A stretch of DNA of 36,190 nucleotides, taken from positions 1 through 36,190 of the IMG/VR virus record IMGVR_UViG_3300021197_001618, one strand, 5' to 3'. A model generated the notes under the pieces. That model worked only from the letters and a program-made list of their open reading frames with translations. It was not told the DNA's origin and did not search any database. The translations under genes were made by a program, and so were the position numbers. The stretch comes from a virus. Shown piece by piece: positions 1 through 36,190 of this stretch; positions within the stretch are counted from its first letter, which is position 1, and every line of letters begins with the position of its first letter.

Positions 1-270
1 CAAGGTAGACTCCGAGGCCGTCTTGTTCATCTTCATCACGCGGCTTAGGGTTGCCCCAGCCTTCTGGACGCCTGACAGATTGTTCAGATTCTTGACAGCA
101 CCACGGACACGATCAGCGTTAAGGCCAAGAGCGCCCGACGTTTCTGTCAGCGCTTGACCAGTTAAGCCCATGCCGCCGCCGCCTTGAGCGCCAGCAATCG
201 CAGACTCAAAGACTCGAGCCCAAAATGCTTCGCTTCCGTTTAGCGTGACACTCTCGCCCGTCTCTAAATC
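1..270. repeat. Contig-end overlap, left copy (circular genome)
   Basis: These 270 bases recur at 35921-36190 in the same orientation with three differences: A127/C36047, C136/A36056 and A242/C36162. This is the overlap left by assembling a circular or terminally redundant molecule, and it gives a unit of 35,920 bp. The reading frame of the giant protein continues without a break through it. The first two differences are synonymous in that frame and the third changes Leu to Arg, which looks more like population variation than random error. It does not show where the physical DNA ends are. Confidence 0.95.
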
Positions 271-1446
271 TGCGACTTCATGCGTGAAGTTTTCAAAGCC
301 TTCGCCAGAAGCTTTCATAAAGGCACCGATGGCCGTAACGAGAACGCCTTCCTGCATTCCCTCCGTGACACCTTCTCTAGCGGCAGAACCCGCGAACGCC
401 CCGCTTAGCCGCATCATCAAACCAAAGACGGTCGGGTTCTGTAGAGCCTGCTTCACTCCTCCTCGGCTAAATTGGCCGAGCAACTTATCACCGCCCGGAA
501 ATGTGCCAACGATTTTGCCGAGTGCGAAAGTCTCAAGAAGACCGTTCACTGTTCCCACCGCAAGGCTCAACGCCTTCGCAGTGTCTTGTGGAATCAGTAT
601 TCCGTCGGGGCTCGTTAAGTCTTTCAACTCAATAAGCGCTAGACCGGCCTCAGCCTTTCCTGCTGCATAAACAGCAGACAAAGCCGTACCAGTCCCATAC
701 CCATAAGCGAACCCGGACAAGGCCCCTGGGCCAGCCCCAACACCACCTGCCGGCAATCCAGCAAGAGCGCCGAGTCCAGCGGTAGCAACGCCAGAAGCTA
801 AGCCTGCTTCCTGCGCGGATAGAAAAGTGTGCAGAGACAACGGAGCCATCTCGGCAACTTGTCCGGGGATGTTGAAAACCCACCCGGCGTCTCTGTTTTC
901 CCAACCGAAATCAGGAATCTCTTTCATCTCTCGCTTGACTCGTTCAATCTCCGCCATTGATACAGGGTCATACCCTTCGCCCTGCCACAAATTCGCGCCA
1001 AGCTCTGACAACTCAAGAACTTTTAAGCCTCTGTCTTTGCTGGTCGCAGTGTCCTTGAATAGCCGCTCGAACGTGCCCATGTTTTCGATGTCATCAAAAG
1101 AATCGACGACGTTCTTAGGGTTTGAAAATGTTCTGGCGGTTTCTGGATTCTCGAACGCATACCGTCCTGGGTTTAGTTTGCGGATGCGCTCTTGAGATTC
1201 TTCAGTTGGGGGCAAGCCAATAGTGAGCGACTCACCAAGACCTGAAGGTGCGTTTGACGACCTAGCGCTACTGGACCACATGCCCAAGCCTGGGGGCATC
1301 CGAGGGACGAAAGGCTTCGGAGTGATTCTGGCCGGAGCGGGTCGCTCAACAACCTTGGCCTCCGCCACGTTCTGAACGTCTAAGTTCAAACCCGTTGCCG
1401 AAGATCCGTCTTGCGTATTTGCCGATGTGTCGAGCTCGCTTGCCAA
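1..1446 (-). CDS. Giant polyvalent internal virion protein, N-terminal part (continues at 35920)
   Basis: This is the first 482 codons of a 2,153-residue protein whose remainder lies at 35920-30905. The frame is open from an in-frame stop at 1474-1476 down to base 1. I chose the TTG at 1446 because GGAG lies 9 bases upstream; GTG at 1461 is the alternative. The first 100 or so residues are polar and proline-rich. Residues of about 200-290 are a long Gly/Ala-rich stretch typical of membrane-active segments in phage ejection proteins. It follows the gp15-like gene with a few bases of overlap, so it sits where T7-type phages encode the large gp16 internal protein. A role in DNA ejection and delivery into the host is inferred from position and composition. 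Confidence 0.85.
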   Translation of the reverse strand, partial: MASELDTSANTQDGSSATGLNLDVQNVAEAKVVERPAPARITPKPFVPRMPPGLGMWSSSARSSNAPSGLGESLTIGLPPTEESQERIRKLNPGRYAFENPETARTFSNPKNVVDSFDDIENMGTFERLFKDTATSKDRGLKVLELSELGANLWQGEGYDPVSMAEIERVKREMKEIPDFGWENRDAGWVFNIPGQVAEMAPLSLHTFLSAQEAGLASGVATAGLGALAGLPAGGVGAGPGALSGFAYGYGTGTALSAVYAAGKAEAGLALIELKDLTSPDGILIPQDTAKALSLAVGTVNGLLETFALGKIVGTFPGGDKLLGQFSRGGVKQALQNPTVFGLMMRLSGAFAGSAAREGVTEGMQEGVLVTAIGAFMKASGEGFENFTHEVADLETGESVTLNGSEAFWARVFESAIAGAQGGGGMGLTGQALTETSGALGLNADRVRGAVKNLNNLSGVQKAGATLSRVMKMNKTASESTL

Positions 1447-1448
1447 GA

Positions 1449-3059
1449 CTATCGACTCCACTTTTCTCGGTAGTTAATTCGTGCTTGAATCACGTCGCCA
1501 CCATAGAGATCGAAATACTCGATGGCTTCTAACTGCATATTCTGAATAGTCGGAGACACACCTCGTTGCGTAAGCGATTGCAGAATCTCATCGTAGATCG
1601 GGGAGTCTTTGTCGCTTGCTTCTTCAACAAATTCACTGACCTGCTTTTGGTCTAAATCTATGATATTCGTGATCGTGGAACCAAAAGTGGAACCAAAAAA
1701 TCCCTTTTCTTCATAGCTCTCGTTTAGGACCGACTGGAATAGCTGCAACTTTTCCGTGAAGTTTAACGGGCCGCCTTTATCATACTCCGCAGATAAGATT
1801 TGTTTGTACATAGCAACATGCACTCGCGCATTTCTACGGTCAAGATCGGCCTTGACCGCTGGCTTTAGTTCGCCAGATGGGCGCATCGTTTGCATTTGAG
1901 TGTCAACGTATTTCCGAACAGAGGCCGAGTAGCTTTTACCCTGATCTACGCCATCCACGCGGAGCTCGTCCTGCGCTTTTTTGAGATCGTCGTGCATCTC
2001 TTTGGAGATTCGACCTCTGGCCTTATCATCCCAAATGTCGATTTCTGCAAACGCTTTAGGGTCGTCTATCCGCATGTCAGTATATTGTTGCCAAACGACA
2101 GACTGGAAATCTTCGTTGACTTCTTCGAGTTTTCCGTCTCGCTTTTCCTCGATGTATTTCTTCGCGGCCTTTCGCTCTTTGGGCGTTCCCAGACCACTGT
2201 CTACAACATCCATCGCCTGCTGAAATTGGTTTTGATCGACTAGATCAAGGGTCGAGCTCCAAAGCGAATCGGTTTCTTGATTGATACGCTTTGTCTCGGA
2301 TCTCTCGTTCTCTGTGATTCGGTTTTTTACCCTGGCAACTACATCATCGCGGAGGTCTGGGTCTTCGATAGCTCTCGCTAATTGAAGTTGCTCTGCATTC
2401 GATAGGCTCGCTCCAGTCTCTTCGTCAACCCTAGACATAATGTCGTCGGTCGTGCTCTGAGATACACGCTTTCGATACTTTTCAGCACCGCGCAGCATGT
2501 AATTCTGGCGTTGAGTTGCTGCCTCGCCTTCGTTAATAAAGCCGTTGGCAACTCCAGATTGTATTAACGATTCAACTTGAGCGTCGGCAATTCTTAAATC
2601 TTCTGCGGTAATGTCTGGACGATCCGCCATCGTTAGGTGGAAATTGATCGCAGCGTCTAGCGTTGAACGACCAGAGTCGATCTGCCGGAGACGGATGCGA
2701 TGGTTCGACCTGTTTGTGATCTGGTCGCCATAACGCTTAGATTGCCTGTCGAATACTCCAGCAGAGCCGCCTCGGTGCTTGCTCTTCAGCTTTCTCTGTA
2801 GAGCGTTCAACTGCTCAGGCGCTTTTTCCAGATCACCCGTTAATGCGATTTTGTCCGCTTCTTCTTGATACTCTGAGGAGAAGTCCGTTGCTCGACGAGT
2901 GCCCTCTTGCTCTAGCCAAGCGTCACCGATCAGCCCAAGACTAGAAACGGCTGCACCAAGATCACTCTGAGCTGCGCCGATTCCTGCGCCAAAATCAGAG
3001 GCCGAAACTCTTGGCTGGGATACAGGGTTTGGAATAGTGTCTAGGGTCAGCTTAGGCAT
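1449..3059 (-). CDS. Internal virion (ejection) protein, gp15-like
   Basis: This 536-residue protein is mostly polar and predicted helical, with many Gln, Arg and Glu residues. It has no enzyme motif I recognise. It sits between a gp14-like small internal protein and the giant gp16-like protein, the usual place of the second internal core protein in T7-like and related podoviruses. That position is the main basis for the call. The N-terminus (SQPRVSASDFGAGIGAAQSDLG) has the sort of alanine- and glycine-rich leader common in such proteins. The ATG at 3059 overlaps the end of the upstream gene. An in-frame TTG at 3071 has AGGGAG just upstream and could be the start instead. Confidence 0.72.
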   Translation of the reverse strand: MPKLTLDTIPNPVSQPRVSASDFGAGIGAAQSDLGAAVSSLGLIGDAWLEQEGTRRATDFSSEYQEEADKIALTGDLEKAPEQLNALQRKLKSKHRGGSAGVFDRQSKRYGDQITNRSNHRIRLRQIDSGRSTLDAAINFHLTMADRPDITAEDLRIADAQVESLIQSGVANGFINEGEAATQRQNYMLRGAEKYRKRVSQSTTDDIMSRVDEETGASLSNAEQLQLARAIEDPDLRDDVVARVKNRITENERSETKRINQETDSLWSSTLDLVDQNQFQQAMDVVDSGLGTPKERKAAKKYIEEKRDGKLEEVNEDFQSVVWQQYTDMRIDDPKAFAEIDIWDDKARGRISKEMHDDLKKAQDELRVDGVDQGKSYSASVRKYVDTQMQTMRPSGELKPAVKADLDRRNARVHVAMYKQILSAEYDKGGPLNFTEKLQLFQSVLNESYEEKGFFGSTFGSTITNIIDLDQKQVSEFVEEASDKDSPIYDEILQSLTQRGVSPTIQNMQLEAIEYFDLYGGDVIQARINYREKWSR

Positions 3060-3480
3060 TTTTAACAGCAAGGCTCCCTAGTTGACCTGCCCCACGAAGC
3101 ACGGACGAAGCGATACCCATGCGTGACGCAGCCCTCGCGGTATCACCGCGCATTTTGTAGATCTCAGCTTCTATCTCGCCAGCGTCTCGAATCATTCCGA
3201 TCTGTCGAATGTTTTGAAACTGGCTTTCGGCAATTTCCACAAGCGGAGAACCTGAAAGCCGTACTCCTGACTTTGCAACCTGTGTGATATTTGTCGATCT
3301 TTGAAGTCGCGACCTTCTGATCTGGGCTTCGATCGCCATGCTCGTCTCTCGCCGAGACATCTCTGCATTGAACTTGGCCGCTTTCTCCGCAGCCTTGCCA
3401 GCCTGAGCTTGGCCGAATGCGCTCGTTACCAACCCAGCCGTCATCAAGCCATAAGTTGCGGGAAGAACGTAATCGGCCAT
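3052..3480 (-). CDS. Small internal virion protein, gp14-like
   Basis: This 142-residue protein starts with a short hydrophobic Ala/Gly segment (residues 5-30), followed by a long basic, helical stretch rich in Ala, Arg, Gln and Glu. The middle contains the motif KSGVRLSGSP, which I associate with small ejection proteins in many podoviruses. In T7, gp14 leaves the capsid and forms the outer-membrane part of the DNA channel; a similar role here is inferred. The start overlaps the stop of the nozzle gene as TGATG, so the two are probably translationally coupled. It is followed directly by the larger internal proteins. Confidence 0.75.
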   Translation of the reverse strand: MADYVLPATYGLMTAGLVTSAFGQAQAGKAAEKAAKFNAEMSRRETSMAIEAQIRRSRLQRSTNITQVAKSGVRLSGSPLVEIAESQFQNIRQIGMIRDAGEIEAEIYKMRGDTARAASRMGIASSVLRGAGQLGSLAVKNA

Positions 3481-6002
3481 CAGATCACTTCCGTATTCAT
3501 ATCAGGCATGATAGCGATTACCGTACACGGCAAGGGCTGATCGTGAGCGATTGCAACTCGACCCTCACGCTCCCACCCGCTGGGCATTGAAAGCGCCGGG
3601 GTGTCTCCCGAAAACAAAGGCACGAACGAATCCATCAAGTCTGCCGTATCGCGCAAACTCTGCTCGTCCATTGTCGTGAAGTTTGATCCGTACTTGATGC
3701 CTTCACCAGTATCCTTCAAACGAATCACCAACTTTGTGATTCGCTTCTTTTTGCCCTGAGCGGTGCCCTGAGGGTTGCCCCCTTCAAGGCGCATTGTCTG
3801 AAGCTGAGCGTCAGGCAGCGCTAAGCCGACTTGGGCCTTTGTTACTGCGGTGCTCAATGTGATTGAACCACCCGCAACCACTTCATCGGGGTACACGATG
3901 CCATCGCCTAAAACCTTCACAGTCTCGCCTTCGAGATGGTACAAGCCAGTAATCGTAACGGTCGAAGCGCCCGAGTAGGTCAGCCCATCATCGACAAAGA
4001 ACGCATCGGGGATAGACCCATTCTCTGCGAAAGGCTTCTCAAGGAACTCGATGTGCCGCACTGTTGCGCCGTTTACCGTGCGAGACGTGATTGCCCAAAG
4101 CTGATCTTGGTCCCCGTCCGGGTGAGGGATTACTGCGATTGATTCAACCGTTGCATTCGTGCCGCCAATCGTATGCTTGGCCCACGCAATGACTTCCTCG
4201 TCACTGATATACGTCAGCGAAGCCAGCGAACCATCCGACAACACGCACCACAAGAGACGCAAGGGTGACGACTGGTAAGCCATTTGCACAACGCCAGGGG
4301 TCAGGATGTCGTAACTCATCTGAGTCAGATCTGGGGCAGTGTAATTACCGCTTTGTAAGCTAGGCACGAGCTCGTGAAGTCGGAACTTCGCACGCTGCAC
4401 AAAAAGCAAAGCCGAGTCTATAAACACCGGCTGGACATTCTCAGCGGCACCGTAGTTTGATCGACGGCGCACTCGGATGTTTGATGGCGTAATGGCTTGC
4501 TCGGCATTGCCGGCATCAGCCGTAAACTCGCCGCCCTTGGTGCCAATGATAAGCACGTCTTGACCGCTTAACCATTCAATCGAGTTAATCTTGTCTGATG
4601 CCAGGGTAAAGACAAGAGAAGAATCATCTTCGCCAGCGACTACTTCAAAGTTTTCGTAATCGCCCGTTTTACTAGCCCACATAGTCTGCGGGTCTTTGCT
4701 TGTGCCACCAAACCAAAGACGATCCTCGTAGAACGAAACAGATCGCGGATAGCCATACTCTGCACTCCATGCGCCAATAGCCCATCGAGGAGAGGTCAGC
4801 GCGTCAAACTCTGTACCTCCATATGTGGTTTTTGCCGGGTTTGTAGTTGACACCCTAAACGGGAAATCCCCAACAACATCGACTGTGCAAGTCGCCCCAC
4901 CAACCGCTGTAATTTTAGCGTAGCCCGCGCCGCGATTGTAAAACTCCCACGGAACTCGCTTGTCTTTTACCACTCCGTCCGACTTTTCGTGAGAAGGAGG
5001 CTCGTTGCCAGACGCCGTAGTGGGAATACCAGTTAGCGAGTACACCCGACCCTCGTAGTAAGCCTGAACTCCTACGTTGGCAGTGCCAACTCGAGGCTCA
5101 ATGCCTCCGGCAACGTTGACGTTAGCCTTCCATTTAGGCAGATCGGCTTCTACCAAATGGCTAATACGAACGTAGCTACCAACCATTGCACTAACGAATA
5201 TCGAACCCGCACCCGTCGCTGTGATTGTGCGACTAGATCCGGTGTTCTGGCTGATAATCATCGTCTGATCGTCGTCGAGATTTTCTTCGCGGAACGGAGG
5301 CCAATCAAAATCAATCGCTTCCGAAGTCCATTCAATATCTGAAGTGCGAGAAATCTTGTGCGGCGGATGGTTCCCGTGCGCCAAGTAGACCACATCAGCC
5401 GACTGCACGAATGAGATCTCGTCTAGTTCAGCCTCAAGCCACGGCAGCGAGTTCGACGCCACGCCGTCAGTGATTTCGTAGACGCGCGCAGCAGTGCCAC
5501 CAGCGCCCGTAGCTCGCCCTGTGCCGTCTTCGCCAGACAACTCATAAGTGTTGGTGGCTTGGTTAGCTACAGTGAAGTAGCGGTCATTGAGCTCCGTCAT
5601 TGCGGAACCCGTGATAAAGACCTGATCGCCGTTTGCAAATGGGTGACTCGTGTCAGCGCAGACCACTGGGTTAGCCGCAGTGGGCGAACCCGTGAAACTC
5701 TGAGCGGCTTCGAGTACGGTTCCAGAGTCCTTGTAGACCCGAAGATACCCCTCGCCGATCTCCATGATGTAAGCCTGCTCGCGCGAAAATTCAAACGGAA
5801 TGATCCGCGTCTTCTTGCTTGAGTCCTTCACCGGCTTCACATGCCGGAAACCACTGCGCTTGATCGCTGGGCCTTGGTATGTCGGGATGAAGTTCTGGAG
5901 CTTGTTGCAGCCGGTCTGATACCGAGCAAGGTCGGAACGTCCCTGCAATCGAGGCCCGAGCTGCCCGCCGTTAAATGCGTATTGAATAAGCGAAGACTTC
6001 AC
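3480..6002 (-). CDS. Tail tube nozzle protein (tail tubular protein B, gp12-like)
   Basis: This 840-residue beta-rich protein opens with NGGQLGPRLQGRSDL and NFIPTYQGPAIKRSGF, the N-terminal signature of podovirus tail nozzle proteins. A mid-protein segment (YGYPRSVSFYEDRLWFGGT) is also characteristic. It forms the distal tail tube through which DNA leaves the particle. The GTG at 6002 overlaps the stop of the gp11-like gene as TAGTG. A TTG 21 bases further upstream keeps the frame open but would lie inside the preceding gene, so I prefer the GTG. The gene is followed by the internal virion genes, in the order seen in T7-like phages. Confidence 0.93.
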   Translation of the reverse strand: MKSSLIQYAFNGGQLGPRLQGRSDLARYQTGCNKLQNFIPTYQGPAIKRSGFRHVKPVKDSSKKTRIIPFEFSREQAYIMEIGEGYLRVYKDSGTVLEAAQSFTGSPTAANPVVCADTSHPFANGDQVFITGSAMTELNDRYFTVANQATNTYELSGEDGTGRATGAGGTAARVYEITDGVASNSLPWLEAELDEISFVQSADVVYLAHGNHPPHKISRTSDIEWTSEAIDFDWPPFREENLDDDQTMIISQNTGSSRTITATGAGSIFVSAMVGSYVRISHLVEADLPKWKANVNVAGGIEPRVGTANVGVQAYYEGRVYSLTGIPTTASGNEPPSHEKSDGVVKDKRVPWEFYNRGAGYAKITAVGGATCTVDVVGDFPFRVSTTNPAKTTYGGTEFDALTSPRWAIGAWSAEYGYPRSVSFYEDRLWFGGTSKDPQTMWASKTGDYENFEVVAGEDDSSLVFTLASDKINSIEWLSGQDVLIIGTKGGEFTADAGNAEQAITPSNIRVRRRSNYGAAENVQPVFIDSALLFVQRAKFRLHELVPSLQSGNYTAPDLTQMSYDILTPGVVQMAYQSSPLRLLWCVLSDGSLASLTYISDEEVIAWAKHTIGGTNATVESIAVIPHPDGDQDQLWAITSRTVNGATVRHIEFLEKPFAENGSIPDAFFVDDGLTYSGASTVTITGLYHLEGETVKVLGDGIVYPDEVVAGGSITLSTAVTKAQVGLALPDAQLQTMRLEGGNPQGTAQGKKKRITKLVIRLKDTGEGIKYGSNFTTMDEQSLRDTADLMDSFVPLFSGDTPALSMPSGWEREGRVAIAHDQPLPCTVIAIMPDMNTEVI

Positions 6003-6559
6003 TAGTGGCGCACCGTGACCCAAGCGTCTTCTTCAAACTCTGACGGAGATCCCTCTTCGCCGTCTGACCTTCTAGCTTCCTGGATCTTGTCCTCGTACTC
6101 AGCAAGTAAGAGCTCACGCTTCGATCTGGAGTTTGTCAGCCGCTCAGCAATCTCAGCGGCAAGGCGTATCACCATGCACTCGGTGAGGATGCCGTCGTAA
6201 ACCTCTGAATCAGTTTCGTCCTTTGTGTACCGAATCGAAAGCTCACCCGTCGCGTCTGTGCGGATCTCTCGACCCTCAACACGCCAGTCTTGAGCTGTGT
6301 CTACCTCGAGCACTTGCAGCGAGTCAGCGGGAATCTCGTAAGCCGTAGCGAAGCCCCAACTAGGAGCATCCGCTAACGCGGCCAGCTTTGTTCGCACTAC
6401 CGCGATATTCCAAGGATGAGCGCGCAGCACCTCTCGACGCACAAACGGCCATGAAGCGTTCACCGCACGGCCTCGTTCGTTGGCATCACCTAGCGAGATA
6501 ATCGGTTCATCACCGACGCGCAATAGCGCCTGGTTTGCGATCTCTACGACTGATGCCAT
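6002..6559 (-). CDS. Head-tail adaptor (tail tubular protein A, gp11-like)
   Basis: This 185-residue protein has the family pattern at its start (VVEIANQALLRVGDEPIISL), then the WPFVRREVLRAHPWN region, a beta segment near WRVEGREI and a final helical section (MVIRLAAEIAERLTNS). Proteins of this type form the ring linking the portal to the nozzle, and the nozzle gene follows directly. The ATG has GGAGG about 12 bases upstream, a rather long spacing. The last residues are acidic (EEGSPSEFEEDAW). Length and position match the family. Confidence 0.92.
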   Translation of the reverse strand: MASVVEIANQALLRVGDEPIISLGDANERGRAVNASWPFVRREVLRAHPWNIAVVRTKLAALADAPSWGFATAYEIPADSLQVLEVDTAQDWRVEGREIRTDATGELSIRYTKDETDSEVYDGILTECMVIRLAAEIAERLTNSRSKRELLLAEYEDKIQEARRSDGEEGSPSEFEEDAWVTVRH

Positions 6560-6653
6560 GTTTTCAATTTCCTCCGACTCAGCCGGGACACCATCGCTAT
6601 GACAGTGCCCCGACCTTCGAGAGCCGAATCAGGGGAGATGCGGCAAACCGTAA

Positions 6654-7172
6654 TCAGTCACCAGCGTTGTAAAAGCACTCGAGAAGCACTTCTGCGCTCG
6701 TGCTGGTCGTCGCTTCGACTGCCGTGATTGTGAGGTCGTAAAACGTCCCCGGATCAGACGCAAGCCCAAGCAACTGCCAGATCATCTTGCCACGGTCGAA
6801 GTCATCGAGCGCCGCCTCAGTGAAAGCCTCGACACGCGAAAGCGCCGCAGCGTTCACGTCAAGCGCATCACAGAACAGGTTGTCATCGACTACCAATCCA
6901 TCATGTGCCGTTCCCGTAAGGTAAAGGCCGATATCAAAATCACCTGCCGTACCCATGTCGGGGCAAGAAATCGTAAGTTCAAAGATACGGTCGCTCGACT
7001 TGAACGTCCCCATCCGAATCACTTCGTTGATCGCAAATACCTGATCGGTGTTGATGTACATGCGCTTGTAACGCAATCGGCCACCAGCTTCACCAACCGG
7101 GTTGATCTTGTTTGCTACAAGCGTGTTCTGGTCTGCTTCCGTCGCAAAAAGCGTCGAATAATGATTAGCCAT
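6654..7172 (-). CDS. Probable head decoration/cement or accessory virion protein
   Basis: This 172-residue acidic protein is rich in Thr, Asp and Ala and looks mostly beta. It contains DIGLYLTG and a paired pattern of short hydrophobic strands. I do not recognise a named family. It lies between the major capsid and the head-tail adaptor, where podoviruses such as the BPP-1 group encode capsid-stabilising proteins, so decoration or cement is an inference from position. The start has AGGAGA about 10 bases upstream. A strong hairpin lies between this gene and the capsid gene. A 94-base gap without a gene separates it from the adaptor gene. Confidence 0.6.
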   Translation of the reverse strand: MANHYSTLFATEADQNTLVANKINPVGEAGGRLRYKRMYINTDQVFAINEVIRMGTFKSSDRIFELTISCPDMGTAGDFDIGLYLTGTAHDGLVVDDNLFCDALDVNAAALSRVEAFTEAALDDFDRGKMIWQLLGLASDPGTFYDLTITAVEATTSTSAEVLLECFYNAGD

Positions 7173-7220
7173 TTTTCATGTTCTCCTGCGATACGTCCCC
7201 GCATCGCTTGGTGTGCAACA

Positions 7221-7254
7221 GGGACGGTCTTAACGACTCCGCTAAGACCGTCCC
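7221..7254 (-). terminator. Perfect 12-bp hairpin after the capsid gene
   Basis: The arms GGGACGGTCTTA (7221-7232) and TAAGACCGTCCC (7243-7254) pair perfectly around a 10-base loop. The hairpin begins 19 bases past the capsid stop codon on the - strand. No T-run follows, only TGTTG, so it is not a textbook intrinsic terminator. It may be a leaky terminator or an mRNA-stabilising 3' structure that sets capsid expression above that of the next gene. Confidence 0.6.
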
Positions 7255-7273
7255 GTTACCAACTAGCTAGTGC

Positions 7274-8167
7274 CTACTGGCACTCGATTTCGACAACCTT
7301 GTTCTCTTCAAGACGAGTCGCGCCAATCGTGGTGCAGGTGTAGACCTGCTTGGCGTGAGACTTGTCGTTGCGCTCGGAGACTCGGCCCTTGATGTCGCTA
7401 AAGACTCCAAGGCCAACGCCAGACGGAACCCACATGGGCACGCGCCATGTCGAACCAGTCTTCGTAACGTCTTCGTAGTGGATGAAGCGCACACCAAGGA
7501 ACGGCTTGATCGTCCCAGCGGAGCCGTTAAGCGCTCGCTCGTCCGAGAAGTCGTAGTTGATGTACTGATCTTCGAGTTGAAGATCTTCGATCTGCTCAGA
7601 AGTAATCGCGCAGAAAACCGGCTCACTTGTCAAATCGACATTGTGAGAACGAAGCGCCTTTAGACCAGCCTTGATCTTTGCGGCATTGAGCCCCTGCGAA
7701 TTATGCACAACTTTGTTCTGAGTCGTAGCTGCAACAAACGTCGCCCAGTCAGTCGTCGTGTCACCACCTTCGCCGGTCTTCGTCGTCTCCGAGAAAATCG
7801 CTGCCATGATCTCGTCATCAATAGCCCGGTTAGAAGCGGCAGCTCCAGCCTGCACATACGAGCTCTCGAACGAAACAATCGAGCGAACGCCGATGTCGTC
7901 CTGGTAGTCGATGAGATCTGCCCACTCGTAGTCCGATGGAATGACCCATCGAGCATCGTGCGGGACAGGAATCAGGGGAGTATCAGCGTTTCGACTCGTC
8001 CTCTTCTGAGCACGAACCGAGCCAACCTGATTCATCATTTGGGCACCCTTGCCCGTGACATTGTTTACCGTGACCGCACCGCGAAAGCGGGAGTCCATTT
8101 GCTGCGCGAGAAGGTTCACATTGGAGGAGTATTCCTCGCTATGACCAACTGTAATTTCATCACCCAT
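7274..8167 (-). CDS. Major capsid protein
   Basis: This 297-residue protein follows the scaffold gene. The N-terminal segment (EEYSSNVNLLAQQMDSRFRG, then GKGAQMMNQVG) matches the start of BPP-1-type podovirus capsid proteins, in which an N-terminal arm precedes an HK97-like core. Downstream are DYQDDIGVRSIVSFESSYV and a C-terminal beta region ending in VVEIECQ. It would form the icosahedral shell. The start has GAGGTGA six bases upstream, one of the best ribosome sites in the window. It is flanked by a structured 220-base leader upstream and a perfect hairpin downstream, consistent with tuned high expression. Confidence 0.9.
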   Translation of the reverse strand: MGDEITVGHSEEYSSNVNLLAQQMDSRFRGAVTVNNVTGKGAQMMNQVGSVRAQKRTSRNADTPLIPVPHDARWVIPSDYEWADLIDYQDDIGVRSIVSFESSYVQAGAAASNRAIDDEIMAAIFSETTKTGEGGDTTTDWATFVAATTQNKVVHNSQGLNAAKIKAGLKALRSHNVDLTSEPVFCAITSEQIEDLQLEDQYINYDFSDERALNGSAGTIKPFLGVRFIHYEDVTKTGSTWRVPMWVPSGVGLGVFSDIKGRVSERNDKSHAKQVYTCTTIGATRLEENKVVEIECQ

Positions 8168-8218
8168 TTGGGTTCACCTCGTAGTAAAAGATTGATAAGC
8201 CGTTACTTGTTGGCTTGT

Positions 8219-8264
8219 CCGCCTACGAGGCGGGGCCGAATCATTCAAACTGATTCGCTGGCCC
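8219..8264 (-). promoter_or_regulatory. Paired hairpins in the capsid mRNA leader
   Basis: The 220 bases between scaffold and capsid genes hold no open frame I believe. They contain CCGCCT-ACG-AGGCGG (8219-8233) and, sharing one base, an 11-bp stem with a 3-base bulge (8233-8264: GGGCC/GAATCA paired with TGATTC/GGCCC). A shorter 6-bp stem, GGCTTG-TT-CAAGCC, lies nearer the scaffold stop. No T-runs follow on the - strand, so processing, stabilisation or a translation-control role is more likely than termination. Confidence 0.45.
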
Positions 8265-8387
8265 TTGGTGCTTTATCATCACGGGCTCGGCTTGCGAGTT
8301 ATCCGCGAATCCACTGCACAAAGTGGGTTGTCAGCTATTCACCTGAAAATGTGAACCATTCTCAGGCTTGTTCAAGCCAAATCTTCT

Positions 8388-9293
8388 TCAGCTATGATAC
8401 GCGATTGTATTGAGTCGCTTGAGTTCTGCTGCTGCGGATTTGTCGCCCTTGTTTGCCGCAGCCATAAGTTCGCCACCCTTCAGCGCAATCTGTTGCTTTG
8501 CGGCATCAGGTGTAAGACCAAACGCAAGCGCGTTGCCGTTGTCACTCTTGTCGTCGCCTCGCTTGTGCTCTCCGCTCATTCGACCCACAAGCGCACCGAG
8601 CTTCATAGTTTCTTTGTATCCGATTGCATTCTCAAGCGCGTCAATTACTTCAGGCGCAAACTCAAGAGTCTCGAATCCCCTACGAGCGGCAAGCTGATTC
8701 TCTTCAAGCACCGGCCCCCATTCATTGTCGAGCTCAATCTTCTCGGCTGAGTTCTTCGCGTTTTTTGCGTCAAATTCTACCTTGATTGCATTCTCGAGCA
8801 CCGCAGCATTAGCGCGCGAGACGGCCTCGTGCTGTGCCGGGGTAAGCCCTGCCTCGTGATGCCCTGCCGCAAACAGCGAAGAGTCAAAAGGCTGACCCTG
8901 CACTTCGAGCGAGGGAGACTCATACCCGTCAGGAGCCTCCGGCACGCCCATACGCGCACGAAACTCTGCTGCCTGCTCTTCATTCCCTAGTTCTGGAATG
9001 CGAACAAGTTGATCGGCTTTCACGCCACGAAGACGCTCGCCGTTCTGATAGCTTTTGAGCATTTCAGACACAGGGTTTTCGGACTTGTCCCAACCCTTGT
9101 TACTAATGAATCCGATTTCGTCTTCGCTCAGGCCAGTAGACCAGGAAGACGGCGCGTCTGCTGCCGGCGTTGCTGCCGTATCCATTCCACCCGAATCTGC
9201 CGCCGCTGGTTCCGCTGCAAGTACATCCGAAGCCGATGCTACTGCCGGTGCTGCCTCAATCGGTGCCGCTGGTGCGGCTACCTCTTCACTCAT
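8388..9293 (-). CDS. Capsid scaffolding protein
   Basis: This 301-residue acidic protein starts with an Ala/Pro/Glu-rich segment of about 50 residues. It continues with SEDEIGFISNKGW and SEMLKSYQN, typical of podovirus scaffold proteins, then helical repeats and a C-terminus rich in Lys and Ala. Scaffold proteins fill the procapsid and leave before or during packaging. It sits between the portal side and the capsid gene, as usual. The ATG at 9293 overlaps the stop of the preceding gene as TGATG and has GGGGGAG upstream. A GTG one codon further up is possible. Confidence 0.88.
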   Translation of the reverse strand: MSEEVAAPAAPIEAAPAVASASDVLAAEPAAADSGGMDTAATPAADAPSSWSTGLSEDEIGFISNKGWDKSENPVSEMLKSYQNGERLRGVKADQLVRIPELGNEEQAAEFRARMGVPEAPDGYESPSLEVQGQPFDSSLFAAGHHEAGLTPAQHEAVSRANAAVLENAIKVEFDAKNAKNSAEKIELDNEWGPVLEENQLAARRGFETLEFAPEVIDALENAIGYKETMKLGALVGRMSGEHKRGDDKSDNGNALAFGLTPDAAKQQIALKGGELMAAANKGDKSAAAELKRLNTIAYHS

Positions 9294-9586
9294 CACTCTC
9301 CCCCTTCAGTTAGTGCTCTCTCTTGGATGGCAAAGACATCTTCACCTTCCATCGTTCCTAGATCGTACATGGCAAAGAACGCCTCTCGACGCCCCTCAGC
9401 CCTTGCTAACTCAAGCGAATCTGTCTCGTCGCTCACTTCAAACACTCCGCAGAAGTCAGCGAAGAAAGCCCACGCAGCAGCCGAGTTGGGTGTTCGTTTC
9501 CATTCCTGAACCCCACGCCATGCGTTGTAGGGTTTGCGCGACAAATAGCTTTTGACGCGCTCGATCAACGTCCCAGACTTTCTCAA
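9293..9586 (-). CDS. Conserved-looking hypothetical protein between portal and scaffold
   Basis: This 97-residue, probably helical protein contains YLSRKPYNAWRGVQEWKRT and a run of acidic and aromatic residues ending in ALTEGGE. I do not recognise a family. It overlaps the portal stop as TTGA (TTG start) and the scaffold start as TGATG, so it is held tightly inside the head-gene operon. A small head-assembly or portal-associated role is plausible from position only. Confidence 0.7.
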   Translation of the reverse strand: MRKSGTLIERVKSYLSRKPYNAWRGVQEWKRTPNSAAAWAFFADFCGVFEVSDETDSLELARAEGRREAFFAMYDLGTMEGEDVFAIQERALTEGGE

Positions 9587-11205
9587 GCTGCGCCCACCGC
9601 CGATAGACCTTGCACAGTTTTAGCAATGCCTGGACCCTGCTTAGCTATCTGCTCAGCCTGCGCGGCTTGCTGCTGCTGCTCGTGGATTGCGTCCATCGCG
9701 TCCTCGCTGCGGAATAGCTTTTGCGGAACGCCTAGATCCTGTCCGTAATGCTCCATTGCCTGCTCGGCGTCGATCTTCTGCAAAAGACTTGGATCAGTTT
9801 GGATAAACGCACCCATCACGTCCTGCAATTTCATAAAGGCCGAAATCTCGTCTGTGCGCTGCATTCGAGTCGCATCAGTTTCGTATTCAATCTCGTATTC
9901 ACCGCTGGCCTCTGCGAGCTCGGGCGGCACAGGCGGAAGAAGTCCCTGCCGTTGAGCAATCGAAATTTCCCGTTCAATCATCGGACCCAAAAACTCAGAC
10001 TGCTGTCGGCCAATGACAGGCGTAAGAAGCTGCCCCTTTTCCTTAGCTCGCTCGAGCGTCTCGGTTGCCGTCATCTGAACACGGTCGCGGACGAGTATGT
10101 CGAAATGGTTGACGAGAAACGCCTCGCGAATGTTGTCTCGTAACGTCTCCATCATCCCCTCGGTCATGTCAATACGAGCGCCGGTCTGCAAAGGCATGAT
10201 CGTTGGCCGACCGTTCTTATCAACTCCACCGATATTGATACCGCCAGGAGCAATGCGAATCTTGCGGGAACCACGTCCGAGTTTCTTGTCGTCAGCCACC
10301 AAAAGCGGCGGATCAGCCACCTTGTGACCAGCGCGAAGGAACGTCTTCTGCATCTCCTGCAACGTCTGCACGTCGGGGAGCACCATCATTCCAGGACCAC
10401 GACCGTAGATCTCGCTCGGGCTCACCGTGTAGCGAGTCCACATATACGGCATTTCGTGGTAGCCGCTGGGCTTGCCAATGATCTTGCGATCTGTTGCCGA
10501 GATGTCGAAAGCCTCGAACTCCATCGACTCGGGGCCTTTGCTTTCACGATCTTTGTTCATGTTTGGCCGTACACAATGGACGTACTTGCTTAGCTGTAGA
10601 GGAGCCGCACTTGCATTTGTGCGTGCAGATTCGGGAGCGTCTTCGCCCCATTTCTGAATTGCAGCCTTTGCCGTGAGCTCGTACTCGTAATAGATCGTAT
10701 CAACGACGCCCTCAAAACTCGTCTCAATCCACGTCTGGCCGACATGAGTCGCGCGGTAACGAATGCCACCCTTCGGAGCCTCATCGACGAACATGCAACC
10801 GTTGCCGGTCAATCCAAGCGACTTGTAGACCTCATAAGTCTGTCCGTAGAAGCGAGCTCGCGGATTGTTTCGCATCTTGTAGAGAAGAGACTCGGCCTCT
10901 TCAAACCACTCACGAACGGCGTGGATCTTGTTCAGATCATCGTCCGATGCGCGTAGATGGCTCCAGCGCTGCGTGCGGGGCGTGTTAAACGCCTCCATCG
11001 CCGCCGTGAACTTCTCAAGCGATTGGACTGCTGTCTGGTCAAATACCTTGTCAGAACGCTTTTCGCCGGGACTGCGCTTCGTGTTGAAGTCGCCGCCGTG
11101 CGGGTTCATAAGCTCAGCGACATCTTGCCAAGTCGAGTCGAAGTTGCTCCGATTCGTCTTGCATACCGCAAACCGTTCAAGAATTGAGTCTGCCGTATCT
11201 GTCAA
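9583..11205 (-). CDS. Portal (head-tail connector) protein
   Basis: This 540-residue protein is close to the 536 of T7 gp8. Features typical of podovirus connectors are WQDVAELMNPHGGDF near the N-terminus, FDQTAVQSLEKFTAAMEAFNTPRTQRW, YGQTYEVYKSLGLTGNGCMFV, YTVSPSEIYGRGPGM and the long helix region around TATETLERAKEKGQLLTPVIGRQQSE. The C-terminus is rich in Gln and Ala. It forms the dodecameric ring for packaging and tail attachment. The TTG start overlaps the preceding stop as TTGA, with GGGCGGTG upstream; no ATG lies nearby. Confidence 0.93.
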   Translation of the reverse strand: MTDTADSILERFAVCKTNRSNFDSTWQDVAELMNPHGGDFNTKRSPGEKRSDKVFDQTAVQSLEKFTAAMEAFNTPRTQRWSHLRASDDDLNKIHAVREWFEEAESLLYKMRNNPRARFYGQTYEVYKSLGLTGNGCMFVDEAPKGGIRYRATHVGQTWIETSFEGVVDTIYYEYELTAKAAIQKWGEDAPESARTNASAAPLQLSKYVHCVRPNMNKDRESKGPESMEFEAFDISATDRKIIGKPSGYHEMPYMWTRYTVSPSEIYGRGPGMMVLPDVQTLQEMQKTFLRAGHKVADPPLLVADDKKLGRGSRKIRIAPGGINIGGVDKNGRPTIMPLQTGARIDMTEGMMETLRDNIREAFLVNHFDILVRDRVQMTATETLERAKEKGQLLTPVIGRQQSEFLGPMIEREISIAQRQGLLPPVPPELAEASGEYEIEYETDATRMQRTDEISAFMKLQDVMGAFIQTDPSLLQKIDAEQAMEHYGQDLGVPQKLFRSEDAMDAIHEQQQQAAQAEQIAKQGPGIAKTVQGLSAVGAA

Positions 11206-11732
11206 TATGCACCGCCCAGAGTTCGCTTACCCACTCCGCCAGATTTTGAACTGCCACCCGAAAGCATATTTGATGCAATTCCTCGTGGCGCTCGTTGTCG
11301 TTCTCTACGACGAGCTGCCGCTGCGTCAGCGTTTGTCTCTCCGGGCATCTGGGGAGACTTTACGCTTGGAGCCAGCCCTGCCGACAATCCAGCCGATAAC
11401 CCTGTACCCGCTAGGCCACCCGCTATGCCTGGAAGCGAACCTGCTAAAGCGGAGGGAACAAACGGCGTGAGCGCTGCCGAGGGAATCGCTACAGAACTCG
11501 CAGGAACCGCAGCGTTAGCAGCAGCTCCTACTAATCCCGCAGTCGTAGTTGGAGCAGCTCCCGCACCGCCTAGACCCGCAGTAATGCCACCGGCTACCGA
11601 CGGAGCGGCAATAGTCGGTGCGGCTGCTGCGGTCGTACCGGCAACAACTGGTGCAGTGGCCGCAGCAGTTGGTGTTGCAGCGGTCGTAGCTCCAACGGTC
11701 GCAGCAACAATACTTTCGATAATGCCACCCAT
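11202..11732 (-). CDS. Ala/Gly/Thr-rich small virion-associated protein (putative)
   Basis: The first 125 of 176 residues are an almost pure Ala, Gly, Thr, Pro, Val low-complexity stretch. The basic C-terminus contains AAAARRRERQRAPRGIASNM and ends in VGKRTLGGAY. Short podovirus proteins encoded beside the portal often end in this RG...S...L.G...GK.TLLG style, so I read it as a structural or assembly accessory protein, without a firm function. GGGAG lies six bases before the ATG. Its stop overlaps the portal start. The high GC and repetitive codons also produce a long open frame on the opposite strand, which I treat as a shadow. Confidence 0.65.
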   Translation of the reverse strand: MGGIIESIVAATVGATTAATPTAAATAPVVAGTTAAAAPTIAAPSVAGGITAGLGGAGAAPTTTAGLVGAAANAAVPASSVAIPSAALTPFVPSALAGSLPGIAGGLAGTGLSAGLSAGLAPSVKSPQMPGETNADAAAARRRERQRAPRGIASNMLSGGSSKSGGVGKRTLGGAY

Positions 11733-12154
11733 TAAAGCTCCCTTGCTAGACCGTAGTCCGTGTCAGCCCAGCCCAGGCGACGTAGATGTGATTCCGTAGC
11801 TTCAGCACCAGCGCACCGAGCAAAGCCGAGTTCTTTGGCACCTTGATCTTTGGCGTATGCGTAAACGAACCGCAACCACCGACGAGCTCCCATGTACAAA
11901 CCTGCACGCTTGCGACCTTCAGGCGAGATTGCCAGATGAACAAACCAAGTAGTCACTGTCGCCAAATGCTCAAACCAAAACACAACGTCCTCGCCGTAAC
12001 GAAACCAATCCGCTTGGTCGATCTCTACCTGCTGAACTGGACGAGGATATCCCCATTCCGCCACGTCATTTGCAGCTTCAAGGATCGAGGATTTGTCGCT
12101 CAGTTCACTGAAAAGTCTGGCACCCACGTAGCAAAGGTGGACGACCGGCTGCAC
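11732..12154 (-). CDS. GNAT-fold-like protein between terminase and portal
   Basis: This 140-residue protein has a mid-section of hydrophobic strands (VTTWFVHLAISPEG), then GLYMGARRWLRFVYAYAKDQGAKEL, a plausible acetyl-CoA-binding turn and helix, and a final ESHLRRLGWADTDYGLAREL. This order resembles an N-acetyltransferase fold like the small proteins of T7-type phages (gp13-like). Substrate and activity cannot be read from the sequence, and the canonical R/QxxGxG/A loop is not clear. The start is GTG; no strong ribosome site is visible. It touches the next gene. Confidence 0.6.
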   Translation of the reverse strand: MQPVVHLCYVGARLFSELSDKSSILEAANDVAEWGYPRPVQQVEIDQADWFRYGEDVVFWFEHLATVTTWFVHLAISPEGRKRAGLYMGARRWLRFVYAYAKDQGAKELGFARCAGAEATESHLRRLGWADTDYGLAREL

Positions 12155-12174
12155 TAATCAAGGCAAACCTTTGC

Positions 12175-13653
12175 TCAGTCCATAATTGCGAACTCTTGCA
12201 GCGGTTCGTCTTCGTCGTAGTCAGTGGGAAGTAAGGCAGAATCACCCTCGCCTTCGCCCAGCATCACATACTCGAGCGCCTCGACCGGATGCGAATACAT
12301 ATTTTTGTCAGGCTCGTCAGTGTAGCGCTCATCACCCGCCACCTTGAGCCGACGAAACTGGAACCCACCTGCTAGTCCCTTGCGGATCAGCTTGGCCTTG
12401 GGCGAGATCAAGAACGCTGGACGACCATCACCGCAAAGTCGCCGGCAAGGATTAGCTACCGCAGCACGTCGCAGCACTGGGATATTCGAGGGAGCTGACT
12501 GCACATCAAAACCGCTGGCCTCTAGGATCTGCCGTGGCGTGTCCTCAGTCGCCTGCCCTTTGCCGTCACCAGCCGGGTCAGACCAGCCGCGCACCTTTGC
12601 GCCGTGGTAATTGGTCTGGATGTAGCGCTTGAGCTCAGGGCCAAAAACCGCCTGACTCATGTTGGTCGTCACGAACTCGTCGATGCACACGAACCGGCCC
12701 CACTGAGGGATAAACTGCACAATCGCCGCCGCTGGAGTGCGCCCAAAGTCCACCCCGAGCAGTAGCGGCAGAGTCGGATCGTAAGGAATTTCCTCGGCTG
12801 TCGTGTGTACCGAGTCAATAAACTCAGGATGCACAGGATTGCCGTCTGACACGAATCCGTATTCGTTTGCCAGATTGATTGCAATCCACGCATCAGACTT
12901 GCCCGCTTGCCCTCGCTCGTAATAAGCGTCAGGCAGATTATCAATGTTCTCGGCTTCGTGGTTTACGTCCCATACTTCTCGACCGGCTGCGCTCTTGCGA
13001 CCTGTGCGGAGTAGCCCCCCTGGCTGTCTGAAAAAGTTCCAGCCCTCGGGCCGGTCCTCTTCGGCGAGCTTGTAATACCAGTGATCCTCATCGGGCGCGT
13101 TGGTATCGCCAATAATCCCGTGCCAAGTCGGCTTCACCTGCCCTGCGGCTTTAGAGGGATAACGCCCGTGCCGCAAATCAGCCATGTCTAGGATCGGCTT
13201 CACGAGCTCTTTCGTCTCGTTGAGCCAGAAGCCAGTTGCCTGAGAACCGCGCAGCTTCTTCACCGCGTCTTCTCGATCCAACGCGAGAAATATCACCTCG
13301 CTGTGAACGTGGGTGCCGTCTTCGAGATCAATTCCAACCGTAAACGTCGGAGGCTCAAGACTGCCCATCTTCATCTTGCCCAAATCGTTGGTAAACACTT
13401 CTCGAAAGTCTCGAATAGTCGTAGACATCAGATCTGGATAGGTGTTGCGAATCGCGAACCAGCGAGTCGGCCTGATCCCCAGCGCGTTTGGCTCTTGCTC
13501 GACTGAGGTCTTCAAAATGCGCTGTATCGCGCCGTAGGTCTTGCCGGAACCGAGTGGCCCCATGATGAGATCTACGCGCCCGCGCGCCGTCCTGAAGGCT
13601 TCCAGCACAGGGCTAGAAGGCGTTCCCATCTTGATCTCGACTGTGACCGACAA
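12175..13653 (-). CDS. terL: Terminase large subunit
   Basis: The 492 residues contain the packaging ATPase followed by the nuclease. The Walker A loop is GPLGSGKT at residues 32-39, Walker B is VIFLALDRED with Asp126, and a following motif is FWLNETKEL. The nuclease domain has LLLGVDFGRTPAAAI with Asp302, the first RNase-H-like acidic residue. It drives DNA into the procapsid at the portal and cuts it. I list the TTG right after the preceding stop; the ATG at 13629 would drop eight residues. The adjacent AT-hook protein upstream is the likely small subunit partner. Confidence 0.95.
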   Translation of the reverse strand: MSVTVEIKMGTPSSPVLEAFRTARGRVDLIMGPLGSGKTYGAIQRILKTSVEQEPNALGIRPTRWFAIRNTYPDLMSTTIRDFREVFTNDLGKMKMGSLEPPTFTVGIDLEDGTHVHSEVIFLALDREDAVKKLRGSQATGFWLNETKELVKPILDMADLRHGRYPSKAAGQVKPTWHGIIGDTNAPDEDHWYYKLAEEDRPEGWNFFRQPGGLLRTGRKSAAGREVWDVNHEAENIDNLPDAYYERGQAGKSDAWIAINLANEYGFVSDGNPVHPEFIDSVHTTAEEIPYDPTLPLLLGVDFGRTPAAAIVQFIPQWGRFVCIDEFVTTNMSQAVFGPELKRYIQTNYHGAKVRGWSDPAGDGKGQATEDTPRQILEASGFDVQSAPSNIPVLRRAAVANPCRRLCGDGRPAFLISPKAKLIRKGLAGGFQFRRLKVAGDERYTDEPDKNMYSHPVEALEYVMLGEGEGDSALLPTDYDEDEPLQEFAIMD

Positions 13654-13908
13654 TTATTCGCTGAGGTCGATGATCTTGAGGACGTTCTTCACGCTGACTT
13701 CGCCCTCAACCGTGTTCGGGAGTAGCTTCGCCAGGATGGTGATAAACGCTTTGGGGTTCGCCTCGGATTGAGTAACGAGGTAATCGACACCTCCCGCCTT
13801 CTCGAATGCCTCGCGCACCATCTCCCGCATATCTCGTGTTACTTTATTAACAGAACCCTTGGGCCTCCCCGGGCCAGGCTTCCCCCCGCCGACCGTATTG
13901 TCTGCCAT
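13654..13908 (-). CDS. Probable terminase small subunit (AT-hook-like)
   Basis: This 84-residue protein has a Gly/Pro-rich N-terminus with GPGRPKGSVNK, an AT-hook-like DNA-binding motif. A helical region follows (TRDMREMVREAFEKAGG, then NPKAFITILAKLLPNTV). This GRPKGS-plus-helix arrangement is common in phage proteins encoded just before large terminases, and here terL follows with no gap. It would recognise phage DNA and load the packaging motor. The assignment rests on motif and position. Confidence 0.7.
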   Translation of the reverse strand: MADNTVGGGKPGPGRPKGSVNKVTRDMREMVREAFEKAGGVDYLVTQSEANPKAFITILAKLLPNTVEGEVSVKNVLKIIDLSE

Positions 13909-13916
13909 TTCGGAAC

Positions 13917-14249
13917 CTACCAGTTGCAGTGTTTTTCACCACGATGCTCATCCATCGCAGCTTTCAAAATCGCTTTGCAGGCATCTTCTACGTTCATTCC
14001 AATCGCTAGCAGCGCCTTAACCTGATCGTTCCGCCGTGGCCCGGTAAATCGGTCGTCCATGAGTTGCCGATCTAGCCGAGCCGGCACTCCGCCGTTGGCG
14101 TAAGCGTTCAAGATTCGTAGCCAGCCCTCCGGCCTCTGATCTTTGTCGGGAGAGAATATTCCGCTAACGGCTTCCGTAGCACGCTCAACGGCTTCAGAAA
14201 CCTTTACCGGCTTTGGTGCAGCTCTGCGTGCTGATTTTCTTGCGGCCAT
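13917..14249 (-). CDS. Hypothetical protein upstream of terminase
   Basis: This 110-residue protein has a basic N-terminus (ARKSARRAAPKPVKV) followed by helices; RPEGWLRILNAYANGG is the most ordered-looking segment. I do not recognise a family. AAGGAA lies five bases before the ATG. It ends eight bases before the putative small terminase gene, so a DNA-packaging accessory role is possible but only inferred from context. Confidence 0.65.
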   Translation of the reverse strand: MAARKSARRAAPKPVKVSEAVERATEAVSGIFSPDKDQRPEGWLRILNAYANGGVPARLDRQLMDDRFTGPRRNDQVKALLAIGMNVEDACKAILKAAMDEHRGEKHCNW

Positions 14250-14315
14250 TAAAATTCCTTCGAGATGTGGTTCCGGCGATCATCACTCAAAACCCCCATT
14301 ATTCAAGTCTAACCT

Positions 14316-14534
14316 TCAATGCCTTGGCCCTCGCTGCTCCTCTGCCCATTGCAGCGCTGCGCATGGCGCGCAAACAGTCGGTTCTGGCCTGGGTAATTTG
14401 ATGTATCGGTAGAACTCGAGCGGCTCTGAGCACCGAGTGCAGATTTTTCTGACCCAATAGCGTTCGTTGTGAGGGCGTTCTCCTGTCCCTTTTTTGCTTC
14501 TGTCGGTCGCTTTGCCATTCCTAGCAGAGCTCAC
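14316..14534 (-). CDS. Small zinc-ribbon protein
   Basis: This 72-residue protein has two cysteine pairs, ICTRCSEP and VCAPCAA, separated by about 18 residues, a likely zinc ribbon. The N-terminus is basic and polar (KATDRSKKGTGERPHNERYW). I chose the GTG at 14534 because it overlaps the stop of the nuclease gene as GTGA, the same coupling used throughout this genome. Another open frame covers part of this span (14309-14518), but it lacks the cysteine pairs and a convincing ribosome site. Function unknown; small zinc ribbons often bind nucleic acid. Confidence 0.6.
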   Translation of the reverse strand: MSSARNGKATDRSKKGTGERPHNERYWVRKICTRCSEPLEFYRYIKLPRPEPTVCAPCAALQWAEEQRGPRH

Positions 14535-14818
14535 TCTTTGACCTGCATCGTTGCCCCAATCACGGTAAGCGCCTCCTCGCAAGTCCTGACGACGTGCGCG
14601 TTTTCGTTCGGCCACTCGTCGAAAAACTTCACCTGGGCTGGAGTGATTCTGCCCTTTTTCGGCATTTTCACTTCGAGCAAATACGTCTGCCCTTGAAACC
14701 CAACAAGCAAATCTAGCGGTTCTCTCATCACATACACAAATGCCCCAGCCTTGCGTAATGCCGCGACGACTTCAGGCTCGTTTTGATCCCTTGACGCTGC
14801 CATTCTGTGAAGACTCAA
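14531..14818 (-). CDS. VRR-NUC/PD-(D/E)XK family nuclease
   Basis: This 95-residue protein has PLDLLVGFQGQTYLLEVKMPKKGRIT, in which Asp and the E-V-K triad form the D...ExK active site of small VRR-NUC-type nucleases. A final Gln-containing helix (TPAQVKFFDEW) follows, and the length is typical. Such phage nucleases act on branched DNA or in recombination. The start is TTG with AAGGTGGG about six bases upstream; the ATG at 14803 has no good ribosome site. Its stop is shared with the start of the zinc-ribbon gene. Confidence 0.85.
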   Translation of the reverse strand: MSLHRMAASRDQNEPEVVAALRKAGAFVYVMREPLDLLVGFQGQTYLLEVKMPKKGRITPAQVKFFDEWPNENAHVVRTCEEALTVIGATMQVKE

Positions 14819-14921
14819 ATGCGACCCACCTTAAAATTCGCCATTAGAATGCTAGACTCAACACAACCACGCTAGAAGGGGGATTAGCAGGTCTTTTCCC
14901 CCGTTTTGCGCTGTTTTTTGT

Positions 14922-15113
14922 CTACTCCTGCCCCTCAAAAGACAACTCTTTAGCTTCGGAAATAGCAATTTCGACGTGTTCCAACACTCGACTCAACACT
15001 TCGATTCGTCGCTTTACAGCGTTAGCAGAGTTTGGCTGGCCGATTGATGCGTCGATCCGAGCCATCATCCTATCGGCTAGGAGTTGGTATCGTTGCGCAT
15101 TGCTCTTGGTCAT
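14922..15113 (-). CDS. Hypothetical helical protein
   Basis: This 63-residue, entirely helix-compatible protein (QRYQLLADRMMARIDASIG, NAVKRRIEVLSRVLEHVEIA) ends in an acidic tail. No family recognised. The ATG has only a weak upstream purine stretch (GATGAG). About 100 bases separate its stop from the nuclease gene. That gap contains AT-rich sequence but no promoter I can defend. Confidence 0.55.
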   Translation of the reverse strand: MTKSNAQRYQLLADRMMARIDASIGQPNSANAVKRRIEVLSRVLEHVEIAISEAKELSFEGQE

Positions 15114-15404
15114 AAACTCATCTGCCTGTACCCGGATAGACCTCTCCTGTTCCCCGCAGAACGAGGTCAGAGAAGTCGGTCACTGCTGCCTATGCAGAGC
15201 CGTATAAGGGGTCGGGATCTCTCCGATGCACCCTCGAAGCAGTCGCTTTAGCCATCTGGATCTGGCCGTCACTCGCCCTCGGCTTTTTCCCTCTGGCATT
15301 TCCGGTGTGGGGACGTTCCCCCGGGGGCTTCGATTCTTACCGGCGGGACCGAAGCTATATGTCGGGCGCGCCCCGCCGTTATCCGACAGCGCGCTCCAGT
15401 CGCC
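15114..15404 (-). other. 291-base stretch with no confident gene
   Basis: Two tiny - strand frames are arranged like genes: 15180-15299 (39 codons, ATG, MPEGKSRGRVTARSRW) and 15118-15183 (21 codons, GTG overlapping the previous stop as GTGA). Neither has a convincing ribosome site or family. The stretch also holds GC-rich inverted repeats, including GGGGA-CGT-TCCCC and a GGCGCGCC palindrome. I see no tRNA fold. It could be a degraded gene or a structured leader. Confidence 0.35.
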
Positions 15405-15803
15405 CTATACAGCGCGTAATTTCTGGCCCTCCCGAGCGGCCCGTGCCGCCGCAACCTTCTGTCTCGCGGCTTCCTGTCGCGCCTTGACCGCATCCTCACG
15501 AGAAAGAGGCTTTTGGTAGGGTCCGTCAAAGCCGAGTTCTACCCGACTCTCAATCTTTTCCAATCGGAACACGCTCTCGGGCGTGAAATACTTGCGAGGA
15601 TTGAAGTCTGATCCGTCCTCTTGATCGAGTCCTTCGTGAAATCTGACATAGCCATGCACGGCTGCAACCAGTTCTTCACCGTCGTACTCCGTCAGGATTC
15701 GCTCGATCAGCTTCCGGCGAGCCCCTCGCAGGCGAGGCGTCACCCGCTTGCCGTAAAACGAAAACGCTTCGGCGACTTGCCCCCAAACCTCATCAGCGCC
15801 CAT
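15405..15803 (-). CDS. Hypothetical protein with basic coiled C-terminus
   Basis: This 132-residue protein contains EAFSFYGKRVTPRLRGARRK and YDGEELVAAVHGYVRFHEGL, then SDFNPRKYFTPESVFR, and ends in an Ala/Arg/Lys helix (KARQEAARQKVAAARAARE). The middle resembles phage replication-accessory proteins that contain F.P..YFRPETLF-type motifs, but I cannot name the family with certainty. Its start overlaps the stop of the winged-helix gene as TGATG, so the two are coupled. Confidence 0.65.
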   Translation of the reverse strand: MGADEVWGQVAEAFSFYGKRVTPRLRGARRKLIERILTEYDGEELVAAVHGYVRFHEGLDQEDGSDFNPRKYFTPESVFRLEKIESRVELGFDGPYQKPLSREDAVKARQEAARQKVAAARAAREGQKLRAV

Positions 15804-16132
15804 CAGTTGTCACCTCGCTGCATAGTCGCCTTCCAAGAGGTCGCCTTGCGTCCTGTCACCGTGCATTTCTGAGTCCCGACACGCTCCGCAAGTCCAGCTC
15901 GCTCAAGATCCGGTAGCCGCTTCCAGGCCCCGTCGATGCCGTTGAGCTCGGCGAGTTCACGCCCTGTCACGCATCCGTGAAACGTGTAGCGCCTCAGCGC
16001 ATCGAGAACTTGCCGCTGCACCTTTCCTAGCGACCCACTAGAAGCGATGTGCTTCGCCGCCTCGTGCGACGTGCTCGGGTCGTTGGTGCGCGCGTGCGTG
16101 CGCGCAAAGTCAATCGGTAGTTGGTCGCTCAT
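15803..16132 (-). CDS. Winged-helix-like DNA-binding protein
   Basis: This 109-residue protein has DPSTSHEAAKHIASSG followed by KVQRQVLDALRRY, GCVTGRELAELNGID and WKRLPDLERAGLAERVGTQ. This order matches the winged-helix phage proteins in which a helix-turn-helix is followed by a beta wing. The family is common near phage replication and recombination genes. The ATG at 16132 has GGGGGA four bases upstream. The TTG 15 bases further up lies before the ribosome site and is unlikely. Confidence 0.78.
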   Translation of the reverse strand: MSDQLPIDFARTHARTNDPSTSHEAAKHIASSGSLGKVQRQVLDALRRYTFHGCVTGRELAELNGIDGAWKRLPDLERAGLAERVGTQKCTVTGRKATSWKATMQRGDN

Positions 16133-16239
16133 GCTTCCCCCTCTCAAGAGTGCCGCCCTTTTTGAACCAGCCGGGACGGCAACGACTGTAGAGGGCCTAA
16201 CCAGTTAGGTGGCTAGGCGTTCACTGTTGAATGTTGTCC

Positions 16240-17025
16240 CTAAAAAAGTTCGTCCTGAACGCCACAGAGTAGGCCGCATTCCCATGACTCTTCTGGCTTG
16301 TCCATGCCCGCGTCTGGATCGAGTTCATCGAGGAAAACTCGCTTACGCTCATTGTCTCCCGCGTAGCTTTTGCAGATCGCCACATCCAGGGTTCGCTCCA
16401 GTTTTGCCATTCTTTCAAACTCAAGCGGTAAAACCCGTCTTACTTTGTTCCAGTGCCCCATGCCCGCCTTTGGGCAAGCCGGACAATTAGCGTGGGCGAA
16501 GCCCATCCGATAGGAATCAGGTATCTCGATTCCTGCACGCATAACCATCTCAGCGCACTGAGCCTTAGACATGCCCTGCGTGATAAGCGGCGTCCGCAGG
16601 TCAATCTCTGGGTTATTCTCCCTAAATCGTTCAACGCGCACGTTCTCGCTCGTATCAAATCCAAAAATCTGCGGGTCGTCCTCGCGGCCCTTTGTGTAGA
16701 TTCGACGGGGCACGATTTTAAGCTCCGCTGTGCATCGCGCACCACCAGGGCCTACTAGCCAACGGGTCTTCTCGTACACGTCCCATGTGTCGCGGTACTT
16801 TGTGGAACGGATAATCTCAATCGGCTTGCCGATCCAGACCTCGCAGTCCTTCAGGAATCTCAGGTTATCGGCAGGCTCACTACCCGGATCGGTATAGACG
16901 ACATCAACACGGTCTGCGCCATATTCGTCTACGGTCAACTTTGCCGCGACTGCACTCGTAACGCCGCAGGAGAACCAGCAGATAATACGGTTGCGTCCGT
17001 TGCTCTCCGTCAATGATGATTCCAT
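16240..17025 (-). CDS. PAPS-reductase-like adenine nucleotide alpha-hydrolase
   Basis: This 261-residue protein has the PP-loop SCGVTSA (residues 19-25), VDVVYTDPGSE and ARCTAELKIVPRR, a pattern of the phosphoadenosine phosphosulfate reductase superfamily. Four C-terminal cysteines (ANCPACPKAG and ECGLLCG) could hold an Fe-S cluster. Phage members are widespread. Proposed roles include sulfur transfer to nucleic acids (as in DndC-type DNA phosphorothioation) or sulfur metabolism; no other dnd-like gene is visible here. The start overlaps the stop of the regulator gene as TGATG, so this is the second gene of the leftward unit. Confidence 0.88.
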   Translation of the reverse strand: MESSLTESNGRNRIICWFSCGVTSAVAAKLTVDEYGADRVDVVYTDPGSEPADNLRFLKDCEVWIGKPIEIIRSTKYRDTWDVYEKTRWLVGPGGARCTAELKIVPRRIYTKGREDDPQIFGFDTSENVRVERFRENNPEIDLRTPLITQGMSKAQCAEMVMRAGIEIPDSYRMGFAHANCPACPKAGMGHWNKVRRVLPLEFERMAKLERTLDVAICKSYAGDNERKRVFLDELDPDAGMDKPEESWECGLLCGVQDELF

Positions 17026-17246
17026 CACCCCACCAGCGCCAAGAGCTTGCGGTTCGCCGCAGTCAGCGGCACGTCGGTGCGCTTCACCACGCCCTTGGTC
17101 GCCTTCTCGATTGCGAGTGCGAGCTGCGGACTAGCGGTGCGTCTCTTCTTGCGGAGCCGGTTGATCGTTGGCTGACCTACGCCAACCGAGTCGGCCAGAG
17201 TTGTCTCTGTCCAGTCAGTGCTGCGAAGTAATTTATCTAATGTCAT
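17025..17246 (-). CDS. Cro/YdaS-like helix-turn-helix regulator
   Basis: This 73-residue protein has a helix-turn-helix over residues 14-40 (TETTLADSVGVGQPTINRLR) and then ASPQLALAIEKATKGVVKRTDV. That second segment is typical of YdaS/Cro-type phage regulators. It heads the leftward unit and faces the rightward early operon, so it is the probable switch protein binding the intergenic operators. No ribosome site precedes the ATG, and the best promoter puts transcription start at or next to the A of ATG, suggesting a leaderless mRNA like lambda cI from PRM. Confidence 0.85.
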   Translation of the reverse strand: MTLDKLLRSTDWTETTLADSVGVGQPTINRLRKKRRTASPQLALAIEKATKGVVKRTDVPLTAANRKLLALVG

Positions 17247-17252
17247 TAAATG

Positions 17253-17281
17253 AATCTATGCCGCTCGGCATCCTGTGGCAA
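17253..17281 (-). promoter_or_regulatory. Leftward promoter with palindromic operator
   Basis: Read on the - strand, TTGCCA (-35) is followed by a 17-base spacer and TAGATT (-10). The spacer contains the perfect palindrome ATGCCG-AGCGGCAT style site (plus-strand ATGCCGCTCGGCAT, 17258-17271) that reaches the -10. The predicted start falls at about 17246, the first base of the regulator gene. The -35 is identical to that of the rightward promoter. Confidence 0.55.
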
Positions 17282-17331
17282 CTCGGATTTCGTCAAAAAC
17301 GCGTTTCCCCCAACTTTTTTCATCAAACCTG

Positions 17332-17360
17332 TTGCCAATGATTATGCCATCTGTCATAAA
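17332..17360 (+). promoter_or_regulatory. Rightward early promoter with operator
   Basis: TTGCCA at 17332-17337, 17 bases, then CATAAA at 17355-17360 forms a sigma70-like promoter for the early operon. The imperfect palindrome TTATGCCATCTGTCATAA (17342-17359; seven of nine positions in each half match) covers the spacer and -10, so a bound regulator would block the polymerase. The transcript would begin about 40 bases before the first gene. Confidence 0.6.
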
Positions 17361-17366
17361 GTGTTT

Positions 17367-17389
17367 GTGGCCGGGATGATCCGGCCCAC
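17367..17389 (+). promoter_or_regulatory. Hairpin in the early mRNA leader
   Basis: GGCCGG and CCGGCC (17369-17386) pair around GATGAT, extended by GTG/CAC with one bulged C. It sits at the predicted 5' end of the early transcript, just ahead of the ribosome site GAGGAG of the first gene. No T-run follows, so it is more likely a stabilising 5' structure or a translation control than a terminator. Confidence 0.5.
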
Positions 17390-17404
17390 CAGAGGAGTAC
17401 AGAC

Positions 17405-17611
17405 ATGTTCAAGGCACCCCGAAATCGCTGGTTCTGGTTCGAGGGCAGCGGCTACTGCCTCGCGTGTGCAGAGGGCGCGTCTTACGGCAACCACAGAAAT
17501 GATGCAGACGCCGCCAAAGCGGGCTGGCTTGCCAGCAGGACCGTCGATTACTGCTGTAATTGTGGTCGGATTCCAGGAACCACCGAGATCAAGCCCAGCG
17601 AGCTGCGCTGA
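17405..17611 (+). CDS. First early protein, cysteine-rich, unknown
   Basis: This 68-residue protein has aromatic N-terminal residues (NRWFWFEGSGYCLACAEG) and a second cysteine pair (YCCNCGRIPG), probably binding one zinc ion. GAGGAG lies a few bases before the ATG. No known family. As the first product of the early operon it may act on the host early in infection, which is inferred from position only. Confidence 0.75.
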   Translation: MFKAPRNRWFWFEGSGYCLACAEGASYGNHRNDADAAKAGWLASRTVDYCCNCGRIPGTTEIKPSELR

Positions 17612-17614
17612 CCC

Positions 17615-17648
17615 ATTCGGTCACCCCGCTACTGCGGGGATTCCGAAT
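17615..17648 (+). promoter_or_regulatory. Two-tier hairpin between first and second early genes
   Basis: ATTCGG pairs with CCGAAT (outer) and CCCCGC with GCGGGG (inner) around the loop TACT, with 3-base symmetric internal bulges. It begins three bases after the stop of the first early gene. The following bases are not T-rich, so I read it as an mRNA-end or processing structure, or a weak attenuator that lowers expression of downstream genes. Confidence 0.5.
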
Positions 17649-17677
17649 AGATCAACTAACACCAGAGGAAAGCCTAT

Positions 17678-17806
17678 ATGGCTATGGAATATTGCCACGC
17701 AGGAAACCATCACATTGACCTCGATTGGAATTGTGATGGTGAGTACGACAAAAACGATCACTGGATTTGCGGCGACTGCCTTGCCGAAATGGAGGAAAAC
17801 AAATGA
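17678..17806 (+). CDS. Tiny 42-residue metal-binding protein
   Basis: The short frame encodes Cys6 with His7, His11 and His12 nearby, Cys19, and a final ICGDCLAE pair, so it can hold a zinc ion. AGAGGA lies about nine bases before the ATG. Its stop overlaps the next start as ATGA, and its last codons (GAGGAAAAC) carry the ribosome site of that gene, which supports it being translated. Function unknown. Confidence 0.65.
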   Translation: MAMEYCHAGNHHIDLDWNCDGEYDKNDHWICGDCLAEMEENK

Positions 17807-18240
17807 AAGATAAAATGCTTGATCGCACAACCGTCGAAATTTGTGAAAAACAACGCAGCGCTATCGACAGCCTTTTCGCCCAAAGCAAAGCGCGATTGCG
17901 CCTTTATCAATCCGAGCTCCGCGCAAACGACGCACTTCAAGATCGTTGCTCGGAACTGCAAGCGCGTTGCGATGCACTATTTTCAACGGCAGCTCAAGCA
18001 ACTCACCGCGCGATTCGCCTTGAATCCGATCTCGAGTCCTCCCGCTCTGCCCACCGAGATTGCCGTGACGCTCTGAAGTCCGCACTCGAAGCCGCTAACG
18101 CTCCCGCCTGCAAAGAGTGCGACGGAACTGGCGACGGCGTTCGCTTCGGTAATGGTGGCCCTGGCGATGAGACGCCGCCCGAGCTTGTGGATCATGGCGG
18201 CTGCGAAGACTGCGAAGGTCTTGGTTTGGAGTGGCTCTAA
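17803..18240 (+). CDS. Coiled-coil protein with DnaJ-like zinc motifs
   Basis: Of 145 residues, about 1-100 are a long helical, probably coiled-coil region (QSELRANDALQDRCSELQAR, RLESDLESSRSAH). The tail holds two CxxCxGxG-type knuckles, CKECDGTGDG and CEDCEGLGLE, as in the zinc domain of DnaJ. Phage proteins of this design are common but unassigned. I use the ATG at 17803, which overlaps the previous stop as ATGA and follows GGAGG; the frame is open further upstream inside the preceding gene. Confidence 0.75.
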   Translation: MKDKMLDRTTVEICEKQRSAIDSLFAQSKARLRLYQSELRANDALQDRCSELQARCDALFSTAAQATHRAIRLESDLESSRSAHRDCRDALKSALEAANAPACKECDGTGDGVRFGNGGPGDETPPELVDHGGCEDCEGLGLEWL

Positions 18241-18241
18241 T

Positions 18242-18346
18242 ATGTGCCGCCTACTGCACCGATTTTACAAGCGCCGGCTGTACTGCCCGCACTGCCGAGA
18301 ACTGAACCAGGTCTACCGACCTATGTCACACAGAGGTACAAAATGA
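18242..18346 (+). CDS. Tiny 34-residue basic cysteine protein
   Basis: The start lies one base after the preceding stop, with GGAG about 10 bases upstream, and the stop overlaps the next start as ATGA. The peptide is basic (LLHRFYKRRLYCPHCREL) with a single CxxC pair, and could be half of a zinc site formed by a dimer. The two clean junctions are the main evidence that it is a gene. Confidence 0.55.
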   Translation: MCRLLHRFYKRRLYCPHCRELNQVYRPMSHRGTK

Positions 18347-18678
18347 GCGAACTGCACCGCGACACAGACGAAGTAGCCGAAGACTCCCTTATCGAAAGCA
18401 TCAAGAATGCTCGACAAGGTAGGTATGAAATTGCAACCAAGTGGAGTGAGGTTCACCAGCACCTAGATCATCATTCTGAAAGCGCTGAAAAAATTGAAAA
18501 CCTTGAGTCCATCATTAAATGGCTCGTCAATCACCCAAATAACAAAGTCGTAGGCGATTGCATCGGAGGCGGCTGGAGCTGCGACTCCTACCCTGACGAT
18601 GACGGAACACGTCGCGAATATTTTGCGGCTGATTTTCTTGAAGCAATCGAATTAGCGATGAACGGAGAGACGGAATGA
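18343..18678 (+). CDS. Hypothetical acidic early protein
   Basis: This 111-residue protein is acidic, with a helical N-terminal half (EDSLIESIKNARQGRYEIA) and a Gly/Cys section (VVGDCIGGGWSCDSYPDDDG) before a final helix. No known family. The ATG at 18343 overlaps the stop of the tiny basic gene, and its own stop overlaps the next start as ATGA, so it belongs to the coupled early string. Confidence 0.7.
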   Translation: MSELHRDTDEVAEDSLIESIKNARQGRYEIATKWSEVHQHLDHHSESAEKIENLESIIKWLVNHPNNKVVGDCIGGGWSCDSYPDDDGTRREYFAADFLEAIELAMNGETE

Positions 18679-18914
18679 ACCTCATCAAAAAAGACGATTA
18701 CCCACTCGATTGGATTGTTGTTGATTACGACCGGCTGAACATTACCGACGCCGAGCGGCGGGACTGCATCGAGCTAGACGTAGCAATCGCCGAAGCCAAC
18801 GAGCACGCAGACAGGTTGCACCACGAAGGTTCAATCATTATTGCAGCGGTTATCGGGGCATTTCTTGGCCTCGTGGCCGGGTACTTCCTCGCTGTTTACA
18901 TTGGGGCTTTTTAA
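18675..18914 (+). CDS. Small membrane protein, early operon
   Basis: Of 79 residues, the first 50 are acidic and soluble. The last 28 form one strong membrane helix (IIIAAVIGAFLGLVAGYFLA), so it is probably tail-anchored with the N-terminus in the cytoplasm. Early single-helix phage proteins can block superinfection or host transport; here that is only a guess. The ATG overlaps the previous stop as ATGA. An 81-base gap follows before ssb. Confidence 0.7.
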   Translation: MNLIKKDDYPLDWIVVDYDRLNITDAERRDCIELDVAIAEANEHADRLHHEGSIIIAAVIGAFLGLVAGYFLAVYIGAF

Positions 18915-18995
18915 GCCGTTTTCATCGGTGGCTCCGCCATCACACCAACCGACTTCGCTGTCCGCGATGTCACTCACTTATCTAGGAGATTCAAA

Positions 18996-19385
18996 ATGGG
19001 CTTGGCTAGCGTATCAATTCAAGGAAACCTCGGGCGAGATGCAGAACTAAAAGACCACAACGGAGACGCCTTACTTACGTTTAGCGTTGCCGTTTCCAGC
19101 AAGCGAGCAGGCGAGGAAACGACCTCGTGGTTTTCCTGCACCGTGTGGGGAGCCCGCGCGAAGGGTCTTGCACCCCACCTGACCAAAGGCACGTCGGTCG
19201 CTTTGACTGGCGGCTTGACTTGTCGCGAGTACACAGCGAAGACTGGCGAGACTCGCACATCACTCGAAGTGCGTGTCGACCAATTCGCGTTTGCCGGCAG
19301 CAGCCAAGAGGCCAAGCAGCCTCGTGAGCAGCAGGCCGCGCCAGCAAGTGCCAGCAACGATTCTTTTGACGATCTACCCTTCTAA
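18996..19385 (+). CDS. ssb: Single-stranded DNA-binding protein
   Basis: This 129-residue protein has an OB-fold core (SVSIQGNLGRDAELKDHNGD, then WFSCTVWGARAKGLAPHLTKGTSVALTG). A Gln/Ala/Ser linker follows, ending in the acidic tip DSFDDLPF, the usual partner-binding tail of bacterial SSB. It coats ssDNA and would recruit host repair and replication proteins. AGGAG lies upstream of the ATG. It is directly followed by the annealing protein gene, a common pairing in phage recombination modules. Confidence 0.95.
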   Translation: MGLASVSIQGNLGRDAELKDHNGDALLTFSVAVSSKRAGEETTSWFSCTVWGARAKGLAPHLTKGTSVALTGGLTCREYTAKTGETRTSLEVRVDQFAFAGSSQEAKQPREQQAAPASASNDSFDDLPF

Positions 19386-19391
19386 GGATAA

Positions 19392-20015
19392 ATGATGACT
19401 ACCACACACTCTGAGATTTGGAAAACACTGAGCACTGTCAACGTGTCACAGCACGTCGAGAAAAAAGGCAACCTCTCATATCTGTCATGGGCATGGGCTT
19501 GGGGCACTTTAATGGAGCACTACCCGCAAGCCGAGTTTGAGATGGACTCGCAGTCGAGTGTCGAAGCAGACGGATCTGTGACGGTTTGGTGCGAAGTCGC
19601 TATCGACGATTGCGTCCGCAAGATGTGGCTACCGGTGATGGACAACCGTAACAACGCAGTCTCTTCCCCTAACGCTAGGGAAATCTCCGACGCTCGGATG
19701 CGCTGCCTAGTCAAATGTCTCGCACTGTTTGGCTTGGGCTTTTCTCTTTACGCTGGCGAGGATTTGCCAGCCAAGCCGAGCCGCGCTGCGTCGCCGAAGA
19801 AACCGGCTTTGTCGGAGGGAAACAAGGAACGTCTGCGCGTTGCTGCTGAGCTGAAATCAGCGGAGCTTGAAGACGATTCCCTGCTGCCGAAGCAAGTCAC
19901 TATCGAGTGTCTGAAGGCAATGAATCTCAAATGGGGCCAGATCAATGACACCAACTTTTCTGATCTGTTCTCTCAGATTCAACAGTTCGAGCCCGGCCAG
20001 GAGGTAAATTTTTAA
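19392..20015 (+). CDS. Sak3-type single-strand annealing protein (DUF1071)
   Basis: In this 207-residue protein the N-terminal 130 residues carry the family pattern: NVSQHVEKKGNLSYLSWAWA, then a beta section with VWCEVAIDD, then ISDARMRCLVKCLALFGLG. The C-terminal third is a variable helical tail. These proteins anneal complementary strands in phage recombination, working with SSB, whose gene ends seven bases upstream. With no phage polymerase in the genome, recombination-dependent replication may rely on it. AAGGATA precedes the ATG. Confidence 0.85.
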   Translation: MMTTTHSEIWKTLSTVNVSQHVEKKGNLSYLSWAWAWGTLMEHYPQAEFEMDSQSSVEADGSVTVWCEVAIDDCVRKMWLPVMDNRNNAVSSPNAREISDARMRCLVKCLALFGLGFSLYAGEDLPAKPSRAASPKKPALSEGNKERLRVAAELKSAELEDDSLLPKQVTIECLKAMNLKWGQINDTNFSDLFSQIQQFEPGQEVNF

Positions 20016-20230
20016 TGGCGAAAATATCCCATTACGAAGTGCTGAATTGCCTACGAGCAGCAGAGAATGAGTTTGGAGAATCCGAAACCGCGCGGGATCT
20101 TTCTCGCCGATTGCTTAGTGAAATTATCACGCAGGAGCTTAGGCTTTCTAAGTGGGCCGAGCGCAAAGCGAAACAAGCAGAGGCAGAGTGGGACGCGCTA
20201 ATTCTTCCAGACAGTGAGGAAACCGTATGA
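20015..20230 (+). CDS. Small helical protein, recombination module
   Basis: This 71-residue, charged and helical protein (YEVLNCLRAAENEFGE, LSKWAERKAKQAEAEW) ends in an acidic tail. The start overlaps the annealing-protein stop as TAATG and the stop overlaps the next gene as ATGA. No family recognised. It is probably a partner of the recombination module or of the regulator that follows, from position only. Confidence 0.65.
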   Translation: MAKISHYEVLNCLRAAENEFGESETARDLSRRLLSEIITQELRLSKWAERKAKQAEAEWDALILPDSEETV

Positions 20231-20676
20231 GCGAACCAACCTACGGCGAAATCATCAAAGCAGCTCGCGAGGCGAAAGGCTGGAGCAATCAGAAGTTTGC
20301 CTCCGAAGCCGGCCTTAGCGATTCCACGACACACGCTGCAGAGAACGGCAAAACCAATCTGACTAGAACGACACGCATCAAGATCGAGGGTGCGCTTGAT
20401 CTGTCGATTACGCCGTGCACTTTTGATGAGAAAACTTTCTTCAGGACACAGAGTGCCGCGACCAATACTCCTGACGGACCAGCCCTGTGGAGTTTGGAGT
20501 GGTCGCAAGAATTGAAGCGGTGCCGCTTGAACAGAAATTGGACGCCAACTGAACTAGCGCGCAAAGCCGACATCGGAGTTAGCCAGCTTTACGCGGTTGA
20601 GTCTGGGCAACGAATCCCACGCTTAGACGTAGCGATGGCGCTGAGCGATGCGCTGGGGATGGCTATCGAATGGTGA
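20227..20676 (+). CDS. Regulator with two XRE-type helix-turn-helix domains
   Basis: Of 149 residues, about 8-45 (IIKAAREAKGWSNQKFASEA) form one XRE-type fold and 91-149 (LEWSQELKRCRLNRNWTPTE) a second. The second is homologous to the whole of the next gene product, sharing W..EW.Q..KR and the ending DALGMAIEW, which points to an in-operon duplication. It could bind operators as a pseudo-dimer. The ATG overlaps the previous stop as ATGA. The last 31 bases are one copy of a three-copy repeat. Confidence 0.8.
   Translation: MSEPTYGEIIKAAREAKGWSNQKFASEAGLSDSTTHAAENGKTNLTRTTRIKIEGALDLSITPCTFDEKTFFRTQSAATNTPDGPALWSLEWSQELKRCRLNRNWTPTELARKADIGVSQLYAVESGQRIPRLDVAMALSDALGMAIEW
20644..20674 (+). repeat. 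31-bp direct repeat, copy 1
   Basis: Begins AGCGATGCGCTGGGG and ends TCGAATGGT. It covers the last codons of the two-domain regulator (SDALGMAIEW). Identical copies start at 20862 and 21618. Copies 1 and 3 also share the next two bases (GA). Confidence 0.95.
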
Positions 20677-20894
20677 TGGCAACGGACGGAGATGACCCGA
20701 AAGGGTGGGTGCGCGAGTGGGCGCAGGACATGAAGCGGGAGCGTGTCAAACAAGGTATGACGATGGCTGTACTCGCTCAACTGTCTGGGGTTCCGAAAGG
20801 CTCGCTATCCCGTTACGAGACTCTGGAGAGAGAGCCTGTGCTCAGCAATGCAATGGCAATCAGCGATGCGCTGGGGATGGCTATCGAATGGTAG
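20676..20894 (+). CDS. Second XRE-type regulator (paralogue)
   Basis: This 72-residue single helix-turn-helix protein (REWAQDMKRERVKQGMTMAV, then SGVPKGSLSRYETLERE) ends in the same SDALGMAIEW as the gene before it. I start at the ATG at 20676, which overlaps the preceding stop as TGATG; the ATG at 20670 would add two residues. The proteins have diverged, yet their last 31 bases are identical, so the end has been copied or conserved for a DNA-level reason. Confidence 0.78.
   Translation: MATDGDDPKGWVREWAQDMKRERVKQGMTMAVLAQLSGVPKGSLSRYETLEREPVLSNAMAISDALGMAIEW
20862..20892 (+). repeat. 31-bp direct repeat, copy 2
   Basis: Identical to copy 1, 218 bases downstream of it. It forms the 3' end of the second regulator gene. 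Copies 2 and 3 bracket the YkgJ-like gene. Confidence 0.95.
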
Positions 20895-20910
20895 GCCCGA
20901 GGGGGAGTAG

Positions 20911-21606
20911 ATGAACTGCGAATTTAAGGAAAGTCCGAAAAAGGTAAAACACGCGGAAAAGTTCGCACGGGATAGAAACCGTGAGATTCAAGACGCATTA
21001 AGGAAATTCGGAGAATCAAAAAGGCTTACCCGAATCCGCAAACGTTCGTGCGGCGACTGCACGGAATGCTGTACTTCGATGGCGGTAAATGAGATCGACA
21101 AGCCATCAGGGGAGTCCTGCGCGCATGTGCGTTGCGATGGGTGTGCCATCTACTCAAACAGACCGTATTCCTGCGCCGCTTGGTCTTGCCTTTGGTTGTC
21201 AGGATACGGACCCGACTCTGCAAAGCCATCTGCTTCCGGGTTTGTGGCTCACTTTAGCTATCAGACAGACAATGTGATTGTCGCTCACATTGTATCTGCC
21301 ACGCCGTATGAATCAGAACCCGCGTTAGACATGATCGAAGAGATCGACATTGGACTACAGAAAAGATACGGCCAGAACACCAGAGTCTTCGTTATGGCGG
21401 AAGACAACAGCGCCGAGAAATATCCGTTCACTAGCGACCCTAGATTGGTGGTGAGCATGATACGGAACCACGCTATCGAGGGGCGCGCGGACCAACTCAT
21501 CGGCCAAACCAAGAGCAGTATCTGCCCGGCATCAAACATCAGCTATAAGGAAGCGCGAAGGGGCGGTATATCGCAGCACTCACCTAGTCCAGCAGGAACT
21601 CGTTAG
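20911..21606 (+). CDS. YkgJ-like cysteine-rich metal-chelating protein
   Basis: This 231-residue protein has nine clustered cysteines (residues 47, 50, 53, 54, 70, 75, 78, 88, 93) in the order CGDCTECC...CAHVRCDGCAIY...RPYSCAAWSC. This matches the putative zinc- or iron-chelating YkgJ/UPF0153 family. The second half is a mixed alpha/beta region with VIVAHIVSAT and TRVFVMAEDN. GGGGGAG lies upstream of the ATG. The last seven codons and stop are supplied by a 26-bp sequence copied from the end of the SprT-like gene, so the natural C-terminus may have been altered. The gene lies between two copies of the 31-bp repeat. Confidence 0.8.
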   Translation: MNCEFKESPKKVKHAEKFARDRNREIQDALRKFGESKRLTRIRKRSCGDCTECCTSMAVNEIDKPSGESCAHVRCDGCAIYSNRPYSCAAWSCLWLSGYGPDSAKPSASGFVAHFSYQTDNVIVAHIVSATPYESEPALDMIEEIDIGLQKRYGQNTRVFVMAEDNSAEKYPFTSDPRLVVSMIRNHAIEGRADQLIGQTKSSICPASNISYKEARRGGISQHSPSPAGTR

Positions 21607-21610
21607 CTTG
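21585..21610 (+). repeat. 26-bp repeat of the SprT-like gene end, left copy
   Basis: TAGTCCAGC-A-GGAACTCGTTAGCTTG matches 23164-23189 at 25 of 26 bases in the same orientation. The right copy is the functional 3' end of the SprT-like gene (codes ANEFPLD on the - strand). This left copy has no SprT gene attached and ends the YkgJ-like frame. Confidence 0.93.
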
Positions 21611-21617
21611 TGTTTGG

Positions 21618-21648
21618 AGCGATGCGCTGGGGATGGCTATCGAATGGT
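21618..21648 (+). repeat. 31-bp direct repeat, copy 3 (orphan)
   Basis: Identical to copies 1 and 2, but no regulator gene precedes it; only seven bases separate it from the SprT-derived repeat. It lies just upstream of the methyltransferase ribosome site and looks like the remnant of a third regulator gene end. Confidence 0.93.
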
Positions 21649-21674
21649 GAACGATAAGAGGGAGGGCTCATCAG

Positions 21675-22625
21675 GTGTCACTTCGTGAGCTGGCATTATT
21701 CGCGGGCGCTGGTGGCGGAATACTCGGCGGCAAGCTGCTTGGATGGCGCACAATCTGCGCTGTCGAAAACGAGCCCTATGCCCGCGACGTTCTCATGGCT
21801 AGACAAAACGACGGATGTCTCGAAGCCTTCCCGATCTGGGATGACGTGCGAACCTTTGACGGACGACCTTGGCAGGGCATTGTTGATGTCGTTTCAGGCG
21901 GCTTCCCGTGTCAAGACATCAGCGCGGCCGGAAAAGGCAAAGGCATTGAAGGCGAGCGCGCCGGGCTTTGGCGCGAGTTCGCTCGCATCATCGGCGAAGT
22001 ACGACCTAGCTTCGTCTTCGTGGAAAACAGCCCAATGCTCACTTCTCGGGGACTCGGAACCGTTCTCGGAGACTTGGCCGCGCTGGGGTTCGATGCGGAA
22101 TGGGGAGTGTTGGGAGCGCACCATGCCGGCGCTCCGCACAAGCGGGACCGGATCTGGATCTTGGCTTGCAACTCCGACCGCGACAGCGAACCAACTCAGC
22201 CCGTCGATGATGAAGCATCCGGGATGCCGAGCTTGGATGTTACCAACACCAGCGGCGAGCTCATACGGAACAAATCAAGGCGGCGCAGCGGGACGAACAG
22301 GCAAGGTTCGACCGAGCTTAGACACGATGGCGCGCAAAAACATGTGGCCGACACCGACAGTGCAGGACGCAAGCAACAATGGCGGCCCGTCTCAAATGCA
22401 GCGGAACACAAAGCCACTAAATGCGGAAGTTGGTGGAAGTCTGAACCCGACGTGGGTCGAGTGGCTCATGGCGTGGCCGCTCGAGTGGACCGATTGCGCT
22501 GCATCGGAAACGGACAAGTTCCAGCAGTGGCAGCGCTCGCATGGGAAACGCTGATTGACCGAATCGCGAGCCACAGCACGCCGATCAGCAGCGCGAGCGT
22601 GAAGCCGGGTTCCGGCACCGCGTGA
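21675..22625 (+). CDS. DNA (cytosine-5) methyltransferase
   Basis: The 316 residues hold the motif order of C5 methyltransferases. Motif I is LFAGAGGGILGGKLLG (8-23), motif IV is GGFPCQDIS with catalytic Cys79, motif VI is FVENSP, and motif VIII is HKRDRIWIL (R157 and R159). A variable target-recognition stretch covers about 166-255, and IX/X is DRLRCIGNGQVPAVAA (272-287). It probably protects phage DNA from restriction or alters expression; no partner nuclease is visible. The start is GTG with GGAGGG eight bases upstream. Residues after about 292 are non-conserved and lie antisense to the PEP-CTERM-like gene. The whole gene is overlapped in the +1 frame. Confidence 0.93.
   Translation: MSLRELALFAGAGGGILGGKLLGWRTICAVENEPYARDVLMARQNDGCLEAFPIWDDVRTFDGRPWQGIVDVVSGGFPCQDISAAGKGKGIEGERAGLWREFARIIGEVRPSFVFVENSPMLTSRGLGTVLGDLAALGFDAEWGVLGAHHAGAPHKRDRIWILACNSDRDSEPTQPVDDEASGMPSLDVTNTSGELIRNKSRRRSGTNRQGSTELRHDGAQKHVADTDSAGRKQQWRPVSNAAEHKATKCGSWWKSEPDVGRVAHGVAARVDRLRCIGNGQVPAVAALAWETLIDRIASHSTPISSASVKPGSGTA
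21685..22554 (+). CDS. Overlapping +1-frame WPTP-motif protein
   Basis: This 289-codon frame lies wholly inside the methyltransferase gene. Unlike a random shadow it shows a run of motifs I recognise from phage proteins of unknown function: SSWKTAQCSLLGD, TWPRWGSMRNGECWE, RTSGTGSGSWLATPT, SSYGTNQGGAAGRTGKVRPS, MWPTPTVQD and a C-terminal LNPTWVEWLMAWPLEWTD. GTG at 21685 has AGGTG seven bases upstream. Database relatives may themselves overlap methyltransferases, so real translation is not proven. Confidence 0.45.
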   Translation: MSWHYSRALVAEYSAASCLDGAQSALSKTSPMPATFSWLDKTTDVSKPSRSGMTCEPLTDDLGRALLMSFQAASRVKTSARPEKAKALKASAPGFGASSLASSAKYDLASSSWKTAQCSLLGDSEPFSETWPRWGSMRNGECWERTMPALRTSGTGSGSWLATPTATANQLSPSMMKHPGCRAWMLPTPAASSYGTNQGGAAGRTGKVRPSLDTMARKNMWPTPTVQDASNNGGPSQMQRNTKPLNAEVGGSLNPTWVEWLMAWPLEWTDCAASETDKFQQWQRSHGKR

Positions 22626-22861
22626 ACGGGAATTTCCCGCGACCACTCGCTAAATTCGTCTCCGCGAATAGAACGACTGCGGACAAGGAAAGCAAGGCGA
22701 GGCAACTCAACCTGAGCTTCAAAACAGTCAACGCAGCCGGCAGCGGAATCTTGAACCCGCTGAACAAATTCCCAGTCGCCGCCGACGCGCTGAAATTGGA
22801 ACTCCCATCCGTCTACCAACTCGGGCTCGGCCTGATGCCAGTGTATTGTGAAGTCAGGCAT
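22466..22861 (-). CDS. FN3-like small protein with PEP-CTERM-like anchor
   Basis: This 131-residue protein has a first half rich in beta strands that resembles one fibronectin type III domain (FLVRSRSIRGDEFSEWSREI). It is followed by VPEPGFTLALLIGVLWLAIR (residues 82-101), a VPEP motif plus hydrophobic helix and Arg, as in PEP-CTERM sorting signals. An extra 30 residues follow, unlike typical PEP-CTERM ends, and there is no N-terminal signal peptide. The ATG overlaps the preceding stop as TAATG. Its 3' 160 bases are antisense to the methyltransferase end. Confidence 0.6.
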   Translation of the reverse strand: MPDFTIHWHQAEPELVDGWEFQFQRVGGDWEFVQRVQDSAAGCVDCFEAQVELPRLAFLVRSRSIRGDEFSEWSREIPVHAVPEPGFTLALLIGVLWLAIRSISVSHASAATAGTCPFPMQRNRSTRAATP

Positions 22862-23136
22862 TAACGTCGCCGCGCGACCGAATCTAGCCAAGCATACTTA
22901 GCTAGAGAGTCCGCTTCGATTTCGCTGCGTTCTAATTCAGAGACTCGACCTTCCTTTGCGAGTTGGTCTACATAGTTTGACAAGTCCACCGCCTCTGCCG
23001 CTGCCTCGCGTGCTGCATCGCCGCGAAAGGGATCACCGGGCTTTCGTCCGTACTCCTCAAGACCGTTTGCCCAAGCTGATTTCTTGCGTTGTTGAAACTC
23101 GTAGTACAGTTCTTCGATTCCTCGGCTCGCGTTCAT
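22861..23136 (-). CDS. Small helical hypothetical protein
   Basis: This 91-residue protein contains NGLEEYGRKPGDPFRGDAAREAAAEAVDLSNYV, a layout seen in small phage proteins of unknown function that resemble MazG-type helical bundles. The metal-binding residues of MazG are not clear, so I do not assign activity. AAGGAAA precedes the ATG. It belongs to the roughly 1.6-kb block bracketed by the 26-bp repeats. Confidence 0.65.
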   Translation of the reverse strand: MNASRGIEELYYEFQQRKKSAWANGLEEYGRKPGDPFRGDAAREAAAEAVDLSNYVDQLAKEGRVSELERSEIEADSLAKYAWLDSVARRR

Positions 23137-23162
23137 TTTGTTTCCTTAGCAATGAGTGGCAA

Positions 23163-23552
23163 TTAGTCCAGCGGGAACTCGTTAGCTTGCTCGTGACCGT
23201 GATCGTGGTCCCAGCGGTTTTGGATCTCTCCCATCAACGTGTAGAACGTAGGGGGGTGGTGATCGGCATTGTGCTCGATTGACGCTAGCCCCCACTGCAC
23301 AGCGTGAACGTACTCGTGAATGAGAGTGGAGTTCATCTGCTCCCACGTCCGGCATTTTCGCATCGACAACTCGATCACAATGTGCCGGTCTTCGCGGTAC
23401 GTCTGACCGTGGCAATGACAAGCAGCGTCCTCGTCAATGATCTCTTCGACCCAGATCATTTCGACACGCCGACCCGCAGGCCATTCGGATTGCAGCCAAC
23501 CGAGAACCTGCTTCGATCTCTCAAATCGGTTGCGCGCTTTTCTCACAGACAT
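23163..23552 (-). CDS. SprT-like zinc metalloprotein
   Basis: This 129-residue protein has the zincin motif LIHEYVHAVQW (HExxH) with downstream His residues (EHNADHHPPTFYTLMGEI) that could supply the third ligand, as in SprT/Spartan-type proteins. The upstream part contains VIELSMRKC and WEQMNSTLIHEY. Related phage proteins are often encoded near DNA-processing genes. The ATG overlaps the end of the metallophosphoesterase gene by 10 bases; a longer open frame upstream lies inside that gene and is a shadow. Its last codons form the right 26-bp repeat. Confidence 0.78.
   Translation of the reverse strand: MSVRKARNRFERSKQVLGWLQSEWPAGRRVEMIWVEEIIDEDAACHCHGQTYREDRHIVIELSMRKCRTWEQMNSTLIHEYVHAVQWGLASIEHNADHHPPTFYTLMGEIQNRWDHDHGHEQANEFPLD
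23164..23189 (+). repeat. 26-bp repeat of the SprT-like gene end, right copy
   Basis: This is the native 3' end of the SprT-like gene, repeated with one mismatch at 21585-21610. The two direct copies bracket about 1,550 bases holding the methyltransferase, the PEP-CTERM-like gene and one small gene. Confidence 0.93.
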
Positions 23553-24643
23553 CCCCACACGCGGTAAAAGTCGCTGATCTCTAGCCGTTCGAGATCGATC
23601 ACGAAAGCCATTTGTGCAGGTGGCTCTGACGGAAATCCGCCATCGGTTGAGTAGCCATTCATACCCACTAGCGACCCGTTGCAGACGGCCTGACCCGCTC
23701 CAAAGATTTGACATTGATGGTAGTGCCCGATGCAGATTGTTCTGAAGTCGTAGTCGCGCGCGAGCACGCCGGCCTTCTTCATCAAAGGTATGGATATCCC
23801 GCCGACGCCACCGCCATAACGAATCCCGTGACCGTGGTGAAACAGGATTGGGTAACCGTGGACATCGACGAGATTCCATTCAGCGGTGCTGATCTCGAAC
23901 GTGATTGAGGAGTCACGAGCAAACCACGAAGCAAGATCCTCGTACACGATTGAAGCGTGGCTGAAGTCTTTTGCGAGCCCAGGCACGATCTTCATTGACG
24001 ACCTGTCATGGTTGCCCCAAGAAGTTGGAATGTGAATACGTTCAACATTTAACTCGGCGCGCAGAAACGTAATGATCTCGACAAGCAGGTTGCGAATGAC
24101 GCGAGCTTCTTGCTCGGGCGTCATCGCCACATCCCACATGCCGCCGTAGTGCATTCCTGAATTGACCAAAAAGTCGCCGCCCAGCCACAGGACTAAGGTC
24201 TTAACATCTAGGCGCTCTTGCGAGAGCTTGACCATTTTGACCAGATTGCGAGCCCACTCAAAAGCGCGCTCTCGCCCGATGTCGGGGTTGTGCTCGTTCA
24301 TGCCGTTAGACTGATCGAGCGTCACGAGCTCGCAGGTGTGCCAGTCGGATGCCAGAGCCACCCAGGCGACAGGTAGCTTTCCGTTCTTGCGACGCCCAAC
24401 CTTCGCCATCTTGCGACCGGGGCGTGGTTTTTCGCGCAACGCTTCAAGTGCCTCAATCGTAACGGCTGACTCATCGAGCATCTTTGAGAGAGTGCGGACT
24501 TCGCCTTTCAGCGCAGTATTGCTACGCGACACTTTTCGCATTTGCTTGCGTTCGGAAATGCGCTCCCGCTCGTCCTGCTCCGCGTCCGCTATGGCACTCA
24601 GCCGCTTCTTGATCTCAGAGTCAGAGACGTTTGATCCGCTCAC
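23543..24643 (-). CDS. Calcineurin-like metallophosphoesterase
   Basis: The 366 residues begin with a charged coiled-coil (about 15-70). The phosphoesterase core follows, with SDWHTCE (DxH), GGDFLVN (GD), WGNHDRSS (GNHD), HHGHG and IGHYHQCQIFG (GHxH), the full two-metal set. Phage members are related to SbcD/Mre11 and 2',3'-cyclic phosphodiesterases; a nuclease role in DNA degradation or recombination is plausible but not proven. The start is GTG with AAGGGGG upstream, overlapping the previous gene by 23 bases. Confidence 0.92.
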   Translation of the reverse strand: MSGSNVSDSEIKKRLSAIADAEQDERERISERKQMRKVSRSNTALKGEVRTLSKMLDESAVTIEALEALREKPRPGRKMAKVGRRKNGKLPVAWVALASDWHTCELVTLDQSNGMNEHNPDIGRERAFEWARNLVKMVKLSQERLDVKTLVLWLGGDFLVNSGMHYGGMWDVAMTPEQEARVIRNLLVEIITFLRAELNVERIHIPTSWGNHDRSSMKIVPGLAKDFSHASIVYEDLASWFARDSSITFEISTAEWNLVDVHGYPILFHHGHGIRYGGGVGGISIPLMKKAGVLARDYDFRTICIGHYHQCQIFGAGQAVCNGSLVGMNGYSTDGGFPSEPPAQMAFVIDLERLEISDFYRVWGCL

Positions 24644-24899
24644 TCAGCGCCCCCTTTAGTGCTTGGGGGGCAACGTCAAAGCTGGGGATATCTTCGCAGC
24701 AAAGCTCGGAGAATGCCTTCCATCCGATGTTATGTCCGTCATCCCTAAGCAAAAGCCAGTTTCGGACATACGCTTCAAACGTCGCCCGCTCTTTTTTTGG
24801 TGCGGTCTTCTCCCACACCTGAAGAGCGTTCGTCCTGCTCGCGTACTGACCGCGCTTAGCTAGCCTTTGCTTAATGTCTTCGTCAACGTCTCGAGTCAT
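24621..24899 (-). CDS. Hypothetical protein upstream of the phosphoesterase
   Basis: This 92-residue, charged and helical protein (DEDIKQRLAKRGQYASRTNA) has a central KKERATFEAYVRNWLLLRDDG. No family recognised. GGAAGAA lies about five bases before the ATG. It begins inside the end of the o-spanin gene and its end overlaps the phosphoesterase start, so it bridges the lysis and DNA-metabolism parts of the leftward unit. Confidence 0.7.
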   Translation of the reverse strand: MTRDVDEDIKQRLAKRGQYASRTNALQVWEKTAPKKERATFEAYVRNWLLLRDDGHNIGWKAFSELCCEDIPSFDVAPQALKGALSERIKRL

Positions 24900-25110
24900 T
24901 AGATTCTTCCGGCCAGCAGAACGAAACTAAGCGCCCAATCCAACGCACTGCTGGTCGGTCAGGATTGGCGAAAACAACTGCTTCGTAGTCGTCAACTTCG
25001 ACCACGCTCGGTTGAGGGCAAAGACGCCTATGCGTCATCGGAGTCGAGCACCCGACGCAAAGCAGCAACGCTAGTAGGGCCATCGAGAGGAGCACGCGCC
25101 ATCTCAGCAT
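24883..25110 (-). CDS. o-spanin (Rz1-like lipoprotein)
   Basis: This 75-residue protein has a signal sequence MLRWRVLLSMALLALLLCVGC ending in a lipobox with Cys21, so about 54 residues would remain on the outer membrane's inner leaflet. Together with the i-spanin it would fuse inner and outer membranes at lysis. GGAGAA lies five bases before the ATG. It starts inside the i-spanin gene in another frame and overlaps it by 83 bases, the classic Rz/Rz1 arrangement. Confidence 0.85.
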   Translation of the reverse strand: MLRWRVLLSMALLALLLCVGCSTPMTHRRLCPQPSVVEVDDYEAVVFANPDRPAVRWIGRLVSFCWPEESNDSRR

Positions 25111-25258
25111 TTTCGTTCTCCAGGCTTTGCACTTGCAATCTCAAATAGACCAACTCACGTTGCAGCTCGCCCACCAAAACAGCCAAACGGCTGCGCTGCC
25201 ATCCGAACCAAACCGCAAGCAAAATTGCAGAAGACGTTACGGATAGCGCAAGCCACAT
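25028..25258 (-). CDS. i-spanin (Rz-like)
   Basis: This 76-residue protein has one N-terminal membrane helix (residues 3-20) followed by a periplasmic coiled coil (LAVLVGELQRELVYLRLQ). It is short compared with lambda Rz but has the right topology. It couples to the o-spanin, which overlaps its 3' end in a different frame. The ATG overlaps the stop of the preceding membrane protein gene as TGATG. Confidence 0.8.
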   Translation of the reverse strand: MWLALSVTSSAILLAVWFGWQRSRLAVLVGELQRELVYLRLQVQSLENENAEMARAPLDGPTSVAALRRVLDSDDA

Positions 25259-25437
25259 CAGTTCACGGTTTCGTCGTTAGCGGCGTGACCCCAATTCATC
25301 GCAAGCCAGTTAAGGACCGTTGAGACGATTGCCGGCATTTTCGAGTCAGGCACCACAGCAGAAACCAAGCCTGCGATGGCAACCACGAGTGACATGATTT
25401 CAATTCCGTAGGGAATTTGCGAGACAAGAACTTCCAT
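25258..25437 (-). CDS. Small membrane protein, holin candidate
   Basis: This 59-residue protein has one clear membrane segment (IEIMSLVVAIAGLVSAVV) and a second, weaker hydrophobic stretch (AIVSTVLNWLAMNWGHA). It lies between endolysin and spanins, where the holin is expected. AGGAGA is six to seven bases before the ATG; an in-frame TTG 24 bases upstream precedes that site and is less likely. The 25841-26140 product is the rival holin candidate. Confidence 0.62.
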   Translation of the reverse strand: MEVLVSQIPYGIEIMSLVVAIAGLVSAVVPDSKMPAIVSTVLNWLAMNWGHAANDETVN

Positions 25438-25447
25438 TTTGCTTCTC

Positions 25448-25813
25448 CTATCGCGGATCAATTTCCGCGTGAATGTGCATGTTTAACCCTTCGCCGTGAA
25501 CCACGAATTGGTACGAGCCAAGAGGATCGTCGAGCCGCTGTCGAACGCGACCAACCCACTCCCACATCGCGAGCTCTCGAGCATCGTCATCTGCCGCTTC
25601 TACGTTTCTGGAACGGATGTCAAACGCGCTGCACCAAGTATGGGCATCGTCGGTGTGTCGGGCGGATCGGTGCCCTTCGGTGATTACCATGCGCCCATCT
25701 GTCGTATCTGGGGCAGTGACCAAAAGTGCCGTGAGCAAAGCGACCATTTCAGGACGGAAGTTTGATGGCTTGAACGAAGCGTTTTCTTTGAATGCAATTT
25801 CTTCGGTAATCAT
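25448..25813 (-). CDS. Endolysin, peptidase M15-like
   Basis: This 121-residue protein has ITEGHRSARHTDDAHTWCSA followed by FDIRS, so His58 and Asp65 fit the HxxxxxxD zinc site of M15 peptidases. The final NMHIHAEID (His113/His115) supplies the third ligand. Such enzymes cut cross-links in peptidoglycan, often L-Ala-D-Glu. There is no signal peptide, so it needs a holin for export. It sits two genes ahead of the spanins in a compact lysis cassette. Confidence 0.85.
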   Translation of the reverse strand: MITEEIAFKENASFKPSNFRPEMVALLTALLVTAPDTTDGRMVITEGHRSARHTDDAHTWCSAFDIRSRNVEAADDDARELAMWEWVGRVRQRLDDPLGSYQFVVHGEGLNMHIHAEIDPR

Positions 25814-25840
25814 TGCCTGCGCTTTCTGTGCTTGAAAAAA

Positions 25841-26140
25841 CTAAACGACATCTCGCCCCGCCGCGTTGTTGACCAGCACCTTAATGCCGTCCTTGATCTC
25901 GTCGATGTCTCCGCTCAGGTTCTCAATCGTTGTCCCGGTCTTCGCAGACGACTCGGCCAGCGCCTTAATGGCTTCGGAGTGCCGAGCAAGCCGAGCTTCG
26001 GAAGCCTTGTGGCGTTGCTCAAACTCGGCCTCTCGCTGATTCTGCTTGTAGAAAATACGCGCGAGTGCACCACTTCCCGTGACGCCGAGAGCTGCCATAA
26101 GTTCAGTCATCCATGAGGTTGTGCCGGGATCGGTGGGCAT
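25841..26140 (-). CDS. Coiled-coil protein with weak membrane segment
   Basis: In this 99-residue protein a short amphipathic or weakly hydrophobic N-terminus (WMTELMAALGVTGSGALARI) precedes a long coiled coil (KASEARLARHSEAIKALAES, then IENLSGDIDEIKDGIKVLVN). It lies just ahead of the endolysin gene. It could be a holin-like or lysis-control protein, as with some hemolysin-XhlA-type phage proteins, but the orientation differs and I am not sure. AAGGA is seven bases before the ATG. Confidence 0.65.
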   Translation of the reverse strand: MPTDPGTTSWMTELMAALGVTGSGALARIFYKQNQREAEFEQRHKASEARLARHSEAIKALAESSAKTGTTIENLSGDIDEIKDGIKVLVNNAAGRDVV

Positions 26141-26181
26141 TACTAGTCCTTGTAACCTGCGCGTATCACGTTATTCAAAAC

Positions 26182-27180
26182 CTACTCTCTGACTAATCCA
26201 ACGAGCCCATCGGCAATCTGTTTTGACATCCATCGAAAACCGTTATCCCCGAGTGAATTAGGATCAGTTCCCGGATGCGTGCAGTCGATACATACGCCGT
26301 CGTCTTGCTCTGAACGTCGATACAAATCATGCGCGGCTTGGGTTCCGTTTTCCGCTTCGTACTGATCGTAAAGAGTGAACAGGTCAAGCATTATGTGATC
26401 TGTTCCAGGGAGAAGCGTTTGAACAATTTGGTCGCGCAAAAATTTAGCGTTAGGGTACGAAAAAGCTCTTGCGCCTGACATGTTAGGTAGTCCGGTAGAG
26501 ATTAAACACCGCAGTCCATTTGCTGTTGCGTGGTCTAGCATCGCCTCGTAGTCTCGAATTGCATCAACATACAAAGCGTTGCTTGTTGTCCAAGCCGCAG
26601 TATCCGATCCACGAAATGTGTCGTTAGCTAGGTAGTCGATTAGACAAACGGAAGTAGGCGACGGAAGACGATCCTCCAAACAAGTAGGAACGCAATTGCT
26701 AGCCGCGCAGCACGGTGAATCCCATTGGGCTCCGGCTGGCTCTCCCGTAGTTCCACAACCAGCAGCGCTATTAGACACAACTGCGCTGGTTGTTAAATTT
26801 GCGTAACGAGTCAGCGGCGCAAACGATTCGCAGGCGCTTGTCGTTGGATGCCGTTTCATCTGGAATATGCCTATCATGTTGCACGATTTTGTAGGCCCCG
26901 GACCAAAATCCATCTGATAATTATCGTCAGAGTGACACTCTCGCGTACTTAATCCATCAAAGTCGTAAGCCTGCGCCCCGGCGTGCGCGGCATTGTTGTA
27001 AACATTAAAACCAAACTCCTCAAGAGTCGGCCCGTAGCCTGGATAAACGCCTGAAGCGTATTCAGTGTCGTTGTACGAATGACCGTACATATACACGTCA
27101 ACCGCAATTGTTTGGTTGTCTGATCGCGCGCTAAACGCAGACAAAAAGATCCATATAACCAAACAGCACTTAAAGCGCAT
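26182..27180 (-). CDS. Secreted SGNH/GDSL-type hydrolase
   Basis: The 332 residues begin with a signal peptide (MRFKCCLVIWIFLSAFSARS). The nucleophile block reads YMYGHSYND, with Ser35 in GHS instead of GDS, and the end has CIDCTHPG with Asp299 and His302, the catalytic pair of block V. Five or more cysteine-containing loops in between suggest disulfides. Such enzymes remove acyl or acetyl groups from glycans, so it may trim a surface polysaccharide during attachment or release. Start and previous stop overlap as TAATG. Confidence 0.82.
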   Translation of the reverse strand: MRFKCCLVIWIFLSAFSARSDNQTIAVDVYMYGHSYNDTEYASGVYPGYGPTLEEFGFNVYNNAAHAGAQAYDFDGLSTRECHSDDNYQMDFGPGPTKSCNMIGIFQMKRHPTTSACESFAPLTRYANLTTSAVVSNSAAGCGTTGEPAGAQWDSPCCAASNCVPTCLEDRLPSPTSVCLIDYLANDTFRGSDTAAWTTSNALYVDAIRDYEAMLDHATANGLRCLISTGLPNMSGARAFSYPNAKFLRDQIVQTLLPGTDHIMLDLFTLYDQYEAENGTQAAHDLYRRSEQDDGVCIDCTHPGTDPNSLGDNGFRWMSKQIADGLVGLVRE

Positions 27181-28073
27181 TACAAATAGGCTCCCCGAAT
27201 GTTAAGTTTGTATTCGAGGTCGCCTGAGCAATAACAATCTGTTCCTGGAACATCCCCAGCGTTACATCCGCTGCCATTGCCGATAAGAGTCTGCACTAAA
27301 GAACCAGACGGAATGTAGACGTTCATATCGACCGACACCGTGTCCCCTAATGCCCGCGAAGCAGCGTCATCGTCTGGAATGTTTATGGTTGTACCCGTCA
27401 CACATGAGTTTCCCCCGTCAACGCTAAGACAGTGCCGGCACCCTCGTATAGTGCTGGAGTCAGCAATTGCGTATTGCGCGTGCATCCCTGTAATAAGCAT
27501 CGCCCTGCCATCTCCAATAGTCGTGTGCGGAGTTGTGCAAGCAAAGTTGGCTACAATTTCCGTATTTCCCGCAGTCAGAACGCAGGTAGAAGTCCCAGGC
27601 ACGGCGTCATTCATGCCACCAGCTATGTCAAAGTGACCTTCAAAAACAGACTCTTCCCTGACAGCTACTTCATTGATGCAATTCACCACCGCAATGCTAG
27701 TCCCACTCGTCTCGGCAGTGTCCACTACAAACCGCACAAACTGCTTGCCCGGTCGGAACGTGAAAGACGACGTTGAGGTTGCGGTGTACGCAATAGCCAA
27801 CGTCGAAGCCTCAACTTTGGCAAACGTATCATCATCCGGGTCGGTTTCGTAAAGCGACACTTCGGATGCCGTCGCTTGAAAGAACGTCACGGACATTGTT
27901 GGGCACGAAGGGATGGCCTTTGTAATTGCGTTAACGGCCTCGCGCGTGCCGAAACTTATTGATGACCTGACAGAACCTTTTTCTATTGTGGTTCCAACGT
28001 ATATCTGCCCTGATGCCGAAGACGCGCCCACCATGAGCAACGCCGCCAGTCCAATACTTCTTAAAAACTTCAT
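27180..28073 (-). CDS. Signal-peptide protein beside the tailspike, unknown
   Basis: This 297-residue protein has a signal peptide (MKFLRSIGLAALLMVGASSASG) and a beta-rich body. Cysteine pairs concentrate in the second half (GCRHCLSVDGGNSC, GCNAGDVPGTDCYCSG). No family recognised. AAGGAGGT lies seven bases before the ATG at 28073, the strongest ribosome site in the region; an upstream in-frame TTG is less likely. Position next to the tailspike and the secreted hydrolase suggests a host-surface or periplasmic role, which is inference. Confidence 0.72.
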   Translation of the reverse strand: MKFLRSIGLAALLMVGASSASGQIYVGTTIEKGSVRSSISFGTREAVNAITKAIPSCPTMSVTFFQATASEVSLYETDPDDDTFAKVEASTLAIAYTATSTSSFTFRPGKQFVRFVVDTAETSGTSIAVVNCINEVAVREESVFEGHFDIAGGMNDAVPGTSTCVLTAGNTEIVANFACTTPHTTIGDGRAMLITGMHAQYAIADSSTIRGCRHCLSVDGGNSCVTGTTINIPDDDAASRALGDTVSVDMNVYIPSGSLVQTLIGNGSGCNAGDVPGTDCYCSGDLEYKLNIRGAYL

Positions 28074-28113
28074 TCCGTCTACCTCCTTCAAACCTTGAAA
28101 TATCAATCAATTG

Positions 28114-30903
28114 TTATGCGTTATTGGAGCGAGAAATCTCATTCCAATTTGTTCCGTCGCAGACGAGCTGCATCGTGTCGCCCACTGTCGCGGAAAAGTT
28201 TCCGGCGATATTGATGTTAGACCCGTCTGTCACAGTGATAGACCCACCGAACTCAAGAGTTACTTTTTGCCCGCTGTACCCTGCTGTGATGGTGCCGACC
28301 CCCGTCGTTCCGGTAAGCCGAACGTATTCAATTCCAGAAGGGATCACGATAGTTCCGCTTGACGCAACATCAGCCCTCGTACTCGAGGTAGGCCCGACGC
28401 GCTTCACTACGGACTTAGTTGGAATTCTCACGTCCAGCGTGACGTTCCCGCTCGCGACCGCGCTAGAGATCGTCACCGCAGTTGGGTTCGCTGAGCATAG
28501 GATTCCGTACTGCTGCGAGGCGAGCGGCTGAACATCGACTTGGAGCTTTTGAAGAGATGCGCCGGACAGGTTCGAGGAAAACACTGTGTCCAGAACGGCG
28601 ACGTTCGCGCTGCTCACCCTGACCATCCTTCGCCACTCGGCGGGGCTACTCGCAAGAACCCACGTCTTGCCAGTAACTTCCGTGTGCAGAGCGCCGCTAG
28701 AGCCCGCTACTGCGTAGTCCGTCGTGGAGAACGTCCCCGTTAGCGCGGTTACGTTCCCCGAAGCAGAGTATGTAAATGGACCGCTTGTTTCTGCTGTTAG
28801 GTCGTCTCCACTCATGCTCACGATCTTCACGTCCGCGTGAGATCCTGAGCCCCCCGCATCTACGAGACGGATGTGCTGCCCCACGTTAAGGAGCCCCGGA
28901 GCAATCATGCTGACTGCGTATTGGTTGCCTGTCGTAGACCCAGGCTGGAACGAGGCTCCGTTAGTCTTCGTTGACCAATTTTGAGTGTCTGAAGCTGTCA
29001 CGTCTACGACCGACACGCGATCAACGTCGTTAATCAGTATCCCGCAGCGAACCCCTGAGCCAAGAGCTGAATCTTGTCCGTTGTTGTTGTACGTCCCGCC
29101 CCGGATGTATACGTCGCTCCCCTTGTCTACAACGACACCGTTTGAACCGTTATACATAGAGAGGCAGGCGTCCAGCACTACGTCCGACGACTCAGGTGTA
29201 GGAGCGTTGGCAAAGTGGCCGTTGGCTAGATCCTGATCTACACGGAAACCGTTGTTATCGTTTCCTATCGCCGAACAGTTAGTAAGCCTCACACCACCCG
29301 ACTGAATTGCGAACCCGTCCGCCTCGGCCCCCATCACGAGAGCGTTTGAGATCGTCAGGTTCCGACACGCCGCGTTAGAACGATAGTTATTAGCGACCCC
29401 TGGCACGGTCGGTCGAAGCCCCAATCCGGCAGTGCGGCACCGAACGCCAATTCCGCCAGCCGCCGCCGTGTTGTACTCCAAATTGCAGTAGATCCCCTCG
29501 ATTGCGGTGTCCTCGCAGGTATGTATCGAAATGCCTTCGTCGTATCCGCCGTCTACCGACAACCCGCGCAGGTTAGACCGGGACGTTGAGTCGATTGCGA
29601 AACCCATCCCAGGCTTAGTAACGCCTGTGAAGCCGGTCGCTACCAGACCGGATGCGTCGAATCGAAGCATACGCTCGAAGGTGAACGCGGTGGCGGTAGG
29701 CTCTAGGCCGCTGTTATCCGGCGCGAAGTCCACGATCCGCACATTTTTCATGGCTAAGTTATCAGCGTCTCTGAACTCCGTCGCGTGCTGATAAATCGCC
29801 TTCCCGTTGTTGCTGATCCCCTCAAATGTGACGTTCTCAACACGACCGTTATTCGCTTCCTGATGAGTGCAGCCCTTACCGCAGTCCTTTACGTGGATGT
29901 TTTCAAAGACCGAATTACTCCCGCTACCGAAATACCATCCCGCGTGGAGGAAGTCATGGATGTAGGTGTTGCTGACACGGATGTGAGTCGGCCCGCCGAC
30001 CACGCGAATTGATGTCATCACCTGAGCGGTATGCCCTCCAGTAAGTGCAGCCGCGTTGCCATCGAACTGCCCCCCCTCGACAGACGAGAAGTCCGATCCT
30101 GTCGAAAACTTTAAGATTGCCTGATCTTGTCCCCCAGTAATACTTCTCTGTTTTAGGATGGCTAGCGGCTCTAACGTAATCTGACACTTCTTGGTAATCG
30201 TGACTTCATCCAGCATGTAAGTTCCAGCAGGAAAAAACAAAGAGCCGCCTTGAGCACATGCTGCTTGCACCGATGCTGTGTCGTTCGCGGACCCATTTCC
30301 AAGTGCGCCGAAGTCTTTTACGCTGAGCATATCTCCGGTGTGGTCTTGCAGGGTTCTATTTGTAACTCCCCCGGTCGCAATAACGGCACCCACAAGACCG
30401 CTTGCCTGAGCGTCAACGTAGTCTTTTGTTACTAAGTCAGTCCCTAAAATGCCAGTTGTAAGGTTCTTGATCCGGTTGTTCTTCGCGTCATACGCACCCG
30501 ATCCGTCTACGTCACCGTCTGGCAGAGTGATAGAACGGTCTGCAATATCCCGAGACCGCTTGTTGATGTTGAGCTGCTTATCAAGCGCGTCTTCGTGAGA
30601 CTGTGCAGGGAATGCGCCGCCAGTGCTGTAGTCGGTGAGCTGCGTGAGCTCAGGGTCTAAGATGATAGAAACTGTTTCGCCTAGAAGCGGGGCAGTCACA
30701 AAATCTACAGCGCCACCTACAGACGAACCGACACCCGATACGGTGTAGTCAGTCGTAATCGTTTTAACGGAATCAACACCCGCCGCACTTTGAACGACGA
30801 CCTTCAAACTCGCTTGGTCGAGAATGCGAAAACTGTAAGCGAACGAAGTCGTAGACCCGTTACCAGAGTAGGATAGTCGCTTTAACTGGCTTGAAATAGT
30901 CAT
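28114..30903 (-). CDS. Tailspike with pectate-lyase-like beta helix
   Basis: In this 929-residue protein, residues 1-130 resemble the virion-attaching N-terminus of T7-type tail fibres. Near 193-230, SVKDFGALGNGSANDTASVQ and LFFPAGTYML mark the start of a pectate-lyase/right-handed beta-helix domain that runs for about 500 residues. The last 90 form a small beta domain with GDTMQLVCDGTNWNEISRS. It should bind and probably cleave a host polysaccharide. AAGGGAA precedes the ATG. It follows the giant internal protein with one base between. Confidence 0.92.
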   Translation of the reverse strand: MTISSQLKRLSYSGNGSTTSFAYSFRILDQASLKVVVQSAAGVDSVKTITTDYTVSGVGSSVGGAVDFVTAPLLGETVSIILDPELTQLTDYSTGGAFPAQSHEDALDKQLNINKRSRDIADRSITLPDGDVDGSGAYDAKNNRIKNLTTGILGTDLVTKDYVDAQASGLVGAVIATGGVTNRTLQDHTGDMLSVKDFGALGNGSANDTASVQAACAQGGSLFFPAGTYMLDEVTITKKCQITLEPLAILKQRSITGGQDQAILKFSTGSDFSSVEGGQFDGNAAALTGGHTAQVMTSIRVVGGPTHIRVSNTYIHDFLHAGWYFGSGSNSVFENIHVKDCGKGCTHQEANNGRVENVTFEGISNNGKAIYQHATEFRDADNLAMKNVRIVDFAPDNSGLEPTATAFTFERMLRFDASGLVATGFTGVTKPGMGFAIDSTSRSNLRGLSVDGGYDEGISIHTCEDTAIEGIYCNLEYNTAAAGGIGVRCRTAGLGLRPTVPGVANNYRSNAACRNLTISNALVMGAEADGFAIQSGGVRLTNCSAIGNDNNGFRVDQDLANGHFANAPTPESSDVVLDACLSMYNGSNGVVVDKGSDVYIRGGTYNNNGQDSALGSGVRCGILINDVDRVSVVDVTASDTQNWSTKTNGASFQPGSTTGNQYAVSMIAPGLLNVGQHIRLVDAGGSGSHADVKIVSMSGDDLTAETSGPFTYSASGNVTALTGTFSTTDYAVAGSSGALHTEVTGKTWVLASSPAEWRRMVRVSSANVAVLDTVFSSNLSGASLQKLQVDVQPLASQQYGILCSANPTAVTISSAVASGNVTLDVRIPTKSVVKRVGPTSSTRADVASSGTIVIPSGIEYVRLTGTTGVGTITAGYSGQKVTLEFGGSITVTDGSNINIAGNFSATVGDTMQLVCDGTNWNEISRSNNA

Positions 30904-30904
30904 G

Positions 30905-33900
30905 TTATTCCCTTAGAAATTCTTCGATTTTATCGACTGGATAGGATGGAGGAAATCCGTACATAAATGATCTCAACACATCTAACGATTCCCAAGCTGC
31001 ATCTTCGATGTCTCCCTCTCGAACTGAACCCAAGAACGTACCCGTGTTTTTCACAACCCTAGCTATAGACGGTTCAAACCCAAATGAGTTTTGACCAGTG
31101 ACGGCACCCGAAAACAATGTGACAACTGGGACTGTGCCCATCGCTTCTGAAACAAGAATCTGAGCCAGCCACTTCAAGTAGCCAACAACGTCTGCGTCGT
31201 CTTCTGGCCCACCACGCCCACCCATCGCGGCTTTCATCAAGTCGTATGTGATGCCAGGGATGATAAGAGCAAAAGTCAAGTCGGCTAAAATTGCAGCCTT
31301 TCCCCTGTCTTTGACAGTTCTCAATCCCAGCGTGACGGCTTGATTGTAAACAGCGCTCATGTACGAGTAGAAGACCGTGAAGATCTTTGAGAGTTCCGTA
31401 CCTCTCTGAATAGCGGCCAGATCCTTAGTATCGCCACCGCCCTGTGATATCCGAACAACCTTCTCGGCTAATCTCTGGGCATCCTTGGGCGACATATCGA
31501 GCTCTTGTATCGCGGCCTCTTGTACCGCTAAGTACACCGGAAGATCAACGGCATAAACCTGCAATTTGCCAATCAGACGCATACCAAAGTCCGCGACTTC
31601 TTTGCTCTTCTGCTCAGTAGTTAAAGCGCCTTTGATTGCCTTCTTTGCCAAGGTTGACGAGTCTTTGCTCGCCAAGCTCATTGAGCCAACGTCTACAGAT
31701 CGGCTGAGATCTCTTGCCTCTCTGCCAATGTATTTAATCCTCTGCCTAATCGTCGCAGACTCTTCAAATACACTTTCAGCTTCACGAGCAACAAACGCAG
31801 GGTTCGACATAACCGTTGCGTGATACTTCGCATAGTTGGGGATCATCTTGCGCGCTACACCGTAGGCGTTTGAGTGGCCCAACGGCTGGCCCATGAGTGT
31901 GCTCAGCCTGAATGCAAGAGCGCCGGCTGTTTCACCTAGCCTGATACGCTTCATAAACGAATTGAGCCCAGCGATGTTGGCGCTTTCGGTAACTCGGTCG
32001 TTGGCTATATCCATAAGCCACGGCTCAAACAACGAGAAATACTCTTCCCCTAGAGTCGTTTCTTGAAGAGCTCTTCGGATGTCTTCGTGCTTGAGTAGCT
32101 TGTGAACTTGCATCAGCGTGTCTCGAGTGGACACCTTGCTTACAATCTCGTCGATATGGTTAGGGATGACTGAAAGGTCAAAGAGGATTGCGCGGTCTTT
32201 TACCTTTCGCATCCGCTCGTTTGCCGCTCCTGGCCTTCCAGAGATTGAGGCAAACGGATTAACGATCCCGTCGTTGATAGATTTCTTGTTTAGGTCTTCG
32301 GCCCGCATTGAATGGAACGGATCGTAAATGATTGGAAAGTAAGCGCCTTGGAAATCTCCAAATGGAGTTTTGATCGTGCGACCGATTACCTTCTCAGGAA
32401 CGATTCCAGCAGTGCGCGCCTCGTCCGCTGCGATCTCCGACCAAAGACTACCGATAATCTCGGAAGCCTCTTTGGCAAAAGCGTAATCCTCTCGGCTCAT
32501 CTTGCTGAATACAAACGCTTCAACGTCTTGAAGTTTCCAGCCGTTGCCGTCTTCAATCCTCTGCACGTTTCCGTTGTTACCGATATTCAAAAACAGAGAG
32601 ACAACCTCGAGCATGTTCATCTCTACGTTCTTGCCTGTTCGCCTGCTTTTGAACGGAGTCTCGAAGACTTTTGAGTATTCCTCGATTCGAGGTTTTAGGT
32701 AGCTCTCCATGAGTGCGTTTAGTTCTTCGGTCTTTTCGGCAGATAGATCGTTTCGGCGCTCTACTGAATCACTAACTGGCTGATAGACCTTTTGGGACCA
32801 CGCTCCGTTGGGGTCCAACCCGTCAAATAATAAAGAGATAGCTTCCATCTTTGCTAGAGAAGCCTCTGCTCCTACAAATATGCTTCTCATCTTGTCTAAA
32901 AGTCGCGCATTACCTCTGCGTAGATCACGCCCTGTCACGTTCTTCTTGATCGCATCAACCAACGATGCCCGAACTTCCGCCTGCATTTCCTTTTGACCGG
33001 CAGCGTTAAACTCGAACTGCCTAACGGCGATCGTTTCGATATTCTTCAGCGCATCGGTGAGCTCTGAAAGCTCCTTAATGGTCAGCTCTTTCCAGCTCTT
33101 TGTGAAAGCCTCGTCCCTGATCTTGTCAGAGATATAAATCGGGTCGTATTCTGATTCTCTTTCGATAATAAACTCAGAGAGAGATTTTCTGTTCTCGATC
33201 TCTTTGATGGTTCTGCTTACGTTCAAATCAAAACGATTAAGCAAGCCAAGTATGACCTGCAAGTATTCTTGACCGGCCAAGCCTATTCGCGAAAGTCGTC
33301 TCTTCGTCTGAAGACGGTTCGCGAAATTAGCTGCCTTCAGCCCGTTCTCTTTGGCGCGCCTTGCGTCGGACTCAAGCAGAGCATTCAAAACCTGCCGACG
33401 CTTGTGCATAGATGACTTCGCAAAGTCGTCTTGGATTGCTGCCTCAAGAGCGAGCCGGCCTTCTCTGGCGGCTGCTAGCCGGTACTTGTGAGGCTTCAGG
33501 TGCCGCCACTGCGTGTTCTCTATGATCTCGCGAGCCTTGCCCCTGGCCTCACTTAAAGCCATTGCTGGGACGCCTGCGCGCTTTGATGCGTCCTTTTCCT
33601 CGACAAGCAAATCGCTTACTTCACGCTCAACCTGCTCGTCTTTCAGTTGCTCCTGAGTGGCAAACATCCGATCCATGATCTCGACGATTTCAGGAGACAG
33701 CGGACCTTGGAATCCGGGGATGTTTTCCATAGCCCCGTAAAGCTTCGTGAGCCATGCGCCAAACTTCTTAAAGACCGCGCGGAGTGCTTTCGTAGGAGAG
33801 ATTCCGCGCATAAAATAGTTTTCAGTCCACGAAGCCCATTGCTCTTGAAACTCAGACGAGAAGACATCATCCGTTCCGACTGCTTCGCGCATGTGCGCCT

Positions 33901-36190
33901 TGATCGTTTCGAGATCCGCAGCAAACTCGCCGCCGTCTACTCGGGCGTCCTTGTCAAGTTGAGCAAGCCAGAGGTGCCCCGACTCGTGAAGGAATGTCGA
34001 ACGATCTGCGGCTTCACCTAACCGGATAACGACGTTGCGGAGCTCGGGGTCTGATAGGTCGATGGAGCCGCGTTCGGGCTGAAAGAACGTCTTTGCAATC
34101 TCAATCGCGTTCTCGTCGTAGATGACGTAATTGGTGGCTGTGCCGGGTCCGCCGCTAATCTGGTTGGCTTGGTACTTGTGACCCTTGATGCCGGCGGCGC
34201 TCAAAGCCTTAGAAACTTCGGCATCCCCTCCGTAATATTCTGCCATAGTCCTATAAAAAGACTCGCCTGTAGCTTTATGAATGCGGCTTTTAGGATCAGC
34301 GAACGCAGCGCTAATTGTTCTATTCAAAGTTTGCCCGTCAACCTGCTCCATCCAGTTGTCACTGTGCATGGTGCGACGAAAGTCGAGCATAATCTCCTGA
34401 ACCTTTGGAATCTGCTCGCTCAGCGGCGCGTCCCAGTCCATTAGCTCGTTGTCTTCGGGGATCTCGACTTGGAAGAGTTGGCCTTGGTCAGCTTCAAGCT
34501 CAATGCCTGCTTCAATTGCCCCCTTCAGCTCCCTTACGTCTTTTTTCAAGCTCTCAACAATGGTTGAGTCTTTAATTAATTCCTCAGTAGCGAGAAGTCG
34601 CTCCCATAGCGAAACAACATCTCCAAAGTTATTAAGCCCGCTTCTCCGCGAAACGCTACGCATAGCATCGTATGTAGCCCCAGCTTGGGGACGGGTCAGA
34701 CCGAGGGATGTCTCTATCAAGTCCATGATAGATCCCCGGTCATCGGCAAGTTTGACGGAATCCCCGGAACCTATGCGAACGCCAATGTCCGACTTTCCAC
34801 TTAAAGCATTACGATAGAACTCCGCAATCCCGCGCGAGCTGGAGAAGTACAGCCCCCACCCAAACGCCTGCGCGCCCTCGCCTGTGCCGATGGCGTCCAT
34901 GCTGAACTTGTCAAAGCGGTGCGGGCCACCGTGGAAGGCGGGTTGTTCAAATCGGCGAGAAGTAAAGTCAAGAACCGGAACTATCTCAATTCCCAATTCT
35001 TTGGCTGCGATGGCTCTGTGTCTTCCATCCGAAGCACGAACATCTGTTAGGTCATCTTTGTAAATAGTGAGCGGGTCAAGAGGTTCGCCCCGCTCCATCT
35101 TCTCCTTGAGTTCGTCTATGTTTTCCCGCGTCAGTTCGTCAATCTCAAGCGGTTTTGTGCGAGACAGAAACTCGTCTGGGGTCATCTCAACTAAAGAAGC
35201 ACCTCGCGCCTTATAATCTGCGTCTGCGTACCATCTGTCTCTTGACTCCAACGGATATTCGCTTTGGTCGAAGGTGCGGGTAGCGCCCTCGGGCAACTCC
35301 TGACCCGGACCAATGATCTGCGGCATACCCTCTTGAGCAATCAACTGGCTAAGAGAGAGCCCCTTACGATCTGCGCGCGCTTCCATTTGAGCGAGGGCGA
35401 TCTCTGTAAACGCAGACGCTTCCGAGTTTTCATAGGTGCCGCGCAACTGACCCCAGATCATTGCCGATGCGTCTTCTCGAGCCTGGGATTCAGTCAATGA
35501 CTCTTGATCTGCGTCTACCTTCGCATCAAGTTCAGCACGCTCGGATTCGGTGAGCTCCGCAAGCATTGCTTCGCCGGACTCTTCCAACGCGCCCGAGATG
35601 CTTCCCTTGAAAGCGTCCGCCTGCACCGCTGTCATATCTTCGGGAGTGAACCGGACGTGCCTAGAAATCGCACTCGCTAGCGGAGTGTGGGCCACGTTGA
35701 GCATGTAATCTTCAATCGACAGAACGATGTCGTTGCCAGTCTCCGCCGAGTCTTCAATCTGTGCCTGAAGACCTTCAATGGACGCGATGATCTCTTGAAT
35801 CGAACGAGGATCTTCAACATTGCCCATGAACCGCTGAACGGCTTCGCTTGAGATGTAGATCTCGCCCTGCGGATAGCTGCGCTTTACATGATCTGCGTAT
35901 GCCTCTGGATTCGTCTCCCGCAAGGTAGACTCCGAGGCCGTCTTGTTCATCTTCATCACGCGGCTTAGGGTTGCCCCAGCCTTCTGGACGCCTGACAGAT
36001 TGTTCAGATTCTTGACAGCACCACGGACACGATCAGCGTTAAGGCCCAGAGCGCCAGACGTTTCTGTCAGCGCTTGACCAGTTAAGCCCATGCCGCCGCC
36101 GCCTTGAGCGCCAGCAATCGCAGACTCAAAGACTCGAGCCCAAAATGCTTCGCTTCCGTTTCGCGTGACACTCTCGCCCGTCTCTAAATC
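30905..36190 (-). CDS. Giant polyvalent internal virion protein, C-terminal part
   Basis: Joined to the frame at 1446-1 this makes 2,153 residues. Full-length positions: a ParB-like segment with ASDGRHRAIAAKELGI (about 740-802); an ADP-ribosyltransferase-like domain from FHGGPHRFDKFS through GWGLYFSSS to NYVIYDENAIEIAK (about 810-1092); a zincin-like site FLHESGHLWL (about 1126); long coiled helices; and a C-terminal region resembling LPD38 (about 1755-2153) with DLAAIQRGTELSKIFTVFYS. In polyvalent phage proteins such domains enter the host with the DNA. Position fits a gp16-type internal protein. An internal ATG at 36091 is not the true start. Confidence 0.85.
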   Translation of the reverse strand, partial: DLETGESVTRNGSEAFWARVFESAIAGAQGGGGMGLTGQALTETSGALGLNADRVRGAVKNLNNLSGVQKAGATLSRVMKMNKTASESTLRETNPEAYADHVKRSYPQGEIYISSEAVQRFMGNVEDPRSIQEIIASIEGLQAQIEDSAETGNDIVLSIEDYMLNVAHTPLASAISRHVRFTPEDMTAVQADAFKGSISGALEESGEAMLAELTESERAELDAKVDADQESLTESQAREDASAMIWGQLRGTYENSEASAFTEIALAQMEARADRKGLSLSQLIAQEGMPQIIGPGQELPEGATRTFDQSEYPLESRDRWYADADYKARGASLVEMTPDEFLSRTKPLEIDELTRENIDELKEKMERGEPLDPLTIYKDDLTDVRASDGRHRAIAAKELGIEIVPVLDFTSRRFEQPAFHGGPHRFDKFSMDAIGTGEGAQAFGWGLYFSSSRGIAEFYRNALSGKSDIGVRIGSGDSVKLADDRGSIMDLIETSLGLTRPQAGATYDAMRSVSRRSGLNNFGDVVSLWERLLATEELIKDSTIVESLKKDVRELKGAIEAGIELEADQGQLFQVEIPEDNELMDWDAPLSEQIPKVQEIMLDFRRTMHSDNWMEQVDGQTLNRTISAAFADPKSRIHKATGESFYRTMAEYYGGDAEVSKALSAAGIKGHKYQANQISGGPGTATNYVIYDENAIEIAKTFFQPERGSIDLSDPELRNVVIRLGEAADRSTFLHESGHLWLAQLDKDARVDGGEFAADLETIKAHMREAVGTDDVFSSEFQEQWASWTENYFMRGISPTKALRAVFKKFGAWLTKLYGAMENIPGFQGPLSPEIVEIMDRMFATQEQLKDEQVEREVSDLLVEEKDASKRAGVPAMALSEARGKAREIIENTQWRHLKPHKYRLAAAREGRLALEAAIQDDFAKSSMHKRRQVLNALLESDARRAKENGLKAANFANRLQTKRRLSRIGLAGQEYLQVILGLLNRFDLNVSRTIKEIENRKSLSEFIIERESEYDPIYISDKIRDEAFTKSWKELTIKELSELTDALKNIETIAVRQFEFNAAGQKEMQAEVRASLVDAIKKNVTGRDLRRGNARLLDKMRSIFVGAEASLAKMEAISLLFDGLDPNGAWSQKVYQPVSDSVERRNDLSAEKTEELNALMESYLKPRIEEYSKVFETPFKSRRTGKNVEMNMLEVVSLFLNIGNNGNVQRIEDGNGWKLQDVEAFVFSKMSREDYAFAKEASEIIGSLWSEIAADEARTAGIVPEKVIGRTIKTPFGDFQGAYFPIIYDPFHSMRAEDLNKKSINDGIVNPFASISGRPGAANERMRKVKDRAILFDLSVIPNHIDEIVSKVSTRDTLMQVHKLLKHEDIRRALQETTLGEEYFSLFEPWLMDIANDRVTESANIAGLNSFMKRIRLGETAGALAFRLSTLMGQPLGHSNAYGVARKMIPNYAKYHATVMSNPAFVAREAESVFEESATIRQRIKYIGREARDLSRSVDVGSMSLASKDSSTLAKKAIKGALTTEQKSKEVADFGMRLIGKLQVYAVDLPVYLAVQEAAIQELDMSPKDAQRLAEKVVRISQGGGDTKDLAAIQRGTELSKIFTVFYSYMSAVYNQAVTLGLRTVKDRGKAAILADLTFALIIPGITYDLMKAAMGGRGGPEDDADVVGYLKWLAQILVSEAMGTVPVVTLFSGAVTGQNSFGFEPSIARVVKNTGTFLGSVREGDIEDAAWESLDVLRSFMYGFPPSYPVDKIEEFLRE
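35921..36190. repeat. Contig-end overlap, right copy
   Basis: Same sequence as 1-270 with three mismatches. It should be counted once when the genome is circularised. The overlap lies within the N-terminal quarter of the giant protein gene. Confidence 0.95.

Follow-up and report, generated by a model that had tools for sequence, protein, structure and literature searches.

Two overlapping, selected reading frames in a phage DNA cytosine methyltransferase gene and their probable role as two subunits of one enzyme

The locus and its two reading frames

The window analysed here is a virus record of 36,190 bases, IMGVR_UViG_3300021197_001618. Its podovirus-like tail and head-tail genes, together with the terminase, are found on the minus strand, and on the plus strand a gene for a Sak-like annealing protein lies upstream of a gene for a C5 cytosine methyltransferase (MTase). 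A second open reading frame, P1, is nested wholly within the MTase frame (frame 0), in the +1 frame, and the overlap makes up 91% of the MTase gene (Table 1). An earlier note on this DNA had described the two frames, the 289 open codons and several motifs of the second frame, all of which we find in the sequence. It had also called frame 0 a complete C5 methyltransferase, and that holds only in part. Motifs I, IV (with PCQ), VI and VIII follow each other in order as in other members of PF00145, motif VI having ENS instead of ENV, the frame aligns to M.HhaI residues 12-176 (phmmer), and motif X is in frame 0 as well; but motif IX (LTPRECARLMGFP-like) is absent from this chain and has its counterpart in the other frame, and the part that separates motifs VIII and X is loosely constrained.

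Table 1. Features of the overlapping gene pair, in window positions
Feature	Positions	Strand	Evidence
Translation start region: GGGAGGG-like ribosome site, MTase GTG at 21675, P1 GTG at 21685	21662..21687	+	sequence
C5 cytosine methyltransferase frame (putative alpha chain), 316 aa, GTG start, motifs I-VIII and X	21675..22625	+	PF00145 1e-33, phrog_363 2.5e-69
P1 (putative beta chain; proposed subunit for target recognition and motif IX), 289-codon +1-frame ORF, GTG start	21685..22554	+	open frame, phrog_1008 9e-27, stop depletion, purifying selection
MTase motif IV, GGFPCQDIS, catalytic cysteine	21897..21923	+	M.HhaI alignment
P1 module SSWKTAQCSLLGD...MRNGECWE, P1 residues 100-147, over MTase motifs VI to VIII	21982..22125	+	census
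MTase motif VI, FVFVENSPM	22011..22037	+	M.HhaI alignment
MTase motif VIII, GAPHKRDRIWIL	22128..22163	+	M.HhaI alignment
Stretch VIII to X, P1 constrained and MTase frame relaxed, includes P1 PTP segments	22188..22475	+	substitution classes
P1 motif IX-like segment GGSLNPTWVEWLMAWPLEWTD	22432..22494	+	conservation; compared with canonical RRLTPRECARLMGFPDTF
MTase motif X, LRCIGNGQVPAVAALAWE	22494..22547	+	sequence; conserved across relatives

A promoter and terminator scan of the region gave no signals above chance. Some neighbouring features are worth recording. A cysteine-rich ORF of 231 aa (CGDCTECC...CDGC; 20911-21606, plus strand), with only a weak phrog_9155 match, lies upstream of the MTase, and antisense to the MTase 3' end there is an ORF of 141 aa (22466-22891, minus strand), without a Pfam match, whose end, VPEPGFTLALLIGVLWLAIRSIS, resembles a PEP-CTERM sorting signal. 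A 43-nt repeat with an identical 31-nt core is present in three copies (20632-20674, 20850-20892 and 21606-21648), two of which specify the C-termini of HTH_3 regulators lying one after the other (...SDALGMAIEW); the third, directly upstream of the MTase, could be what is left of an HTH gene that was lost or recombined.

Stop codons, start codons and selection

A long second frame over a conserved gene could be nothing but an annotation shadow, open and seemingly conserved just through the conservation of the underlying MTase, and the earlier note had left this option beside that of a true dual-coding pair. It had proposed that a shadow would be recognised by all relatives of the +1 frame overlapping an MTase and by stop codons appearing freely among homologues. 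The first of these is what we see: P1 is paired with an MTase in 80/80 genome loci and in nearly all viral loci, all relatives collected are either overlapping with or fused to an MTase, and none of them is an independent copy. The stop codons, however, speak against it. Loci were fetched with the MTase protein only, so the set was not selected for P1, and synonymous codons were shuffled within each gene to obtain the expected number of stops. For the MTase of the window a mean of 4.8 stops in +1 was expected and 0 observed (p about 0.003), and over 71 distinct loci the figures are 278 and 2, a depletion of about 140-fold, which holds also in the 23 loci with GC3 <0.5 (103 expected, 0 observed). 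The third frame of the same 71 loci is chance-like, with 977 stops against 907 expected, and 16 ordinary C5-MTases, taken as controls from bacterial genomes in which the nested pair is present too, have 170 stops in +1 against 177 expected. Conservation of the MTase motifs alone thus does not hold the +1 frame open.

The start codon tells the same story. It is ATG or GTG in 71/71 of the MTase-fetched loci and is kept in 194/196 distinct loci, in most relatives 4 nt past the likely MTase start (ATGAATGAG) and in the window 10 nt past it. The MTase codon lying over the P1 start encodes Asn, Arg or His, and it is its third base that decides whether P1 has a start at all; in the 71 loci this codon is AAT in 60/60 cases of Asn, CGT in 9/9 of Arg and CAT in 2/2 of His, while Asn is written AAT in just 39% of cases elsewhere within those MTase genes. 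The P1 start is preserved through wobble choice. In one locus (L055) the second P1 codon is TCT and not AGY, with the MTase residue being Val and not Glu, and as TCT and AGY both encode Ser the P1 protein is unchanged.

The codon-wise dual-frame test suggested in the earlier note was run in a simplified form of the OLGenie approach, in which isolated changes in 56 disjoint pairs of relatives were classed according to whether or not they are silent in each of the two frames (the first letter standing for the MTase), with bootstrapping over codons; only isolated changes are covered, and the tree is outside the model. Relative to changes that affect the MTase alone, those affecting both proteins are rare (NN/NS 0.12, 0.09-0.16). 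Doubly silent changes are in turn more frequent than those with an effect in P1 alone (SN/SS 0.41, 0.35-0.51), which means that P1 is under purifying selection, and in nested copies this includes its N-terminal part. Along motifs I-VIII the stronger constraint falls on the MTase (NS/SN 0.19). From motif VIII to motif X the relation is reversed: over MTase residues 166-245 a change that is silent in P1 and alters the MTase is about eight times as frequent as one of the opposite kind (NS 0.125, SN 0.016, NS/SN 7.9, 5.4-12.4). The stronger constraint on P1 is also seen in 24-residue bins, up to residue 267, and a larger set of pairs, which are non-independent, agrees in direction. The constraint flips between motifs VIII and X, P1 then being the constrained frame.

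P1 is a real gene, and the pair is dual-coding, the first of the two options in the earlier note. The stop counts, the wobble choice at the start, the flip of constraint and the control MTases leave the shadow with practically no probability, and we reject it.

Motif IX and the forms of the relatives

The motif IX that the MTase frame lacks has a likely counterpart near the end of P1, where LNPTWVEWLM.WP can be read against the canonical motif. The C-terminal consensus of the family, G.LNPTWVEWLMGWPLGWTD, resembles motif IX of the control C5-MTases, and a pattern of this kind occurs in 146/157 P1 frames and in 1/157 MTase frames, although the match is short and made by sequence pattern. Two residues of the window copy, Ala263 and Glu267, stand in place of what is mostly Gly in the family, and the activity of this copy is for that reason not assured.

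All 73 aligned P1 proteins match phrog_1008, labelled "DNA methyltransferase" in PHROGs, a label that is silent on the missing catalytic motifs and on the overlying MTase frame. The window P1 matches no Pfam family, no convincing Pfam match was obtained for P1 and the split beta chains generally, and a PDB sequence search with a P1 profile gave nothing significant. P1 alone models poorly (AlphaFold, pLDDT 55.7), with two beta hairpins predicted at low to moderate confidence for the module at residues 100-147, and comparison of this low-confidence model with PDB structures, with no match at Z 2 or more, is uninformative on the fold. Out-of-frame HNH endonucleases have been found inserted in phage methylases, as in ShiLan (PMC11855218), and these share with our pair a second reading frame within a phage MTase gene. 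The ShiLan case is, however, a homing insertion that encodes about 195 aa, whereas here the overlap covers the catalytic motifs themselves, and an insertion of this type was rejected as no HNH family is among the Pfam matches of the 73 P1 members.

Our census holds about 317 distinct loci, and since the searches were seeded with the family itself the counts do not measure prevalence. The nested architecture, with motif IX in +1 and motif X in frame 0, is seen in 286 loci and occurs widely, in the phages and prophages of many groups of bacteria. Ten clear loci have a split architecture, in which frame 0 holds motifs I-VIII and the +1 chain has P1 and then motif X (L010, L229, L248, L249, L250, L251, L272, L285, L288 and L290), and L048 reads as split too, by eye. 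In about 8 fused loci (L254, L256, L258, L287, L292 and others) the motif IX segment shares one ORF with motifs I-VIII, giving a single chain of motifs I-VIII, the P1 C-terminal segment and motif X, and the middle module of P1 remains in +1. Nearly all census loci with a match have this SWKT-MRNGE module in +1. A P1 profile built only from nested copies matches the in-frame segment of fused loci (L287 8e-19, L292 1.4e-14, L256 1e-9), weakly so in L254, L255 and L258, and recovers 0/16 of the ordinary MTases. The fused L292 is predicted to fold as a C5-MTase (M.HhaI Z 22.7, rmsd 3.4, 221 residues), its motif IX part being modelled at low confidence.

Relatives from plasmid and E. coli searches are annotated just as DNA cytosine methyltransferase, and no named enzyme was found among them. 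Seven loci (L071, L125, L181, L192, L197, L211 and L212) have an in-frame stop in the MTase and an intact P1, and in 5/7 the stop is at, after or close to motif VIII. The reverse is seen in L089, where P1 has a TGA and the MTase is intact.

The proposed two-chain enzyme

The earlier note had left open that the second protein was an unrelated one of unknown function. We think it much more probable that P1 is the missing half of the same enzyme, and that each frame encodes one subunit of a single heterodimeric DNA cytosine-5 methyltransferase. The alpha chain, from frame 0, would be the cofactor-binding catalytic domain with motifs I-VIII plus X, its stretch between motifs VIII and X being little more than a linker, and the beta chain, P1, would be the small domain with the DNA target-reading region plus motif IX. 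Ribosomes would load at one site and initiate at one or the other of two codons 4-10 nt apart, so that both chains would come from one message and then assemble. We infer the shared translation start and the assembly, and the DNA-reading role of P1 is suggested by its position, by the selection on it and by the fused relatives. It has been shown that MTases can reassemble when the cut falls between motif VIII and the recognition domain (PMC5944983). The purpose is probably to protect the phage DNA from host restriction.

A real overprinted gene could also have a function separate from the methyltransferase, for instance in anti-restriction or regulation. We hold this to be unlikely: P1 carries motif IX and sits in the gap between motifs VIII and X, its C-terminal segment occurs in single chains together with motifs I-VIII and X, and in the loci collected it was never seen without an MTase. 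The relatives with a stop in the MTase frame would fit such a role, or else recent decay, and count against the heterodimer; the N-terminal 60 residues of P1 and the SWKT-MRNGE module, neither with a known counterpart in MTases, also speak for a separate function. A ribosomal frameshift could instead join the early MTase frame to P1 in one chain of motifs I-VIII, recognition region and motif IX. In split relatives adjacent frames hold motifs I-VIII and IX-X, so that a shift close to motif VIII would yield a canonical chain, and the viability of such a chain is evident from the fused relatives. Yet the nested P1 has its own conserved start codon beside that of the MTase, its N-terminal part is under selection and motif X stays in frame 0 in the 286 nested loci, and we regard a frameshift as very improbable, even more so than a separate function.

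Heterodimeric C5-MTases with a separate motif IX subunit are, to our knowledge, known from very few enzymes. In M.EcoHK31I, which methylates YGGCCR, the large polypeptide has motifs I-VIII and X and the small one motif IX (PMC3404938), and judged by motif layout the heterodimer proposed here has the same division, with the caveat that motif IX of its small chain is a short sequence pattern. The recognition domain of M.EcoHK31I has been assigned to the large subunit (PMC3404938), opposite to our proposal, where selection and the fused relatives would place it in the small one, and this counts against the heterodimer, as do the poor model of P1 alone, the lack of a PDB match and the low-confidence motif IX of the L292 model. 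Another difference is the extent of the overlap in our pair. The small gene of M.EcoHK31I, too, was reported in 1995 to lie inside the large one in a different frame. M.AquI has motifs I-VIII in the large subunit and IX-X in the small (PMC3404938), which is the layout of the split relatives (L010, L229, L248, L285, L290 and others), whereas the window has motif X in the large frame, and one gene lies inside the other, those of M.AquI being consecutive.

The division of motifs into two chains is thus already known, with M.EcoHK31I as precedent. A description of such a pair in phages was not found in the open-access literature searched, and the size of the overlap, its breadth in phages and prophages, the flip of constraint and the existence of three forms (nested, split and fused) all appear to be new. 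It is about an even bet, in our opinion, that a target-recognition half overprinted on the catalytic half is a common arrangement among phages and prophages from many groups of bacteria, and that the three forms interconvert by frame changes with the set of parts kept constant. The SWKT-MRNGE module lies in +1 over motifs VI-VIII in nearly every locus, even the fused ones, and this part of the overlap may therefore never have been resolved in evolution, perhaps with the module as a separate obligatory polypeptide.

The locus is a long same-strand overlap whose reality can be demonstrated by stops, starts and substitutions across many relatives, with a clean control set, and as the constrained frame switches partway along the gene it makes testable how two differently selected proteins share the same DNA. 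A naturally divided C5-MTase whose recognition half is apparently a separate protein would be useful for studies of specificity and for split-enzyme methylation tools. The pair also explains one class of phage "hypothetical protein". In PP083311 (L164; 1501-2229) the P1 frame alone is annotated, under that name, and the overlying MTase frame was missed. In Arthrobacter phage KHumphrey (L162; 1125-2181) the overlapping genes 42 and 43 are both annotated as DNA methyltransferase, and together they represent this enzyme in its split form, encoded in two frames.

What the first reader, a model, noticed from the sequence alone, without database searches (positions are those of the whole stretch)
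30905..36190. Giant 2,153-residue polyvalent virion protein split by the contig ends
Joining the two ends reveals a single protein that places ParB-like, ADP-ribosyltransferase-like and HESGH-type segments in front of an LPD38-like region, in the slot of an ejection protein. Polyvalent proteins of this kind are known to be delivered with DNA; this one would carry at least three candidate effectors in a podovirus. An annotation of the linear contig would miss its first 425 residues.
Basis: partly seen in the sequence, partly recalled or inferred. Interest (0 to 1): 0.62.

Follow-up and report, generated by a model that had tools for sequence, protein, structure and literature searches.

The report
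Phage injection protein with swappable cargo
The contig ends cut through one giant protein that a short-tailed phage probably injects with its DNA; it carries interchangeable bacterium-targeting parts between fixed ends, and a short repeated sequence that looks like a cutting mark sits in front of each part.

Summary
Window ends overlap by 270 b (3 mismatches, same frame), and two other contigs of a close relative carry the junction inside one intact ORF. The gene encodes 2,153 aa (TTG, 1446) or 2,158 aa (GTG, 1461). It sits in the T7 gp16-like slot and belongs to a large family (BPP-1 Bbp10, Cobetia Carin1 gp32; PHROG 9880).

Across 125 non-redundant relatives the anatomy is fixed N-scaffold, variable cargo bay, HExxH peptidase (122/125), fixed helical C-scaffold. 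Bays hold known polyvalent effectors (ART 31/108, PBECR5 12, LPD3 10, MuF_C 8). The window carries ParB-like plus ART modules; its close relative carries PBECR5 plus ART in the same bay. Scaffolds up to 99% identical hold different cargo.

New here: a short delimiter, [LFY]xQ, precedes the peptidase (107/115; control window 12/111) and cargo modules. The same ART family has it in 13/15 proteins with this scaffold and 4/63 without. I read it as the cleavage mark that lets the resident (or another phage) peptidase release effectors after ejection. Cleavage and ejection are inferred. LPD38 was not detected, and ART and ParB folds were not confirmed structurally.

The parts
1..1461 (-). N-terminal part of the giant gene (residues 1-487 if GTG at 1461; TTG at 1446 with GGAG upstream is the likelier start)
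   Evidence: open frame; 98.6% aa identity to the intact L003/L004 ORF; pN/pS 0.13
1045..1245 (-). LPD22-like N-scaffold domain
   Evidence: Pfam LPD22 18.1 bits, under the 28.6 cut-off; E 1.6e-4 with a profile of relatives that pass Pfam's cut-off
30905..36190 (-). C-terminal part of the giant gene (overlaps the N part by 90 residues)
   Evidence: open frame of 1761 aa; 270-b terminal overlap
35273..35866 (-). Scaffold block 2, shared by about 100 of 124 relatives
   Evidence: profile E 2.5e-39; coverage profile
35261..35272 (-). Delimiter FDQ|S before the ParB-like module
34946..35263 (-). ParB-like cargo module with DGRHR motif; replaced by about 640 aa including PBECR5 in L003/L004
   Evidence: PHROG 1033 E 2.9e-5; 49% to Octadecabacter virus gp6; swap
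34940..34951 (-). Delimiter FEQ|P before the ART module
34088..34942 (-). ART-PolyVal-like cargo module; catalytic H (34931-34933), Y (34847-34849), D (34115-34117)
   Evidence: Pfam ART-PolyVal E 3.5e-4, under cut-off; residue alignment
34478..34825 (-). Divergent middle of the ART module between window and L003
   Evidence: homology gap 34484-34813
34076..34087 (-). Delimiter FFQ|P before the peptidase
   Evidence: [LFY]xQ here in 107/115 relatives
33551..34078 (-). Zincin-like HExxH peptidase domain (CLCA_X type), HESGH at 33974-33988
   Evidence: 122/125 relatives keep HExxH; 22/23 of those not found through that motif; pN/pS 0.02
30908..33550 (-). Helical C-scaffold (PHROG 9880), possibly T7 gp16-like
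   Evidence: E 1e-177; model pLDDT 80, pTM 0.80; weak matches to phage ejectosome cores
1449..3071 (-). Upstream 540-aa protein in the structural-lysozyme/gp15-like slot, no family found
   Evidence: position; no Pfam match
3052..3480 (-). Internal virion protein (PHROG 418)
   Evidence: E 1.2e-7
28114..30903 (-). Tail fibre, T7-like N-terminus, next gene after the giant; also replaced in L004
   Evidence: PHROGs 13893 and 1640; homology ends near 30533

Best explanation
The gene encodes a polyvalent internal (ejection) protein. N-terminal LPD22/block-2 and C-terminal helical scaffolds build it into the virion core and carry it, with the DNA, through the tail into the cell. Between them is a cargo bay that here holds a ParB-like NTP/DNA-acting module and an ADP-ribosyltransferase. 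After ejection the neighbouring HExxH peptidase, or another phage protease, cuts at short [LFY]xQ marks in front of each module and of itself. This separates the channel-forming scaffold from the effectors, which then act on host proteins or nucleic acids during early infection. Phages re-arm by swapping modules between marks while keeping the scaffold. Shown: single gene, synteny, constant and variable anatomy, swaps, marks and their link to the scaffold. Inferred: presence in the virion, ejection, cleavage, and effector activities.
For: Single ORF in relatives. Ejection-cassette synteny. Upstream region length CV 0.37 against 0.07 for the C-scaffold; HExxH in 122/125 and in 22/23 members not found through that motif. 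Bay contents are the effector list of Iyer 2017. Close pairs swap cargo: L041/L042 are 99.2% identical in the C part and 98.8% in the N part but share 8-21% of the bay, and homology often resumes at the mark. [LFY]xQ before the peptidase 107/115 against 12/111 in a control window, next-best residue 36/115. Marks near 35/77 well-supported module starts against 10.5+/-3.2 expected. Same ART family: mark in 13/15 with the scaffold, 4/63 without, Fisher P 1e-9. C-scaffold model aligns 230 and 219 residues to PhiM1 and T7 core proteins (Z 6.0 and 5.5). Bbp10 700-1000 is a published zincin seed (CLCA_X, PMC3650047), and CLCA proteins self-cleave. Iyer 2017 proposed MPTase processing.
Against: No proteomics: cleavage, virion presence and ejection were not observed. 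ART is under the Pfam cut-off and ParB rests on a weak PHROG match; the model of that region is poor (pLDDT 67) with no fold match. Zincin fold was not found by profile search of the PDB or by Pfam MPTase-PolyVal. The Z scores for ejectosome cores are below the level the tool calls safe for helical proteins. P1 DdrB is cut but N4 vRNAP is packaged uncut, so precedent is mixed. A [FxQ]-like peak at the start of block 2 may be scaffold sequence, not a mark.
Confidence: 0.55

Rival explanations
1. The marks are cut by another phage protease (for example the product of the head-cassette gene 8388-9296, PHROG 3742) during head maturation, as T4 gp21 trims internal proteins; the HExxH domain does something else.
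For: A PHROG 3742 gene lies between portal and capsid genes; BPP-1 annotates the gene at that position as protease. Head proteases of other phages use short sites (own knowledge).
Against: BPP-1 capsid proteins are not cleaved (PMC3863775). The mark tracks the scaffold that contains the HExxH domain, though such phages may also share the head protease. Two of three members that lost HExxH also lost the mark (same deletion may explain both).
Confidence: 0.2
2. The [LFY]xQ marks are only conserved joints that help recombination or domain spacing; the protein stays in one piece and acts while tethered.
For: Swaps resume at the joints. N4 vRNAP is packaged unprocessed.
Against: Conservation is of a residue pattern (Q plus large hydrophobic two before), with variable spacing to the domain (2-27 aa). 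The near-invariant peptidase has no other obvious role.
Confidence: 0.2
3. The Q belongs to the fold of each module rather than to a linker.
For: In ART modules the Q usually sits at a fixed distance (2 residues) from xHG.
Against: The same ART family without this scaffold reads G[IF]xAYHG and similar, 4/63 with the mark. Unrelated modules (PBECR5, LPD3, peptidase) carry it at varying spacing.
Confidence: 0.05

Closest known systems
Polyvalent proteins (Iyer et al. 2017, PMC5512222)
   Same: Several unrelated effector domains in one phage protein, late virion gene context, HExxH peptidase, ART, ParB-like, PBECR and LPD22 domains; proposed delivery and processing
   Different: That paper describes no delimiter or cleavage site (no 'linker' in its text; 'cleavage site' only in a reference title). 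Here one scaffold with a defined cargo bay and a scaffold-specific mark is shown
Bordetella phage BPP-1 Bbp10 and relatives (PHROG 9880; CLCA_X peptidase, Lenart 2013, PMC3650047)
   Same: Same gene slot, LPD22, HExxH domain and C-scaffold (25-31% identity)
   Different: Bbp10 carries PBECR1 cargo; the window carries ParB-like and ART
T7 gp16 / PhiM1 ejectosome core proteins
   Same: Gene position between gp15-like and tail fibre genes; helical C-part aligns over about 220-230 residues
   Different: No sequence similarity found; T7 gp16 has a transglycosylase and no effector bay (own knowledge); Z below a safe level
Phage P1 DdrB and N4 virion RNA polymerase
   Same: Large virion proteins with an HExxH domain; DdrB has a ParB domain and is processed (Iyer 2017)
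   Different: Different scaffolds; N4 vRNAP is packaged uncut

Membership tests
Polyvalent proteins | Two or more disparate effector-type domains in one polypeptide | tested here: met
   ParB-like PHROG 1033 E 2.9e-5 and ART-PolyVal-like in the window; PBECR5 67.9 bits over cut-off in the same bay of L004
Polyvalent proteins | Encoded among late virion genes | tested here: met
   Between internal virion genes and tail fibre; same in 10+ annotated phages
Polyvalent proteins | Delivered into the host with DNA | not testable with these tools
   Needs proteomics or an injection assay
ART-PolyVal (PF18760) | Score over Pfam cut-off | tested here: not met
   20.5-21.8 bits against 31.2; close homologues 17-26 bits
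ART-PolyVal (PF18760) | H-Y-D active-site residues | tested here: met
   AFHGG, GLYF, NYVIYD aligned with 10 relatives; a few relatives have N or S at the last position
ART-PolyVal (PF18760) | ADP-ribosyltransferase fold | tested here: inconclusive
   Model pLDDT 67, no fold match
DdrB-like ParB | Sequence similarity to ParB-like family with conserved GxxR-type motif | tested here: inconclusive
   PHROG 1033 E 2.9e-5, DGRHR present; no Pfam match, no fold match
Zincin-like peptidase (CLCA_X / Bbp10 type) | HExxH and homology to the Bbp10 peptidase region | tested here: met
   HESGH; C-piece residues 707-849 align to Bbp10 774-926, 31%, E 4e-12; downstream Glu invariant
Zincin-like peptidase (CLCA_X / Bbp10 type) | Zincin fold | tested here: inconclusive
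   Peptidase part of the model is confident but no Foldseek match; PDB profile hits E > 0.3
LPD22 (PF18834) | Score over Pfam cut-off | tested here: not met
   18.1 against 28.6 bits; E 1.6e-4 with a family profile; Carin1 and BPP-1 homologues pass
LPD38 (PF18857) | Profile match in the C-terminal region | tested here: not met
   No match at E 1, none in the C-part alone, none by family search, whose controls were also silent
T7 gp16-type ejection core | Gene order in the ejection cassette | tested here: met
   tail tubular A and B, internal virion protein, 540-aa protein, giant, tail fibre
T7 gp16-type ejection core | Shared fold of the C-part | tested here: inconclusive
   Z 6.0 (230 aa) and 5.5 (219 aa) to PhiM1 and T7 cores; no profile similarity

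The most novel reading that the evidence does not exclude
[LFY]xQ is the self-cleavage code of the resident Bbp10-type peptidase, and polyvalent-protein scaffolds each have their own code, so a cargo module acquires the code of the scaffold it joins. The same ART family carries LFQ|PAYHG-type starts with this scaffold but other residues with other scaffolds (for example four copies of RFAVA in L189).
Probability: 0.4. Interest if true: 0.8.

Novelty: new variant of a known kind. Interest (0 to 1): 0.66.

Why it matters
Polyvalent proteins were proposed in 2017 to be cut into separate effectors by their own peptidase, with no known cut sites. The motif found here names the predicted sites residue by residue in cultured phages, so the idea can be tested by N-terminal proteomics or an in-vitro assay. 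The same mark tells annotators where one module ends and the next begins in giant, mostly 'hypothetical' phage proteins, and so points to new injected effectors against bacteria.

Tried and rejected
Assembly artefact at the ends: rejected, relatives read through. LPD38 and MPTase-PolyVal Pfam searches: silent. Fold of ParB-ART-peptidase region: poor model, Foldseek best E 3, VIA Z below 5, all unrelated. Profile of the C-scaffold against the PDB: only a small helical protein at E 0.005, taken as chance. Peptidase profile against the PDB: nothing significant. Loose motif [hydrophobic]xQ[small] alone: only 1.3-fold over shuffles in the bay, similar elsewhere, so it is not informative without position. 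Delimiter at block-2 start: relatives mostly read FxQFV, likely scaffold helix, so not counted. Looking for the other scaffolds' own marks by repeat counts: mostly at chance, one striking case (L189). Literature on Carin1: none held.

Full report
WHAT IS THERE. The window is a 36,190-b IMG/VR virus record. Its ends overlap by 270 b with 3 mismatches, in frame within one minus-strand gene. I analysed the two pieces separately. The overlap, plus two contigs of a close relative (L003, L004; 99.98% identical to each other) in which the same junction lies inside one 2699-aa ORF, shows that the gene is single and continuous. Length is 2,153 aa from TTG at 1446 (GGAG 9 nt upstream, immediately after the previous stop) or 2,158 aa from GTG at 1461. 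At the three mismatches L003 matches the 1-270 copy, so the last bases of the record are probably errors or variants. Purifying selection runs along the whole gene and is strongest in the HExxH domain (pN/pS 0.02).

CONTEXT. Gene order is portal, capsid, tail tubular A and B, internal virion protein (PHROG 418), a 540-aa protein, the giant, then tail fibre. Annotated phages keep this order around a giant of 1,974-4,012 aa: BPP-1, Carin1, Caulobacter JessA, Pseudomonas HU1 and PfDIW6, Xanthomonas CP2, Vibrio 1.185.O, Acinetobacter Ab9, Nostoc JY18, Limnohabitans DC33 and vir555. The C-part is PHROG 9880 (E 1e-177).

FAMILY ANATOMY. From 178 loci I took 125 non-redundant complete proteins. Length before the peptidase is 185-2,724 aa (CV 0.37), while the C-scaffold is nearly constant (CV 0.07). 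HExxH is present in 122/125; since one search pattern included HE, I checked the 23 members lacking that pattern and 22 have HExxH. All-against-all coverage shows two shared N blocks (LPD22 at about 25-125 and block 2 at about 375-625), a poorly shared bay, then the shared peptidase and C-scaffold. Pfam on 108 bays found ART 31, PBECR5 12, LPD3 10, PBECR3 8, MuF_C 8, GNAT 6, PBECR1 5, GGDEF 2, RadC 2, RelA/SpoT 1 and others. The window's own bay has a ParB-like module (PHROG 1033 E 2.9e-5, DGRHR) and an ART module with H, Y and D in place, under Pfam's cut-off like its close homologues.

CARGO EXCHANGE. Window and L003/L004 are about 97-99% identical on both sides, but the ParB-like module is replaced by about 640 aa containing PBECR5 (1.6e-18), and the middle of ART diverges. 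This is general: L041/L042 (C 99.2%, N 98.8%) have bays of 541 and 1,444 aa sharing 21% and 8%; L040/L036, L156/L159, L150/L155 and L090/L075 behave alike. Of 259 pairs with at least 50% C-part identity, 206 share under half of a bay at 50% identity (pairs are not independent).

DELIMITER. In most swapped pairs homology resumes at or just after a [FLYN]Q. [LFY]xQ lies within about 25 aa before the peptidase in 107/115 members, against 12/111 in a window 50 aa upstream; no other residue in the Q position exceeds 36/115. The stricter [LFY][FYDEN]Q[SPAGT] is 3.0-fold over shuffles in the bay and 0.6-fold in the C-scaffold, with 18.4 per 1000 aa just before the peptidase against about 1 or less in C-scaffold bins. 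Module starts supported by at least 3 relatives have the mark nearby in 35/77 against 10.5+/-3.2 at random. It precedes ART, PBECR5, LPD3 and peptidase at different spacings (PBECR5 n=7 and LPD3 n=5 are small). Decisive control: 80 IMG/VR loci found with the ART module alone, the mark excluded from the query, plus three annotated ones. In ORFs with this peptidase/C-scaffold 13/15 have the mark exactly before ART; in other ORFs 4/63 (0/21 with other HExxH, 4/38 complete without HExxH, 0/4 truncated), Fisher P 1e-9. Some rows are near-duplicates (L221/L233, L199/L201/L204), so P is optimistic, but the contrast remains. Standalone ARTs such as phiGT1_5 and the Teredinibacter plasmid protein lack it. 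The mark therefore belongs to the scaffold, not to the ART fold.

MECHANISM. Iyer 2017 proposed that zincin peptidases split polyvalent proteins before packaging, in the head, or after injection (PMC5512222). Lenart 2013 placed Bbp10 700-1000 in the CLCA_X zincin family, sister to self-cleaving CLCA proteins (PMC3650047). With the family-wide mark, the simplest reading is self-cleavage at [LFY]xQ releasing ParB-like and ART modules from the ejection scaffold. The C-scaffold model (pLDDT 80, pTM 0.80) matches many giant phage proteins annotated with diverse cargo in BFVD. In the PDB second look, two ejectosome core proteins (PhiM1 8vb2, Z 6.0 over 230 aa; T7 9jyy, Z 5.5 over 219 aa) stand out by aligned length from single-helix rows. 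This is suggestive only. Virion presence, ejection, cleavage and effector activity are inferred.

NOVELTY. The protein is a new member of a known class. The bounded cargo bay with a scaffold-specific delimiter was not described in the papers I could read (Iyer text: no 'linker', 'cleavage site' only in a reference). The library lacks most subscription papers, so prior description cannot be excluded.

Noticed in passing
window 28114-30903: The tail fibre after the conserved N-terminus is also replaced in L004 (606- plus 685-aa ORFs), so fibre and effector bay differ together between near-identical phages.
   Followed up: partly
window 20643-20676 and 21617-21650; L004 25451-25484, 26225-26255, 26441-26474: Exact 31-34-bp repeats, three copies in the early region of L004 and at least two in the window; possible promoter or operator sites.
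   Followed up: no
window 16240-17028: A phosphoadenosine phosphosulfate reductase-like gene (PHROG 424, E 3.8e-46), a host-metabolism type gene.
   Followed up: no
L189 (4056-aa ORF): A polyvalent protein of another scaffold repeats FAVA-type RFAVA four times, once exactly before ART (RFAVAAYHG); possibly a different scaffold-specific delimiter.
   Followed up: partly
L019, L071, L143: Three family members have lost the HExxH segment; two of them also lack the [LFY]xQ mark.
   Followed up: partly
Plasmid hits H46-H50, H52, H53: The same ART family occurs in Pseudomonas plasmid proteins annotated as LPD23 domain-containing, and as a standalone gene on a Teredinibacter plasmid.
   Followed up: partly
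L016 (PQ492659.1): Limnohabitans phage DC33 is filed under Inoviridae although its 39-kb genome has this podovirus cassette; likely a taxonomy error in the record.
   Followed up: no
L164: A ParB-like module like the window's is followed directly by PBECR5, each preceded by a [LFY]xQ-type mark (ILYQ, LYQ).
   Followed up: partly
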